From contig CAMGZM010000001.1 in assembly GCA_946183145.1 (NCBI GenBank), forward strand, positions 62,001 through 126,000: a stretch of 64,000 nucleotides of DNA, in the 5' to 3' direction. Numbering within the stretch: position 1 is the stretch's first letter; every line of letters starts with the position of its first letter. Source of the DNA: an uncultured Fretibacterium sp. GTDB taxonomy: Bacteria > Synergistota > Synergistia > Synergistales > Aminobacteriaceae. Of this stretch, positions 1 to 64,000 are shown in pieces. A model generated the notes under the pieces. The model worked only from the letters and a program-made list of their open reading frames with translations, did no database searches and was not told the DNA's origin. The position numbers were made by a program, and so were the translations under genes.

Positions 1-96
1 GACTCAGTAGCGGATTGCAGCGTCATAAAGTCTGATGATGATGATGAACTGACATCCGCAATACCGTTTGAGGCAGAAGAGAATGAAAATAGCTAG
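1..96 (+). CDS. C-terminal end of an upstream gene (partial)
   Basis: Reading frame 1 is open from the window edge to a TAG at 94-96. It gives a 31-residue acidic tail that includes four consecutive Asp. Its end overlaps the first codons of psd, which fits co-transcription. Too little is present to name the gene. An acidic tail of this kind would suit a small RNA-polymerase-type or regulatory protein, but that is a guess. Confidence 0.45.
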   Translation, partial: DSVADCSVIKSDDDDELTSAIPFEAEENENS

Positions 97-703
97 AGAC
101 GGAATCCCGGTAATAATATTTCTCGCATTATGCGCGGGGGCGTTCGCGTTCATTTCGTGGATTCCCTGCGCTGTGATGTGCGTACTGCTCGCGCTTGTTC
201 TGTGGTTCTTCCGGGATCCTGAGAGGACAGCGAATTGTGAGGACGGGAGCTTCTATTCACCTGCTGACGGAAAAATAGTAGAGATTTCCGAATGCGACCA
301 TGAATTTACCGGCCATGCTGTGAAGGTCGGAATCTTCATGAACATTTTCAGCGTACACGTCAACCGAACACCCTGCACGGGCATAGTCGACTACTTAGAG
401 TACAAACCCGGCAAGAAGATAGCTGCATTTTCCCCGAAAGCCTCAGAGATTAACGAGCGTAATTACGTCGGACTCTCGACTCAATGGGGGCGCGTTATGA
501 TGGTGCAGATTGCTGGGCTTGTGGCAAGAAGAATCGTCTGCAGGCTCAAAAGGGGCGATGTGTTAGAGGCCGGGCAGCGTTACGGAATGATAAAGCTCGG
601 CTCAAGGGTTGATTTATACATGCCAAGTGATACAGTGATACGGGTAAAATCCGGCGAGAATGTGAAGGCCGGAGAAACATTAATAGGAGTGATAAAAGGT
701 TGA
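83..703 (+). CDS. psd: Phosphatidylserine decarboxylase, short (archaeal-type) form
   Basis: Predicted to convert phosphatidylserine to phosphatidylethanolamine at the inner membrane. The N-terminus carries two hydrophobic segments (about residues 8-45). The signature K-L-G-S-R-V-D-L lies near residue 174. In this family the Gly-Ser bond cleaves itself and the Ser becomes the pyruvoyl cofactor, leaving an alpha chain of about 33 residues. About 206 residues is normal for the short Psd class. I chose ATG at 83; an in-frame TTG at 68 would add five residues. It overlaps the preceding partial ORF and abuts pssA, so substrate-producing and substrate-consuming enzymes are encoded together. Confidence 0.93.
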   Translation: MKIARDGIPVIIFLALCAGAFAFISWIPCAVMCVLLALVLWFFRDPERTANCEDGSFYSPADGKIVEISECDHEFTGHAVKVGIFMNIFSVHVNRTPCTGIVDYLEYKPGKKIAAFSPKASEINERNYVGLSTQWGRVMMVQIAGLVARRIVCRLKRGDVLEAGQRYGMIKLGSRVDLYMPSDTVIRVKSGENVKAGETLIGVIKG

Positions 704-753
704 AAGATTTTCTGAGAATAAAGCGTTTAATGTGCTGGAGGAAGAAAAACCCG

Positions 754-1461
754 ATGGAGTTCCGGCACATACTGCCCAACATGGTAACAAGCGGAAATCT
801 TCTCTGCGGACTCTTCTCGCTGATATTGACTCTTCACGGCCGTTATGTTCCTGCGGCGTGGCTTGTGTTCTTTGCGGTGATATTTGACGGTTTTGACGGA
901 AAAGTAGCGCGTATGCTCGGAGGCGGTACACAGTTCGGGCTTGAGTTTGACAGCCTCGCGGATCTCGTAAGTTTCGGCGTTGCTCCGTCAATTCTGCTGT
1001 ATCAGGTTTCAGCAAGAAATCTTCACATTATGGGCGCGGTTATTGCGTGCTTCTTTGCATTATGCGTTGCGCTGAGATTGGCGCGGTTCAACGTTGTGCA
1101 TGTTCCCGGGCCGTTTCAGGGGCTTCCGTGTCCTGCTGGGGGATTGTTCGTGTCATCGTTCGTGATTGCGGGTGTGAATCTTCCTGCGTGGGTCATGGCC
1201 GGGGTTATGGCGTTCACGGGCTTCCTGATGATTTCGAGCATACCCTACGCGAATATGAAGAAGCTGACGAAAAAGACTGCTGACAGTGTGAAGTGCCTCG
1301 TTCTGTTCTCGATGTTCGTGATGTCGTTCGTGTTCCTGAAGAAGGGCGCGCCTTTGTTCCTTTTCGCATTGTACATTGTAAGCGGATTGATTCATTTCGA
1401 CTGGGGTCAATGGATTCTCAAGCCTGAAGCAAGAGACGAAGCAATAGACAGCAAACGCTGA
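754..1461 (+). CDS. pssA: CDP-diacylglycerol--serine O-phosphatidyltransferase
   Basis: Makes phosphatidylserine from CDP-diacylglycerol and serine, supplying Psd encoded just upstream. The CDP-alcohol phosphotransferase motif D-G-x2-A-R-x8-G-x3-D-x3-D is seen at about residues 46-68, starting D-G-F-D-G-K-V-A-R. Several membrane segments follow. The ATG at 754 has GGAGGA 11 bases upstream. A TTG at 700 that overlaps the psd stop (TTGA) and has its own AGGAG is an alternative adding 18 residues. A rho-independent terminator follows, so this is the last gene of the phospholipid operon. Confidence 0.93.
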   Translation: MEFRHILPNMVTSGNLLCGLFSLILTLHGRYVPAAWLVFFAVIFDGFDGKVARMLGGGTQFGLEFDSLADLVSFGVAPSILLYQVSARNLHIMGAVIACFFALCVALRLARFNVVHVPGPFQGLPCPAGGLFVSSFVIAGVNLPAWVMAGVMAFTGFLMISSIPYANMKKLTKKTADSVKCLVLFSMFVMSFVFLKKGAPLFLFALYIVSGLIHFDWGQWILKPEARDEAIDSKR

Positions 1462-1477
1462 AACTTTTTTGACAAGG

Positions 1478-1505
1478 GACTCGCTGTAAAAGGCGGGTCT
1501 TTTTT
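1478..1505 (+). terminator. Rho-independent terminator after pssA
   Basis: Stem GACTCGC (1478-1484) pairs with GCGGGTC (1493-1499) with one G-U pair, followed by six T. It separates the phospholipid genes from the surface-protein transcript. Confidence 0.8.
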
Positions 1506-1520
1506 GTACACTCTTAACTG

Positions 1521-1526
1521 TATAAT
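1521..1526 (+). promoter_or_regulatory. Candidate -10 box for the leader ORF and Ig-repeat protein
   Basis: A perfect TATAAT stands 52 bases before the first start codon of this unit and just after the pssA terminator. No convincing -35 is visible; only T-rich sequence lies at the right distance. Confidence 0.5.
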
Positions 1527-1577
1527 ATGCTCATCGATAATTCCGCAAAAAAAAATTTTCATAAGGAGGCACCAAAC

Positions 1578-1661
1578 ATGAAACGATTCATTTTGTTCAT
1601 GCTGGCATTTGTAATTGTTACGCTGTCAGCATCGGAGGGATTGAAGGAGGTATGCTTATGA
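1578..1661 (+). CDS. 27-residue leader peptide resembling a signal peptide
   Basis: An ATG at 1578 with a strong AAGGAGG (1563-1569) opens a 27-codon frame. The peptide starts M-K-R-F-I-L-F-M-L and has a hydrophobic core, then ends in a short polar tail. Its TGA overlaps the ATG of the large secreted protein in an ATGA junction, so translation is probably coupled. It looks like a second copy of a signal peptide (compare M-K-K-F-I-V-L-M-M downstream). It may be a regulatory leader, a free small peptide, or the relic of a duplicated gene start. Too short for family assignment. Confidence 0.5.
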   Translation: MKRFILFMLAFVIVTLSASEGLKEVCL

Positions 1662-4600
1662 AAAAATTTATCGTGCTTATGATGGCTGTAATTCTTATTG
1701 GCGTTGCGGTTCAGGGAGCGCAGGCATCGTACTGGAACGAGGGCAATTACGGCTACAGCGAAGAGACAGCATATGTCATTGACTCGATATCCGATTTTGT
1801 GGAATTTCAGACCAGAGTCAACAACGGCACTGAGCCAGAAGGTTCATACTACAAGCTGGGTATAAATCTCAACCTAGCAGGAAATTATCCGAAATGGATT
1901 CCAATCGGTACAGAATCCAGCCCATTCAAAGGACACTTCAACGGGAATGGCAAGACAATAACAATGAACACCGAAAAATATCCACAGGAGACATTAACAG
2001 CGAGAGATATAGAATACAATTCTTCCCTATTCGGCTCAATCGAAACAGACAATGATTATGCCGTCAAGGATCTCACAGTCAAAGGTGCAATACAGGGGAG
2101 TTTTCTCGCGGCGGGAATCGTGCTTAGACTGTACGAAGGCTCAATAGAGAACTGCACATTCACAGGAACACTCAGCAGCAGGGGATACAGCGATGTGAGC
2201 AGCGAGAGTTTTTATCACATTGTGGCTTCAGCAGGAGGAATTGCAGGTTACGTTCTGGGAGGCACGATCAAGAATTGCACAGTCAAATCTTCCGAGATAA
2301 CAATACGACCGTATTTCAGCGGCAAATGGTCAATATATCCCGGAGGCGGGAATGTGGGCGGAATTGCGGCAGAATTGAACGGTGGAGCTGTTGAAGGCTG
2401 CCTAGTTTCAGATTCGACAATACAAGCAGCACCGCACGCACCTAAGGATCAAGCTGTCAGCAGCATATATCTCGGCGGGATTGTTGGCCTCCTAAATACA
2501 GGGACTTTGAGAAACAATTTCTCTTATGCTCAAGTTGTGAGTTCACATGCTAACCCTTCTATTGCCAACAAGGACTCTAAATATTGCGCTGGAGGAATAA
2601 TAGGGCAGATTGACAGTTCCAATATTAATGTTGAGTTGAATGTTTACACAGGTGCAGCACACGGAATAGGCTATGATGCTGGAGGAGGTGCGAGCGATGA
2701 ACCAGGCTGTGTGAATGCCGGAAAAATCACGCTCACCATCACAACGGCTTCATTCCCTTCCGGCAACATCGGCGACTATTACAGCGAGACTCTCACAGCT
2801 ACAACGACAGGTGGAACATGGCCGGTAACATGGGCTTTGACTTCCGGGACTCTCCCCGATGGATTCACACTGAACGCTGACGGAACAATCTCAGGTTCAC
2901 CGACAGCAAAAGGCTCGTACAAATTCACGGTCAAAGCGTCTATAGGCTCATCGGGAATCATTTCGGCCACAAAGGAATACACAATCACGATAGCAGACAA
3001 TCAGCCGTCATACTCGCTCACGGTCAAGAATGAATCGCTCTCAAACGGTACTGTCGGAAAAACTTACGAAGAGACTCTCAAAGCCGAGCTTACCGGGGCG
3101 GAGCTTCCTGCTACATGGTCATACACGGGGACTCTTCCTCCCGGACTCACGCTTAACACTTCAGGGACAATTACAGGAACACCGACAGCAGCAGGGACAT
3201 ATACATTCACTGTTACGGCGGTATTCGGAGCGTTCACTGGGACAAAATCTTTCACGGTTGTTATTGCTCAAGCATATATACCCGTAAATCCTCTGTCAAT
3301 CACAACAACTAGCCTTCCTGACGGCACTAAAGGCAAATCATATTCAGTAACTCTCACAGCAACAGGCGATGTGCCTATAACATGGACGTTCTCAGGGCTT
3401 CCCGCAGGACTCACAGCGAGCGCAGAAGGATTCATTTCAGGAACGCCGACAGCCTCCGGGATATTTACCGTAACAGTAACAGCTGCAAACTCAGGAGGAA
3501 CTGACACAAAGACGCTGACTCTCACGGTGAATATTCCAGCACCTGCAGTAACAGCACCGACAATTACAACGGGCGCGAATCTCGGAACGTTCAAGACAGG
3601 CGCGGCAATATCAGCACAACTTCAAGCAACTGGCGACGCTCCTATAACATGGACAGCGGATAATCTTCCTTCAGGGCTTGCGCTCGATGCTTCCGGGCTT
3701 CTCTCAGGGACAATAACGGCAGCAGGGACATATTCATTCACGGTTACTGCAACGAACACAGGGGGAACTGACAGCCGCGAATTTACGCTCACTGTTGAGG
3801 CTCACGCTGTAGCACCATCAATCACGACATCGGAGATTGCCGGCGGCAAAACAGGCTCATCATACACAGCGGCATTCACAGCAGCAGGAACAACCCCGAT
3901 AACGTGGACAGCAAGCGGACTCCCTGAAGGTTTCAGCATGAGCGAGTCAGGCACTCTTTCAGGCATGACAGACACAGCAGGCACATACAACATAACAGTA
4001 ACAGCGTCAAATTCCGCCGGGTCTGACACAAAGAGCTACACTCTCACGATAACAGAAACGATAAAGATAACGCCCCCGTCAATCACAACAGAGGCTCTTC
4101 CCAATGCGACAGAAGGACAGCTTTACAGTGAGCAGATTACGGCAGAAGGAGCTGAAATAACCTGGTCAGTGTCTGGGAGTCTTCCGGCTGGACTCGCGTT
4201 CTCAAAAGACGGAATATTATCAGGAACGCCAGAAACATCAGGGACTTTCAGAGTCACAATTATCGTGAAGAACAAAGCGGGCGTTGACAGCAGAAATTTC
4301 ACGCTCATCATCGACAGCGCAACAGAATCAGGAAAAGCCCCGGTGATTAAGACATCGAAACTTCCTGACGGCTTCATAGGCTGGGAATACAATTATCAGC
4401 TTGAGGCAGAAGGAAGCGTAACATTATGGGAAATTTCTGATCCTGAGAATCTCCCGGCAGATCTTGAGCTTAACGAAACAACAGGCGAGATTACCGGCAA
4501 TATACACACGTCAAAAGCCAAGACATTCAAGTTCAAAGTTACAGCGTACAACAACACTATAGGCTCAAAGACAAAGACTCTCACCATTAAGGTAATCGCA

Positions 4601-5830
4601 AAAGATCCCGGCTTCAAGACTGAGGACATAAAAGCGGCGAAATGGGGCAGCAAATACAGCTTCACGATGCAGCTCTCTAACTTCAAGGCAACAGCATGGA
4701 GCATAATCGGCGATATTCCTGATGGCATAACTTTCGACAAGGGAAAATTCACAGGCAAGCCCCTTGAGGTCGGCGAGTTTGATGTTACGATAACGGCAAG
4801 CAACGGAGCTGTTGACATTGAGGACGATTTCACGCTGAAAGTGAACGGAATAGCCCCCAAGCTGAAAGGCTCCCTGAAATCAGGCAAGGAAAATACATAT
4901 TATGATTGTACGCTCACAGCTACGGGAACAACTCCGATAATCTGGGAGTTCGGCAATGATGACGGAGAAGGAATGCTGCCTGACGGACTGAGCTGGCTTC
5001 AGAGTGATACGGGTGAATCATGCAGGATTTTCGGAACACCTGAGAAAGCGTTTTCACAGAAAGTTATCGTGAAACTTACGAACGGCGACAACGATTCAGA
5101 CTCAATCACAAAGAGCCTCAAACTTACGATAAAGGCCGTAAAGCCTAAGATCAAGACGAGGGCGAAAGATATTCCGGGCGGCAAAGTCGGCGATAATTAC
5201 GATTATCCGATAGAGCTTGACACAAAAGCGACACCGTTTGCGGTTGAATGGAATTACAGCGGAGAAATGCCGGAAGGATTATACTTTGATGAAGGACTGA
5301 TTTACGGAGTGCCTTCAGAAGCAGGAAATTTCCCGATCACAATAACGGTGAACAACGCCAACAACGAAACGATGAAGGCAACACTGAGAATAACTCTCAG
5401 GATAGCGGAAAACAACAGCGCGCTTCCTTCATCAGAGACTCAAATTCCAGAGGAAAAATCAGAGTCATCACGTTCTGAGTTTGAGAATGGAATCGCATAT
5501 CACGATCGCGGAGAAATGAGAGCTGAAATTCTTGCGCGTGCAGCTAATGCGGGTGAAATTATCGCGGCGGTTCTTCCTGCTGTTGAGGTTGAAGAGTGCG
5601 GAATGTATGAGTTCACAGTGTCTCTTGATGCGGCTGTTCCTGAAGGCGGGCTTATGGTCTGGCATTCGTACCCCGGCGGCGAGGATGATTCCAATGACAA
5701 AGACAATGCGATATTCCTTGATGCTGACGGTGAAGTAATCGAAAGAGTTCCGGCTTCTTACAGCGTAACGGTTGCAGCATGGCTTGAACCCGGCATAATC
5801 TATGAGCCAGTCATAACGGTGAAGAGGTAA
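1658..5830 (+). CDS. Large secreted protein with beta-helix region, ten Ig-like (He_PIG) repeats and shared C-terminal module
   Basis: Start ATG 1658 has AAGGAGG 7 bases upstream; the ATG at 1652 is too close to it. A signal peptide covers about residues 1-24, ending near A-Q-A. Residues about 40-330 hold G-G-I-A-G-type repeats with N-C-T/N-C-x turns, typical of parallel beta-helix or GLUG adhesins. Ten putative-Ig repeats of about 80 residues follow (about 350-1250). Each has the pattern P-x-I-T-T..., W-x-x-x-G-x-L-P-x-G-L and G-x-I-S-G-T-P. The last about 110 residues match the end of the LRR/Ig protein at 50266-53214. No sortase motif is seen. Likely a surface adhesin or matrix protein; ligand unknown. 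Confidence 0.85.
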   Translation: MKKFIVLMMAVILIGVAVQGAQASYWNEGNYGYSEETAYVIDSISDFVEFQTRVNNGTEPEGSYYKLGINLNLAGNYPKWIPIGTESSPFKGHFNGNGKTITMNTEKYPQETLTARDIEYNSSLFGSIETDNDYAVKDLTVKGAIQGSFLAAGIVLRLYEGSIENCTFTGTLSSRGYSDVSSESFYHIVASAGGIAGYVLGGTIKNCTVKSSEITIRPYFSGKWSIYPGGGNVGGIAAELNGGAVEGCLVSDSTIQAAPHAPKDQAVSSIYLGGIVGLLNTGTLRNNFSYAQVVSSHANPSIANKDSKYCAGGIIGQIDSSNINVELNVYTGAAHGIGYDAGGGASDEPGCVNAGKITLTITTASFPSGNIGDYYSETLTATTTGGTWPVTWALTSGTLPDGFTLNADGTISGSPTAKGSYKFTVKASIGSSGIISATKEYTITIADNQPSYSLTVKNESLSNGTVGKTYEETLKAELTGAELPATWSYTGTLPPGLTLNTSGTITGTPTAAGTYTFTVTAVFGAFTGTKSFTVVIAQAYIPVNPLSITTTSLPDGTKGKSYSVTLTATGDVPITWTFSGLPAGLTASAEGFISGTPTASGIFTVTVTAANSGGTDTKTLTLTVNIPAPAVTAPTITTGANLGTFKTGAAISAQLQATGDAPITWTADNLPSGLALDASGLLSGTITAAGTYSFTVTATNTGGTDSREFTLTVEAHAVAPSITTSEIAGGKTGSSYTAAFTAAGTTPITWTASGLPEGFSMSESGTLSGMTDTAGTYNITVTASNSAGSDTKSYTLTITETIKITPPSITTEALPNATEGQLYSEQITAEGAEITWSVSGSLPAGLAFSKDGILSGTPETSGTFRVTIIVKNKAGVDSRNFTLIIDSATESGKAPVIKTSKLPDGFIGWEYNYQLEAEGSVTLWEISDPENLPADLELNETTGEITGNIHTSKAKTFKFKVTAYNNTIGSKTKTLTIKVIAKDPGFKTEDIKAAKWGSKYSFTMQLSNFKATAWSIIGDIPDGITFDKGKFTGKPLEVGEFDVTITASNGAVDIEDDFTLKVNGIAPKLKGSLKSGKENTYYDCTLTATGTTPIIWEFGNDDGEGMLPDGLSWLQSDTGESCRIFGTPEKAFSQKVIVKLTNGDNDSDSITKSLKLTIKAVKPKIKTRAKDIPGGKVGDNYDYPIELDTKATPFAVEWNYSGEMPEGLYFDEGLIYGVPSEAGNFPITITVNNANNETMKATLRITLRIAENNSALPSSETQIPEEKSESSRSEFENGIAYHDRGEMRAEILARAANAGEIIAAVLPAVEVEECGMYEFTVSLDAAVPEGGLMVWHSYPGGEDDSNDKDNAIFLDADGEVIERVPASYSVTVAAWLEPGIIYEPVITVKR

Positions 5831-5852
5831 TTTCTGAAAGATTAGATTTTTT

Positions 5853-5886
5853 CTCCCCTTGCGTTTGGTGAGGGGAGTTTTTTTTT
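5853..5886 (+). terminator. Rho-independent terminator after the Ig-repeat protein
   Basis: CTCCCCT (5853-5859) pairs with AGGGGAG (5871-5877), followed by nine T. It sits between this gene and the convergent minus-strand run. Confidence 0.85.
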
Positions 5887-5891
5887 GCGTT

Positions 5892-6131
5892 TTACGGACG
5901 GTAAATTTTCTTGGCGTTCTGTTCTCTTTTTGCTTTTTCCTGACGCTTGTACGCAGTTTCGAGAGCGCGCACAATTTCGCTCCATCGGGTATTCCATGCG
6001 ACTTCGGCCTTGCAGGGATTTTTGCCGGAATCGTCAGAGTCATCGATTCCCTTGGGCTTCTTGTGAAGCGTGAAGCCTTCCCCGTCAAAAGATACGCTTG
6101 AGCCGTCATCGAACGGAATATATACCCTCAT
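5892..6131 (-). CDS. Small hypothetical protein, last gene of the purA-rimI run
   Basis: 79 residues, charged, with a Lys/Arg/Gln-rich helical end. Its ATG overlaps the stop of the acetyltransferase gene (ATGA), which is the main reason to believe it is translated. No family recognised. A longer antisense-frame ORF in the same place has no such support. Confidence 0.6.
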   Translation of the reverse strand: MRVYIPFDDGSSVSFDGEGFTLHKKPKGIDDSDDSGKNPCKAEVAWNTRWSEIVRALETAYKRQEKAKREQNAKKIYRP

Positions 6132-6607
6132 CGCGCATTCCTGAGCCTTAACGGGAGTCCCGCGCTCATGATTATTGCGTCCTCGCCGTTTGAATAGTAG
6201 CCGCGTCTCACAGTCTCGCCAATGAATGACATCTGAGAATACAGAGCTATTGCGCCTGAATTTGACTTCCTGACTTTGAGCTTAAGCCGCCGGAAATTGA
6301 GATAAAGCGCACAGTCGCTCACAGCAACAAGAAGCTGACGGCCGATCCCCATTCGCCTGTGTAGACTCTCAACGACCAACGCCATAAGAAGCCCGGCTCT
6401 TTTCTCGCGTCCCAAAACTGCATAGCCCAAAAGAGGAGCTTCCGCAGTTGTAGCGAAAGCCCCGATATATGTTGTCTCACTGCTTGAGTCTTTCCTGAGA
6501 TCCGAGCGGATTACTTCCTCAGACCATGAGCATGAAGACTCAGCATTTATTCTCAGGATTTCGGGCAGATTCTCAAACGTAAGGAAATCTATTTCAGGCA
6601 CATACAC
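6128..6607 (-). CDS. rimI: GNAT acetyltransferase, RimI-like
   Basis: 159 residues of the GNAT fold. Acetyl-CoA-binding motif A is seen as R-R-M-G-I-G-R-Q-L-L, followed by the RimI-style end N-S-G-A-I-A-L-Y ... R-R-G-Y-Y. RimI enzymes acetylate the N-terminal alanine of ribosomal protein S18 and sometimes other proteins. The start is GTG, 6 bases after purA. It overlaps the next small gene by 4 bases. The substrate cannot be fixed from sequence. Confidence 0.8.
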   Translation of the reverse strand: MYVPEIDFLTFENLPEILRINAESSCSWSEEVIRSDLRKDSSSETTYIGAFATTAEAPLLGYAVLGREKRAGLLMALVVESLHRRMGIGRQLLVAVSDCALYLNFRRLKLKVRKSNSGAIALYSQMSFIGETVRRGYYSNGEDAIIMSAGLPLRLRNAR

Positions 6608-6612
6608 AGATT

Positions 6613-7905
6613 CTACATACCTCTGTTGATTGTCTGGTTTCTGTCAGCACCGACTCCGATTAACGCTACAGGGACGTTTAACGCGCTCTCAATGTATTTC
6701 ACGTAGGCCTGCGCGTTGGCTGGGAGTTCGTCAAAGCTCTTGCAGTTCGTGATGTCGTCATCCCATCCCGGCAATGTCTCGTAGACAGGCTGAATCTCCG
6801 CAAGAGTCCTCGTGTCTGTCGGCCATGATGTGAATCTCGTTCCGTCTTTCTCGTAAGCTGTGCAGACCTTAATACCGCCCATGCCCGTAAGCACGTCAAG
6901 TTTCGTCAGCGCGATAACATTCGCCCCGTTAAGCTCCATAGAGTAGCGCAATGCAGGAACGTCAAGCCATCCGCAGCGTCTCGGCCTTCCTGTTGTTGCT
7001 CCAAACTCGCCGCCGTTTGTGCGTAACTTTTCGCCCATCTCGGTGAAATCTTCTGTCGGGAACGGGCCTTCACCAACGCGAGTCGTGTATGCTTTCACTA
7101 CAGCAATAACCCTCGTTAAGTCATTCGGTGCTAATCCTGTTCCGGTAAAAGCTCCTGCCGCTGATGTTGAAGAGCTTGTTACGTAGGGATATGTCCCGTG
7201 ATCTATGTCGAGCAATGCCGCCTGCGCTCCCTCAAGAAGAATGTGTTTTCCCTCGTCAGCTGCACGGCGCAATAACGCTCTTGTGTCGTCAACGTAAGGT
7301 GCTAAAGCCTCGCCCCATTTCCGCGCGGGTTCGTAAATCTCATCGAATGCTAAAGGCTTCTGATTGTACAGTCTCGTGAAAATCTGGTTCTTCTCGTCAA
7401 GAATGTATGTCAATCTCTCACGCAGAATATCAGCGTCAATCAAATCCTCAACTCTGAGTCCTGAACGTGAATATTTGTCGACGTAGCAGGGGCCTATTCC
7501 GCGTCCTGTCGTGCCAATCTTGCGGCCTTTTCCGCGTGCTTCTTCCTGTAACTTGTCCAGCATTTTGTGATAGGGCATTACGACATGTGCATGGGGACTC
7601 ACAGCGAGCCTTGCGCGGTCCTGACCCTTTGCGAACAATTCGCCAGTTTCCGCTAAGAACTGCTCAGGGTCAAGAACGAGTCCGTTCCCTAATACGCAGA
7701 GTTTTCCCGGGTAAAGCATTCCTGAGGGGAGAAGGTGAAACACTGTCTTCTGTCCGTCAGTTATTACCGTGTGGCCTGCGTTCGCTCCGCCCTGAAAACG
7801 CACAAATACATCGACATCTGAGCCGAGCATGTCGACAACTTTTCCCTTGCCTTCATCGCCCCACTGAGCACCGACAAGCAAATCTACATTCTTTTTCGCA
7901 CTCAA
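6613..7905 (-). CDS. purA: Adenylosuccinate synthetase
   Basis: GTP-dependent conversion of IMP and aspartate to adenylosuccinate, first committed step to AMP. 430 residues, full length. The N-terminal G-A-Q-W-G-D-E-G-K-G-K motif, the G-A-N-A-G-H-T loop and T-T-G-R-P-R-R-C-G-W-L-D are all present. Start is TTG with AAGGAGG 11 bases upstream. Placed between ctpA and rimI in the long minus-strand run. Confidence 0.97.
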   Translation of the reverse strand: MSAKKNVDLLVGAQWGDEGKGKVVDMLGSDVDVFVRFQGGANAGHTVITDGQKTVFHLLPSGMLYPGKLCVLGNGLVLDPEQFLAETGELFAKGQDRARLAVSPHAHVVMPYHKMLDKLQEEARGKGRKIGTTGRGIGPCYVDKYSRSGLRVEDLIDADILRERLTYILDEKNQIFTRLYNQKPLAFDEIYEPARKWGEALAPYVDDTRALLRRAADEGKHILLEGAQAALLDIDHGTYPYVTSSSTSAAGAFTGTGLAPNDLTRVIAVVKAYTTRVGEGPFPTEDFTEMGEKLRTNGGEFGATTGRPRRCGWLDVPALRYSMELNGANVIALTKLDVLTGMGGIKVCTAYEKDGTRFTSWPTDTRTLAEIQPVYETLPGWDDDITNCKSFDELPANAQAYVKYIESALNVPVALIGVGADRNQTINRGM

Positions 7906-7920
7906 AATTTTTAGTCCTCC

Positions 7921-9138
7921 TTAAAATTTTCTGCCGGCAACCGAACGTATTAATCTCTTCACTTCTGTGATTGCCCGCTGTAACTGTTTGTCCTGGGATT
8001 TGTCCCGGTTTGGTTCTCCCTTGACTTCAATATCAGGTGAGAGTCCTACATGATCGATAACCCTTCCCGACGGCGTGTAGTATCTTGCTATTGTTACGTA
8101 TACGCCGCTTCCGTCTGTTAATGGGAATAACGTTTGTACGCTTCCTTTTCCGAAACTTTTCTCGCCGATGAGTTTTGCGCGTCCTCTGTCGTTCAACGCT
8201 CCTGCAACTATTTCGCTTGCGCTTGCGCTTCCTCCGTTGATTAGTACTGTCATGGGGATATTCGTCTGATAATAATTTTTGTCGGCGTAATATTTCTCGT
8301 TTGCGCGTTCCGAGCGTCCTTTTGTCTGAACTATGAGTCCGTCACGCAAAAACATGCTGGAGATTTTCACGCTTGCGTCAAGGAGTCCGCCTCCGTTGTT
8401 CCTCAAGTCAAGAATCAGAGCGCGAATCCCTTTGCGTAACATGTCGCGTACTGCGTTTCGTGATTCGTCTGCTGTGTTGTGCTTGAACTGAGTCAGACGC
8501 AAATAGCCTATATCATCAGAAAGAACTTCATACTTCACACTTTCGAGCTTGATTATTTCCCTCGTAATCTCAAAGTCTAAAAGCTCGTCTTCTCCCTCAC
8601 GTCTTACCCATACAGTAACTTTTGTGTTCGGCTCACCGCGCAATTTCTGTACGACTCTGTCAGATGTCCAGCCTACAACTACCTCATTGTCTACCTTCAC
8701 GATCTGATCTTTCGGCTTGAGTCCGGCACGTTCAGCGGGGGAGTCTTCCATAGGGCTTATCACGAGAATTTGCCCGTCCCTGTCTCCGATGTACATACCG
8801 AGTCCGCCGTATTTGCCTTCAAGCTCTATTTCCTCGTCCTTTAGCTGTGAGGGTGAAACGAATCGCGTATAGGGGTCTTTCCACGCCTCAACCATTCCGC
8901 GAGCCGCGCCGTGAAGCAAATCATCTTCCTTTGCGGGCTTTGTGTCTGCGTCAACTTGATAGCTTTCGATTATGTAGCGCACCTGACGCAAAAGCCACAA
9001 CGAGCGGACGTTGAAAGGTGAGATTCTGTTGAAGTCTGATTCGGAAAAGTCTGCTGACTGTGCTTTGTACCCGTAAAGAAATCCTGCCAACGCAAGAGCC
9101 GTAAACGCAAGAACAAATAATCTCTTGTGCTTTGACAT
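7921..9138 (-). CDS. ctpA: C-terminal processing peptidase, S41 family
   Basis: Periplasmic or envelope serine protease. A signal anchor (F-V-L-A-F-T-A-L-A-L) is followed by a PDZ domain (about residues 90-175) and the S41 core. The catalytic Ser is in G-G-S-A-S-A-S-E and the Lys in G-E-K-S-F-G-K-G. Such proteases often process murein hydrolases or their regulators, which fits a place directly after two EnvC-like genes. ATG 9138 gives a normal signal peptide; a TTG at 9177 would add 13 residues. Confidence 0.92.
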   Translation of the reverse strand: MSKHKRLFVLAFTALALAGFLYGYKAQSADFSESDFNRISPFNVRSLWLLRQVRYIIESYQVDADTKPAKEDDLLHGAARGMVEAWKDPYTRFVSPSQLKDEEIELEGKYGGLGMYIGDRDGQILVISPMEDSPAERAGLKPKDQIVKVDNEVVVGWTSDRVVQKLRGEPNTKVTVWVRREGEDELLDFEITREIIKLESVKYEVLSDDIGYLRLTQFKHNTADESRNAVRDMLRKGIRALILDLRNNGGGLLDASVKISSMFLRDGLIVQTKGRSERANEKYYADKNYYQTNIPMTVLINGGSASASEIVAGALNDRGRAKLIGEKSFGKGSVQTLFPLTDGSGVYVTIARYYTPSGRVIDHVGLSPDIEVKGEPNRDKSQDKQLQRAITEVKRLIRSVAGRKF

Positions 9139-9202
9139 GTTCAATATTTGAATTACACCTGCCTTCTGAGAATGCAAGAATTATACAGCAATCATCAAAT
9201 TT

Positions 9203-10429
9203 TTATCTGCGCAAATAGTTCATTGGGTTGACCGCTGAACCGTTTTTCCTCACCTCAAAATGCAATCCGTATTCCGCATCTGTTCCTGTGTTGCCAGCCT
9301 GACCGATTACCGCGCCAGTGTTGACTCTTGCGCCCTCACGAACGGAAGTCGCGCCTAAATGAGCGTATACTGTCGTCAAATCCCCGCCGTGATCTATTAT
9401 TACGACTTGGCCGAGTCCTCTGAGCCATCCTTGATACAGAACTTCACCCGGCCCCGCTGCTTTTATGGGAGTCCCTGCTGAAGCTGCTATGTCGATTCCT
9501 GAGTTGAAGATTTTTGTCTTGAATGTCGGGTGTACTCTTGAGCCGTACGGCATCGTTACGCGGCCATTAAGCGGCCATGAAAGAGCCTTAACGCTTCCTG
9601 AAGGAGCAGAGTTTGACGACGGCACCGGGATTGCAGCTTTTGAGCCTTCGACGTTTGAATTTTTCCCGCCCTTTGACGGAGTAATCTTTATGACTGAGTC
9701 GCGCTTCTTCTTTTTCTGCGTCATCAGGTTAGTTATCTTTTTGCCGACTGCCCTTTGAGCGTTCTCTAATTCTTTTGCGGCTGACTCGGCTTTTCTCTGT
9801 TCGCTCTGTACATTCTTCAGGAGTGAGTCTGTCTTCTTCACCGCGCTGTCAAATTCCTCACGCTTCTTTTTGAGCTCGTTCGTCTGCTTCAGGATTTTTG
9901 ATTTGTCGGCCTCAAGTTTCTTTCTCGACTCGTTAAGCTCACGTTCTTTTGCGTTAAGGTTCCTGAACATAGCGATGTCGTTGCGCGCAAAAATATTCAG
10001 CATATACGCCGTGTTTACTGCGTCATGAGGGCCGCCCGCGCTGAAAATTGCGTTTATGCTGTTCTCGTCCGGTGAATGCTTGTAGATGTCCGTGAGTCTT
10101 CCTCTCAGCATCGCAAGTATGTGGCTCATCGACTCGCTCACGCGCTTAATATTCCGATCAAGCTCCGTAACTGATGACTGAAGTTTTGCGTTCTCGCGCT
10201 CAAGGTCATTCATTCGGGACTCGGACTCGTTTGCGTTTTTCTTGAGACGTGATAACTGACTCAGAAGGGATTTTGACTCTTTTGATTTCTGCTTAGCGAT
10301 TTTGTTATACTGCTCAATTTTCTTTTTCATGTCGCTTTGACTCTTCTGCTGAGTCTTTATCTGTTTGTCGATATTAGCGGCGTTGACTGTCATAATTACC
10401 AGCAAAAGAATCACAAAAATTTTCCTCAA
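9203..10429 (-). CDS. EnvC-like coiled-coil/LytM protein with degenerate zinc site
   Basis: 408 residues: signal peptide, long coiled coil (about 25-245), linker, and a C-terminal LytM/M23 domain. In active LytM enzymes zinc is held by H-x3-D and H-x-H. Here the first His is Asn (F-N-S-G-I-D-I) and the first His of the second motif is Gly (Y-G-L-H-F-E-V-R). The domain is therefore probably not a peptidase but an amidase activator, as known for E. coli EnvC. It is a tandem paralogue of the gene upstream, in which both motifs are intact. Start TTG with AGGAGG 9 bases upstream. Confidence 0.88.
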   Translation of the reverse strand: MRKIFVILLLVIMTVNAANIDKQIKTQQKSQSDMKKKIEQYNKIAKQKSKESKSLLSQLSRLKKNANESESRMNDLERENAKLQSSVTELDRNIKRVSESMSHILAMLRGRLTDIYKHSPDENSINAIFSAGGPHDAVNTAYMLNIFARNDIAMFRNLNAKERELNESRKKLEADKSKILKQTNELKKKREEFDSAVKKTDSLLKNVQSEQRKAESAAKELENAQRAVGKKITNLMTQKKKKRDSVIKITPSKGGKNSNVEGSKAAIPVPSSNSAPSGSVKALSWPLNGRVTMPYGSRVHPTFKTKIFNSGIDIAASAGTPIKAAGPGEVLYQGWLRGLGQVVIIDHGGDLTTVYAHLGATSVREGARVNTGAVIGQAGNTGTDAEYGLHFEVRKNGSAVNPMNYLRR

Positions 10430-10443
10430 TGTTCAATCCTCCT

Positions 10444-11607
10444 TTAACGCTTGAGATACTTTATCGGGTTTACTGGTGTTCCGTAGTGCCTGACCTCAAA
10501 GTGAAGATGATAGCCCGTAACATTTCCCGTTTTGCCGACTCTCGCTATAGTCGCTCCGTCCCTGACTACCTGCCCTTCCTTTACGAGGCTTGCGGACAAA
10601 TGCGCGTAAAGTGTCGAGAATCCCCGGCCATGATCCACAACAACAACTCTTCCGTAACCGCGTAACCAGCCGTTGTAGATGACTTCACCGGGGGCGGCTG
10701 TCTTTACTGCTGTACCGTTTGCCGCTGCTATGTCGATTCCTGCGTGAAGGATTTTCCGCCTCAAGATCGGGTGAATGCGATTCCCGTATGGACTCGCCAT
10801 TGGGCCGCGTACAGGCCAGTCAAATTTTGAGCCTTGACCAGTTGCGGGGATAAATGCCTTCTCGCGCTGACGCTGTAATCTCGCTATCATTGCGCCCGCT
10901 TCTTTCTGTGCTTCTTCAGCTTCCTTTGCGGCTTTCTCGGCTAATGCTTTCTGCCTCTGCAATGACGTTATGAATCTGTTTGTGTCCTTTATGGTCTGGT
11001 TGTATTTCTCGCGCTGTTCCTGGACGGCCTGACTCTTTTCCTTGAGGCGTGCCTGGTGATCGTCCATTGTCCGGCGTGATAAGTCCATGTTCTGAACTTT
11101 CTCCTGAAGCTGTGAGAGTATATCCTCGTCGCGTTCGTTCATGAGCTTCAATAAATATGCGTCCTCTACTGCCTCGAAAACTGAGCGTGAAGCAAAAAGC
11201 GTTCTCATTCTCCCGGTCTCGCCGTATTTGTACATGTCAACGAGTCGTTCACTCATCTTCTGTGAAAGCTCGTTAATTTTCACCTGCTCATCTCTCATAA
11301 ACTCGTCAAGAACATCAATATTCTCCCGAATCTTTTCGCTCTGAAGCTCCAGAACCGTCAACTCCTGCTCCGCTACACTTTCATCCTGCTGGAGTGTGTT
11401 TACTTTCGTCAGGAGTCCTTCAACCTTTGCGCCCATTCTCCGAACTTGCTCGCGGTATGCCTGAGCCTGTTTAGCGAGGTCAGCGCGTTTTCTTTCCTCC
11501 GCTGCAATCTGTGAGTCAATGCTTCCTCGCGGACGTGATTTTTTTGCGGCGGCGGGAGTCAATATTAGTGTGATGAGGATAATTAGTGCTGAAAATTTCC
11601 TGCTCAT
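10444..11607 (-). CDS. envC: EnvC-like murein hydrolase / M23 endopeptidase with intact zinc motifs
   Basis: 387 residues with a signal peptide, coiled coil (about 25-230) and LytM domain. The ligand set is complete: L-H-A-G-I-D-I and Y-H-L-H-F-E-V-R. Its ATG overlaps the ftsX stop, so FtsEX and this protein are produced together. In E. coli and others the FtsEX ABC complex binds the coiled coil of EnvC and controls septal peptidoglycan cleavage. Here the domain could cut peptidoglycan itself. Confidence 0.88.
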   Translation of the reverse strand: MSRKFSALIILITLILTPAAAKKSRPRGSIDSQIAAEERKRADLAKQAQAYREQVRRMGAKVEGLLTKVNTLQQDESVAEQELTVLELQSEKIRENIDVLDEFMRDEQVKINELSQKMSERLVDMYKYGETGRMRTLFASRSVFEAVEDAYLLKLMNERDEDILSQLQEKVQNMDLSRRTMDDHQARLKEKSQAVQEQREKYNQTIKDTNRFITSLQRQKALAEKAAKEAEEAQKEAGAMIARLQRQREKAFIPATGQGSKFDWPVRGPMASPYGNRIHPILRRKILHAGIDIAAANGTAVKTAAPGEVIYNGWLRGYGRVVVVDHGRGFSTLYAHLSASLVKEGQVVRDGATIARVGKTGNVTGYHLHFEVRHYGTPVNPIKYLKR

Positions 11608-12500
11608 TCTGGCCTCGTGATAGAGTTAATGAATCTCGCGACAACAAGATAACTGCATACCCAGCCGAGAGTCGCGCCGAATCCCGCCAAGAGTCCGCAG
11701 AAACGCCAGATTAACGCCTTGTCGGTGATGAGAATATTCGTCAGCAATGGGAGATTCTCACGTATCAGTTCTATTGCGGGGAAATATATTGCGATTATTC
11801 CCGCCCCTGCGATTATCGCCCCGAAAAGCGCAAGCAGTGTACCTTCAAGCACAAACGGTGTAGCGATATATGCCCGTGTCGCTCCTACAAGATACATTAT
11901 TCCGATCTCCTCGCGGCGTGAGTAAAGCGAAATGTGTATAGTGTTGTAGACTACAAGAGCCGTGATTATTACCGCAAGTGAGAACATTATGATTGCGATT
12001 CGTGATGAGACACGCGACAATGCAGAGATTCTTTTCACAACTAACCCCGCGTAAACAACATCTTCAACTTCCGGCATATCCTTCAACGCTTCAACTAACG
12101 GCTCAACATCCTGTGCGCTGTTGACGTGAATCTCAAAGTTCCAAGGGATCGGGTTATCTCCTAACATTTCGAGCGCGTGAGACTGTGAACCCATTTTCCT
12201 CTGAAGTTTTGCGAGTGAGTCCGACGGTGAAAATGTCTTTATGCTGTAAACGTATTCGAGGCTCTGTATTCTTCTTGCTACTGACTCGACATCTATCGTG
12301 TTGTCCTTCACTAAATACGCCTGAACCGCTAACTCTGACTCTAATCGTGATAACATGCTCTCAAGATTCAGCGACAAAAGAGTCGTGCCTCCGAGAATCC
12401 AGAGCATTACGCCCGCAGTTATGAGTGTGAGAAGCCCTAACACCCAATGATGAACGATAAGCCGCCATGTGTCGCGCAAAACGTAACGTAACGTTGTCAT
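11604..12500 (-). CDS. ftsX: Cell-division protein FtsX
   Basis: 298 residues with the FtsX layout: a short cytoplasmic N-terminus, one membrane helix, a periplasmic domain (about 45-165), then three membrane helices. The membrane half has the conserved R-R-E-E-I-G-I-M-Y-L-V-G-A-T stretch. Partner of FtsE. Overlaps ftsE upstream and the EnvC-like gene downstream by 4 bases each. Confidence 0.93.
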   Translation of the reverse strand: MTTLRYVLRDTWRLIVHHWVLGLLTLITAGVMLWILGGTTLLSLNLESMLSRLESELAVQAYLVKDNTIDVESVARRIQSLEYVYSIKTFSPSDSLAKLQRKMGSQSHALEMLGDNPIPWNFEIHVNSAQDVEPLVEALKDMPEVEDVVYAGLVVKRISALSRVSSRIAIIMFSLAVIITALVVYNTIHISLYSRREEIGIMYLVGATRAYIATPFVLEGTLLALFGAIIAGAGIIAIYFPAIELIRENLPLLTNILITDKALIWRFCGLLAGFGATLGWVCSYLVVARFINSITRPE

Positions 12501-13180
12501 TCTGAATATACCCCGCCTTTCTCATCGCGTATGAGTCTGCCGCCCTCAAGCTCTATCACCCTTTGTCGCGAGGCGTTTACGATTCCCTGATTGTGAGTCG
12601 ACATAACGACCGTTACACCCGCCGCGTTAATCGCAAAAAGAATCTTCATTACGTCAGCCGCTGTGTGAAAGTCAAGATTTCCTGTAGGCTCGTCAGCAAT
12701 AAAAAGTGAGGGTGAATTTGCCAATGCGCGGGCAATTGCGACTCTCTGCTGTTCTCCGCCGGATAATTGAGCAGGTCTCATTGATCTTCTCCGCCAGAGT
12801 CCGACCTGATTTATTACGTCCTTTGCGCGTTCTGCGACTAATCTTTTTGGGACTGACATCGCTTCCATGACAAACGCTATATTCTCGTAAACTGTGAGAG
12901 TCGGAATGAGCTTGAAATCCTGCGCGACTAGTCCGACATCACGGCGGTAATACGGAATATCGGCTTTGCGCATTCGCCGCAAGTCATATCCTCCGACAGC
13001 TACGACTCCTTTTGACGGCAAAAGCTCGCGTGTAATGAGACGCAATAGAGTCGATTTCCCTGAACCTGTCTGCCCGATTACGTAGACAAATTCACCCTGC
13101 TGTATGTTTATGTTTATGTCTACTAGGGCGGCTATATCAGGCTCAAAAACTTTGCTTACTCCTGAAAACTGTATATTCAT
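12497..13180 (-). CDS. ftsE: Cell-division ATP-binding protein FtsE
   Basis: 227-residue ABC ATPase. Walker [10 protein letters not shown], signature [10 protein letters not shown] and Walker [11 protein letters not shown] are visible. With FtsX it forms the septal ABC complex that regulates murein hydrolases. Its start overlaps the stop of the unknown gene upstream (ATGA). Confidence 0.95.
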
Positions 13181-14091
13181 TCTGTAATGTCGTCAGCTCC
13201 TTTATACTTTGCGCGCTCGGTCATGGCCTGGCGTGTGTCATATTCGCCCCATGATGAGAGAATAATATCGTTGACGGATAACTTTTTGCGCTCGCGGAGT
13301 TCGTCCCACAAGTCATGTGTGTAATACGCCCACAAGAAAAATATCGTGTCCCGTTTCCGTCCGAACCGTGCGAGTACTAACCATCCTGAAGCCTGATTGT
13401 AGACGATTACGGGAGAAGCATTCTGTGCGGCCATGCGTTTAAGCTCAAGCTGTGAGAATGACAACGACTCAAGCTCCGAGATTGCTTCAGCGTCAGGCAT
13501 CTCAAGAAGTGAGAACCACAAACGCAAATCATTACCGGGACGCGCGAAAATTTCCGGGCCTGTTTTCAGCCATGCTTTAAGGCGTGTGATTGCTTCAAGC
13601 TCGCCCCGGCTCATTGCAAAACGTGTTGTCCAATATGCTTTTCTGAGTATGGGATTGTTCTTCAGCGTGCGGGAAAAAGTTTTCTCATCAAGATATTCTG
13701 CGCTCTCTGACATGAAGACAGGAACATTACGCATAAATGTCCGCAGCATTAAGACCGCGCCTGTATGAGTCCCGGGCGGCTCAGACTTTGCGAACAACTC
13801 GCGGCGGAGGGCGTTCACTGTCCCGGCATTGAGAATCGTGGGGGCTGCTCCCTCGTTGAGAAGCTCTATGCTCTGGCTGTCGTAGAGAAATACATTCTTC
13901 TGGGAATCTCCGTGCAATCCTGAATATATCCATCTGTTTCCGCGCCCAAGAAGATATTTGTTGTGAGGCAACAGGAGCATGACCGATGAGTCATTAAGCA
14001 GGAGCGGTGAAATTCCTTTCGGGATATTTTCGGGAGGAAGCTCGGCTAGTGTCCCGTTAGACATTAATTCGAGCAGCAAATTCGCATTCAC
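13177..14091 (-). CDS. Hypothetical protein preceding ftsE
   Basis: About 304 residues, mixed alpha/beta composition, no signal peptide or membrane segment and no motif I recognise. Its stop overlaps the ftsE start, so it is probably part of the division transcript. The start is uncertain. The GTG at 14091 overlaps its own AGAGG sequence, while a TTG four codons later has better spacing. Confidence 0.7.
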   Translation of the reverse strand: MNANLLLELMSNGTLAELPPENIPKGISPLLLNDSSVMLLLPHNKYLLGRGNRWIYSGLHGDSQKNVFLYDSQSIELLNEGAAPTILNAGTVNALRRELFAKSEPPGTHTGAVLMLRTFMRNVPVFMSESAEYLDEKTFSRTLKNNPILRKAYWTTRFAMSRGELEAITRLKAWLKTGPEIFARPGNDLRLWFSLLEMPDAEAISELESLSFSQLELKRMAAQNASPVIVYNQASGWLVLARFGRKRDTIFFLWAYYTHDLWDELRERKKLSVNDIILSSWGEYDTRQAMTERAKYKGADDITE

Positions 14092-14121
14092 CTCTTTAAG
14101 AATCTGGATATTGTAACTACA

Positions 14122-15036
14122 TTATATATCACCGAATAACAGCCCGTGCCGGAGTCCGTTAATGCTAACGATACAAGATGAAGCGTCAAGAGTCTTCAGT
14201 GCCGCAAAAACTATGCACGCGCTTCCGAGTATCACATCCGCGCGCGACTTAGGAAGCCCGATAATATTCTCTCGTTCAATGAGAGTTAATGATGAATAGA
14301 GTCTTATCTGCCGCACAACATCTTTCAGCGTTAACACACTGCCATGAAGTTTTGACGGGATAAATTCCTCGCTGGCAAGTTTCACGCACGACATCGCCGC
14401 GACTCCTCCTCCGACAGCGATAACGATTCCATTTTTTGCGGGCTTGAAACTCTCTATAGCATTTTCGGTGAAGAGACCGCGCAAATATTTCACAGCCTCA
14501 TCACACGCAGACTTCTTCACGGGGTTATTGTTGTCAGAGAAAAAACGCTCCGAAAGATTCACCGCACCAATAGGAACGCTCACAGCTCTTTTCATCTCGC
14601 GGCCAAATCCCGCAACAAATTCCGTGCTTCCTCCTCCAGTGTCAAACATAACAGCTTCGCCCGTAATCCTGAATCCTTCAGACGCTCCGAGCCATGAATA
14701 TTTTGCTTCCTCTTCTCCCGTCAGAACATGAACATCGAGTCCCGTTGATGATTTCACCATGTCAAGAAATTCTGAAGAGTTTTGAGCCGTCCTTAATGCC
14801 ATTGTCCCCGCTATGAAGATCTCCGCGCCTATGTTCTTTGCCCTGCGTACCATTCTTGAGACTGTAGAACATGAGAGCTTCATACTTTCTTGTGAGAGGA
14901 GTCCTGTTGACGACATTCCGCGGCCTAATTTCACAACTTCTGTTTCATCACGTATGACTCTGACTCGCCCGTTTGAGACATCAGCGACTCTCATCTTGAT
15001 TGAGTTGCTTCCGACATCTATTATTGCCCTAATCAT
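14122..15036 (-). CDS. Ppx/GppA-family phosphatase
   Basis: 304 residues with the family's ASKHA phosphate loops: D-V-G-S-N-S-I-K near the start, E-E-E-A near 110, and D-T-G-G-G-S-T-E near 135. Members hydrolyse inorganic polyphosphate and/or pppGpp. At about 300 residues it is the short form without the C-terminal HD extension. It overlaps the YibE/F gene by 8 bases. Confidence 0.9.
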   Translation of the reverse strand: MIRAIIDVGSNSIKMRVADVSNGRVRVIRDETEVVKLGRGMSSTGLLSQESMKLSCSTVSRMVRRAKNIGAEIFIAGTMALRTAQNSSEFLDMVKSSTGLDVHVLTGEEEAKYSWLGASEGFRITGEAVMFDTGGGSTEFVAGFGREMKRAVSVPIGAVNLSERFFSDNNNPVKKSACDEAVKYLRGLFTENAIESFKPAKNGIVIAVGGGVAAMSCVKLASEEFIPSKLHGSVLTLKDVVRQIRLYSSLTLIERENIIGLPKSRADVILGSACIVFAALKTLDASSCIVSINGLRHGLLFGDI

Positions 15037-16150
15037 GACTCCGCCTCACTGACTCCGCCGTAACAAACGCAAACGCCGTAGCAGGAATCGTAAACAGCAA
15101 TCCCAATGTACCCGCTAAACTCTGTACGATTTCTTGTGCTATATACGGGTCATTCATTATTCCGGCGAGTTCGACTCCCGCGCTGCAAATCAATACCGCC
15201 ATAGGCAATGCGCTTCCCATGTATGCGAGTATCAATGTGTTAATCATGCTCCCTAAAACTTCCGTGCCTACGTTGAGGCCAGCAAGAAGCAAACGGTCAA
15301 GGGGTATATTCTCATCGTAATCAACAAATTCTGACATTGAAGCCGTGATTGAGACTGCGACATCCAACACAGCACCGATTGAGCCTATCAGCACAGACGC
15401 AAGCAAAAGCCCGCGCATGTTCAGGAATGGCAATGTTGACGCAAGAAGCGCAGAACCTTCACCAGCAAGCCCGGACAATTTCCACAAGTAAACCATCAAT
15501 GCCCCGCACAAGAATCCGCCCATTACACCGCCGAGACTCCCAATCAAAGCAACGCTCCTGTAGCGCGAATGACGGACGACACACAAAACTGTTACCGTTG
15601 AGATAATGAATACGGAAGCAACAGCGAGCCATACAGAGTCCCAGCCCTTAACGATTAGAGGAATCATCGCGAAAATGAGAACGACAACTGACACACCGAG
15701 TCCCAATAACGCAAAGAATCCCCGCCAGCCCGTTAAAGCCATAAGCAATGTGCAGACAAGCATAACGATTCCCGCGACTGAAGGAACACGGAACGCATCA
15801 GCGATTGAGTACTGAATATTTCCGTCGTCGAAAATGTCCCACACAAGCAGGTATCTTCCTCCCGGCTTTATGTCATGGCCGCTTCCTGAGAGTCTCACGG
15901 TCTTTACGGTCAACTGCTGATCGGCGTTGTTGCCTGAGAGAATTTGCAGGACTGTTTCACGCTCTAACATCTCGTAAGAGTCTTCATCTTCAGGGGACAT
16001 AACATTTTCCGGGCCGGCCTGAATGACTCTCACGATTAACGACTCGTTATTGTTCCATCGCTTTACGGTGAAATTGTCTGCAGCATAATAGAACGCCTGA
16101 GAGATTAGAAGCGCGATTACGATTCTTATCAGCAAATTTCTTGTTCTCAT
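15029..16150 (-). CDS. YibE/F-family membrane protein
   Basis: 373 residues with an N-terminal signal anchor, a soluble domain (about 30-120) and seven or eight membrane segments. The sequence G-W-R-G-F-F-A-L-L-G and the G-A-V-L-D-V-A-V-S-I-T region are typical of YibE/F. Function is not established; the family is widespread in Firmicutes and relatives. Overlaps its neighbours on both sides. Confidence 0.82.
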   Translation of the reverse strand: MRTRNLLIRIVIALLISQAFYYAADNFTVKRWNNNESLIVRVIQAGPENVMSPEDEDSYEMLERETVLQILSGNNADQQLTVKTVRLSGSGHDIKPGGRYLLVWDIFDDGNIQYSIADAFRVPSVAGIVMLVCTLLMALTGWRGFFALLGLGVSVVVLIFAMIPLIVKGWDSVWLAVASVFIISTVTVLCVVRHSRYRSVALIGSLGGVMGGFLCGALMVYLWKLSGLAGEGSALLASTLPFLNMRGLLLASVLIGSIGAVLDVAVSITASMSEFVDYDENIPLDRLLLAGLNVGTEVLGSMINTLILAYMGSALPMAVLICSAGVELAGIMNDPYIAQEIVQSLAGTLGLLFTIPATAFAFVTAESVRRSHD

Positions 16151-17076
16151 AGTTTAAGCCTCCGTGCGTCAAGAAATTCTTTCATGTCATCAGGAATCGG
16201 AGCGGTAAAATTTTTCCCGGCAATTTCGGCTAATGACTCGTCAACATCTTCCGGGAATGCGAGTTCATATGCGTGAAGCAAGGGACGTGATACAGATTTT
16301 GCGGTTCTGTTCGCGTGAAAGTCGCCGTATTTCCGATCTCCTATTATCGGGTGTCCTATGTGAGCTGAATGAACCCTTGCTTGATGAGTCCTCCCCGTCA
16401 AAAGCTCAATCCTTGCGAGGGAATATTCACCGTCAGTATCAAGGCATGTGATTCTTGTTACGGCCTTCACACCGTCAGCAGAAACTTTCACCGTGTTGTT
16501 CTCCGAATCTTTCAGCAAAGGAGCGTCAACCGTAATTTCTTCCGGCAATTTCCCCGCGACAATGGCAAGATATATTTTGCGGACTCTCCTGGCCTTGAAG
16601 AGTTCCTCAAGAGCGCGCAATGAGTCCCCGTGCAACGCAACCGCAAGAACTCCTGTAGTGTTACGGTCAAGCCTGTGAACAGCGGCGGGAGTCCTCGTGC
16701 CTAATACGCCCCATACGCGTGTGATTATGCTGTCGCCTTCTGGTTTGTCGGGCTGAACGAGAATATTTGCGGGCTTGCTGAGTATCAATACATTTTCGCC
16801 CTGAAAGATCACGTGAATTTTTCCCCATCCCATTCGCTTTGGGAGTATCACTTCATCTTTTGCCCAAGGGATTATCAGTTCGTCGCCTTCTGAGATGTGA
16901 GTCGCGCCGTCTTTGACTCTGACTCCGTTAATGCGTACTGCACCTTTGCGAATCGCCTTCATGATTTCGCCGAGTGTTACGGACTTGAAGATACTGCGTA
17001 ATGTTCGGTCTAATCTCCTGCCGTCATCATCGCGCGAAACTCTGAGTGAATAGCTCACAGCTTTATCCCCCGCCAT
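16147..17076 (-). CDS. RluA-family pseudouridine synthase (RluC/RluD type)
   Basis: 309 residues: an S4 RNA-binding domain (about 12-75), then the synthase domain with the catalytic motif H-R-L-D-R-N-T-T-G-V and the Asp in R-L-D. L-L-T-G-R-T-H-Q-A-R-V-H and G-D-x-K-Y-G are also present. Modifies uridines in 23S rRNA in well-studied relatives; the exact site cannot be assigned. Overlaps the yhaM-like gene by 22 bases. Confidence 0.93.
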   Translation of the reverse strand: MAGDKAVSYSLRVSRDDDGRRLDRTLRSIFKSVTLGEIMKAIRKGAVRINGVRVKDGATHISEGDELIIPWAKDEVILPKRMGWGKIHVIFQGENVLILSKPANILVQPDKPEGDSIITRVWGVLGTRTPAAVHRLDRNTTGVLAVALHGDSLRALEELFKARRVRKIYLAIVAGKLPEEITVDAPLLKDSENNTVKVSADGVKAVTRITCLDTDGEYSLARIELLTGRTHQARVHSAHIGHPIIGDRKYGDFHANRTAKSVSRPLLHAYELAFPEDVDESLAEIAGKNFTAPIPDDMKEFLDARRLKL

Positions 17077-18068
17077 AACCTGCGCTCAATCGCCGGAAGG
17101 TAATCCGTAAAATCTGCGTCGCTGTTGAGGCCGTCAATTTGCGCCTTCCAGTATGCAAGCTCAAAGTCCACATTATCGGCCGCGCTGACGATAAACGCTT
17201 CAGGTGTTGCGGGCAGAACGGGCGAACCGTATTCGAGTCTTCCGTGATGGCTTGAGATTATATGACCGAGCGCGAGTGTTATATCCTTGCTGAGATTCTC
17301 AATTTCCGCAAAACGCATAAACATTCCGTAGCCTAATGTGATGTGTTCAATCGCGACTCCTGAAAGTGTTACTTGAGGCGCGGGACTCATGCTGTACGAT
17401 TCGAGCTTGCCTATGTCATGAAGCAACGCCCCCGCGATAACAAGATTCATGTTGACGGGAATCTTGAAGACGGAATAATGACGCGCTAAATCCATTGCCC
17501 CAATCGCAACAGATACAGAATGTTCAAGAAGCCCGCCTGTATACGCATGGTGCATTGTTACAGCAGCCGGCCATGACTTGAATTTTTCCCATAATCCATG
17601 CTTGAAGAAAACAGCATCAACAAAATCATGAATTTCTTTGTGCGAGATCTGAGCGATTAATTTCCGAAATAAGTCTTCAAGAATTTCTGCTTTTACGGGA
17701 GATTGACGCGTGAACATTTTCGGGGGATATTCGTCTTGATCCAAGTAGCAAATTTCGCTGAAGTTGTACTGTATCTGCTCTCTGAACTCCGCAACGATTC
17801 CAACAGCCTGAACGCTTGAACCCTCGAAACGCAGCCCGCAGTTGTCCGGGTCAATCGGGAAATCATCACCGCCCTGTGTGTTACGCCATCCTGAAGCCTG
17901 CCAGATTTTTCCGTCAATGTCGCCTGAAGAGTCGCTGATTGTCATCTCCCAGAATGAAGCGTTGTTGCGGTCTTTACGGCGCGTGAATTTTGAGACAACG
18001 CCATTCACAATAAACTCTGAATTTTTGGGAAGCTGCTTAACCTCCCTGACGCTAAGAATATTTTTCAT
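17055..18068 (-). CDS. yhaM: YhaM-like 3'-5' exoribonuclease (OB fold plus HD domain)
   Basis: 337 residues. An N-terminal OB-fold nucleic-acid-binding domain (about 15-110) is followed by an HD phosphohydrolase domain with H-H-A-Y-T-G-G-L-L-E-H and L-L-H-D-I-G-K-L. This is the arrangement of B. subtilis YhaM, a metal-dependent 3'-5' exonuclease. It is the first gene of the long minus-strand run toward rimI. Confidence 0.85.
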   Translation of the reverse strand: MKNILSVREVKQLPKNSEFIVNGVVSKFTRRKDRNNASFWEMTISDSSGDIDGKIWQASGWRNTQGGDDFPIDPDNCGLRFEGSSVQAVGIVAEFREQIQYNFSEICYLDQDEYPPKMFTRQSPVKAEILEDLFRKLIAQISHKEIHDFVDAVFFKHGLWEKFKSWPAAVTMHHAYTGGLLEHSVSVAIGAMDLARHYSVFKIPVNMNLVIAGALLHDIGKLESYSMSPAPQVTLSGVAIEHITLGYGMFMRFAEIENLSKDITLALGHIISSHHGRLEYGSPVLPATPEAFIVSAADNVDFELAYWKAQIDGLNSDADFTDYLPAIERRLWRGIKL

Positions 18069-18168
18069 GATGAGAAGTGAAATTTTGCCTTTCGTCTGAA
18101 TTTCGCAATATTATATCAGCGCGGTAATCTTGAAGGCTTAAGAGAGAACCTGCACAAAATTTTTTGAC

Positions 18169-19167
18169 TTAATGCCCGTGAAAATGATTGTGAGTATTTA
18201 GCAGATGATTATGTTCGTGCGTGTGCGTGAAAATGTGAGCGTGAATTATTCCGTTGTGGCTGTGAATGTATGCGTGCCTGTGAGTGTGTGAATGTCTCTG
18301 TATCATCGTATCAATCACAACAAGTACAGACCCTGCGAGCATTACGGCCAGCGCAAGAATGTACGTCCCTGAAAGTTTCTCGCGCAGAATCACGAACGAC
18401 ATCAGCGCGCCAATGAACGGGGCGGCGGCATAATACGCGCTTGTTTTTGCGGCTCCTAAAGTTTCCTGCGCCCTGACGTAAAAGAATATGCTCAAACCGT
18501 AAGCAACAAATCCTAGCATTAGCGCACAGAGAGAATCATAAAGCGGGGGGATATTCTCTGCTGTCATCAACGCTATCATTATTGAGCCGAGTCCCGAAAA
18601 AAATCCCTTCAGTATCACAATCATGCTCGCGCTTTTTGACGATAATTTTCTCGTGCAGTTGTTCTCAAGCCCCCAGAATGACGCGGCCATAAGCACAAAG
18701 ATTGAGCCGTAAGAAAATTTCAGGCTCTCAGCTCCTCCGAACGTCAGAATCATTCCCGACAATGTGATTAACGCGATGGCAATACGAAGACAAGTCGACA
18801 CAGGTTCACGGAATATCACGGAGGCAATGAGGGCAGTTGCGACAATCTCAAAATTTCCCAGAAGTGATGCGTTTGATGAAGTGCCGTAAGTTATCCCGGT
18901 CATCAGGAAGATCGGCGCGGCAATGTCAAGAACAATCATTCCTGCAATGAACGGCAAATCATCTTTCGTGAAAGGCTCAGAGTCTCCGTCAATATTCAGC
19001 TTCAGGAGTGAAAGAATCATCATTCCGATTCCTGCTCCGAGATAAAGAAGCCCGGCCATGAATGAAAGCTCAATGTTGCGCAGGAGAATTTTTGACAGAG
19101 GAACATTCACCGCGTAGAAAATTGCGGCGGATAATGCGAATATTACGGCTTTGATTTTTGGATTCAT
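18169..19167 (-). CDS. DMT/EamA-family transporter with His-rich C-terminal tail
   Basis: 332 residues with ten membrane segments in two EamA repeats. The last about 42 residues are a hydrophilic tail with His at roughly every second or third position (such as H-S-H-T-H-R-H). Such tails bind Zn, Ni or Co in many metal transporters and chaperones. EamA proteins usually move metabolites, so the tail suggests a metal or metal-regulated substrate; this is inference. Divergent from dcd with only 49 bases between the starts. Confidence 0.85.
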   Translation of the reverse strand: MNPKIKAVIFALSAAIFYAVNVPLSKILLRNIELSFMAGLLYLGAGIGMMILSLLKLNIDGDSEPFTKDDLPFIAGMIVLDIAAPIFLMTGITYGTSSNASLLGNFEIVATALIASVIFREPVSTCLRIAIALITLSGMILTFGGAESLKFSYGSIFVLMAASFWGLENNCTRKLSSKSASMIVILKGFFSGLGSIMIALMTAENIPPLYDSLCALMLGFVAYGLSIFFYVRAQETLGAAKTSAYYAAAPFIGALMSFVILREKLSGTYILALAVMLAGSVLVVIDTMIQRHSHTHRHAYIHSHNGIIHAHIFTHTHEHNHLLNTHNHFHGH

Positions 19168-19216
19168 GACTTGGATTATACTATAGGTGTATTCAGATTG
19201 AAGGAGAAGTTTTGAC

Positions 19217-19738
19217 TTGATACTTTCAGGATTAGAGATTAGGAATCACATCGGCCATGAAATTATTATAGACCCGTTTGATGACTCGCGTTTGAATCCC
19301 AACAGCTATAACTTGTCGCTTCATAATGAGCTGTTAATATACACAAATGACGAGCTGGACATGAAGCGCGATAACCCGTCCGAGAAAATATTAATCCCTC
19401 CTGAAGGATTTTTGCTCAAGCCGGGAAAATTATACTTGGGACGCACGGCAGAATACACAAAGACAGAGGGCTATATTCCGATGCTTGAGGGGCGTTCATC
19501 AATTGGGAGATTAGGAATCTGCATACATGTTACGGCGGGATTCGGTGATGTTGGGTTCGCGGGGTATTGGACGCTGGAATTATTCTGCGTTCAGCCTGTG
19601 AGGATTTACGCGGGAGTCCAGATAGCGCAGATCTATTATCACACAATCACGAAGCCTTACGAGCGTTACGCGAAGGGAAAATATCAGAACAATACGGGGA
19701 TTCAGTCGAGCATGTTATACAAAGAGTTTGAGATCTGA
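19217..19738 (+). CDS. dcd: dCTP deaminase
   Basis: Deaminates dCTP to dUTP for thymidylate synthesis. 173 residues with the typical M-I-L-S-G start, N-P-N-S-Y-N-L-S-L, the E-G-R-S-S-I-G-R-L-G motif and H-V-T-A-G-F-G-D. The start is TTG at 19217 with AAGGAG 10 bases before it. Whether it is mono- or bifunctional (dUTPase) cannot be told from motifs alone. Confidence 0.93.
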   Translation: MILSGLEIRNHIGHEIIIDPFDDSRLNPNSYNLSLHNELLIYTNDELDMKRDNPSEKILIPPEGFLLKPGKLYLGRTAEYTKTEGYIPMLEGRSSIGRLGICIHVTAGFGDVGFAGYWTLELFCVQPVRIYAGVQIAQIYYHTITKPYERYAKGKYQNNTGIQSSMLYKEFEI

Positions 19739-19765
19739 CCTCCCATGACAACAGCCACCGGGTTA

Positions 19766-19818
19766 GCAGGAAGATTGGCGGTTAAACCCTTATTCCTGCG
19801 GGCGTGGACAGTACGCCC
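19766..19818. repeat. Intergenic double inverted repeat between dcd and nadK
   Basis: GCAGGAA (19766-19772) is matched by TTCCTGC (19793-19799), and GGGCGT (19800-19805) by ACGCCC (19813-19818). The region is non-coding and GC-rich. It looks like a mobile extragenic palindrome or structured RNA. No second copy was noticed in this window. Confidence 0.45.
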
Positions 19819-19915
19819 CTACAGTATAGCCCCGAAGGACACAACTTTACTTTGTTACAGTAGCTCATTACCTGCCTCGTATTGCTCTGTACAAATATTG
19901 TAACATAAGCGGGGT

Positions 19916-19921
19916 TATAAT
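19916..19921 (+). promoter_or_regulatory. Candidate -10 box for nadK-recN
   Basis: TATAAT 37 bases before the nadK GTG. No good -35 at 17 bases; TTGTAA lies too close. Confidence 0.4.
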
Positions 19922-19958
19922 ATGCACTTGTTCACAAAAGACAGGAGAAATTTTCACC

Positions 19959-20819
19959 GTGAAGAATCTCGGAATGATAGTAAACTTACGCAAGCCCGAA
20001 GCCGTAAGCATGGCCGGAAAATTATTGCAGTGGGGAAAAGATAACGGCTGCCCTTTTCTTTTGCCGCATCATGAAGCGAGCGCATTAACGACAGCGGGAC
20101 TCGATGATGAGCAATGGCTGAAGACCGTAGAACTTGCTGTAGTAATCGGCGGTGATGGTACGTTCCTCCGTGCTGCCCGCTATATCATGGGAACGGACAT
20201 AATACTTCACGGGATAAACATGGGTCATTTAGGATTCTTAGCGTCAAGCCGCCCTGACGAATGCGAGAATGATCTTCACAATATACTTTGCGACAACTTT
20301 ACGGTTCTTGAACGCCGGGTGCTGAAATGCGTACTCTATCATGACGACTCAGCACTGCACAGAATATACGCGCTTAATGACGTAGTACTTACCACGAACG
20401 CAATAGCCAGACTCTTGCGGATTGAGATACTGTTCAACTACAAATTTTTCTGTGAGATGCCCGCTGACGGAGCAATAGTTTCAACCGCAACAGGCTCAAC
20501 AGCATACGCGCTTTCAGCAGGAGGCCCCGTGATGCCCCCTCACATGAACGCAATGTTACTCGCTCCGTTATGCGCACACACGCTGTATTCTCGACCGTTA
20601 ATAGCTTCTGAGGATGACTGCATATCATTAATCCCGAAAGGAACAACACGCGACATTATGCTTACGCAGGACGGGCAGTTAGCGTATGAAGTTCTGCCGG
20701 GCGACAAGATAGACATAACATTATCGCGGTCAAAGAAGATTCGCACGGTGAACTTGCCGGGGCGGAGCTTCCTCGACATAGTGCGCGAAAAATTAGGCTG
20801 GGGGCAGGCGTTCAAATAG
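19959..20819 (+). CDS. nadK: NAD kinase
   Basis: Phosphorylates NAD to NADP. 286 residues. The G-G-D-G-T-F-L-R-A-A-R motif, the loop around N-M-G-H-L-G-F-L and the T-G-S-T-A-Y-A-L-S-A-G-G-P motif are clear. Start GTG with AGGAG 11 bases upstream. Stop overlaps the GTG start of the recN-like gene (TAGTG). Confidence 0.95.
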   Translation: MKNLGMIVNLRKPEAVSMAGKLLQWGKDNGCPFLLPHHEASALTTAGLDDEQWLKTVELAVVIGGDGTFLRAARYIMGTDIILHGINMGHLGFLASSRPDECENDLHNILCDNFTVLERRVLKCVLYHDDSALHRIYALNDVVLTTNAIARLLRIEILFNYKFFCEMPADGAIVSTATGSTAYALSAGGPVMPPHMNAMLLAPLCAHTLYSRPLIASEDDCISLIPKGTTRDIMLTQDGQLAYEVLPGDKIDITLSRSKKIRTVNLPGRSFLDIVREKLGWGQAFK

Positions 20820-22417
20820 TGCTTCAGCGTGTAATCATTCAGAACATCGGCGGCATTCGTGAGGCTGAATTGACGTTTTCACCCGGTCTTAACGTCATAA
20901 CGGGCGAGAGTGGCGCGGGAAAATCAAGCGTTGTGCGTTCGCTCGAATTGCTTACGGGGAGTCGCGGCGGCGTGAAATATATCCGTGCGGGAGAGTCGCG
21001 GGGAAATGTTGAGGCAGTTTTTGACGGACTCACAATCACACGCGAAGTATCAGGCACAGGAAGATCACGGGCAAAAATTGACGGCGTGAATGTCGGTCTC
21101 AATGAATGCGCTGAAAGAGTGAACAGCCTCGTGAGGATTCAAAGCCAGTTCGCGCAGATGGAATTGCTTGACCCTTCAAGGCAGTTAGCGATGATTGACT
21201 CATGTTTGCCGCTGAAAGTGAGAACAGAAACTTTTGACTCATTCCGCGAGATTTTCGACAAGGCCAGCAGAAGCGCACGTGAATTACGCGAAATCAAGAA
21301 ACGCCGCGCCGACATAGAACGGAAATACGCAAACGCACGCGAAATATTTTCCCTCGTAAAAACCGCAAAGCCCGAATCAGGACTCGAAATGAGACTCGAA
21401 AACGCACTCGCAGACATCACACACAGAATCGCAAAAAGAAACCGCGCGCGTGAAAGCCTCGACACACTCACAGGCGGATTGTCAGAGAACGGATTAATCG
21501 CGCAAACTGAGTCATGTTTTGAGGCAGTCTATGATTTCATGGGTGAAGATGAAGCTGATGAAGTGAGAATGACATTCGGCCTGCTTTACTCGTCGCTGAA
21601 AGGTCTTGCGGGTGAAATCGGAGATAATGCAGATGATACGGCCATGCTTGAGGAAACAGAGTCGCGGCTTGGAGCGTTGAGACGGTTAAAGAGGCTCTCA
21701 AATATTCACGATGAGCAGGAATTATTGACGTATTGCGATGAGATATACACTAATCTTGAATGGCTGGAGAAAAGCTATAACGGGCTTGAAGAATTATCCG
21801 CAAAATCACTTGACGAAAAGAAGAGGGCTAATTCTCTTGCGATGGAAATACGGCGTGCGCGTCATGAAGCCGGAGAAATTTTAGCATCACGAGTTAATTC
21901 TCTTCTCTCAGAATTGGCCATGAACGGAATAACTTTCAGCATAAACTTTACGGGACTCACGAAATTACGCCGGGACGGAGCGGACTCAGCCGAATTTCTT
22001 TTGACGGACGGGACACGCTCAGGGAGAGTCGAAAAGATAGCTTCAGGGGGAGAATTGAGCCGTTTGCTTTTGGCGTTGCAGCTGTCATTGCCTGAAGAAT
22101 GGCTGCCACCGACAATAATTTTTGACGAGGTTGAAGCGGGGCTCGGAGGAATGGCGGCGGTGTTGTCGGGTTTGCAGCTCAAAAAGTTGTCGCGTAAGTG
22201 TCAGGTGATTCTTGTTACGCATGAGGCGAGCATTGCGGCATTAGGGGACTCGCACATATTGATTCAGAGAGCAGGAAGCGAATCGGCCATGAAGACAATA
22301 ACAGGCAATGACAGAGTGAGGGAAATTGCGCGGATGTTATCGGGGAATCCTGACATGACGGAAGCACTTGAACACGCACGGATATTATTAGGCTCGGACG
22401 TACAGACGACACACTAG
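20819..22417 (+). CDS. recN: RecN-like DNA repair ATPase
   Basis: 532 residues of SMC-like layout. Walker A G-E-S-G-A-G-K-S-S is at 29-37 and a coiled-coil middle spans about 150-370. Signature A-S-G-G-E-L-S-R-L-L-L-A-L and Walker B I-I-F-D-E-V-E-A-G-L-G-G are near the end. RecN acts early in double-strand break repair. Slightly short and divergent for the family (usually about 555). The nadK-recN pairing is common in bacteria and supports the call. Confidence 0.88.
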   Translation: MLQRVIIQNIGGIREAELTFSPGLNVITGESGAGKSSVVRSLELLTGSRGGVKYIRAGESRGNVEAVFDGLTITREVSGTGRSRAKIDGVNVGLNECAERVNSLVRIQSQFAQMELLDPSRQLAMIDSCLPLKVRTETFDSFREIFDKASRSARELREIKKRRADIERKYANAREIFSLVKTAKPESGLEMRLENALADITHRIAKRNRARESLDTLTGGLSENGLIAQTESCFEAVYDFMGEDEADEVRMTFGLLYSSLKGLAGEIGDNADDTAMLEETESRLGALRRLKRLSNIHDEQELLTYCDEIYTNLEWLEKSYNGLEELSAKSLDEKKRANSLAMEIRRARHEAGEILASRVNSLLSELAMNGITFSINFTGLTKLRRDGADSAEFLLTDGTRSGRVEKIASGGELSRLLLALQLSLPEEWLPPTIIFDEVEAGLGGMAAVLSGLQLKKLSRKCQVILVTHEASIAALGDSHILIQRAGSESAMKTITGNDRVREIARMLSGNPDMTEALEHARILLGSDVQTTH

Positions 22418-22538
22418 CGTTGAACAGCATGATGAGTTTCACATTCTGGCGCGGTCAGGGGAAAATATATCTGCGTACATCATCACGCACAAAAACTTAC
22501 CGCGAAATATTGAGGTTACGCAGAATGATTCAGCGGTG

Positions 22539-22572
22539 AAAAAAAATCCCTCCCGATTCAAAACCGAGAGGG
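22539..22572 (-). terminator. Rho-independent terminator after dxr
   Basis: On the minus strand CCCTCTCG pairs with CGGGAGGG (one G-U) and is followed by a run of eight T. It ends the uppS-cdsA-dxr transcript. The about 120 bases between it and the recN stop hold no ORF I can support. Confidence 0.85.
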
Positions 22573-22578
22573 AGAAAT

Positions 22579-23670
22579 TTATCCCGCAATCCTTATCGCC
22601 TCGCGCCGTCCTTCATCAACAAGCGCAATACCCTCATCAAGATTTTCCGGTTCAGTCCAGTTACGCGACTCCAAAACTTTTTCGACAAGCCCGGCAATTT
22701 CCGTAAAGCCTATTTTCCCCTTCATGAAGAAGTCAACAGCAACTTCATCCGCTCCCACAAGCACAGCAGGATACGCGCCTTTAAGCCTCATACACTCGCG
22801 GGCGATTCTGATGGCCGGGAATCTTTCTGCGTCAATCGTCTCAAATCTCACTTCATGCGAGAAATCAGGACGCTTGAATTTTGGTGACGGGAAAAATCTT
22901 TCAGGCCAGAAAATGCACGAACCCGCAGGAAGTTTCATGTCAGGCTCTGCGGCTAACATTTTCACGCTTCCGTCCTCAAACTCAACAAGACCGTGAACGA
23001 ATGACCCCGGCGAAATTAACGCGTCAACTTTAGACTCATCAAGCCCGAAAAGATACATCGCCTCGATCAATTCGATTCCTTTGTTCATGAGAGTCGCGCT
23101 GTCGATTGTGATTTTCGCTCCCATGTCCCACACTGGATGACGCAATGCCATTTCAGGCGTAACAGTCCGTAATTCTTCCTGTGAAAATTTCCTGAATGGC
23201 CCGCCCGATGCTGTGAGATAAATTTTCCGCACAAAATTTTTATCCTCGCCGTGAAGACACTGCCATATTGCATTGTGCTCGCTGTCTAACGGTCTAAGTT
23301 GCTCATGATGTTTCACGAGGGGCATAACCCATTTTCCCGCGACAACTATACTTTCTTTGTTCGCAAGTGATACTGTCTTCCCTGCTTTCAGCGCGGAACA
23401 TAGAGCTTTTATCGCCGCTGTTCCTGATGACGCGAATACTACATGATCTATATCCGGGTCAAGTACTAATGCCTCGAGTCCTTCAGAGCCTGTTTCTTCA
23501 TAGGGATAAATTTTGCTGACATTGAATCGTTTTGCGAGCTGTGATAATTTTTCCGAACGTTTGTTTGACGCAAGAGCCTTAACGGAAATTTTATCCGGCC
23601 ATGATTCGCAAACAGACATAACCGAGCTTCCTACGCTGCCAGTTGCGCCGATAACACCTACGTTAATCAC
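22579..23670 (-). CDS. dxr: 1-deoxy-D-xylulose 5-phosphate reductoisomerase
   Basis: Second step of the MEP isoprenoid pathway. 363 residues. N-terminal NADPH loop G-A-T-G-S-V-G, then N-K-E-S-I-V, the substrate loop T-A-S-G-G-P-F and M-N-K-G-I-E-L-I-E-A are present. Slightly shorter than the usual 380-400. GTG start; overlaps cdsA by 4 bases. Order uppS-cdsA-dxr is a classic cluster. Confidence 0.95.
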   Translation of the reverse strand: MINVGVIGATGSVGSSVMSVCESWPDKISVKALASNKRSEKLSQLAKRFNVSKIYPYEETGSEGLEALVLDPDIDHVVFASSGTAAIKALCSALKAGKTVSLANKESIVVAGKWVMPLVKHHEQLRPLDSEHNAIWQCLHGEDKNFVRKIYLTASGGPFRKFSQEELRTVTPEMALRHPVWDMGAKITIDSATLMNKGIELIEAMYLFGLDESKVDALISPGSFVHGLVEFEDGSVKMLAAEPDMKLPAGSCIFWPERFFPSPKFKRPDFSHEVRFETIDAERFPAIRIARECMRLKGAYPAVLVGADEVAVDFFMKGKIGFTEIAGLVEKVLESRNWTEPENLDEGIALVDEGRREAIRIAG

Positions 23671-24497
23671 AATATCACCCTCAGTACGAGATACGTTAAA
23701 AGCCCGTTGAACAAAATGCTGTCAAAACGGTCAAGCATTCCGCCATGCCCGGGAATGAGACGGCCTGAATCCTTTTCGCCTGCCTCGCGCTTGATTAACG
23801 ACTCCGCAAGGTCTCCGATCTGCCCGAAAATTCCGCAGATGAATCCAATCAAGATTAGCGGGTAAGCAGGAAGGCTGAAGAAGTATATTGCGATTGCGTT
23901 CACGATTAGGCTTCCGATGATTCCGGCGATGAATCCCTGAACGGTTTTTCCCGGGCTGACATGCTCGCAGAGTTTCACAGTCCCGAACATTTTCCCGCCG
24001 ATATAAGCACCGACATCACAGCCCCAAGTACACACGAAAAGCGTATCAAGAAGCTGTTTGCCGAAAGCGTAACTTCGCAGCATGATCATACAAGTCCAAG
24101 GCACTGTGATATAAAGCACTCCCGAAATCACCGCGCCCGAATTTGACACGGCGTAACTAGTCCCCGCTGTCATTTGCCGCCTGAAGACTTCAACCACAAA
24201 CACAGCGCAAACACACAATGCGAGAATCATACCGAGTACAATGGGCTGAGGGTTCTCCTGAATCGCCGCAATCATGAAGATTATCGAGAAGATATAGCCG
24301 ACTCCCGGGGAGATTCTTGTGCCTTTGTGCTTGCCTACTAGCCTGTAATATTCTCCGAGCGAAACAAGCGCGATTATCCCGGCGATGATTCTCCACGCAA
24401 AGCCGCCTTCACTTATTCCCCAGAGAATCACTACAACGATTCCGACACTGCTTAACGTTCGCAGGCGTAATTCACGGTCATTTCTTAAGCCCGCCAT
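23667..24497 (-). CDS. cdsA: Phosphatidate cytidylyltransferase
   Basis: 276-residue membrane enzyme making CDP-diacylglycerol. About eight membrane helices. The signature S-L-I-K-R-x-A-G-E-K-D-S-G-R and P-G-H-G-G-M-L-D-R-F-D-S is intact near the C-terminus. Its product feeds PssA at the start of the window. Overlaps uppS by 20 bases. Confidence 0.95.
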   Translation of the reverse strand: MAGLRNDRELRLRTLSSVGIVVVILWGISEGGFAWRIIAGIIALVSLGEYYRLVGKHKGTRISPGVGYIFSIIFMIAAIQENPQPIVLGMILALCVCAVFVVEVFRRQMTAGTSYAVSNSGAVISGVLYITVPWTCMIMLRSYAFGKQLLDTLFVCTWGCDVGAYIGGKMFGTVKLCEHVSPGKTVQGFIAGIIGSLIVNAIAIYFFSLPAYPLILIGFICGIFGQIGDLAESLIKREAGEKDSGRLIPGHGGMLDRFDSILFNGLLTYLVLRVIL

Positions 24498-25179
24498 AAC
24501 GTCTGTCCCTCCCTGCGTAGCTGTCTAGTGCCTTGTGTAATTCCTCTTCTCCGAAATCCGGCCAGTGTATATCAGTGAAGTAATACTCACTGTACGCGCT
24601 TTCCCACAACCAGAAGTTGCTCAATCTCAATTCACCGCTTGTTCTGACAATCAAATCAGGGTCAGGGACATCAGGAAGATAGAAATGTTTTCTGAGGTCT
24701 TCTTCTGTTACGGGTAATTGAGGCTTTGAGGCTATGAGGGAGTTCACAGCGTCGATAATCTCAGCGCGCCCGCCGTAATTCAGGCAGATTATGAAGTCAA
24801 GAATTTTCTCGTCCTTCGTGTAGTCTTCAGCCCATTTCATTTGGCGTAATAATTCGTCGGGGATTCTGTCTTTTCTCCCGCAGAAACGTATTCTCGCGCC
24901 CTCTGCTTTTATCTCGTCAACCTTCCGCCGCAAGTAATACCCGAATAAACTCATAAGCCCGGTAACTTCCATTATTGGCCGGTTCCAGTTTTCAGTTGAG
25001 AACGCATAAACAGAAAAGTATCTTATGCCCTCGCGTTTTACGAGCCGCACCATGTCTTCAAGTTTTCGGAGACCTGCGCGGTGTCCCATTAGGCGGGGAA
25101 GGTTTCTGCTTTTCGCCCATCGTCCGTTACCGTCAAGAATTATTGCGATATGACGGGGGATTCTCTTTTCGTCTGTCAT
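24478..25179 (-). CDS. uppS: Isoprenyl (undecaprenyl) diphosphate synthase
   Basis: 233 residues, cis-prenyltransferase. The motif I-I-L-D-G-N-G-R-W-A-K with the catalytic Asp, the central Y-A-F-S-T-E-N-W and the R-T-S-G-E-x-R-L-S-N-F stretch are all present. Makes the C55 lipid carrier precursor used by MurA-dependent wall synthesis and by the WecA/TagA-type enzymes in this window. Confidence 0.95.
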   Translation of the reverse strand: MTDEKRIPRHIAIILDGNGRWAKSRNLPRLMGHRAGLRKLEDMVRLVKREGIRYFSVYAFSTENWNRPIMEVTGLMSLFGYYLRRKVDEIKAEGARIRFCGRKDRIPDELLRQMKWAEDYTKDEKILDFIICLNYGGRAEIIDAVNSLIASKPQLPVTEEDLRKHFYLPDVPDPDLIVRTSGELRLSNFWLWESAYSEYYFTDIHWPDFGEEELHKALDSYAGRDRRYGGLKK

Positions 25180-25209
25180 AATTTTTACAGCTCCTTTTGT
25201 GATTGTGAT

Positions 25210-25803
25210 TTAGTTCTGCAGGCTGTCGATTCTAGCCTTCAATGCTATTACGTCCTGCCACGTCAAATATTTCGGGCTTCCTTGAGCGCGTGATTCGTTG
25301 CGTAATAAATAGCTTGGGTGAAACATAGGGAATAATTTTATCCCGCGCCAGTCTACCCATTGCCCGCGAAGAGACGTAATGCCCTGTGAAGTTTTCAGAA
25401 GCCATTGCGTAGGGACATTGCCGAGAGTAACAACTATATCGGGATGAAGGAGCGACAATTGAGCCTCAAGAAATTCACTGCAAGCTGATGCTTCCTCGCG
25501 GAAAGGGTTTCTGTTTTCGGGCGGACGGCATTTCACAATGTTCGTGATGTAAAGTGTATCGCGCTTAATTCCTCCTCCGCTTTCGAGTATGCTTGTGAGG
25601 AGCATTCCAGCTTTACCGACAAAGGGCTTCCCTGTAGCATCTTCATCAGCTCCCGGGCCTTCACCGACAATAACGACCCTGCAATTTTCCACAGGGCCTT
25701 CACCGAAAACCGTATTATGCCTAGTTTCACACAATCCGCATTTACGGCATTGTTCTACTTTTAGCCTTAATTCTTCCCATGCTGTATTAATGTCTGTATT
25801 CAT
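25210..25803 (-). CDS. Family 4 uracil-DNA glycosylase (4Fe-4S)
   Basis: 197 residues. Cluster ligands C-x2-C (C-R-K-C-G-L-C region) and later C-R-P-P-E-N-R-N-P and an L-E/C pair are seen. The active-site loop G-E-G-P-G-A-D-E-D and the motif F-H-P-S-Y-L-L-R are present. Removes uracil from DNA. Sits 3 bases after the P-loop/Asp23-like gene. Confidence 0.92.
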   Translation of the reverse strand: MNTDINTAWEELRLKVEQCRKCGLCETRHNTVFGEGPVENCRVVIVGEGPGADEDATGKPFVGKAGMLLTSILESGGGIKRDTLYITNIVKCRPPENRNPFREEASACSEFLEAQLSLLHPDIVVTLGNVPTQWLLKTSQGITSLRGQWVDWRGIKLFPMFHPSYLLRNESRAQGSPKYLTWQDVIALKARIDSLQN

Positions 25804-25806
25804 GTC

Positions 25807-26628
25807 TCATAAAAATATTTCGTTTACTCTTATGTTTACCTGCCTGATTTCCATTCCCGTGAAGTAACTCAATCCCATTCGCAATTTACGCTGCAAAGTT
25901 TTTGCGATTGACAAAGCACTTCTCCCGGAAAGGTTAATATCAATTTCAACGCTTAATGAAATTCTGTCCTCGTCAGTCTCAATATCAATATCGCGAATCT
26001 TCCTGACATGATCCCGAAGCTCAAGAAGTTTCCTGCACATCTGAAGTATTGCGTCTGTGTCAATTGTTACTTTTCCGTTGAAGCTGAAGAGGGGCTTTAC
26101 GATTGTGTTTCGTGAGTCGTCTTTTTCCCTGCCCTTGAAGAACCCGCGAATCTGGCTGACGAGTTTTCCTGCAAAGTTCTGCTGAATTTGAGCTTTTGCC
26201 GCCGGAACAACGTGCTGTTTTTTCTCTCTGCGCTCGCGTAACGCTGACTCTATTTCCTCAGGTGATGAAACGTCCGAGATCTTTATGATTTTTGACGGGG
26301 GATTGAGTCCGAGCCTTGATGTGATTTTCTCAATCATTCCTTCAGAAGTCGCGAGTATCATAATTTTCGGCGGGTGATTTTTCGCGAGGTAATTTGCTAC
26401 TTCGTCTCTATGTTCGGGGTACTCAAAGATTGCGCGTTTTATTGCCCGCAACCTGTTAATCTCAGATTTTGCGCTCCGTCCTGCCATGATTCTCCCGCGT
26501 GAGATTACGAGTCCGTCATCAATAATGACATCGATTCCGTTCTGTCTTGCCACCATTGTCGCACGATGGCTCTTGCCTGTTCCCGCCGGCCCTATGAACG
26601 CTGTAACGTCAATGTCAGACAAGCTCAA
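25807..26628 (-). CDS. P-loop protein with C-terminal Asp23-like domain
   Basis: 273 residues. Walker A G-P-A-G-T-G-K-S-H is at about 13-21. The first half resembles a small ATPase (I-D-D-G-L and M-I-L-A-T-S-E). Residues about 175-273 look like an Asp23/Gls24-type domain (F-N-G-K-V-T-I-D-T-D-A at the start, V-N-I-R-V-N-E-I near the end). Asp23 domains are usually envelope-linked. Function unknown. TTG start; its 5' end overlaps the 3' end of murA by 14 bases. Confidence 0.7.
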   Translation of the reverse strand: MSLSDIDVTAFIGPAGTGKSHRATMVARQNGIDVIIDDGLVISRGRIMAGRSAKSEINRLRAIKRAIFEYPEHRDEVANYLAKNHPPKIMILATSEGMIEKITSRLGLNPPSKIIKISDVSSPEEIESALRERREKKQHVVPAAKAQIQQNFAGKLVSQIRGFFKGREKDDSRNTIVKPLFSFNGKVTIDTDAILQMCRKLLELRDHVRKIRDIDIETDEDRISLSVEIDINLSGRSALSIAKTLQRKLRMGLSYFTGMEIRQVNIRVNEIFL

Positions 26629-27874
26629 CCCTCGCGCCTAATCCGCGTAATTTCTCGTCAATCGCTTCATATCCCCGCCAAACGTGAATCATGTCGTCGA
26701 CTCTCGTCTCACCTTCAGCAGAAAGACCCGCGATAATCAGCGCAGCACCCGCCCGCAAATCAGTAGCCTTTACGCCCGCGCCCTGCAATTTCTCAACGCC
26801 GCGAATGATTGCAACGTCCCTCGAAATCTGAATATCAGCTCCCATTCGGTTTAATTCCTGCGCGTATAAGAATCTCGCCTGAAATACGCTCTCTTCAATT
26901 GTGCTGACTCCTTTTGCGATTGACAACGCCGCGGCCATTTGAGGCTGTGAATCTGTCGGGAAACCGGGATAAGGCATAGTTTTTACGGTGATGGGATGAA
27001 GTTTCTTTTTTGACGGGAAAATTTCAACGGTGCTTTTCTTGACGGAAAATTTTGCTCCGGCCTCCTCAAGTTTTGCGAGTATTGCGTCAATGTGGGACGG
27101 CACAAGATCTTCAACCTTAATATGTCCGTTCGTCATGACTCCCGCAAGAATGTACGTGCAAGCCTCTATTCTGTCAGGGATAACTCTTTCACGGCCTGAG
27201 TGAGCGCGGTCAATTCCGATTATGCGGACTCCTCCTGCGCCTTCTGACTCGACAGTAACGCCTACACATCTCAGAACTTGCGCTAGGTTGTCGATTTCGG
27301 GTTCTCTTGCAACGTTCTCAATTATCGTTTCACCCTGAGCGAGCGAGGCGGCCATCATGAGATTCTCTGTTGCTCCTACTGACGGGAAATCGAGATATAT
27401 TCTCCGGCCTCTGAGCCTTCCTTTGACGCTTGCATGAACGACTCCGTTCTGAATGTCTATGTCCGCTCCCATCTGCTTTAAGCCTTTGAGGTGCAAATCT
27501 ATGGGACGGCTTCCGATTGAGCATCCTCCCGGCAGGGGTAATGATACTTTTCCGCAGTTCGCTAAGAGAGGGCCTAATACGAGGGATGACGCGCGCATTT
27601 TCCGGGCTAAAGTTTCTGAGACTTCATACTTGAGTTCGTCGGGAGTGTGAAAGATTACCTGCGAGTATTTCGAGTCGCGTTTGATGTCGCATTCAACGCC
27701 GAGCGATTCGAGAGTCTCAATCATCGTGTGAATGTCGTAAAGATCGGGAACGTTATCGAGCGTAAGAGTCTCACCTTTCAGCAGAAGTGATACGGCCATG
27801 ACGGGAAGAGCCGCATTCTTTGCGCCCTGAGTTTTGACCGTTCCGCTGAGGGGGATTCCTCCGTTGATTTTCAT
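26615..27874 (-). CDS. murA: UDP-N-acetylglucosamine 1-carboxyvinyltransferase
   Basis: First committed step of peptidoglycan synthesis. 419 residues. The K-N-A-A-L-P motif near residue 20, the M-R-A-S-S-L-V-L-G-P-L-L segment and the active-site Cys in P-G-G-C-S-I-G-S-R-P are visible. The Cys is the residue targeted by fosfomycin in sensitive enzymes. Confidence 0.96.
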   Translation of the reverse strand: MKINGGIPLSGTVKTQGAKNAALPVMAVSLLLKGETLTLDNVPDLYDIHTMIETLESLGVECDIKRDSKYSQVIFHTPDELKYEVSETLARKMRASSLVLGPLLANCGKVSLPLPGGCSIGSRPIDLHLKGLKQMGADIDIQNGVVHASVKGRLRGRRIYLDFPSVGATENLMMAASLAQGETIIENVAREPEIDNLAQVLRCVGVTVESEGAGGVRIIGIDRAHSGRERVIPDRIEACTYILAGVMTNGHIKVEDLVPSHIDAILAKLEEAGAKFSVKKSTVEIFPSKKKLHPITVKTMPYPGFPTDSQPQMAAALSIAKGVSTIEESVFQARFLYAQELNRMGADIQISRDVAIIRGVEKLQGAGVKATDLRAGAALIIAGLSAEGETRVDDMIHVWRGYEAIDEKLRGLGARVELV

Positions 27875-27910
27875 TGTGTTGAATATGATTCATTCCTCCT
27901 TTCTGAGAGT

Positions 27911-28156
27911 TTAATCTTTCCAGAGCTTATTGACATATTGCGCGGCATTTTCAGAAGTGAGGCCGAAATCTTGAACGAGCATATTTATAGCCTCATCGAG
28001 AGTCGCGCCGAATCTCCTGCACATTTTCACGGTTGTCTCCATTGCACCCTCAATTTTGCCTATCTTCTTGCCTTTCTTTTCGCCTATCTTTTCGCCTATC
28101 TTTTCGCGCTCTTTGCCGTACATCTCTGTAACATACTCTTGTGTAAACATATTCAT
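27911..28156 (-). pseudogene. C-terminal fragment of an Rpn-family nuclease/transposase (duplicate)
   Basis: 81 codons matching the C-terminus of the Rpn gene just upstream (R-R-F-G-A-T-L-D-E-A-I-N-M-L is identical in both). The region ahead of the ATG still resembles the parent but contains a stop, so this is a broken partial duplicate. It has an expanded Lys/Glu/Gly-rich stretch encoded by 12-base repeats. It may still be translated as a small protein. Confidence 0.7.
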
Positions 28157-28350
28157 GATTATATCTTTCTGTTACTTCCTGAATAACTGCTCATGATTTT
28201 TCCCATATCCTTTTGACGTACTGCGAGGCATTTTCAGCGGTTAGGCCAAAATCCTGAGCGAGCATATTTATAGCCTCATCGAGAGTCGCGCCGAATCTCC
28301 TGCACATTTTCACGGTGTTTTCCATAGCACCCTCAATTCTGCCTTTCTTT
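27930..28350. repeat. Tandem direct duplication of the Rpn 3' end with 12-base repeats
   Basis: The stretch at about 27957-28055 is nearly identical to about 28240-28340 (for example both contain the same 47-base run around cctcatcgagagtcgcgccg). In the first copy the unit cttttcgcctat is repeated in tandem at about 28076-28105, coding for K-I-G-E repeats. Confidence 0.8.
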
Positions 28351-29054
28351 TCACGTTCTTTGCCGTACGTCTCTGTAGCACGAGCCTGGTCAAACAGCAT
28401 CATCATTATGGTAATTACCTCCTTTTTCAGGGTCTCAAGATATTCTCTCAGAACCTCGTTATTCTGGCATATCTTTATTGTATTCTCTGCGGCTTCCGGA
28501 GTGTAGCCATGAACTTTTACCTGACTGTCAAACACATGCGCGAAGATTATATACTGCCCTATAATGTCATTCTTATTCTCTGAATGTATCACCCTCACAA
28601 GAATATCAAGTTTTGCATTGGGATTGTGCCAGAAATCATGCCTCAGTGAGATTATATTCTTGTTAATCTTTCGGCGGCCTGTATATATCACGTAAAATTC
28701 AGGCTCAGGAATATTAATCTTCTTTGAGCCGTAAACGTTAAGACCGTTTTCAATAATATAATCGTAATAAGTTGAGGAAAGATATAGAAGAATCCTCATG
28801 AGAATATTTATGCTCCAAGTTGACTGGGCTTCTGCAAAAATAATCAGCTTGCCTTTCACCATCAGCGCAAGATCATTATATTGTCCGTTCATCACAACAG
28901 AATGAAGCGTAACAGGTTTTATGTCATCCTCCGTTATGTCAGTCATTTCAGGGTGAAGTGTCTGCACTAATTGAAGCTGGTATTTCGGAATGCTGAAGAG
29001 GTGAATAAAGACGGAGTTTTTTGCGCCCCGGTTAATATTCTCTGTGTTTATGGC
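28191..29054 (-). pseudogene. Rpn family recombination-promoting nuclease / putative transposase, start lost
   Basis: About 288 codons stay open from directly after the wecB stop. Residues before the first possible start (GTG 28967) already match the conserved family N-terminus (K-N-S-V-F-I-H-L-F-S). No ATG, GTG or TTG precedes them. Core motifs Y-N-D-L-A-L and E-A-Q-S (the PD-(D/E)xK variant of Rpn) and the C-terminal R-R-F-G-A-T repeat region are present. Rpn proteins are DNA endonucleases linked to recombination. Either 5'-truncated by rearrangement or starting at GTG 28967 as a shortened protein (258 aa). Confidence 0.7.
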
Positions 29055-30176
29055 TCATTCCTCCCCGAAAAATTTTCTCACAGCCTCATGAATCTTCACG
29101 CTCGCAGTACCATCACCGAAAGGCTTTACATTTTTCCCGACAACCGCATTCAGATATTCAGGCTCATTCATTATCCTTAACGACTCACGCCTGATATTTT
29201 CCCGCTCAGTTCCGACAAGAATACATGTACCCTCACTAATCGCTTCTGGACGCTCCGAAACTGTACGCATGATCAGCACGGGCTTATCGATCGCTGTTGC
29301 TTCCTCCTGGACTCCGCCGCTGTCTGAAAGTATGAACGCAGATTTATTCATCGCCTGCACAAATTCAGGGTAGCTCAATGGCTCTGTGAGTCTCACATTC
29401 TCGGTAAAATCTTTCAGCTCATCGCGTATAACATTCCTCACAGCCGGGTTCTTGTGCATCGGTATCACGAACATAACATCAGGCCGGGCGCGTATAATGT
29501 CCTTCACAGCTCCGCAGATGTTCACGAGAGGAACGCCCCAAGATTCACGCCTGTGCGCTGTCATCAATACCAGCGGACGAGTCTCAATCCCGCGCAAATA
29601 TTCAGGCTCATTGCTTCCCTTCTGACGTTTCAGAATCTCATACAGCGAATCGATTACCGTATTTCCCGTGATGTATATCTGCGACTCGTTTTTCCCCTCG
29701 CGCTTGAGATTCTCAGCAGCTCCCCTCGTCGGCGCAAAGAACATATCAGTTATTCCGTCCGTCAAAATCCTGTTCGCCTCTTCAGGAAATGGCAGCGACA
29801 AATCATGACTCCTCAATCCCGCCTCAACATGGCCGATCTTCACATGACGGTAAAACCCCGCCAAAGCCGCCGCAAATGTTGTTGACGTATCACCGTGTAC
29901 GAGAATCATATCTTGCGGATATTCGTCAAGAATTTCACCGACTCCCTGCAACACGCTCGCGGTTATGTGGTCTAATGTCTGGTTTGCGCGCATAATATTC
30001 AGGTTGTAATCCGCTGTTATCCCAAAATCATCAAGTGCCTGCTTCAACATGTCGGTGTGCTGACCTGTCGCCAAAACTTTCACGCAAAATTCCGTGTCTC
30101 TCATAAGCTCAAGGATAACCGGTGCCATCTTTATAGCTTCCGGCCTCGTGCCAATCACGCATGATATTTTCTTCAT
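29055..30176 (-). CDS. wecB: UDP-N-acetylglucosamine 2-epimerase (non-hydrolysing)
   Basis: 373 residues. G-T-R-P-E-A-I-K-M-A near the start, H-V-E-A-G-L-R-S and S-D-S-G-G-V-Q-E-E are diagnostic. Interconverts UDP-GlcNAc and UDP-ManNAc. Its start overlaps the wecA stop. UDP-ManNAc is the donor used by TagA/WecG-type transferases, one of which is encoded at 53.3-55 kb. Confidence 0.95.
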   Translation of the reverse strand: MKKISCVIGTRPEAIKMAPVILELMRDTEFCVKVLATGQHTDMLKQALDDFGITADYNLNIMRANQTLDHITASVLQGVGEILDEYPQDMILVHGDTSTTFAAALAGFYRHVKIGHVEAGLRSHDLSLPFPEEANRILTDGITDMFFAPTRGAAENLKREGKNESQIYITGNTVIDSLYEILKRQKGSNEPEYLRGIETRPLVLMTAHRRESWGVPLVNICGAVKDIIRARPDVMFVIPMHKNPAVRNVIRDELKDFTENVRLTEPLSYPEFVQAMNKSAFILSDSGGVQEEATAIDKPVLIMRTVSERPEAISEGTCILVGTERENIRRESLRIMNEPEYLNAVVGKNVKPFGDGTASVKIHEAVRKFFGEE

Positions 30177-31108
30177 ATAAGCCTCGTGTAATACTTCAAG
30201 CCTAACACAAGCATTATGACTTGAAGAGATAATATTATTGTTACGGTTAAGACGTTTGAGCCTGTAAGGGAGATTAAGAGGTGATGAAGGTGCTTTTTGT
30301 CCGGATAAAAAGGAGATTTCCCCGTGAGCATTCTCCGAGTGAACGCCGCCAATGTGTCAATAACAGGAATCCCCCCGAAAAGTATCAGCAGAAGAATCAT
30401 CTTGTCGAAACTGATATGCGTTAAAGGGACTCTTGCTGACGTTACGAAATGGGACGCGAATAAATATCCCAGCAATGTGCTTCCGCCGTCGCCTAAAAAT
30501 GTCTGTGCGCTTGGGAAATTCCAGCACAAAATGCCGAGTGCCATCGCTCCCATGTAGACACCAGGATACGCCAAGTAAACGCCGGGGAATGACTCCTCAG
30601 GAAGATAAAGCGCAGGGGACGTACTCCCCATCATATACAGTACGCATGATGACGCAATGAATATCGATATGCACAAGCCGTTCATGCCGTCAATGAGGTT
30701 ATACGCGCTCGTAACTCCTGCTATCCAGACTATAGCAATCACTGAAGGCATAAAGCCCATATTCATCGGGATAACTACGAGTGCTGACGATGCGAGATGA
30801 AGCGCAAGCCTCACAAACGGACTAAGCGAACACATGTCATCAAGATAGCCGCAAAGAAATATCACAGTCGCGCCCGTCGCAATGCACCTTACGTTAGGGA
30901 GATTCCCGGACATTATTACGGCCATGAGCATATATCCGAGCCATAAGCCTATACCAGCCCCGCGCGGCATGTTCCCTTTGTGAATCTTGCGGGCATCGGG
31001 GACATCAATTATCCCGTAAATACCCGCAAGCCTTATCGATACGGGAGCAGTGAGTCCGCCCCAGAAAAATCCTAGTAAAAGGAATATGAATAATTTTACG
31101 TCAAGCAT
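30173..31108 (-). CDS. wecA: WecA/TagO-type undecaprenyl-phosphate sugar-1-phosphate transferase
   Basis: 311 residues, ten or so membrane helices. The active-site motifs are intact: G-Y-L-D-D-M, N-L-I-D-G-M-N-G-L and F-L-G-D-G-G-S-T-L-L-G, plus H-H-L-L near the end. Starts a lipid-linked glycan, probably by loading GlcNAc-1-P on undecaprenyl phosphate. Overlaps wecB by 4 bases. Confidence 0.9.
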   Translation of the reverse strand: MLDVKLFIFLLLGFFWGGLTAPVSIRLAGIYGIIDVPDARKIHKGNMPRGAGIGLWLGYMLMAVIMSGNLPNVRCIATGATVIFLCGYLDDMCSLSPFVRLALHLASSALVVIPMNMGFMPSVIAIVWIAGVTSAYNLIDGMNGLCISIFIASSCVLYMMGSTSPALYLPEESFPGVYLAYPGVYMGAMALGILCWNFPSAQTFLGDGGSTLLGYLFASHFVTSARVPLTHISFDKMILLLILFGGIPVIDTLAAFTRRMLTGKSPFYPDKKHLHHLLISLTGSNVLTVTIILSLQVIMLVLGLKYYTRLI

Positions 31109-31117
31109 TATTGCCCG

Positions 31118-33659
<2,542 letters not shown>

Positions 33660-33740
33660 GAAAATTTGCTCCTTTGCTGAAAGTGTTACGGGAAAATTTT
33701 TGCACATGCTAGAATAATACGCAAAGGGAGAGTGAGCAAA

Positions 33741-34268
33741 ATGGCAAGCAGTGATATTTATCTGAGAAAAGATGTTTACGAGGCAGACCAGAGAGCCGCA
33801 AAAGCAGAGTCAGCACTTCAGAACAACGAGGTACTGAAAGCAATTGAGCGGTTAAGGATTGAAGTTAACGGGAAAATTGAAGAGGTCAGAATCGAGACCA
33901 ACAAAAAACTTGACGATTTCAGGACAGAAGTCAACGAGAGATTTAATCAGGTTGACAAGAAATTCGCGGAGGTCGACAAAAAATTTTCTCAGGTTGACAG
34001 CAGATTCGACAAGCTGGAGACAAAAGTTGAAGTTCTCAGCGGACGCGTTGACGGACTCGAACGCCAGATTGAAGCGGTTGACCGCCATGTAGAAAGGGTA
34101 GAAGGCTACGTGGGAACAGGTGTAGCATTCATTGCTATGCTTGTGGGCGTTGTAGTGTTCATTGAGCCGATTGCGCGTCTCGTCAGAAAAATATTCAAAC
34201 CTGAACCGACAATTACACTCGAACAGATAGAAGCATTAATTGACGCTAAACTTTCGGCGCGGCAGTAA
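33741..34268 (+). CDS. Coiled-coil protein with C-terminal membrane anchor
   Basis: 175 residues. Residues about 15-115 form a heptad-rich coiled coil with repeated F-x-x-V-D-K/S units (V-D-K-K-F). One membrane helix follows (about 122-142), then a short charged tail. Start ATG 33741 fits AGGGAG 11 bases upstream; the GTG at 33732 is too close. Lone plus-strand gene among minus genes. Function unknown. Confidence 0.75.
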   Translation: MASSDIYLRKDVYEADQRAAKAESALQNNEVLKAIERLRIEVNGKIEEVRIETNKKLDDFRTEVNERFNQVDKKFAEVDKKFSQVDSRFDKLETKVEVLSGRVDGLERQIEAVDRHVERVEGYVGTGVAFIAMLVGVVVFIEPIARLVRKIFKPEPTITLEQIEALIDAKLSARQ

Positions 34269-34274
34269 AAATTT

Positions 34275-34300
34275 CTCCCGAAGCCAAAAAACTCCGGGAG
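34275..34300. terminator. Hairpin between convergent genes
   Basis: CTCCCG (34275-34280) pairs with CGGGAG (34295-34300). On the minus strand it is followed by AAATTTTT and may end the ybaK transcript. Confidence 0.4.
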
Positions 34301-34308
34301 CTTCAACG

Positions 34309-34782
34309 CTAATCCTTCCTGATATTTGCCCTCGTTCCGTGAGTAATCGCTAACAGTCTTTCAGGCTCAACCGGGAAAAACGCATGATCAGTCCCGGCAG
34401 CAGCCCACACGATTTTGTGCGTGAACAAATCCCCGTCAACAACTACCCTCAAATCATCATCATATCCCACAGGCGGAACTCCTCCGACATGATACCCGTA
34501 ACGCGAATATACTTCTTCAGGCGGCATCATTCTTGCGCGGTTATGCCCGATAACTTTTGCGGCTGATTTAGCGTCTATCTTGTTCGCTCCGCACATTAAC
34601 GCTATGAACGGCTCTGTTTTGTCCGCAACAAGTATTAAGCTCTTGAGGATTTCAGCGGGAGTAACACCGATTGCGTTTGCGGCATCGTCAACCGTGAATA
34701 TCGTCTTGTCCGTCGTGATAATCTCAATGTCAGATGCTCCGGCGGAGTCTAATGCTTTTCGGACTCGTTCAACTGGATTCAT
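34309..34782 (-). CDS. YbaK/ProX-type aminoacyl-tRNA deacylase
   Basis: 157 residues. The Lys in E-I-L-K-S-L, the central M-C-G-A-N-K-I-D and the final G-x-x-x-P-V-G-Y region match the YbaK/EbsC family. Such enzymes hydrolyse mischarged tRNA (for example Cys-tRNAPro). Its start lies inside the 3' end of the restriction-modification gene (14-base overlap), so it is read on the same transcript. Confidence 0.88.
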   Translation of the reverse strand: MNPVERVRKALDSAGASDIEIITTDKTIFTVDDAANAIGVTPAEILKSLILVADKTEPFIALMCGANKIDAKSAAKVIGHNRARMMPPEEVYSRYGYHVGGVPPVGYDDDLRVVVDGDLFTHKIVWAAAGTDHAFFPVEPERLLAITHGTRANIRKD

Positions 34783-37700
34783 GATGTGATTCCTCCTGTA
34801 TGAGTTTCATTGCTGAATGCTCGTCAGATTCTACAGCGAGTTCAACGGATTTTACTGCGAGGGTGATTAGGCGTTCGGATTCTTTTCGTAGCGTGAATGA
34901 TTCGCGTACATGTTCGGAGATTGATTGCTGTATGTGTGAGTCAATATACGGCATGGGAATTTTGCGGAGTTCGTTTTCTGATATGGCAGATAATATTGTT
35001 CCTGAACACCCGCGCTTCATGAGGCTTTGAATCATCGGGGACTTGAATAGCATTAGCAGAGTCTCGGAGTTATACATGTCAGAGTCAACAACGTAGAATC
35101 CTGTCGAGCATAATGCGCCGTCATATTCGGGAGTAATCAGCGCACAGCTTTGCAGAGAGCCTTCTATTGACGAGATTATTACCTGCCCTGCGTGAACGAG
35201 TCGCCTTGCCCGCGTTGGAAGTTCTGAGCCATCAGCAACAGTTGCGCCCGTAATGTTTCCTGACGCGCCGACATCTGCAAGTTCTATGTACCTGTACTGA
35301 ATCCCTTTGCACGGTGTGAAGTTTGCGCCGTGAATGTTGCATGAAGAGTCTATTGTCGGATTGTCCCGGAGGTGCGCTAAGAGTTCGTCATATTTAGGCA
35401 TGAAGTATTCAGCGTCAATACGTCCGATGCTGAAGACCTGCGAGAATGACACGACAGAAGTATTTGCGTCAGGATGTCGAGGTGTGAAGTGTATCGCGTC
35501 ATTGAGGATTGATTGTGCGCGTGCGTAGAGGGATTCGGAGTCAGCTCTTGCGGTCATGGCCTGGCGAGTTATGCTTTCTATGAGCGAGGCAAATTCATCG
35601 GACATTTTCGGGATTAATATATCTTGAAGCTCAACAAGTTTTACCGCCGGGCGCGTTGTTTTTATTCCCCGTCTTTGTAACTGGTAATAACCGTATTTGC
35701 AATTCAGAAATGTAGACAAAAAATATGGGTTCTCTCTTTCTTTCAGTCTTACCATTGCAACATCAGCACAAATATTAGCTTCTGGCATATCATCGGGGAC
35801 AACAGCACTTCTTCCAAAATAGCCTGTCTTAGCAAATATAACATCACCAGGACGCAAAGCAGATTTCATCAAAAATTCATGTCTTTCTCGCAGAATACGT
35901 TTTACCGTTGATGTATCAATGTATCCTTCTTTCACAAATTCACTCAGAATGAACATAACACCATCATCAAAATATCTTATAATGCCATGATCTCCATCCG
36001 TTATAACTCTTGCTATCTTGCTGAGGGGTTCTGTGCTGCATCTCTGAAGTATATTAGTGGCGTTAATAAATTTTCTGCTGTAATATTCTGCACCGAGCGT
36101 AAAATAATTCTCAAGACGACTCAACATCACTTCACTCACTTCAAGCCCGCTCACCAATTCCCTGTAACGTTCCTCAGAGAAGCGGGCATCACCGAAAAAA
36201 CTTAGCCCCTCCCTTTTCGCAAACTCTATAAACGCCTCCGCTATTCCGTCCTGAGTCAGTCCCTCGTGATTGTACAGGTCATGACTCACAACCGGGTGAA
36301 AATGCGAGTCCCTCAAAATATTTCCCTGAGAGTCGCGGACATAAATCTTTTCGCCGGAATTGTCTTTGCCGGGCTTCTTCATTGTCGCGAAAAACACAGG
36401 GTAATCATCACGGCGCGGGCATAAATCACCGTCCCATTTCTGAACGAGCAGGACAGAAGTCTTTGTGCCTGTGTGAGGCTTGAAGACGTTTTCATGAAGT
36501 CCGATCACCGCCAAAATTCTGCAATGACTCGCAATGAAATCACGTATGTATTTGTCGCTTGAGTTGTTGAAGCGTCCCTGAGGGAGAATTATCGCCATAC
36601 GCCCGCCGGGTTTGAGGAAATGAATATTGCGCTCGATGAAGAGAATATCACGGCCGATTTTTGACGCGTATTTGCCTTTGGAGTCCCTTGCGAGTTCGTA
36701 GCGGTATATGATTTCTTTCTGCTGAATGTCGCCTGCGAAAGGAGGATTCGCCATCACAATATCAAACGTGAAGCTGCTGTAATCCTCTTCATGTTCGCAG
36801 AAGTCCGTGAACCTGAGCCAGCCTTCATCGTAAATTTTCTTCCATGCGCGCGGCTTTGTTGTTTCTTCCCATCGGCCATAATCGAGAGTGTTCAGATGAA
36901 GTACGTTTGTGCGTCCGTCTCCTGCAATAAGGTTTAACGTTCGTGCGACTCTCACAGCTTTTTCGTCAAAGTCAATCGCAAAAACTTTATCCCGAACGTA
37001 ATCTTGACACTCTGCGGGCTTCTCTTCTGCAGTGAACAAATGACTCTGTTCGATTCCTTTCTCCGCAAGAATATTTTTCCACACGTAAAATATTGTATGA
37101 ACGGGGAATCCGCATGACCCTGCCGCAGTGTCAATCATTGACTCGTGCTTCTGAGGGTTGAGCATTCTCACGCACATATCGATAACGTAACGGGGAGTGA
37201 AGAATTGTCCCTTTTCGCCTTTTGCTGACTTGCTCATGAGATATTCAAACGCGTCATCAATCACATCAAGGTTTGAGTTGAAGAGCTTGACTTCCTGAAG
37301 AGCCGAAACACACACGGCCAAGTGAGACGGCGTTAATGATATTGTGTCGTTGTCATTGAAGACTCCCGGCCATATATGCATAGCCTGTTTGAAGAGAGCC
37401 TGAATGTTTGCTTTGAGGTCTGAGTCTGTGTCGCCGTAATTCCTGAACTCAAGAACGCGTGATTTGTCCCGTGTGCTTTTCATTTCGTCAAAAAGTTTCG
37501 TGTATATCAGCTTGAATACTTCCTCGAATACATCGACTCCGGCGTTGGCTAATACCTCGTCTTCCATTTCCTGAATTAATGATGTGAGGGATTTCCTGCT
37601 GTCGCTGAGCCTGTCTTTTGCTTCAAGGTCTGAGATTGTCCATCGTTCATGAAGAATGTCGCGGAGTTTCTGATTTGCTTTTGGGATTTCGGGAATGTTC

Positions 37701-38170
37701 TCGAAATAGTTGGGATCTTTTCGGTGATAGTATTCTTTGCTTTCTCCGTTAGTCCACACTCCTATTATTGCGCCGGAAGCGTTGCAGTATGATTTGAGCT
37801 GTGCTTTTCCCTCGCGTGAGTTCGGCTTTTTGACCTCGACGATAATATATGCTGATGTCGGGTGTTCCTTCTCGAAAATCACAATGTCAGCGCGTTTTGT
37901 CTCACGCCCGAATGATATACCGTATTCGAGCCTGATATTTTCCGGATCATAGCCGTATTCATGAATGAGCTTGTGAACGTATAACTGTCTTACGGCTTCT
38001 TCTGGTGTTAACCGTATTTCCTTCCCGCGTATCAGGCACTTGATGAAGGGGTAAATTTTCCCGCGCTGCTCTTTGGTGTAAATCATTGACTCGATCGCGC
38101 TTCTTGTTTCAGGGCTGAAGAACGAGTCATTATGCGCTGAGTTCCTGAATAATTCTGAGAGTTTGTACAT
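34769..38170 (-). CDS. Single-chain restriction-modification enzyme (nuclease, N6-adenine methylase and two specificity domains)
   Basis: 1133 residues from ATG 38170. Residues about 30-150 resemble the type I R-subunit N-terminal nuclease: D95 in R-A-D-I-V and E112-x-K114 in V-E-V-K-K give a PD-(D/E)xK site. Residues about 200-330 look like an HsdM helical domain. The methylase follows, with motif I D-T-A-A-G-S-C-G-F (about 347-355) and motif IV N-P-P-F (475-478). Two HsdS-like target-recognition domains (about 700-870 and 910-1100) end it. No helicase domain. This is the layout of type IIG/IIB enzymes, which cut beside a bipartite site. It starts 1 base after the nucleotidyltransferase stop. 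Confidence 0.88.
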   Translation of the reverse strand: MYKLSELFRNSAHNDSFFSPETRSAIESMIYTKEQRGKIYPFIKCLIRGKEIRLTPEEAVRQLYVHKLIHEYGYDPENIRLEYGISFGRETKRADIVIFEKEHPTSAYIIVEVKKPNSREGKAQLKSYCNASGAIIGVWTNGESKEYYHRKDPNYFENIPEIPKANQKLRDILHERWTISDLEAKDRLSDSRKSLTSLIQEMEDEVLANAGVDVFEEVFKLIYTKLFDEMKSTRDKSRVLEFRNYGDTDSDLKANIQALFKQAMHIWPGVFNDNDTISLTPSHLAVCVSALQEVKLFNSNLDVIDDAFEYLMSKSAKGEKGQFFTPRYVIDMCVRMLNPQKHESMIDTAAGSCGFPVHTIFYVWKNILAEKGIEQSHLFTAEEKPAECQDYVRDKVFAIDFDEKAVRVARTLNLIAGDGRTNVLHLNTLDYGRWEETTKPRAWKKIYDEGWLRFTDFCEHEEDYSSFTFDIVMANPPFAGDIQQKEIIYRYELARDSKGKYASKIGRDILFIERNIHFLKPGGRMAIILPQGRFNNSSDKYIRDFIASHCRILAVIGLHENVFKPHTGTKTSVLLVQKWDGDLCPRRDDYPVFFATMKKPGKDNSGEKIYVRDSQGNILRDSHFHPVVSHDLYNHEGLTQDGIAEAFIEFAKREGLSFFGDARFSEERYRELVSGLEVSEVMLSRLENYFTLGAEYYSRKFINATNILQRCSTEPLSKIARVITDGDHGIIRYFDDGVMFILSEFVKEGYIDTSTVKRILRERHEFLMKSALRPGDVIFAKTGYFGRSAVVPDDMPEANICADVAMVRLKERENPYFLSTFLNCKYGYYQLQRRGIKTTRPAVKLVELQDILIPKMSDEFASLIESITRQAMTARADSESLYARAQSILNDAIHFTPRHPDANTSVVSFSQVFSIGRIDAEYFMPKYDELLAHLRDNPTIDSSCNIHGANFTPCKGIQYRYIELADVGASGNITGATVADGSELPTRARRLVHAGQVIISSIEGSLQSCALITPEYDGALCSTGFYVVDSDMYNSETLLMLFKSPMIQSLMKRGCSGTILSAISENELRKIPMPYIDSHIQQSISEHVRESFTLRKESERLITLAVKSVELAVESDEHSAMKLIQEESHHESS

Positions 38171-38171
38171 T

Positions 38172-39272
38172 CTATTTCTTTCTGCCGAATATGCTGAAGA
38201 GTTTTTTGATGACCATTTTCCGGCTTGATGTCGTTGCTTTGAATAACCTTTTGAGAACAAAGAACGGGTACAAATATTTATGCCTGTAAATGTGAGGGTT
38301 AAAATATTTCAGTTGCCTTAATGGGATAAATACCTGCCCGAGAAGGTAGCGCAAACGGCTTCCCCCAAAAAAACCATTGATGACATGTTCCGCTTCAGTC
38401 TCAACATATCCGTAACTCCCGGACTCAATAATATACTTGAGCATTTCACGGTTCACTTCATGGGATTCATCACCGCCGAAAAGATACAGCGCGAGATTCC
38501 TCAAATCATGCTCAAAATCAGCAAGATTCATTTTCACTGTCTCACCTGAAATATATTCCCAGTCAAGAGAGTCTGAAAACTTTTTCATGTAAACATATTC
38601 GTCAATCAATGCGCGGAGTCCCGTTCCGCCCTCTGAATAATGCCTGTATGAGTGAGCCGTCATATAGAGATAGAAATCTTCATTGCTGAAATGGTACGTG
38701 TACTTTTTCCCGTCATCGAGAATCATTTTGTCCCTAACATCATAATAGTAATCGCCCAATGCGCTGTTCAGCCATGTCTCCATTAAGCCGCGGTGCATTT
38801 CTACATCCGTAAGAGGCGGTTTCCTGTATACATCGTGATTGTGATTGCAGTAGTCCTCAACAGCAAAGCCGAGTCCCGTCATGATTTTGCGGACATCGTT
38901 AGCATGCGACATGTCGAAAAATATATCAATGTCATTCATCTCACGAAGCCCGAAAGCCGGATAATAATTCTTCATCACAGCACCTTTCATCAGCATGTGC
39001 CATATTCCCGCAGCTTCAAGACTCTCTGAAATCATGCGTAAGTCATTACCGAGTATAACAGCTTTCCTCAGAGCTTTAGCCCTTGCCTGTGTGAAAAGCC
39101 TGTGCTTTATCCCGGCTGATTCAAGCGCGTAATCAACAACCGCCGGAATCATATGCGACTCCGAAAACCTGTAAAGCTCCTCAAAATTCACTCCCTCAAG
39201 GTGTGATTCTTCCGGGATTTTTCCGTTTAACGCGCAGTCCGAAAGATATAACGCAGTTTCCGCAATGCCCAT
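38172..39272 (-). CDS. NTP_transf_5-type nucleotidyltransferase
   Basis: 366 residues. The nucleotidyltransferase signature K-G-A-V-M-K-N-Y-Y ... R-E-M-N-D-I-D-I-F is at about 92-120 and gives the two active-site Asp. The C-terminal stretch H-K-Y-L-Y-P-F-F-V-L-K-R is typical of this uncharacterised family, often found in peptide-modification and exopolysaccharide clusters. Start ATG 39272 has AGGAGG 8 bases upstream and lies inside the end of the peptidase gene. Confidence 0.8.
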   Translation of the reverse strand: MGIAETALYLSDCALNGKIPEESHLEGVNFEELYRFSESHMIPAVVDYALESAGIKHRLFTQARAKALRKAVILGNDLRMISESLEAAGIWHMLMKGAVMKNYYPAFGLREMNDIDIFFDMSHANDVRKIMTGLGFAVEDYCNHNHDVYRKPPLTDVEMHRGLMETWLNSALGDYYYDVRDKMILDDGKKYTYHFSNEDFYLYMTAHSYRHYSEGGTGLRALIDEYVYMKKFSDSLDWEYISGETVKMNLADFEHDLRNLALYLFGGDESHEVNREMLKYIIESGSYGYVETEAEHVINGFFGGSRLRYLLGQVFIPLRQLKYFNPHIYRHKYLYPFFVLKRLFKATTSSRKMVIKKLFSIFGRKK

Positions 39273-39670
39273 GATAATGCCCTCCTCGTGAAAATTCTGA
39301 TTCCTTTTGTGTGAAGTATGATGAACGTGTACAGCCTGTAGCCGCGACTTTCTATGCTGTATTCATGCCCGCCGCGTGTGAAGCCCGTCATTACTCCTAG
39401 AATGTCAGAGTCCTTTATGCCGTATTCATACGTTACGCAGTTATCACCGAGAATGACATAATCATTTTCGCGGACTTCAACAACTCTGTGAAGAACGTAA
39501 TCTTTCGGCGGCCTCTTATACAGAACGACATCACCGGCACGGCATCTTTCAGCCCCTTTGCGTCTCAATGTGAACATGTCTTTTCCCTCACGCAGAAGAG
39601 GCATCATGCTTGTACCCTTGTTGCTGTATGTCAATGTCCCGTTCTCGCTGAGATATTGCTCAATGTTCAC
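39227..39670 (-). CDS. S24/S26-family peptidase without membrane anchor
   Basis: 147 residues. Catalytic Ser21 in G-T-S-M-M-P matches signal peptidase I box B. The expected general base is His61 in Y-V-L-H-R-V-V (as in ER/archaeal-type enzymes) rather than Lys. L-G-D-N-C-V matches the box E G-D-N. No clear N-terminal transmembrane helix, unlike a normal signal peptidase. I chose GTG 39670, which overlaps the kinase stop and has GGGAGG 11 bases upstream; an ATG six codons earlier also exists. Confidence 0.8.
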   Translation of the reverse strand: MNIEQYLSENGTLTYSNKGTSMMPLLREGKDMFTLRRKGAERCRAGDVVLYKRPPKDYVLHRVVEVRENDYVILGDNCVTYEYGIKDSDILGVMTGFTRGGHEYSIESRGYRLYTFIILHTKGIRIFTRRALSWALRKLRYIFRTAR

Positions 39671-40371
39671 TGGCTCATTGCCTCCCATGATACTTTTGCC
39701 GCGTCAGGATTCATGTTGCAGTGAAGCTCGTAGAATCTCACGGAATTTTTCAGGCGGTCAAGGAGAGCCAGAGTCTTTGCGAGCGATGATTTGTCGTACG
39801 GCCTGTATGTCTGGCGGAGCAAAAACGGGTATGCTTTTTCGTGCGTGATTTCCTCAATGTGATTTGACTCGCCTCGTCTGAGAATGCAGACTGCTCTTAA
39901 CGGCGCGTGAATATTATTGCCTAAATTGTGCTTGCCGTTGAAGGGACTCCCGTAAACCTCAGCCGAATCAATTCCGGCGCGAATCATTGGCTTGTCATCG
40001 TTGACCATAACGAGACGTTCACCGAGCAATTTTCGCCACAAAGCCGCGTGTGTTGATTTACCCGTTCCGCTTGGAGCTGCGAATACGTAGCCGAATCCGT
40101 CAACGCTTAACGCAGAGCAGTGAAACAAAAACGAGTCGTAATCGGGCATTCTCTCAGAAATTTTACGGAACACAGCAAGGGCTTCAAGGTATGAATCATC
40201 GCAGAGATCTCCGCCGGGCTGTGAGCGTTCAAACTCTATGTCATCATGTGAAGTTGCAGCGAAAAAATCAGGTTCGCCGCCTGAAACGTAATCACCTGCG
40301 AAAATGTGAAAGCCGTCATATATCGTTGAGACATTGACAGTAACGCCCGCGATTGTGTATGTCCCTGTCAT
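39667..40371 (-). CDS. HPr kinase-like protein (HprK-related)
   Basis: 234 residues. P-loop A-P-S-G-T-G-K-S-T is at 99-107, followed by the V-N-D-D-K-P and Y-G-S-P-F-N-G-K motifs of HprK-like kinases. It lacks the HprK N-terminal domain. Homologues occur in lasso-peptide clusters, where they phosphorylate the peptide, and in the HPr-rel-A system with a PqqD partner. The target here is unknown. Overlaps the PqqD gene by 4 bases. Confidence 0.85.
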   Translation of the reverse strand: MTGTYTIAGVTVNVSTIYDGFHIFAGDYVSGGEPDFFAATSHDDIEFERSQPGGDLCDDSYLEALAVFRKISERMPDYDSFLFHCSALSVDGFGYVFAAPSGTGKSTHAALWRKLLGERLVMVNDDKPMIRAGIDSAEVYGSPFNGKHNLGNNIHAPLRAVCILRRGESNHIEEITHEKAYPFLLRQTYRPYDKSSLAKTLALLDRLKNSVRFYELHCNMNPDAAKVSWEAMSQ

Positions 40372-40628
40372 TCTTCGAGTGCCTTGACCTGACGGAGCGA
40401 GTCGAGAATCTTTTTGACATCACGCGAAATTATTTCTTCGGGCGCGTCATACTCTTTGCATAATGTCTCAATGATTTTTGACTCTGTTACGTCATCTTTG
40501 AGGAGGGATAAAATTTCCCCGAATGTCGCATTGCCTTTGATGATGCCGGAAAATTCTGCGCTTCCTGCCGGGACTAGAAGAGTCTCGCTTTCATTCTGAT
40601 GGATAAGAAATTCATTGCGTAATTTCAT
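40368..40628 (-). CDS. PqqD-family (RRE-like) protein
   Basis: 86 residues from ATG 40628, with AAGGAAG 9 bases upstream. The sequence follows the PqqD pattern: a beta hairpin (L-L-V-P-A-G-S-A-E-F), then helices (F-G-E-I-L-S-L-L and E-I-I-S-R-D-V-K-K-I-L). PqqD-like domains bind leader peptides in many RiPP systems. First gene of the four-gene module; a terminator lies just upstream. Confidence 0.82.
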   Translation of the reverse strand: MKLRNEFLIHQNESETLLVPAGSAEFSGIIKGNATFGEILSLLKDDVTESKIIETLCKEYDAPEEIISRDVKKILDSLRQVKALEE

Positions 40629-40651
40629 GTGCAAATCTTCCTTTCGTGTGT

Positions 40652-40689
40652 AAAAAAACAGGATGAGAAATATTATATCTCCCATCCTG
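40652..40689 (-). terminator. Rho-independent terminator after the C1 protease gene
   Basis: CAGGATG pairs with CATCCTG, the stem extends through several further pairs, and seven T follow. It isolates the PqqD module from the protease gene. A TATAAT lies in the loop region (40672-40677, minus) and could serve as a -10 for the module. Confidence 0.85.
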
Positions 40690-40739
40690 CAATTTCTCGC
40701 TGTTGAGTTATTGCTGCGTGAAAATTTTGTTATTGCCCG

Positions 40740-43631
40740 TCAGTTTTCGCCTCTGTAGGTCTGAGTCGCTTTGCAGTAATAGTACAGTGATGTTACAGCG
40801 TTCTTCATGCCGGTGTATTGTTCGGTGTCATTATTGAGAACGCCATGTACATACGAGAAGGGCGAAATCACTATGTCGAACTCGGTTTTTGCCTTGACGT
40901 GAATCGTGTGGGACTTGTCGAGATCCTGCGCATATATCTGGTCAATCTCAACGTAATATTTTGAGTTATCGCTCGTTAGATTCGGTGTGTATTCTTCCCC
41001 ATCATCAAGTTTTACTGTTACAGAGTCGGGTGCATTGTCCTTATCAGGCGAAAGATATACCGTGAGTTTTGTTGCTGAGTTAAGCTCAAGGTCAAACGCA
41101 ACATCCTTTATGCCTGCACTGCTGTAGTTTCCTTTGTTGACTGCGTATGTATCACCCATTGCAGTTTTCACGGTATTCACTGTGTTGTCATCATAAACTG
41201 TAGCTGCTTTCATTTCCGCGTAGTCAGTGCCGATTATCCATCCGTTATGCGCCGCAAGAGGAATCTGCACATAGTGGCCGTAATCTTTGATAGCATTCAC
41301 GAGGTCTATGAGTGTTTTGTTTTCATCTCCGCTGTATTGTGATAGTGCTGCATTGCAGTAATCACTTGCGCTGTAATTCTGCGAGACCGTTAATGTCTGA
41401 TTCTCTCCGTAATGGAATGTCGCTGTAATTTTCTCGGCCATCTGTATCGAGTTTATGTAGCACGTGAAAATATATGCTCCGCCTTCTCCGGTTGTTGCGC
41501 TGCTTAACTCGAAAGGATTCCCCGTTTTTCCGTTCACCGTGAAATCAACATATGCACCGTCAGTTACGAGTCCTGTATTCGGCACAGTGAGATAGAAATC
41601 GACACCGAGCAATCCCCCGCTGAGCAAGAGCGAATGATTGCCCCATGAAGGAAGCGTATTCCCTCCGCCGTTAATGATGTTGAGCATAGGATCGCAGGTA
41701 ATATTTTCGGGCTTGAGATTTGCGAACCCTGTTATGTTTATGGAGGTGATGCCGGAATTGCCGCTTATGTTCAGCGATGCCAAATTCTTGAAAATCTCTA
41801 TACCTGTGAGATTCGTTATACCTAAATTGCTCAAGTCAAGGGCTGTTGTTCCCGTCTTTTCTGAGTCTGAAAGATAATTGCCGTATTCAGAGATGATATG
41901 TGCGCGTAAATTTGCGTCAGGGAAATTTGATTCGGTTATCGCTGTTCCTGTTGCATCTTCCTGAGTGAGCGTGAAGGCTTTTATACAGGCGTTGCTAGGT
42001 GTTGACCTTGTGATGCCGTCAGTCCATGATGTCGGGAAATTAGTTCCTCCTGCAAAATAACTCTCGCCCGCATTGACTACAGGGTTTGAATAATTGCCTC
42101 CGCTTGAATAATTAACAGCTCTCTCAGTTGCTATATTGTATTGGCTTGTCGTAACCATTTTCACAGCGACCGAGAAATATTCGCCTTTGTCCAGCGCAAC
42201 AGCGTCATCAAGTTTTATGACGTGATACCCTGCATACGTAGCAGTGCCTGTTTTCTTTGCAACGCAATTTTCTGCATTTGTTGCGGGTGAAGATGGTTTT
42301 GTCTGGCCGTGCTTGAAGACGTAAATCTCATATGCTGCGTTATTGTCTGTTGTTACGATTGAGACCTCTGAAAGTTTTTCGTCATGGCCGCTTGCCTTGA
42401 AGATATTAGCCGCCCAGCCTGTATATGTCCCGTCTGTCGCACCATAACCGAAACTCCCGCAATGCCCTAAAGCGTCGTGATAGTATGCGGTCATTCCCTT
42501 CTGCACTGCCTCAGCTACATACGCCGTAACACCGCGAATATACTGCTCGTATGACATCCAGAAATATCCTTTGTCGCCCCATGTATCGCCCCATGAATTT
42601 CGCACAAGCCACGCGCCGTTATTGGTTGGCTGTCCTGTTTCAGGGTTGAAATTTTCCTTGCTGAAATTGTCATCCCATCCAACAATCATTACAGCATGAT
42701 TTGAGATTGTCGTATTTGGGAGATAATATGTGAACGGGCTGTCATCATCTTTCCTGTAGTAGGGTGATGATTCTCCGTCAGAACCGCTTGTTGTTGTCGC
42801 TACTGTCTGTCCTGAATAATAGCTTATCTGAACAGCTCCGTTCTCCGTAACAAGCTGCTTTACTGTGGCTCTGAGAGCTTCTGTTATTTCGTCAAGCTCG
42901 TAAGAATCGTGAAGACGTATAGCAAGCGCATAATCTTCCGGCTGTGTCTTCTCGCCCAGTACAGTATTCATTCCCTCTATTGTGTCCGTGATTCTGGTAT
43001 ACGGCAGATTTGCTTCAAGCGTAGGGCCAGCAAGACGGGACATATACGCAATAGCCTGGTCAGCATTTCCGCCCTGCCCAAAAACCGGGCCGCCTGAGAA
43101 TGAGTCCCTATTCTGCATCGTAAAGGAATGTCCTTCTTTGGGATCTTTGTAGACGAACCACGCCAAATGAACCTCTGACAAATCGACATCAGAACCACTC
43201 AGGAACGTCAAGCCCTTCTTGAGGTAATACGTCTCAACGCCTCCGAGCGCGGCATGTGCCCAGCATGTTCCGTAGCTCCCCTGATTCCTTACAGCAGGGA
43301 GAATAGTACTTGTGCTATCTTCGCGGGGATCATATTTTGCGTCATTGGCAGCACCGACTCTTCTGCTGTCGCTTTTTATGACGGGAGGATTGTTTTTTAG
43401 GTGAGACCTGTCAACAGGACTCGGAACATAACCGCCGGAATATTGTGATGAGTCTGGAGTCCCGCCTACTTTTTCGGGATATGTATTACTCTGATTACCC
43501 GATGGCTTGTAGTTCAAAAACTCTTCGGATAATGGAGCTTCAACGGGCTGTGATTCTTCCGCCAAAGCAGGCCATGAAAATAACGCGCAGAAAATCCCGG
43601 CCATAACAAAAAACGCCGTGTACTTTTTCAT
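40740..43631 (-). CDS. Secreted papain-family (C1A) cysteine protease with lectin-like and LRR-like regions
   Basis: 963 residues. Signal peptide 1-24 (ending A-L-A). The C1A domain has the oxyanion Gln118, catalytic Cys123 (G-T-C-W-A-H), His311 (N-H-A-V-M-I-V-G-W) and Asn344 (N-S-W-G-D). After it comes a beta-rich lectin-like domain (about 385-550). A short segment N-F-P-D-A-N-L-R with LRR-like repeats (about 555-640) follows, then beta-rich modules. The N-F-P-D segment also begins the LRR protein at 50266. Likely a surface or secreted digestive protease. Flanked by terminators on both sides. Confidence 0.9.
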   Translation of the reverse strand: MKKYTAFFVMAGIFCALFSWPALAEESQPVEAPLSEEFLNYKPSGNQSNTYPEKVGGTPDSSQYSGGYVPSPVDRSHLKNNPPVIKSDSRRVGAANDAKYDPREDSTSTILPAVRNQGSYGTCWAHAALGGVETYYLKKGLTFLSGSDVDLSEVHLAWFVYKDPKEGHSFTMQNRDSFSGGPVFGQGGNADQAIAYMSRLAGPTLEANLPYTRITDTIEGMNTVLGEKTQPEDYALAIRLHDSYELDEITEALRATVKQLVTENGAVQISYYSGQTVATTTSGSDGESSPYYRKDDDSPFTYYLPNTTISNHAVMIVGWDDNFSKENFNPETGQPTNNGAWLVRNSWGDTWGDKGYFWMSYEQYIRGVTAYVAEAVQKGMTAYYHDALGHCGSFGYGATDGTYTGWAANIFKASGHDEKLSEVSIVTTDNNAAYEIYVFKHGQTKPSSPATNAENCVAKKTGTATYAGYHVIKLDDAVALDKGEYFSVAVKMVTTSQYNIATERAVNYSSGGNYSNPVVNAGESYFAGGTNFPTSWTDGITRSTPSNACIKAFTLTQEDATGTAITESNFPDANLRAHIISEYGNYLSDSEKTGTTALDLSNLGITNLTGIEIFKNLASLNISGNSGITSINITGFANLKPENITCDPMLNIINGGGNTLPSWGNHSLLLSGGLLGVDFYLTVPNTGLVTDGAYVDFTVNGKTGNPFELSSATTGEGGAYIFTCYINSIQMAEKITATFHYGENQTLTVSQNYSASDYCNAALSQYSGDENKTLIDLVNAIKDYGHYVQIPLAAHNGWIIGTDYAEMKAATVYDDNTVNTVKTAMGDTYAVNKGNYSSAGIKDVAFDLELNSATKLTVYLSPDKDNAPDSVTVKLDDGEEYTPNLTSDNSKYYVEIDQIYAQDLDKSHTIHVKAKTEFDIVISPFSYVHGVLNNDTEQYTGMKNAVTSLYYYCKATQTYRGEN

Positions 43632-43682
43632 GAATAAAGCCTCCTGATCATAAATTTATGGAATGCTAACGAATCTTAGCAC

Positions 43683-43718
43683 AAAAAAAACAGCGGGCAA
43701 TTCTTCATCGTCCGCCGT
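43683..43718 (-). terminator. Rho-independent terminator after the TMEM43-like gene
   Basis: On the minus strand CGGCGG pairs with CCGCTG (one G-U pair), followed by eight T. Confidence 0.75.
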
Positions 43719-43729
43719 CAAAAATATCG

Positions 43730-44908
43730 TTATGCCTGAGCTGCTTTTCTCCCCTTCATGTATGACACGTACAGAAGCAGCAACGCCGCCGCAATGAGTC
43801 CCCCCGCGATTAACGGCCTGAAACGAATCCACGCCGCCGCAATCACAACGAGAGACCACGAAAGCCCCACGAGGAACGCAACGACTCCCGCTCCAGCTCC
43901 GATAATAGTCCCAAGAATCGGAATCACATCAGCAATCACTGACAGAGGCTTGAACACCAATCCGAGTCCTAACATCACGAGCACCGCACCGACAGCACGC
44001 AATACCCACGCGATAATATTATTCTCTTTGCGAGCGTCCTCAAACATGGCCGCGCTTGAGTGATTACCGTCTTCAAGCCTGCTGAATTTGTACCCGTTTG
44101 ACGCTGTGAAAGGCTCGAAAGTATTTCCCGTTACCTGTGCGATTATTGAGACGTTAGCGGGAGGAGTCTCCGTGAATGTTATCCGTAAATCGCCGATTGT
44201 CGGGTTGCCCGGATTTGCACCGAGATATACCGTGCTGCCCTGTACGTGAATCATCTCTGAAGCCTTGTAGCCTTGCGGGGCGTTCATCAATGACGCGACA
44301 GAGGCTTTGTCTACATCTTTCAGCACAACCGGCAAAGCTCCGCCGATCTCGTCAGCCAAAAAATCGGGCAGCTTATACGCACCGAACGTTACATTTTTTG
44401 CGCGGAAAGTTTCATCATCAATTTTTGCGAGGATTATATTACGCCCCCTGAATGAAGGATCGTGAAAGTTATTCGAGTCTATCGGCGAGTCAACCCAGTT
44501 AGCATTATACGTGTATGTTGTGATAGTCTCTTCACCGCCGCCGAGCTTCTTGCGTGTTTCTGAATGCGACTCTTCCTCATACTGGTAGTATTCTGCTTTG
44601 CGTTTGAGGTTTATCGCTGTAGTTTCGACCCCGAAAAGTGTATCTCGCACCTTGTCTTTTGTGTCTGCGAGTCCCATTGCGTGAATCACTTTGCCGTTCA
44701 AATCAGGGTCAATGCGTGAGATGTCTTCAACGTCCCGCGTTACGAGTTCAGCCTCACCTATTGCGCCCGCTGTTTTGAATGTTCGTTCCTCGTTCCACCA
44801 CAATAAATATGTAGCGGCACAGATTAATATTATCCCCGTGAGGACTCCCGCGAATGATTCACTTATCCGCTGAAACCAGCCTTTATTCTCCGTTACTGTA
44901 TAGGCCAT
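43730..44908 (-). CDS. TMEM43-family membrane protein
   Basis: 392 residues. One N-terminal membrane helix ends in the family hallmark L-L-W-W-N-E (about 30-40). A long extracytoplasmic domain follows (about 50-285), then three or four C-terminal helices with P-L-x-V-I-A-D-V-I-P. Human TMEM43 sits in inner nuclear/ER membranes; the bacterial role is unknown. Single-gene unit with its own terminator. Confidence 0.85.
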   Translation of the reverse strand: MAYTVTENKGWFQRISESFAGVLTGIILICAATYLLWWNEERTFKTAGAIGEAELVTRDVEDISRIDPDLNGKVIHAMGLADTKDKVRDTLFGVETTAINLKRKAEYYQYEEESHSETRKKLGGGEETITTYTYNANWVDSPIDSNNFHDPSFRGRNIILAKIDDETFRAKNVTFGAYKLPDFLADEIGGALPVVLKDVDKASVASLMNAPQGYKASEMIHVQGSTVYLGANPGNPTIGDLRITFTETPPANVSIIAQVTGNTFEPFTASNGYKFSRLEDGNHSSAAMFEDARKENNIIAWVLRAVGAVLVMLGLGLVFKPLSVIADVIPILGTIIGAGAGVVAFLVGLSWSLVVIAAAWIRFRPLIAGGLIAAALLLLYVSYMKGRKAAQA

Positions 44909-45057
44909 GAAAAATTTTTGCCTCCCTGGCTGAGATTTTTTTCTGACGGTTATTTTTTCACACTGCGGAAAATAATCAACGGTTTAATTCTGACATATGC
45001 GAAATAAAAATGACGTTTGCGGGCGTAAATGCTAAAATTCAAAGCGAGGTGATTATC

Positions 45058-45615
45058 ATGAAAACTGCGGCAATATTTCTCATTGACGGCTTTGAAGAGA
45101 CAGAAGCATTAACGACAACGGACATACTCAGGCGAGGCGGAGTAGTCGTAACAACAGTATCACTCACGGGAAAATCTGAGGTAATCAGCAAGAACAAAAT
45201 CCCCGTTCGCACGGACGCAATGTTTGATGACGTGAAAGCGCACAATTTCGACATGCTCATACTTCCGGGCGGGACTCTGAACATCAAGGATCACAACGGG
45301 CTTCAGGAACTCATCAAGAAGTATCACTCTGAAGGGAAATTAATCGCGGCTATATGCGCTGCTCCTGCTGCACTTGGCCGAGCCGGGATTCTTGCGGGGA
45401 AAACTGCTGTGTGTTATCCGGGACTCGAATCACATCTTGCGGGCGCGAAAATAGGCACTCACATTGTAGAGACTGACGGGAACATTACGACCGCTAAAGG
45501 CCCTGCCGTAACACCGTTCTTTGCGCTGAAACTCCTTGAGATTCTTGAGGGTAAAGCTATGGCTAATGAAGTTGCTGAAGGATTCCTGATTCCGCTCGTC
45601 TCCGCTCACCTGTAA
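45058..45615 (+). CDS. DJ-1/PfpI-family protein
   Basis: 185 residues from ATG 45058, with GAGGTGA 6 bases upstream; the longer frame has no site. The nucleophile Cys100 is in A-A-I-C-A-A-P, and the conserved Glu is in G-F-E-E-T-E-A (about 14-15). Members act as glyoxalases, deglycases or chaperones; the activity cannot be chosen from sequence. A weak -10 (TAAAAT, 45033-45038) lies 20 bases upstream. Single-gene unit. Confidence 0.88.
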   Translation: MKTAAIFLIDGFEETEALTTTDILRRGGVVVTTVSLTGKSEVISKNKIPVRTDAMFDDVKAHNFDMLILPGGTLNIKDHNGLQELIKKYHSEGKLIAAICAAPAALGRAGILAGKTAVCYPGLESHLAGAKIGTHIVETDGNITTAKGPAVTPFFALKLLEILEGKAMANEVAEGFLIPLVSAHL

Positions 45616-45635
45616 CAGGCAGGAGAAAATTTTTT

Positions 45636-45668
45636 CCCCCCCGGTTAAAGTTCCGAGGGGGATTTTTG
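45636..45668 (+). terminator. Rho-independent terminator after the DJ-1 gene
   Basis: CCCCCCCGG (45636-45644) pairs with CCGAGGGGG (45653-45661) with a small mismatch; five T follow. Confidence 0.8.
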
Positions 45669-46505
45669 TTACAGTGTGTTGTCTAATAGGCGTGATATTG
45701 TCTGCTCCATGATTCTTTTGCGTTCGCTTTTTGTTATCGTGTTAAGTGCCTCGTTTATCCTGTAGATTAACGCTGAGTCATTCTTTCTGAGTCCCGCGCA
45801 TATTCCGTTGAAGCCGACCTTGAAGCCGTGATTTTCCGGGAAACGTATCACCTTTATGTTCTTGTACGTTACTTCATATGATCGTGCTGTGTCGAGGTTG
45901 AGAACGCTTGCGTCTGCTTTTCCTGTTGTTACGGCTATGAGCATGTCCGCAACAGTGTCAACCGCCGGGAGTGCTATTGCGCCCGGCAGCTGTGAGATTG
46001 CCGCGTAAAGATTCGTGCTTCTCTGCGCTGTGAATTTTGCCCCCTTGAAGTCCGTAAGTTTTTCGGCCATGACATAGGGCGTTGAAGTGTTCACGATTAC
46101 GGCGTATTCTGTCTTGCTGACCTCGTATGTTTCTGTGAATGAGATTGCGCGCTTGCGTTCCTTTGTGTCGAGCATTCCGGAAAATATCGCGTCAATTTCC
46201 CCCCTCTGAAGCGATGAGATGAGATTGTTCCACGCAATTTTTTTCACCTCAAGGGACGCTCCGAGCTTTTCTGCAACAAGTTTCGCTATCTGTATATCAT
46301 AGCCTTCTGCGTAAGCTCCTTCATGATTCGCGATGGGAACATTTGAGTCTGTCGGTGATTTTTCCTCCCAGTTATTCGGCTCATAATCGCATTCAACGCC
46401 TATTCGGAGAACGAATTTCGCATGTGTTTCTTTCTTGCTGCCTCCAAAGTAAGCAAAAAGAAAAGTGCAGGCCACGAGAATTAACAGGACAATATATTTC
46501 TTCAT
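45669..46505 (-). CDS. Solute-binding protein, family 3 (amino-acid type), copy 1
   Basis: 278 residues. Periplasmic-binding fold with R-I-G-V-E-C-D-Y-E-P at the start of the mature part and G-Y-D-I-Q-I-A-K-L-V. The N-terminus may be a lipobox (L-V-A-C, Cys13) or a plain signal. Close paralogue of the gene at 48019-48858 along its whole length. No permease or ATPase gene is near, so it is an orphan binding protein. The TnpB element lies directly upstream and has probably replaced its native promoter region. Confidence 0.9.
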   Translation of the reverse strand: MKKYIVLLILVACTFLFAYFGGSKKETHAKFVLRIGVECDYEPNNWEEKSPTDSNVPIANHEGAYAEGYDIQIAKLVAEKLGASLEVKKIAWNNLISSLQRGEIDAIFSGMLDTKERKRAISFTETYEVSKTEYAVIVNTSTPYVMAEKLTDFKGAKFTAQRSTNLYAAISQLPGAIALPAVDTVADMLIAVTTGKADASVLNLDTARSYEVTYKNIKVIRFPENHGFKVGFNGICAGLRKNDSALIYRINEALNTITKSERKRIMEQTISRLLDNTL

Positions 46506-46528
46506 TTTGAAATCACTCCTGAAAATTT

Positions 46529-47857
46529 TTATGATTGAACGGGAAAAATTTTAGCGTGAACTACCTCCCCTTGCGGATTTGGAGGCTTCCTAATTCTACG
46601 AGACTGCTCCGCGGTGTTCTGCCAAAGTCTTACATTCTCTCCAAAGGCGTTAATTTCCTGCGTCCCACAGGTATTTCTTTTACTCAGCAATATCATATTC
46701 CGCGCCGCATGTATATCTCGATCTTCTCTATACCCGCATTCACATTCGTATATTCGGTCGGCTAACGTTATATCCTTCTTCAGCTTTCCGCATTCCGGGC
46801 AGTATTTTGTTGTTGGCTCTCTTGATGATAACACTGTTACTCGCTCATTATGTTTCAGTTTCGCTTTCACTTGTCCTAACACTGAATGCTGAACCGTCCG
46901 GCCGAATAATCCTTTATGCCAGCCTCGCAAATTTTCATCTTGCATATATACATGCTCATGCTCCAATAGCTCATGCACGATTTTATTCGCTGTGTCTTTT
47001 TTCCGGCTCGTTAATTTTTGATATGCTCTTTGCAATAACTTCCGGGCTTTGTACCGACCCCGGAACGGGCGCGCTTGCGCATTGCTTGAACCCTTTTTGC
47101 GCCGAGCTATTAACCGCTGACACTTCTTTATTCGTTCACTTTCTTCAATCAGCACTTTATATTTTTTGCCCTCTGAGGTCGTTATTGTCGTCTTGATTCC
47201 CATATCTATTCCGATTTCGGGTTTATATTTTCTCTTTTCACCTCCCTTATTGCAATATGTTGTTACCGACAAATAATAACCGTCAGGGAGATTTAACAGT
47301 TTCGCGTTGGCTAATTCTATCCCGGGGATATTCCAGAATTGATTTGCTCCCTTAATCCGTATACGTTCCTTAAAACCTTGAATGCCTATATGATATTCAT
47401 CATAAAATCTATATGTTATTCTATGTTGCTTTAAATTAATTGACACATAATCAGACTTATAGCGCAAATTGCCAGTCTTGTGATTATGTTCGCGAAGTGC
47501 AGCAATAGCCTTCATGCTGTCTTTCAAGCCTTGAATTACTGACTGCTTCATTTGCGATGAAATATATTGCAATACATGTGTTACAGGCTGATGATCTTTA
47601 TCTAATCCCTGCACCGTTGATGTCTTGCTGTCATAGTCGTTTATATCATGGTCATTCATGAAGGTTAGAATATCGTTGTAGAGCCGCTTAGCCTCGACAA
47701 AAAGCATTTTTAGTCTGATACGCTGTTCCGTATTAAGGTGAGAGATGTCGATTTTTACACGATACACACGGCATACTTGAGACTTACGTTTTTGTTTCGT
47801 CTCTTTGCTCTTCTCACGTATTCGTATATTTTTTGCTAATCTCTCTTCGTCTGTCAT
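46529..47857 (-). CDS. tnpB: IS200/IS605-family TnpB (RNA-guided nuclease, RuvC type)
   Basis: 442 residues. The RuvC triad is complete: Asp in G-I-D-M-G-I-K, Glu in M-Q-D-E-N-L-R and Asp in E-D-R-D-I-H-A-A-R-N. The zinc ribbon C-P-E-C-G ... C-E-C-G is intact. TnpB proteins are omega-RNA-guided DNA nucleases, ancestors of Cas12. The last about 8 codons lie beyond the element's right end, in flanking DNA. No tnpA is present. Confidence 0.93.
   Translation of the reverse strand: MTDEERLAKNIRIREKSKETKQKRKSQVCRVYRVKIDISHLNTEQRIRLKMLFVEAKRLYNDILTFMNDHDINDYDSKTSTVQGLDKDHQPVTHVLQYISSQMKQSVIQGLKDSMKAIAALREHNHKTGNLRYKSDYVSINLKQHRITYRFYDEYHIGIQGFKERIRIKGANQFWNIPGIELANAKLLNLPDGYYLSVTTYCNKGGEKRKYKPEIGIDMGIKTTITTSEGKKYKVLIEESERIKKCQRLIARRKKGSSNAQARPFRGRYKARKLLQRAYQKLTSRKKDTANKIVHELLEHEHVYMQDENLRGWHKGLFGRTVQHSVLGQVKAKLKHNERVTVLSSREPTTKYCPECGKLKKDITLADRIYECECGYREDRDIHAARNMILLSKRNTCGTQEINAFGENVRLWQNTAEQSRRIRKPPNPQGEVVHAKIFPVQS
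46536..46700 (-). ncRNA. Putative omega-RNA of the TnpB element (extent approximate)
   Basis: In TnpB elements the guide RNA overlaps the tnpB 3' end and runs through the right end. Here CCTCC/GGAGG (46564-46568/46581-46585) forms the terminal hairpin, and the scaffold would end at GTTCAC (46556-46561, minus). The next about 20 bases (46555 down to 46536) would be the guide and come from the solute-binding-protein leader. The 5' limit is a guess. Confidence 0.45.
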
Positions 47858-47925
47858 ATGAATATTATATCCTAATGGCGAAATTTATCCCCCGCTTATA
47901 GAAGTGAGGGCATTCTTGCAAAATA
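46556..47925 (-). mobile_element. IS200/IS605-type tnpB-only element
   Basis: The left end shows an imperfect hairpin (47889-47893 with 47906-47910 as its outer arms) about 30 bases upstream of tnpB. The right end carries the CCTCC/GGAGG hairpin and ends near 46556. The right boundary is supported because similarity to the leader of the paralogous gene (about 48875-48893) resumes just past it. The left boundary is approximate. Without tnpA it needs a transposase in trans. Confidence 0.8.
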
Positions 47926-47970
47926 CTGTACAAAGACATATACATTCACGAAAGATTTTGCACACACGCG

Positions 47971-48008
47971 AAAAAATAATCCCCCCAAGTTTTTGGCCTG
48001 AGGGGATT
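47971..48008 (-). terminator. Rho-independent terminator after solute-binding protein copy 2
   Basis: AATCCCC pairs with GGGGATT (47978-47984 with 48002-48008), followed on the minus strand by TATTTTTT. Confidence 0.8.
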
Positions 48009-48018
48009 CGCTTTAACC

Positions 48019-48858
48019 TTAACGCAAGTTTGTTACCATTCGTGAGCTTACATCGTCCATGATTCTTTTGCGTTCGCTGTGATCTATTCCGTAAAGCGCG
48101 ATATTTATCCTGTGCAGTAATTCCGTGTCATTCTTTCTGACTCCAGCGCAGACTCCGTGAAAGCCCAGCTTGAATCCTTCATTCTCAGGAAATTTTACCA
48201 GCGTAAGATTCTTGTTCATTATCTCGTAGAAGTGTCCTGTGTCCGTGTCAATCACTGCTCCGTCTACATGGCCGTCAAGAACTGCGTCAATCATTCCCGG
48301 AACTGTATCGGCCGGCCTGAAGTGCATTACTCCCGGTATCTGGTCAATAACTTCATCGAGTTTCGTGCCTTTCTCGCCTATGATCTTTGCGCCCCTGAAA
48401 TCGCTTAATGTTTTTGCCGCGATGTACGGGCTTACGCTGTCGACAATGATTCCGTATTCTGCCCTGTTCACCTCGTAAGGCTCTGAGAATGCCGCGACTC
48501 TTCTGCGTTCCTCAGTGTCAAGCATTGATGAGAATATAGCGTCAATATCTCCGTTGTTGAGCGAGGAAAGCAGATCATTCCACGCAATTTTTCTCACTTC
48601 GAGGACGTAATCAAGTTTGCTTGCTACGAGTTTTGCTATCTGAATGTCGTAGCCTTCTGCGTAATAGCCTTCACGGTTTGCGATCGGGTAATTGTGTTCA
48701 GACTGTGTATTTTCCTCCCAGCTGTTAGGGACGTAATCACATTCAACGCCGACTATCAGATGAGGCTTTGAGGGTGCTGGCTTTTCTTCAGACCTTAGGG
48801 ACGAAAGAAGAACGCCTAACATACACAGGCACAAGAGGAACAAGACAATCTTTTTCAC
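48019..48858 (-). CDS. Solute-binding protein, family 3 (amino-acid type), copy 2
   Basis: 279 residues with a signal peptide and the same domain pattern as copy 1 (G-V-E-C-D-Y-V-P, A-E-G-Y-D-I-Q-I-A-K). The N-terminal Cys residues do not form a good lipobox. GTG start with AGGAGTGA upstream. The leader (about 48859-48893) resembles that of copy 1, so the pair arose by tandem duplication including the 5' region. No transporter partner nearby. Confidence 0.9.
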   Translation of the reverse strand: MKKIVLFLLCLCMLGVLLSSLRSEEKPAPSKPHLIVGVECDYVPNSWEENTQSEHNYPIANREGYYAEGYDIQIAKLVASKLDYVLEVRKIAWNDLLSSLNNGDIDAIFSSMLDTEERRRVAAFSEPYEVNRAEYGIIVDSVSPYIAAKTLSDFRGAKIIGEKGTKLDEVIDQIPGVMHFRPADTVPGMIDAVLDGHVDGAVIDTDTGHFYEIMNKNLTLVKFPENEGFKLGFHGVCAGVRKNDTELLHRINIALYGIDHSERKRIMDDVSSRMVTNLR

Positions 48859-48924
48859 GGTAAATCACTCCTGAGAATTTTTATTGCGAGAAATTTTATC
48901 GCAGAAGGATATATGACTTCAACA

Positions 48925-50130
48925 TTATTTCACAAAATTTTCCGCGCACTTACGCATTTTCACAGCGTCAAGGGGCTTCACGTTCTCAACAATCCATTCA
49001 CGCATTGACGCGCCTTCTTTTGTGTCCTGAGATGCTGAAAGAAATTCGAGGTCAATCCCTAAATTCTTTGCTACGTCATGAGCGATTAACGGCCAGACTT
49101 TTCCGATGTCGCCTACAATCGGTATGCTTCTCTCGTGGCGTGCGAACGCTGACATTTCCATTCTGAAAGGAATCTTTGCGGCTTTCGTCTTGGGTAATCC
49201 TTTGTCTATTGCTTCCTGTACTGTCTTGTTGAGTTCTACGGCACGGCGTAAATTTTCGTCGAGATCTATACGGATTAATGATTTGTCGCGCAAGTTGTAA
49301 GTGTTCTGACCTGACCACCACGCCCAAATACCGTGCCCCGTGTAGCACTCAAAAGGCCCGTCGTGAATCTCCTGCGTCAACGCAACAGCCGACTCGATAA
49401 TGACATCACATGAAGCTAACATGCGTGAGATTCTCATTGAGCGTTCAGAGACAGGAATCGAGTCCCCTATCGACATTCCGACCGCGCCGCCGCCTACAAG
49501 CTGAGGGATCGTAACAAGAACGGGAATATTCCTGCGTGAAGCCGCGCCGAGCATCGTATGTTCATCGCAGCCCCATCCCGCTACAGTCTCAAAGGGAAGC
49601 CCGTAAATTCTCGCGAGACTCAAAACTTCATGGGCTAGTCTCTCTGTACGCAGTCCCATAGGATACGCCATATTTCCGGCGGCCTTTATGATTTCGTTGA
49701 CGTGAGGAAGATTCTTGCCTTTCGTGAGCAATTCATCATCAAGGGGCATTTCTTTTCTCAGCGCGTCAAGCTCAGAGTCATTCATGCAGGTGAACTCGAA
49801 TACATCACCGCGGGGCATTTTGTCCATATTCATGCCGAGTGATTTTGCGTCAACACGATAAACGCGGTCAAGAGATCCGGCCATTTCGTGAGCGATTACG
49901 GCGGAGCTTGTTGAAACAGCGTCAACGAGTCCAACACGAATCAATTCGGCTATGAGAGTCGTAACACCCTCGTGAATGTTCGGGCCTGAACCCGTAACAA
50001 CCATTACGCGGCCTCCGTGAAGTTTTGCGTCAGTTATGCGTTTTACGGCTGAGATGAGAGATTCCCGCGAGCGATCGTCAAGTGATGAGCGGAAATAATC
50101 AAGCTGTGAGAGTCCGAATAGTTTTGACAT
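48925..50130 (-). CDS. Conserved protein of unknown function, possibly deoxyhypusine-synthase-like
   Basis: About 401 residues from ATG 50130, with AAGGAGG 8 bases upstream; the ATG at 50148 overlaps that site. The region V-T-G-S-G-P-N-I-H-E-G ... A-V-I-A-H-E-M-A-G recalls the NAD-binding part of deoxyhypusine synthase-like proteins, but the match is weak. No membrane segment. Single gene, divergent from the LRR/Ig gene. Confidence 0.6.
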   Translation of the reverse strand: MSKLFGLSQLDYFRSSLDDRSRESLISAVKRITDAKLHGGRVMVVTGSGPNIHEGVTTLIAELIRVGLVDAVSTSSAVIAHEMAGSLDRVYRVDAKSLGMNMDKMPRGDVFEFTCMNDSELDALRKEMPLDDELLTKGKNLPHVNEIIKAAGNMAYPMGLRTERLAHEVLSLARIYGLPFETVAGWGCDEHTMLGAASRRNIPVLVTIPQLVGGGAVGMSIGDSIPVSERSMRISRMLASCDVIIESAVALTQEIHDGPFECYTGHGIWAWWSGQNTYNLRDKSLIRIDLDENLRRAVELNKTVQEAIDKGLPKTKAAKIPFRMEMSAFARHERSIPIVGDIGKVWPLIAHDVAKNLGIDLEFLSASQDTKEGASMREWIVENVKPLDAVKMRKCAENFVK

Positions 50131-50192
50131 GTAAAAAACCTCCTTCATGAAAATATTATCACAGCAAAAAAAATCCTGCTTTCATGAAACAT

Positions 50193-50219
50193 TTGCACGT
50201 GAAATTTTTATGATATAGT
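50193..50219 (+). promoter_or_regulatory. Candidate promoter of the LRR/Ig protein
   Basis: TTGCAC (50193-50198), 15-base spacer, TATAGT (50214-50219), 47 bases before the GTG start. Confidence 0.45.
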
Positions 50220-50265
50220 TATTAAATTCCAAAATTCAGAAAATTTTTTTACAGGAGGGATTCTC

Positions 50266-53214
50266 GTGAGGCGTTTTTCTATATTTTTCGCGGTGCTGTT
50301 TGTTGCGTGCATGTCTGCTCCGCCGTCATTCGCTGATGTGGCAATTAATGCTGAGAATTTTCCGGATGATGTTTTCCGTTCAATTGTGTCATGGAATTTT
50401 GATCGGAATTATGACAGAGTTCTTGACGCGGAAGAAATAAAGCAGGCCAAAGACATAACTTTTTGGAGCGTATTGATTTGGGATGTCAGCAAAATTTCAA
50501 GTTTAGAGGGGATAAAGCATCTCACCTGTCTTGAAGAGTTGAACAGCTACATAGGGAACAATGTAACTTCACTCGATCTCGGTGGCATGTCTTCTCTGAA
50601 GTCAATATCATGGTCCGGCGGTAAACTTTCTTCCCTGAACGTAAGCGGCTGCGTTTCACTTGAGGAGCTTTCCTGCGGGGGCAATGAGATTTCCGCGCTT
50701 GACCTGAGCGGCTGTCCTGCCCTGAAGACGCTTTACTGCGGAGGCAATGAGATTTCCGCGCTTAACCTGAGCAATTGTCCTGCCCTTGAGGAGATTTACT
50801 GCGCTTATAATCAGATAGTCTCTTTAGATCTGAGCACCTGCCCTGCCCTAAAATCTGTCAACTTCAGCGGGAACAAAATCACAGTTTTTGACATAAGCAG
50901 CTGTGTTTCGATTGAGGAGTTTTACTGCGCTGATAATCAGATAGTCTCTCTTGATTTGAGCGGCCTCACTGCCTTAGAGTCAATAGACTTCAGCAGGAAC
51001 AAAATCGCGGTTCTTAACGTAAGCGGCTGTGTTTCACTGAAGGAGATTGACTGCTCTGTATGGCATCCATGGAACGAAACAGATGAAACCGTATCATATC
51101 TCACCTCGATTATTGCGGACGGCTGCACATCTCTGAAAGAGCTTCGCTGTTACGGCAACAGGAGCATAACTTCACTCAGCGTAAGGGGCTGCGCTTCACT
51201 GCAAGAGCTTAACTGCCGGGACAACAAAATTTCCTCGCTTGATCTCGGCGGACTGTCTGCTTTGGAATATCTCAGGTGCAACCAGAACGAACTCTCAAGC
51301 CTGAACGTAAACGGCTGCAGCTCTCTTGAGTATCTTGACTGCGATGACAATCAGATTACCTCGCTTGATCTTGGCGGCTGCGGCTCGCTTGTGAATCTTT
51401 ATTGCTGCAACAATCAGATCATCTCGATTGATCTTGCCGGCATAACTTCCCTGCATAACCTATACTGCGACAGCAACGATATGAAGTCCCTGAACCTTTC
51501 AGGCTGCACCGGGCTTTCTTATGTCAATTGCAGCGAGAATGAGATAGAAGCACTTGATCTGAAAGGCTGCCGGGATCTTTACATGCTTGAATGCTACAGC
51601 AACAAAATTGTTTCGCTTGACCTTGCAGAATGCTATTCTCTCAACTATCTTGAGTGCCAAAGCAATGACATCACTGCGCTTGACTTGAGCGACTGCAACC
51701 ATGATTTATATGATTATATGCAGAACGATGAAGATTACGCCGGAATTGATTTCATATACGAGGCAAAGTCAGTCCCCGAAATTCTCACACAGTCAATCGA
51801 TTATGCTTTCACCGGGGATTACTGCTACACTCGTTTCATAGCGTCAGGCGGTGCTGTCAAATGGAGCGTTTCAGGCAAACTCCCTCCGAAAACAGAACTC
51901 ACAAAAGGCGGCTCACTTGAAAGCGATGTGCTTAAAAAGGCAGGCAATTACACTTTTACGCTGAAGGCTGAAAATTCTTTAGGGTCTGCTGAGAAAACTT
52001 TTACTCTTTCTGTTTTCACTCCCATCGAGATAAAAACATGGGATCTCAAAGACGGCACAATAGATAAAAGCTACAGCATGACAGTGAAAGTGAAAGGCAG
52101 CAAGCCCATAACGTTCAGCGCGTCAGGACTTCCGAAGGGACTCAGCATAAACCCGAACAACGGTAAAATTTCAGGCAAGCCGGAAGAATGCGGAGATTTT
52201 GACGTATTAATCACAGTCTCAAACCCTGCCGAAACGATCGAGGAAGAATACAGCATGACGATCAAAGGCATAGCACCGAAAATTTCAGGCAGCCTCAAAC
52301 AGCCCGAACTCAACAAGCCATACTCATCAGGGCTGAAACTCACAAAGGGTACTGCTCCTGTTTACTGGGAAATTGAAGGCGACTGGCTTCCCAACGGTTT
52401 GGAGATCGACGAGGACACAGGAATAATCAGCGGCGTTCCTGAATGGGGAGGGACATATAAATTCACGGTAACAGCATATAATGACTGGGGCAGCGCGTCA
52501 AAGAAAGTTACAATGAAAGTAAAGGGCAAAGCTCCGAAAATCACAACAAGCAAACTTCCTGACGCAACCGCAGGAACTCCCTACACATTCACATTCACAG
52601 CAACAGGGGATGAGCCTATATATTGGGAAGCTGATGAACTTCCTGCAGGGCTTGTGTTAAGCGAGAACGGAATAATAAGCGGCACTCCTGAGGAAGCCTC
52701 AAAGAAATTTACGTTCACTGTATGGGCGGCCAACCCTATTAAGACCGTGAAAAAGAAAGTCTCTATCAGAATCATCGCGGCAGTGTCAGCAGAAGAAACA
52801 TCACCGCAGAATGAGTCAGTGCCTCTCAGCGTAACTTACGGCATAAACGATAATGATACGGGCAATTCCGCACCATCAGATTCAGGCATCACGGATAAAT
52901 TTGCAGGGCAGGAACAGGGACATTCAGGCGGTTTTTCAGCTGGGTATGTTGTTATTGCGGAACTCGGTGAAATTTCCTGCGATGAAGCCGGAATTTACGA
53001 CTTTGGAATCTCGCTCAGTGATGATATATCTGAAGGGGCAGAGCTGATATACATTGCAAATTCTGACAAGCCTTCAGATGATGATGACTTTGCGGAGTTT
53101 TACGATTACAACGGCAAGGAAATAACAGCAGTCCCGGATAATCGCGCAATCACAGTTTCAGTATGGCTAAACCCTGAGAGAATCTACAAGCCAGTTATAG
53201 CAATCAAGCGTTAG
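50266..53214 (+). CDS. Secreted LRR plus Ig-repeat surface protein with shared C-terminal module
   Basis: 982 residues, GTG start with AGGAGG 8 bases before. Signal peptide 1-23 (ending S-F-A). A cap domain with N-F-P-D-D-V-F-R and an EF-hand-like stretch covers about 27-75. About 17 leucine-rich repeats of 20-21 residues follow (about 85-490), many with L-x-x-L-x-C-x-x-N-x-I. Four He_PIG Ig repeats (about 500-810), a Ser-rich linker, and a C-terminal module of about 110 residues close to that of the protein at 1658-5830 complete it. Both proteins end in a basic pair, K-R. Probably a surface adhesin of internalin-like design; target unknown. Confidence 0.87.
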   Translation: MRRFSIFFAVLFVACMSAPPSFADVAINAENFPDDVFRSIVSWNFDRNYDRVLDAEEIKQAKDITFWSVLIWDVSKISSLEGIKHLTCLEELNSYIGNNVTSLDLGGMSSLKSISWSGGKLSSLNVSGCVSLEELSCGGNEISALDLSGCPALKTLYCGGNEISALNLSNCPALEEIYCAYNQIVSLDLSTCPALKSVNFSGNKITVFDISSCVSIEEFYCADNQIVSLDLSGLTALESIDFSRNKIAVLNVSGCVSLKEIDCSVWHPWNETDETVSYLTSIIADGCTSLKELRCYGNRSITSLSVRGCASLQELNCRDNKISSLDLGGLSALEYLRCNQNELSSLNVNGCSSLEYLDCDDNQITSLDLGGCGSLVNLYCCNNQIISIDLAGITSLHNLYCDSNDMKSLNLSGCTGLSYVNCSENEIEALDLKGCRDLYMLECYSNKIVSLDLAECYSLNYLECQSNDITALDLSDCNHDLYDYMQNDEDYAGIDFIYEAKSVPEILTQSIDYAFTGDYCYTRFIASGGAVKWSVSGKLPPKTELTKGGSLESDVLKKAGNYTFTLKAENSLGSAEKTFTLSVFTPIEIKTWDLKDGTIDKSYSMTVKVKGSKPITFSASGLPKGLSINPNNGKISGKPEECGDFDVLITVSNPAETIEEEYSMTIKGIAPKISGSLKQPELNKPYSSGLKLTKGTAPVYWEIEGDWLPNGLEIDEDTGIISGVPEWGGTYKFTVTAYNDWGSASKKVTMKVKGKAPKITTSKLPDATAGTPYTFTFTATGDEPIYWEADELPAGLVLSENGIISGTPEEASKKFTFTVWAANPIKTVKKKVSIRIIAAVSAEETSPQNESVPLSVTYGINDNDTGNSAPSDSGITDKFAGQEQGHSGGFSAGYVVIAELGEISCDEAGIYDFGISLSDDISEGAELIYIANSDKPSDDDDFAEFYDYNGKEITAVPDNRAITVSVWLNPERIYKPVIAIKR

Positions 53215-53226
53215 GCAAAAAGGTAG

Positions 53227-53265
53227 AAAAAATCCCCCTTGTCATTTACGGCAGGGGGAAAATTT

Positions 53266-53267
<2 letters not shown>
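53227..53267. terminator. Bidirectional terminator between convergent genes
   Basis: TCCCCCT (53233-53239) pairs with AGGGGGA (53253-53259). T runs follow on both strands, strongest for the minus-strand glycosyltransferase gene. Confidence 0.85.
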
Positions 53268-56239
<2,972 letters not shown>

Positions 56240-56728
56240 TTAATTCCCTTCTGTTGATGTAGTTTTTCTGACGGCACGGAGTAAATTCGCCATCTCAATA
56301 GCACCGAGCGCGCAATCTGATCCCTTGTTGCCCGCCTTGCTTCCCGCGCGTAACAACGCCTGCTCTAACGTATCGCACGTAAGAACGCCGAACAAAACGG
56401 GGACTCGATGTTTGAGTCCGACAGTAGCGAGTCCTTTTGACGACTCAGCCGCTACATAGTCAAAATGCGGAGTATCACCGCGAATCACCGCTCCTAATGC
56501 GATTACAGCGTCATATTTCCCCGTCAGCACAACTTCTTCTGCGATTAACGGCAGTTCCCACGCGCCCGGAACCCAATATATATCGATTGCGTTCGGTGAA
56601 ACGTCATGACGAATCAGCGTATCTTTTGCCCCGTCAATGAGGCGTGATGTTACTATGTCGTTGAAGCGTGAAGCGATTATTGCGATGTTGAGACCTGAGC
56701 CGATTAATTTCCCTTCTGTTACTTTCAC
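56240..56728 (-). CDS. ribH: 6,7-dimethyl-8-ribityllumazine synthase
   Basis: 162 residues, beta subunit type. F-N-D-I-V-T, the P-G-A-W-E-L-P-L motif and G-A-V-I-R-G-D-T-P-H-F-D-Y-V are diagnostic. Penultimate step of riboflavin synthesis. GTG start, 17 bases after ribA. Confidence 0.96.
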   Translation of the reverse strand: MKVTEGKLIGSGLNIAIIASRFNDIVTSRLIDGAKDTLIRHDVSPNAIDIYWVPGAWELPLIAEEVVLTGKYDAVIALGAVIRGDTPHFDYVAAESSKGLATVGLKHRVPVLFGVLTCDTLEQALLRAGSKAGNKGSDCALGAIEMANLLRAVRKTTSTEGN

Positions 56729-56745
56729 TATGAGTAATCCTCCTT

Positions 56746-57399
56746 CTAGTTTTTGCCGAATATATGACCCATGCGGCTGGCTTTTGTGTCAAGGTACTTC
56801 ATATTATAGTCGTTCGGTGTAATTACGATTGGGACTCGCTCGGTGATTTCTATTCCGTATTCTTCGAGGCCGGAAATTTTTCCGGGGTTGTTCGTCATGA
56901 GCCGTATGCGTTTGAGTCCTAAGTCTTTGAGGATTTCCGCGCCTGTTCCGTATTCCCTCATGTCAGGGGGGAAGCCTAATGCTACGTTTGCGTCTACCGT
57001 GTCGAGTCCCTCGTCCTGAAGTTTGTACGCTCGTAATTTGTTGAGGAGTCCTATTCCGCGCCCTTCCTGACGCATGTAGAGCAATGCCCCGCGCCCCTCG
57101 TCTGAAATCATCTTTAACGCCGTGTGCAATTGAGGCCCGCAATCACATCGCAGTGAGCCGAGAACATCACCCGTAAAGCATTCGCTGTGTACCCGGACTA
57201 AAACGGGAGCAGGAGTCGTAATATCTCCCATTACGAGCGCAAGATGAGTGTGTGAGTCGTCATCCTGCGTTATGCTTCTGTATGCGCTGACGCTGAATAA
57301 TCCCCAAGGAGTCGGAATAGGGACGGTTAATTTTTTCTCAACGCGCTTGTACTTGCTCTTTGTGATTATTATTTCGTGATCGTGATTATGGCAGTCCAA
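56746..57399 (-). CDS. ribA: GTP cyclohydrolase II, stand-alone
   Basis: 217 residues. The zinc-binding Cys set [12 protein letters not shown] and the R-Q-E-G-R-G-I-G-L motif are present. Opens GTP to start riboflavin synthesis. Many relatives are RibBA fusions; here the DHBP-synthase half is absent. The start appears to be TTG 57399; the His-rich N-terminus is unusual. Confidence 0.93.
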
Positions 57400-57430
57400 A
57401 TGTTTATCATCTCTCTTTGCGGGAATAATT

Positions 57431-57709
57431 TTAGCGGATATATCTTACTTCGCCAAAATATTTTTCCCAAGCTTCAATAATATCTGCGCTGTATGCTTCT
57501 ACAAATCGCATTATTTTACGCAGAGTCTTAGGCGGTATCAGCGCATTGTTGTGGCACAATACCGCTTCGCCTTCGCTTGTTATCCAAATTTTTGCAGAAA
57601 CGGAAGATTGCCTTGCAAACGCAACATGAACATGTACAGGCTCACGAGGGCGGTTCTCATTTGACCAGAAAAATATAACGTATTTACCTACCCACAGAAT
57701 CGTCGGCAT
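57431..57709 (-). CDS. DUF4160 protein
   Basis: 92 residues. Begins M-P-T-I and has the family's H-V-H-V core (P-V-H-V-H-V-A-F) with W near the start. ATG 57709 has GGAGG 8 bases before it. Overlaps the gene upstream by 26 bases. DUF4160 proteins often occur in two-gene units with a small partner and have been suggested to be toxin-antitoxin-like; not proven. Confidence 0.75.
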
Positions 57710-57959
57710 CAAACATTCCTCCGTCCTGTGAGAACTCCATGAAAAGAGGCTTGCCCTTCATCACTAAATGCTGCAAGTACTGCATTTCCAGCCACGAATA
57801 GCCGTTATTCTCCCATCTGTTCATAGGAAGCCAGCATGTTGCGTCATGAAATCCTCCGTCAACAGGAGTCTCAATATACACTTTCACAGTGCCGTCCGGG
57901 TACATTTCAGAATGTGTTATTTCTGTTCCGTCATTGAGGGTCATAAATGGGTACATCAT
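57684..57959 (-). CDS. Small conserved protein paired with DUF4160
   Basis: 91 residues from ATG 57959 (AAAGGAG 12 bases upstream). Begins M-M-Y-P-F-M-T-L-N-D-G-T-E-I-T-H-S-E-M, a pattern I recall from small Firmicutes/Synergistetes proteins without assigned function. Overlaps the DUF4160 gene, so the two are produced together. Confidence 0.65.
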   Translation of the reverse strand: MMYPFMTLNDGTEITHSEMYPDGTVKVYIETPVDGGFHDATCWLPMNRWENNGYSWLEMQYLQHLVMKGKPLFMEFSQDGGMFDADDSVGR

Positions 57960-57997
57960 AATTCGAGTCATCTCCTTTTGCGGGTATATTAGCACAC

Positions 57998-58029
57998 AAA
58001 AAAAGCACCGGCTGTGAGTAACCGATGCT
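57998..58029 (-). terminator. Rho-independent terminator after the 49-residue peptide gene
   Basis: AGCATCGG pairs with CCGGTGCT (one G-U), followed by seven T on the minus strand. Confidence 0.8.
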
Positions 58030-58105
58030 GTTATGATTTCTTCTGCCGTAATCGTGAATCTTGCCGGGAATTTCGGACGGTCTGAATCTTTTCAGCTGTT
58101 TGTCA

Positions 58106-58255
58106 TTAGCCCATCGGATTCTTGCCAAGTATGTAGCACACAATCGCCCCTATTATTCCGCAAATAAAAGGAAAAAAATGTAATTCATACCCTATGATAT
58201 TGCCAAAAACAAATCCGCCTGCAGCGCACCAAGCCTTCCTGCTAATTTTAATCAC
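58106..58255 (-). CDS. 49-residue hydrophobic peptide with glycine-zipper pattern
   Basis: A short frame from GTG 58255 (an ATT start three codons later also fits the AGGGAGG sequence better). Peptide has basic N-terminus (I-S-R-K), then two hydrophobic stretches rich in Gly (A-G-G-F-V-F-G-N-I-I-G and G-I-I-G-A-I-V), ending G-K-N-P-M-G. It looks like a helical-hairpin small membrane protein. A strong terminator lies about 75 bases downstream, which supports a real transcript. Function unknown; a bacteriocin-like role is possible but unsupported. Confidence 0.55.
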   Translation of the reverse strand: MIKISRKAWCAAGGFVFGNIIGYELHFFPFICGIIGAIVCYILGKNPMG

Positions 58256-58371
58256 CTCCCTTAAGTAAGCACAAACATAACCTTGCGTTTTATAGTTTAT
58301 TCACGCTAAATTTTTGTTAATGAGTGTTAATTTTTCTGTGCTGTAAAATTTTGCGGTAATTATACTTCAAT

Positions 58372-58382
58372 GGGGGGGGGGG
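58372..58382. repeat. Eleven-G homopolymer upstream of mtnA
   Basis: A run of 11 G in the region between the 49-residue peptide gene and mtnA. The 58256-58458 stretch otherwise holds only AT-rich promoter-like sequence. Confidence 0.9.
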
Positions 58383-58421
58383 CTTTGTCAACAGCTATAT
58401 TCATCACATGGCCGAATAATC

Positions 58422-58427
58422 TATAAT
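58422..58427 (+). promoter_or_regulatory. Candidate -10 box for mtnA
   Basis: TATAAT 31 bases before the mtnA ATG. No clear -35; the G tract lies about 40 bases further upstream. Confidence 0.4.
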
Positions 58428-58458
58428 CATTTCAGCAAATAAAAACGGAGGCTTCAAG

Positions 58459-59544
58459 ATGAACATTATGACTCTCGAAACAGTTTCGCTTGATGAAAAT
58501 GAAAACGCGCTGTTGATTCTCGATCAGACAAAACTGCCCAACACTGTAAACATTCTTCACCTCAAAGACATTCGCGGCATCTGGAACGCGATAAAGACTC
58601 TTCAAGTCAGGGGCGCGCCCGCAATCGGAATCGCCGCCGCATTCGGACTCTACCTCGCAGCACTTCAATCACGCGCAAACGATTACCCGTCATTCATGGC
58701 CGGACTCAAAGACGCAAGAGACTTCCTCAATTCCGCAAGACCTACAGCGGTAAATCTCTCTTGGGCATTGAACAGAGTATACAGAGTCGCAGAAACTCAC
58801 AGGGACAAATCAATCAACGAAATCACAGAATTGTTACGGCTTGAGGCATTAGCGATTAAGGCAGAAGATACAGAAACTTGCAGGAGAATCGGCGAATATG
58901 GATTGACATTGATACATGACGGCGACGGAATTTTGACTCACTGCAACGCCGGACAGTTAGCCACGTCAAAATACGGAACTGCTTTAGCTCCCATACATTT
59001 GGGGCGCGAGAAGGGAATGAACTTTCACGTTTACTGCGACGAAACAAGGCCGTTACTGCAGGGCGCGAGGCTCTCAGCGTTTGAGCTGATTGCTGACGGT
59101 GTAGACACGACTCTAATCTGCGACAACATGTCTTCACAGGTCATGAAGGAAGGAAGAGTCAGCGCGGTCTTTGTGGGGTGCGACAGGTTAGCGGCGAACG
59201 GGGACGCGTGCAACAAAATCGGCACATCAGGACTCGCGGTTATGGCGAAATATTACGGCGTTCCCTTCTACGTTTTCTGCCCCGCGTCAACAATCGACAT
59301 GACAATTCACACTGGCGCGGAAATTGTGATAGAGCAGAGAAGCCCGGACGAAATCACAGAAATGTGGTACTCAAAGAGAATGGCTCCTGATGGCGTGAAA
59401 GTCTACAACCCCGCTTTTGATGTTACGGACAATTCACTAATCACCGGGATTGTTACTGAATACGGAATCGCACGGCCCCCATTTGTCGAAAGCCTCAAGG
59501 AAATTTTCACGACAAAAGAGAGTGCCAATACTCCGAATCCTTAA
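58459..59544 (+). CDS. mtnA: S-methyl-5-thioribose-1-phosphate isomerase
   Basis: 361 residues of the eIF2B-alpha/MtnA family. R-G-A-P-A-I-G, the catalytic Cys in T-H-C-N-A-G and the Asp in D-N-M-S-S-Q-V-M are present. Methionine salvage: converts MTR-1-P to MTRu-1-P. Related R15P isomerases share these motifs, so the substrate is likely but not certain. Its 3' end overlaps ribE on the opposite strand by 38 bases. Confidence 0.88.
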   Translation: MNIMTLETVSLDENENALLILDQTKLPNTVNILHLKDIRGIWNAIKTLQVRGAPAIGIAAAFGLYLAALQSRANDYPSFMAGLKDARDFLNSARPTAVNLSWALNRVYRVAETHRDKSINEITELLRLEALAIKAEDTETCRRIGEYGLTLIHDGDGILTHCNAGQLATSKYGTALAPIHLGREKGMNFHVYCDETRPLLQGARLSAFELIADGVDTTLICDNMSSQVMKEGRVSAVFVGCDRLAANGDACNKIGTSGLAVMAKYYGVPFYVFCPASTIDMTIHTGAEIVIEQRSPDEITEMWYSKRMAPDGVKVYNPAFDVTDNSLITGIVTEYGIARPPFVESLKEIFTTKESANTPNP

Positions 59545-60139
59545 CCTTTGTCCCAAATCCCGAAAGTCTCGCAACATACTTCCCAAGAATATCCGTCTCA
59601 AGGTTGATTACCCCTCCGGCTTTAAGCTCACCTAATGTTGTCGCGCTGAGAGTCGCAGGGATAATCCCTACCGAAAACGAGCTGTTGCCCGCGTCAATCA
59701 CTGTCAGGCTTATTCCGTCAACCGCAACAGAACCCTTCTCAACAATCCCACGCAATAATTCTGAGTCTTCCGGGACAAATACGGCCTCTTTCGTTTCAGT
59801 CCCCCGAATTTCCTTCAGAGTCGCTACACCGTCAACATGCCCCAGCACTAAATGACCGTCAAGGCGATCCGTGAGTCTCATTGCCCGCTCAAGATTAACG
59901 CGAGTCCCGGGACGCAATCCCCTTCCGAACCATGTGCGAATGAATGTCTCGTGCATCATCTCAACGTCAAAAGCGTGTGAGTCATTCCTCGTTACTGTGA
60001 GACATGCGCCGCTTACGCTTACGGACTGGCCGAGCGACAATTCACCCGAAATTTTTGACTCAACCGTCAGCGTGTAATACGTTCCTTTGCGGGTGAAACT
60101 CTTTACCGTCCCAATCGTCTCTATAAGTCCGGTGAACAT
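59507..60139 (-). CDS. ribE: Riboflavin synthase, alpha chain
   Basis: 210 residues with two tandem lumazine-binding barrels. Starts M-F-T-G-L-I-E and has V-S-G-A-C-L-T-V in the first repeat and V-D-G-I-S-L-T-V in the second. Last step of riboflavin synthesis. Overlaps ribD by 19 bases. Confidence 0.95.
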   Translation of the reverse strand: MFTGLIETIGTVKSFTRKGTYYTLTVESKISGELSLGQSVSVSGACLTVTRNDSHAFDVEMMHETFIRTWFGRGLRPGTRVNLERAMRLTDRLDGHLVLGHVDGVATLKEIRGTETKEAVFVPEDSELLRGIVEKGSVAVDGISLTVIDAGNSSFSVGIIPATLSATTLGELKAGGVINLETDILGKYVARLSGFGTKVKDSEYWHSLLS

Positions 60140-61230
60140 GACAATCTCCCCTCCGTCATTATGTCCGTGCCTAATATACGCGTGATTGTGTTCGTGAGTG
60201 TGAATGCAGATTTTACGTCAGCAAAATTCATGTTGATGTCGATGGATTTACCCTCGCCGAAAATTTTCGGAGCAATGAACAGCCGCATGTAGTCCGCAAG
60301 TCCTTCACGCAAAAAAGCGCTGAGAATCTCCGGGCCTCCCTCAACCATTAGAGTCAATATTCCTTTATCCGCAAGATATTTCAGCACCGAATGAATATCA
60401 ACATGGCCGTTTGCGGATGACACTTCTGCGATTGTTGCGCCCATGTCGGTTAATGCTTTTGCCTTCTCACGGTCTGGATTTTCCGATGTGATGATGAGAC
60501 ATTTATTGTCATTGCCGATTACTTTCGAGAGAATCGGAGTCCTGAAATGCGAGTCGAGTATTACGCGCAGAGGATTAATCCCTTCAACGTGCCTCACGGT
60601 CAATTCCGGGTCATCGCTGATTACTGTGCTGACTCCGACAAGTACAGCGTCATTTTCAGCGCGCATTCTGTGAGATTCTGTTCGTGATTCGAGTCCTGTT
60701 ATCCATTTGCTTGAACCGTTAGAGAGATTCATACGCCCGTCAAGACTAATCGCAGCCTTGAGACTCACGAATGGCCGCCCGTATTTGTGAACGAAAACGA
60801 ATCCGCGGTTAAGGAACTTTGCATCCGGCTCAAATTCTGGAAGCTCAGTAACTTTCACGCCGTTTTCACGGAGAATATTTATGCCTTTTCCGTTGACTTT
60901 GGGATTCGGATCTCTCATTGCGATAATGACCTCTGAGACTCCTTCATCGACAAGACGATTCGCGCACGGGGGAGTCTTCCCGTAATGGCTGCAAGGCTCA
61001 AGCGTAACATACACTGTTGACCCTCTCACACTTTCACCGCGTGAATTTGCGTCATTAATGGCTTCGATTTCGGCGTGGGGATTTCCGTATTTCTTGTGCC
61101 AGCCCTCACCGATAATGCGGCCGTCTTTCACGATTACGCAGCCGACCATAGGATTTGGCGATGTCATTCGGAGTCCGTTTTTTGCGAGCGACAAAGCGCG
61201 GGACATGTATTGAGTATGTATTGTTATCAT
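60121..61230 (-). CDS. ribD: Bifunctional riboflavin biosynthesis deaminase/reductase
   Basis: 369 residues from ATG 61230. The N-terminal deaminase zinc motifs are H-A-E and P-C-S-H-Y-G-K-T-P-P-C (about 45-90). The C-terminal reductase has S-L-D-G-R-M and V-E-G-G-P. Start is uncertain: a GGAG abuts this ATG, and ATG 61206 is an alternative. I see no FMN riboswitch in the about 85 bases before the divergent gene. Confidence 0.92.
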   Translation of the reverse strand: MITIHTQYMSRALSLAKNGLRMTSPNPMVGCVIVKDGRIIGEGWHKKYGNPHAEIEAINDANSRGESVRGSTVYVTLEPCSHYGKTPPCANRLVDEGVSEVIIAMRDPNPKVNGKGINILRENGVKVTELPEFEPDAKFLNRGFVFVHKYGRPFVSLKAAISLDGRMNLSNGSSKWITGLESRTESHRMRAENDAVLVGVSTVISDDPELTVRHVEGINPLRVILDSHFRTPILSKVIGNDNKCLIITSENPDREKAKALTDMGATIAEVSSANGHVDIHSVLKYLADKGILTLMVEGGPEILSAFLREGLADYMRLFIAPKIFGEGKSIDINMNFADVKSAFTLTNTITRILGTDIMTEGRLSCSPDL

Positions 61231-61247
61231 CTCCGGGAAAATTTTTG

Positions 61248-61278
61248 TTGACTGTATTTTATATGCGTGGTGTATGAT
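61248..61278 (+). promoter_or_regulatory. Candidate promoter of the FAD oxidoreductase
   Basis: TTGACT (61248-61253) with TATGAT (61273-61278, 19-base spacer) or TGTATG at 17 bases. It lies 36 bases before the TTG start and within the divergent gap to ribD. Confidence 0.45.
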
Positions 61279-61313
61279 TGACAATTATTTTTCTCTCAGG
61301 AGGCTTTTACGTT

Positions 61314-63509
61314 TTGAATGTAAGAAAATTTTTTCTCACAGTATTAATCATCTTCATCATTTTCACATCTTCAGCAGCTTCACGAAAATCACAGCCGAAA
61401 AGCTCATATGACATCATCATAGCAGGAGGCGGCACAGGAGGTATCTCAGCAGCGATTCAGGCCGCGAGAATGGGCGCAAGTGTCCTCGTAATAGAGCCGT
61501 CAACATGGATTGGCGGTCAGGCAACAGCAGCAGGAGTCTCAACAATGGATGACATGTCCCGGCAGAAAAGCGGAATCTATGAGGAGTACATCAACCGCAT
61601 AAAGAGCTATTACGATCAGCGCGGGAAATCTATGGGAACATGTTACTGGGATTCGCGTTCAGTAGCTTTTGAGCCTCACATAGGGCAGGAAGCATTCATC
61701 TCAATGATCAACGAAGCACGCAGAAGAGGCACTCTCGAATTTATGATGAACTCGGAAATAATCAGCGTAACAAAAACAAAAAACGCTGTCTCATCCGTAA
61801 CCGCTAAAACTCCGTCAGGAAACCGCAATTACGCCTGCAAGATTCTCATTGACGCAACAGAATACGGCGATGTTATACCGCTCACAAAGACTCCATACAG
61901 GGCGGGAAATTCCGTCTCAAGATTCATAAATCCCGACGCAATGATTCAGGACATCACATGGGTTGCAGTCCTCAAGAAATACCCCGGCGGAGTCCCCGGT
62001 TATCTCAAGCCTGAGAATCCTTTGCCCGGCTACGAGCTTGCAAGACGAAATTATGAGGGTTATGTCAGTGCAGACGGCGGAAATTTCAGAAACACATACC
62101 CAGTTCAGCTTCCTGTGAATTTCATGACTCACAACGCTTACAGAGGACTCCCGGACTCGTCTAACCCCTACAATTATGACGCGGACAAAGACAACCGCCC
62201 GCACATCACAAAAACTTGCCTCAACTGGGGGAATGATTACCCCGGTGCTTATGGCTGGGTAAACGGCAAAAGAGGACTCCCAGTCTCATACCTTGAGAAC
62301 AGGAATTTGCGTTTGCAGGTTGAACGTGAAGCACTCATCAAGACATTACACTTCATCTACTACATTCAGAACGAACTCGGCGAGCCTTGGTCAGTCGCTG
62401 ATGATGAATACGCAAACAGAATTTTGCCCGAAGCCGCAAGAAATCTCCCCCGTGAATGGCAGGAAATTGTACGGAGAATGCCGGTTATCCCCTACGTGAG
62501 AGAATCACGTCGCATAATCGGAGCGCACACACTGACTTCACAGGAGCTTGCGTATAACTCATTGAGCTACAGGGACGGACATACGAGCCGGGAATTTTCC
62601 GACGCAATAGCAATAGGGGGGTATATTCTAGATCTTCACGGGGCTAATACTGACGCTGACACTGAATATGATCTTGACGAAACTATGAGGCACCAGGAAA
62701 TTAACAGGCCTCGCGGACCGTTCCAGGTTCCTATGAGCGTATTGATTCCGAATGAGACAGACGGATTCATAGCGGCGGAGAAAAATATTTCAGCCTCAAG
62801 ACTCGCTGTCGGCACTCTGAGACTTCAGCCCATAACAATGATGACAGGACAGGCAGCCGGAGCTTTGGCCGCAATTTGTGTGAGGGAGAACAAACAGCCC
62901 CGTCAGATTCACCCGATGACAGTACAGTGGGAGCTTCTGAAGTCGGGTGTATCGTTGTCGCTGTGCAAGTATTCAGACGTACCGCCGGAGCATTCTGTGA
63001 ACAAAGCCGTACAGATCTCAAACATGTACGGGATAATCACCCCTAACGAATATCCTCACGCGCCTTCATTCAACCTCCGTGATTTTGACAACCCCGTTTT
63101 AGAGATGGCAATCATCAAGGGAGCTGACAAGGGTTTATTCGGAGTGAATGACATTATTACGGGCGACTATTTAGCGGAAATTCTCACGAACGCGCAGAAG
63201 GTTATGAACATCAAGAGCGGTGAAAAACTTTCTGTTGAAGATTCCGAAAAACTTTTGTCGAGAAGCAATTTCGTGAAGGCTGTATGTGATGCGTTCCCTG
63301 CGCTGAAGGACATAAAACCCGCGAGAAAATCAAAGCCCCCTTTCAAGCTCGGAAAAAACAGAAATTACGAGAGCGCGGAACTTTTAGGCCGTCTCGGAGT
63401 GCTTGATATTTACGGCATAGAGGATGACTTTCATTACGGCTACCCGGTAACAAAGGGCGAGGCTTGCGACGTAATTGTGAGGGCGTGCATACTGACAGCG
63501 GGATTATGA
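61314..63509 (+). CDS. Secreted FAD-dependent oxidoreductase with SLH-like C-terminus
   Basis: 731 residues from TTG 61314, with AGGAGG 10 bases before it; the longer frame lacks a site. Signal peptide about 1-23. The FAD-binding Rossmann motif G-G-G-T-G-G is near 38-43, followed by the glutamate-type V-I-E-P and W-I-G-G-Q, as in the FAD_oxidored family. The last about 170 residues contain two weak S-layer-homology-like repeats (L-L-G-R-L-G-V-L-D-I-Y ... Y-P-V-T-K-G-E-A). That suggests wall or outer-envelope attachment. Substrate unknown. Confidence 0.85.
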   Translation: MNVRKFFLTVLIIFIIFTSSAASRKSQPKSSYDIIIAGGGTGGISAAIQAARMGASVLVIEPSTWIGGQATAAGVSTMDDMSRQKSGIYEEYINRIKSYYDQRGKSMGTCYWDSRSVAFEPHIGQEAFISMINEARRRGTLEFMMNSEIISVTKTKNAVSSVTAKTPSGNRNYACKILIDATEYGDVIPLTKTPYRAGNSVSRFINPDAMIQDITWVAVLKKYPGGVPGYLKPENPLPGYELARRNYEGYVSADGGNFRNTYPVQLPVNFMTHNAYRGLPDSSNPYNYDADKDNRPHITKTCLNWGNDYPGAYGWVNGKRGLPVSYLENRNLRLQVEREALIKTLHFIYYIQNELGEPWSVADDEYANRILPEAARNLPREWQEIVRRMPVIPYVRESRRIIGAHTLTSQELAYNSLSYRDGHTSREFSDAIAIGGYILDLHGANTDADTEYDLDETMRHQEINRPRGPFQVPMSVLIPNETDGFIAAEKNISASRLAVGTLRLQPITMMTGQAAGALAAICVRENKQPRQIHPMTVQWELLKSGVSLSLCKYSDVPPEHSVNKAVQISNMYGIITPNEYPHAPSFNLRDFDNPVLEMAIIKGADKGLFGVNDIITGDYLAEILTNAQKVMNIKSGEKLSVEDSEKLLSRSNFVKAVCDAFPALKDIKPARKSKPPFKLGKNRNYESAELLGRLGVLDIYGIEDDFHYGYPVTKGEACDVIVRACILTAGL

Positions 63510-63697
63510 GAGGGGGAAAACATTTCAGCTTCATAGCTCTAGGCGGCGGGATGCTGAATTTGATTGCGCATATCAAGCCTGATAGAATAATTTTCATTCA
63601 CGGAATTCCATTAACAGGAGTGACTCTCACAAAATGCACGAAACAATATCTCATGAACTCATTGACAGGTTCAGGGAATATCTTGACGCTGAAATAG
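63506..63697 (+). CDS. Questionable 63-residue ORF after the FAD oxidoreductase
   Basis: Starts at an ATG overlapping the oxidoreductase stop (ATGA) but has no good ribosome binding site. It overlaps the next, better supported gene by 64 bases. Contains a hydrophobic stretch (F-S-F-I-A-L-G-G-G-M-L). May be an accident. Confidence 0.25.
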   Translation: MRGGKHFSFIALGGGMLNLIAHIKPDRIIFIHGIPLTGVTLTKCTKQYLMNSLTGSGNILTLK

Positions 63698-64000
63698 ATT
63701 GGCGGAAGAAAGCCAGAGAAGGAACACTCATGAGGAGCAGGGTAGATTACGCCGCACTTACGCGACTTTACTCCTGCGCGTCAAAGAATGAAGCAGCGTT
63801 TGAAGGACTCAAAAATTCAGGCGACAAAGATATAACACACTCGGTTGACTTCATACTAAACGCAGTGAGCATTGATGATTTTTCCGGGCTTCAGGAATGG
63901 GCCTCAAAGATGAAAGATTATGCCGCGCTTCTGGTGAAATTGCTGAATGAAGGAAGACCAGCCTTAACGGATAAGGAATTTGCCGGACTCGTCAAGCTCA
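63634..64000 (+). CDS. Hypothetical protein, 3' end beyond the window
   Basis: Open from ATG 63634 (AGGAG 13 bases upstream) to the window edge, 122 residues so far. Starts M-H-E-T-I-S-H-E-L, helical and charged, with composition typical of a cytosolic all-alpha protein. No family recognised. Confidence 0.7.
   Translation, partial: MHETISHELIDRFREYLDAEIDWRKKAREGTLMRSRVDYAALTRLYSCASKNEAAFEGLKNSGDKDITHSVDFILNAVSIDDFSGLQEWASKMKDYAALLVKLLNEGRPALTDKEFAGLVKL

Follow-up and report, generated by a model that had tools for sequence, protein, structure and literature searches.

A module related to linear polyphosphorylated peptide biosynthesis in a rumen Synergistota genome, with candidate precursor peptides dispersed behind genes of secreted proteins

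The closest described counterpart of the locus analysed here is the biosynthesis of linear polyphosphorylated peptides (LPPs), published in Nat Commun in May 2026 for the lpp cluster of Paenibacillus alginolyticus, a member of the Bacilli (PMC13381572). The cluster comprises the RRE protein LppB, the kinase LppK, the SipW-like leader peptidase LppS, the exporter LppD and the precursor LppA, in the core of which Ser3 becomes multiply phosphorylated; the enzymes act on the peptide, and no effect was seen for the NTP transferase LppN (PMC13381572). According to that work, neither the end product nor the biological role of LPPs is known, and the role of the HprK/NTP_transf_5 pair in peptide clusters is open (PMC13381572). 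The same work calls LPPs restricted to Bacillota and describes their clusters in Bacilli as situated in capsule loci, with the patchy transfer typical of conflict genes, and the words "secreted", "surface" and "lipoprotein" are absent from its main text (PMC13381572). The phosphorylated lasso peptides of the paeninodin/pseudomycoidin type are a second point of comparison, as their clusters share a PqqD-type RRE, an HprK-like kinase, an NTP_transf_5 protein and a [Y/W]xxP-type leader with the present locus.

The window, i.e., the whole stretch of 64,000 nucleotides that was analysed, belongs to a rumen Synergistota genome and carries on its minus strand, from 40628 down to 38172, an operon of four adjoining genes at the coordinates given by the first-pass annotation; they overlap by 4, 22 and 46 bp in this direction. 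The first gene (40368-40628, minus) encodes a discrete RRE, a PqqD-like protein of about 86 aa (PF05402, E=9.3e-10), which is the sole PqqD match in the genome; its reading frame is open from 40685, and the start was placed at the ATG at 40628, because the homologues begin with MKL, which corresponds to this position. It is followed by the genes for an HprK-like peptide kinase of 234 aa (39667-40371, minus), for an anchorless leader peptidase of 153 aa resembling the archaeal/SipW-type signal peptidases (39227-39688, minus), and for a nucleotidyltransferase-like protein of 366 aa of the NTP_transf_5 family (38172-39272, minus; PF14907, E=1.6e-38). The kinase and the NTP_transf_5 protein are likewise each present in a single genome copy. 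Downstream of the module, at 34769-38260, lies an ORF that by eye resembles a DNA methyltransferase/restriction gene in the style of type I; it occupies the same place in two related loci (L019, L020) and is probably a neighbour and not a component of the system.

Upstream, an intrinsic terminator with a 15-pair stem and a T-run (40690-40658, minus) separates the module from the next gene. The number of terminator pattern matches as such was at the chance level (six observed versus 5.8 expected), but this one is far stronger than the five others, and equivalent hairpins are found in three related loci (L019-L021). The terminator that was thought to isolate the four genes is thus real, whereas the isolation is not: the gene beyond it (40740-43631, minus), which encodes a secreted protein with a characteristic C-terminal domain (CTD), is linked to the module, and a homologue or a CTD-sharing protein recurs directly upstream of it in relatives. 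Such a terminator would suit unequal expression of the CTD partner and the enzymes.

The kinase matched the HprK-related models below their cut-offs only. Its AlphaFold2 model, built from 31 homologues (pLDDT 95.4), aligned with PEPCK (Z 12.9, 3.6 A over 213 residues) and with the HprK/P of L. casei, 1kkl (Z 11.8, 2.6 A over 121 residues), so that the modelled fold is that of the HprK/PEPCK type. The motifs APSGTGKSTH (Walker A), NDDKP and GSPFxGK are present, and the residues G102, G104, K105, S106, T107, D125 and D126 are invariant across the 31 homologues. The peptidase was matched below the model cut-offs by TIGR02228 (sigpep_I_arch, E=5e-9) and by the models for Ni-SOD proteases. Its motifs GxSMxP, LHR and GIxD are kept in the homologues together with the predicted triad S27/H67/D93, the spacing of which is the same as that of S29/H68/D93 in LppS (PMC13381572). 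The protein has no N-terminal anchor and is probably a cytosolic leader peptidase, which agrees with the cytosolic substrate proposed at first sight of the sequence. In the NTP_transf_5 protein, the KG[AS] motif and a DxD-type motif are conserved. Both this protein and the peptidase terminate in basic tails that look amphipathic by eye. Fused proteins were found in relatives: a kinase-PqqD fusion of 323 aa in two more distant Synergistota contigs of the genus (L027, L028), and a peptidase-NTP fusion of 517 aa in a Solobacterium MAG (L048); they support a physical coupling of these steps. Two tandem mini-ORFs located between the intact kinase and peptidase genes of one relative (L020, 8233-8654) consist of pieces of the peptidase N-terminus and the kinase C-terminus and are a partial tandem duplication.

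The enzyme module is largely explained by the published LPP machinery, with which it shares a discrete RRE beside the peptidase, an HprK-like kinase, a SipW-like leader peptidase with Ser-His-Asp, an NTP transferase, and the lack of a cyclase. The reading of these genes as a peptide-modification system with a kinase, a transferase and a protease and without a cyclase is therefore borne out, with an RRE in addition, whereas the suggestion that the system was undescribed fails, since the same enzyme set had been published for LPPs (PMC13381572). However, the window module has no MsbA-like ABC transporter, in line with the absence of an ABC exporter noted by the first-pass annotation, and the best homologue of a module exporter elsewhere in the source genome is just 25% identical. 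The candidate precursors of this family (see below) carry the YxxP leader with a Ser about 18-19 residues past the Tyr, as do those of LPPs, but the leader reads ExEVIxFxxEDVIT instead of VLxHQxIxFET (LPP consensus YxxPxVLxHQxIxFETxxS), and the published motif LxHQxIxFET is absent from them. With no exporter and a different precursor motif, the window module was not filed as a strict member of the LPP class. Further differences are the occurrence of the module in Synergistota, Atopobiaceae and Bacteroidales, the dispersal of the precursors behind the genes of CTD proteins, and the lipoproteins with matching tails. From the phosphorylated lasso clusters, it differs in that no lasso cyclase was found and the peptidase is SipW-like and not a B2 cysteine peptidase. 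The comparison that had also been drawn with the HPr-rel-A system, in which an HprK-related kinase likewise goes together with a PqqD-family protein, had to be dropped, the models TIGR04352 and TIGR04353 scoring 12.7 of 200 and 14.1 of 35 bits, i.e., far below the cut-off.

The kinase was found in 14 of the 43 genomes of the source genus and was absent from the 19 further genera of the family that were sampled, and the sole match outside the genus in a phylum-wide search of 151 genomes was distant. Complete neighbourhoods in the genus keep all four genes together. Scanning a single genome for each species gave 80 loci, with 306 relatives as the overall total; their carriers are rumen and gut Clostridia, Erysipelotrichia, Atopobiaceae, Bacteroidales and Synergistaceae. 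Over 79 loci, the recurrent set consisted of the kinase, the RRE, the peptidase, the NTP transferase and an ABC exporter, the latter in 36 of them; a radical SAM enzyme occurred near the kinase in seven, and no further gene family in more than four. The exporter is absent from most loci of the genus and present in L028, where it follows the peptidase gene, and in many clostridial loci. The four-gene set is not a chance cluster, since it recurs in the genus neighbourhoods and in most of the 79 loci, over several phyla; neither of the two refuting outcomes named in the first-pass annotation was seen, as the homologues co-occur and the active-site residues are conserved. These occurrences would take the enzyme set into three or more phyla outside Bacillota. 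In the kinase tree, the Synergistota sequences fall into separate groups nested inside Clostridia; this takes three or more changes and indicates repeated transfer into Synergistota.

Upstream of the kinase in relatives, short ORFs of 33-50 aa were found whose products share the consensus MKxxYxxPExEVIxFxxEDVITTSG followed by a short variable tail, so that the conserved small ORF sought in other genomes exists as a family of short YxxP peptides. Altogether, 94 distinct precursor peptides were collected, mostly of 33-70 aa and a few of them longer, with the overall consensus MKxxYxxPExEVIxFxxEDVITxS and a variable tail; the E position is invariant, and Y, D, I and S are nearly so. The leader, YxxPx[ML], resembles the RRE motif of lasso and LPP precursors, and the near-invariant Ser lies at the border of leader and core. 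Tail motifs of the [LM]Px[IV] kind are found in 20 of 92 cores versus 2.3 in shuffled cores. A text search of the literature for the peptide motif did not find it. The occurrence of the precursors follows that of the kinase: by profile search, they were detected in 13 of the 14 kinase-positive genomes of the genus and in one of the 29 kinase-negative ones (Fisher p of about 5e-9), with a marginal E=0.099 for this sole match, and in a repeat with 100 Ruminococcaceae genomes, six of the eight whose kinase match was strong (E below 1e-60) had precursors, as against none of the 92 others. The earlier statement that there was no visible precursor is thus correct for the window and incorrect for the genome: the family model has no match over the window, and its minus strand from 37.9 to 46.5 kb holds no family-like small ORF with a plausible ribosome site beside the module, while eight precursors are encoded elsewhere in the source genome.

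The gene at 40740-43631 encodes a protein of 963 aa with a signal peptide, a papain-like C1 protease (PF00112, 1.6e-18), a lectin-like domain (PF18560, 2.3e-29), LRR (PF23952, 4.5e-9) and the CTD (40740-41651, minus). The C-terminal 300 aa are found again on secreted proteins that have nothing else in common and are encoded 5' of the module in relatives; the CTD proteins end in a conserved LYxYYxATxxYR segment. The CTD had no significant match in Pfam and NCBIfam. Its AlphaFold2 model (pLDDT 91.5, pTM 0.87) consists of two repeats of a beta-sandwich with helices, and a known fold that would give it a function was rejected, as the matches were of the general Ig-like kind; the top one, with a single domain of a toxin structure (Z 8.1 over 81 residues), is uninformative at such length. 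The domain is found in 11 of the 14 kinase-positive genomes of the genus, i.e., in all but three, and in none of the 29 kinase-negative ones (Fisher p of about 6e-8), and in Ruminococcaceae in four of the eight genomes with a strong kinase and in two of the 92 others. The precursor genes lie mostly 25-140 bp 3' of genes for large secreted proteins with this double Ig-like domain. In the genus, 39 of the 50 precursors stand behind a CTD gene of the same strand, with a median gap of 47 bp and a chance expectation of about 0.0008 per peptide; the remaining 11, and many of the clostridial ones, have no adjoining CTD gene. The source genome contains 15 CTD matches, which together with its eight precursors are spread over several contigs; as some of the matches are pieces of one gene, there are closer to twelve CTD genes. 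Given one kinase, one PqqD protein and one NTP_transf_5 protein against eight precursors, the module is best read as a single central modification set that serves precursors dispersed around the genome.

In Clostridia, the genes for the CTD protein and the peptide usually come first, followed by a hairpin and then by the genes for the lipoprotein, kinase, RRE, peptidase, ABC exporter and NTP transferase. Hairpins 3' of the peptide gene, equivalent to the terminator of the window, were seen in L028 of the source genus and in L030, L072, L082, L097 and L107. The clostridial lipoprotein is composed of a signal peptide or anchor, a stalk of low complexity rich in T, P and E, and a tail such as ELPFVPx that resembles the peptide core of its own cassette. 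Thus, the tail and the core read KPIELPLVPLR and EPIELPLVPLR in R. flavefaciens (L200), DDGLEWSPLTPIN and DDGLNWSPLTPI in L199, PEGELLDPFE and PEGKQVDPFAG in L073, and HHYEGEEDIIG and HGYGGEEDELND in L192. Over 17 hand-gathered cassettes, the cognate tails outscored permuted ones with p of at most 5e-5, and with the R. flavefaciens cassettes left out of this hand-gathered set, the permutation p was about 0.001 or less. No stalked lipoprotein was seen beside the Synergistota cassettes.

Since the precursors are dispersed behind CTD-protein genes, the products most likely serve as companions of these surface proteins, by binding, tethering or maturing them, and the locus is accordingly read, with a probability of about 0.7, as an LPP-like RiPP system whose phosphorylated peptides accompany such proteins. 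The PqqD-like RRE would bind the YxxP leader of the short precursors, the HprK-like kinase would phosphorylate the Ser of EDVITxS, which is near-invariant and lies where leader and core meet, and the SipW-like peptidase would remove the leader by a cut near the T of EDVIT; these three steps are likely by homology to the tested LPP enzymes and by the conserved residues. The phosphate may receive a further group from the NTP_transf_5 enzyme, and an exporter would move the peptide out of the cell, where it may act with the CTD protein by binding, tethering or maturing it. The gene anatomy, the conserved catalytic residues, the kinase fold, the co-occurrence, the adjacency and the tail matching are what was observed; the chemistry on these particular peptides, their export and the binding to the CTD are inferred. 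In Clostridia, the core-like tail of the stalked lipoprotein would put the same ligand on display at the membrane. A wider and rather tentative proposal is a peptide-tag system of display or maturation common to several phyla, in which central enzymes would make phosphorylated, possibly further decorated companion peptides, the CTD would recognise its cognate tail, and the clostridial lipoprotein bearing the same tail would tether the protein to the membrane. If true, such a display would be comparable to that of cohesin and dockerin, but with an enzymatically made ligand. The companion-peptide reading would define an unannotated C-terminal domain on surface proteins of gut and rumen bacteria and give LPP-type peptides a candidate partner and testable predictions, through secreted proteins that share a domain and are served by one enzyme set. 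The dispersed architecture is undescribed as far as the searched literature shows, which included few subscription papers and preprints.

The alternative that survives best, although it is unlikely, takes the LPP-like peptides as independent signals, antimicrobials or capsule-related factors, and the link to the CTD as co-expression or the CTD protein as a sensor, immunity or delivery factor. It would fit the capsule loci and conflict-type transfer of the clusters in Bacilli (PMC13381572), the repeated transfer seen in the kinase tree, and two loci (L023, L026) with tandem precursors and no CTD protein nearby. However, operons of bacteriocins or pheromones are not usually laid out with a single peptide following each of numerous unrelated secreted proteins, and the lipoprotein tails resemble the peptide cores cassette by cassette. 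That the CTD proteins are themselves the substrates, with small proteins docking in trans and the kinase or transferase modifying the C-terminus of the CTD protein, is far less probable still: their conserved terminal segment and the window with its four closest relatives, all of which keep a CTD gene by the module with no precursor alongside, speak for it, but the CTD proteins have export signals and no YxxP leader, whereas the precursors bear the Ser and the leader that fit the enzymes, and the LPP enzymes modify a peptide (PMC13381572). A degenerate lasso cluster that lost its cyclase, suggested by the kinase, NTP transferase and PqqD protein of paeninodin-type clusters, is scarcely tenable, since the source genome offers as a cyclase (asparagine-synthetase-like, PF00733) just a 21-bit match in an ORF of 267 aa, no B2 (transglutaminase-like) peptidase family recurs near the kinase in the 79 loci, where the exporter and the radical SAM enzyme are the only additional families above four, and the module is not decaying, as the same catalytic residues and operon structure are kept from phylum to phylum.

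Within the peptide family, the cores are diverse. Cys-rich cores were observed in L063, L074, L088 and L209 (e.g., EDIIFASECCECVIEQLE), in the first three of these close to a radical SAM enzyme, and may represent a branch of this family in which thioethers are formed. Of the peptides of the source genus (L151, L156, L159, L161 and others), about half end in Phe or Tyr, as in SLFNLF, SSWF and AKYY, unlike most clostridial ones, and these ends of the Synergistota peptides are possibly linked to the outer membrane. In Kandleria vitulina (L089), a precursor-like ORF of more than 100 aa has a core rich in Gly, Tyr, Asn and Ser, so that the core length varies widely, as it does for LPP precursors.
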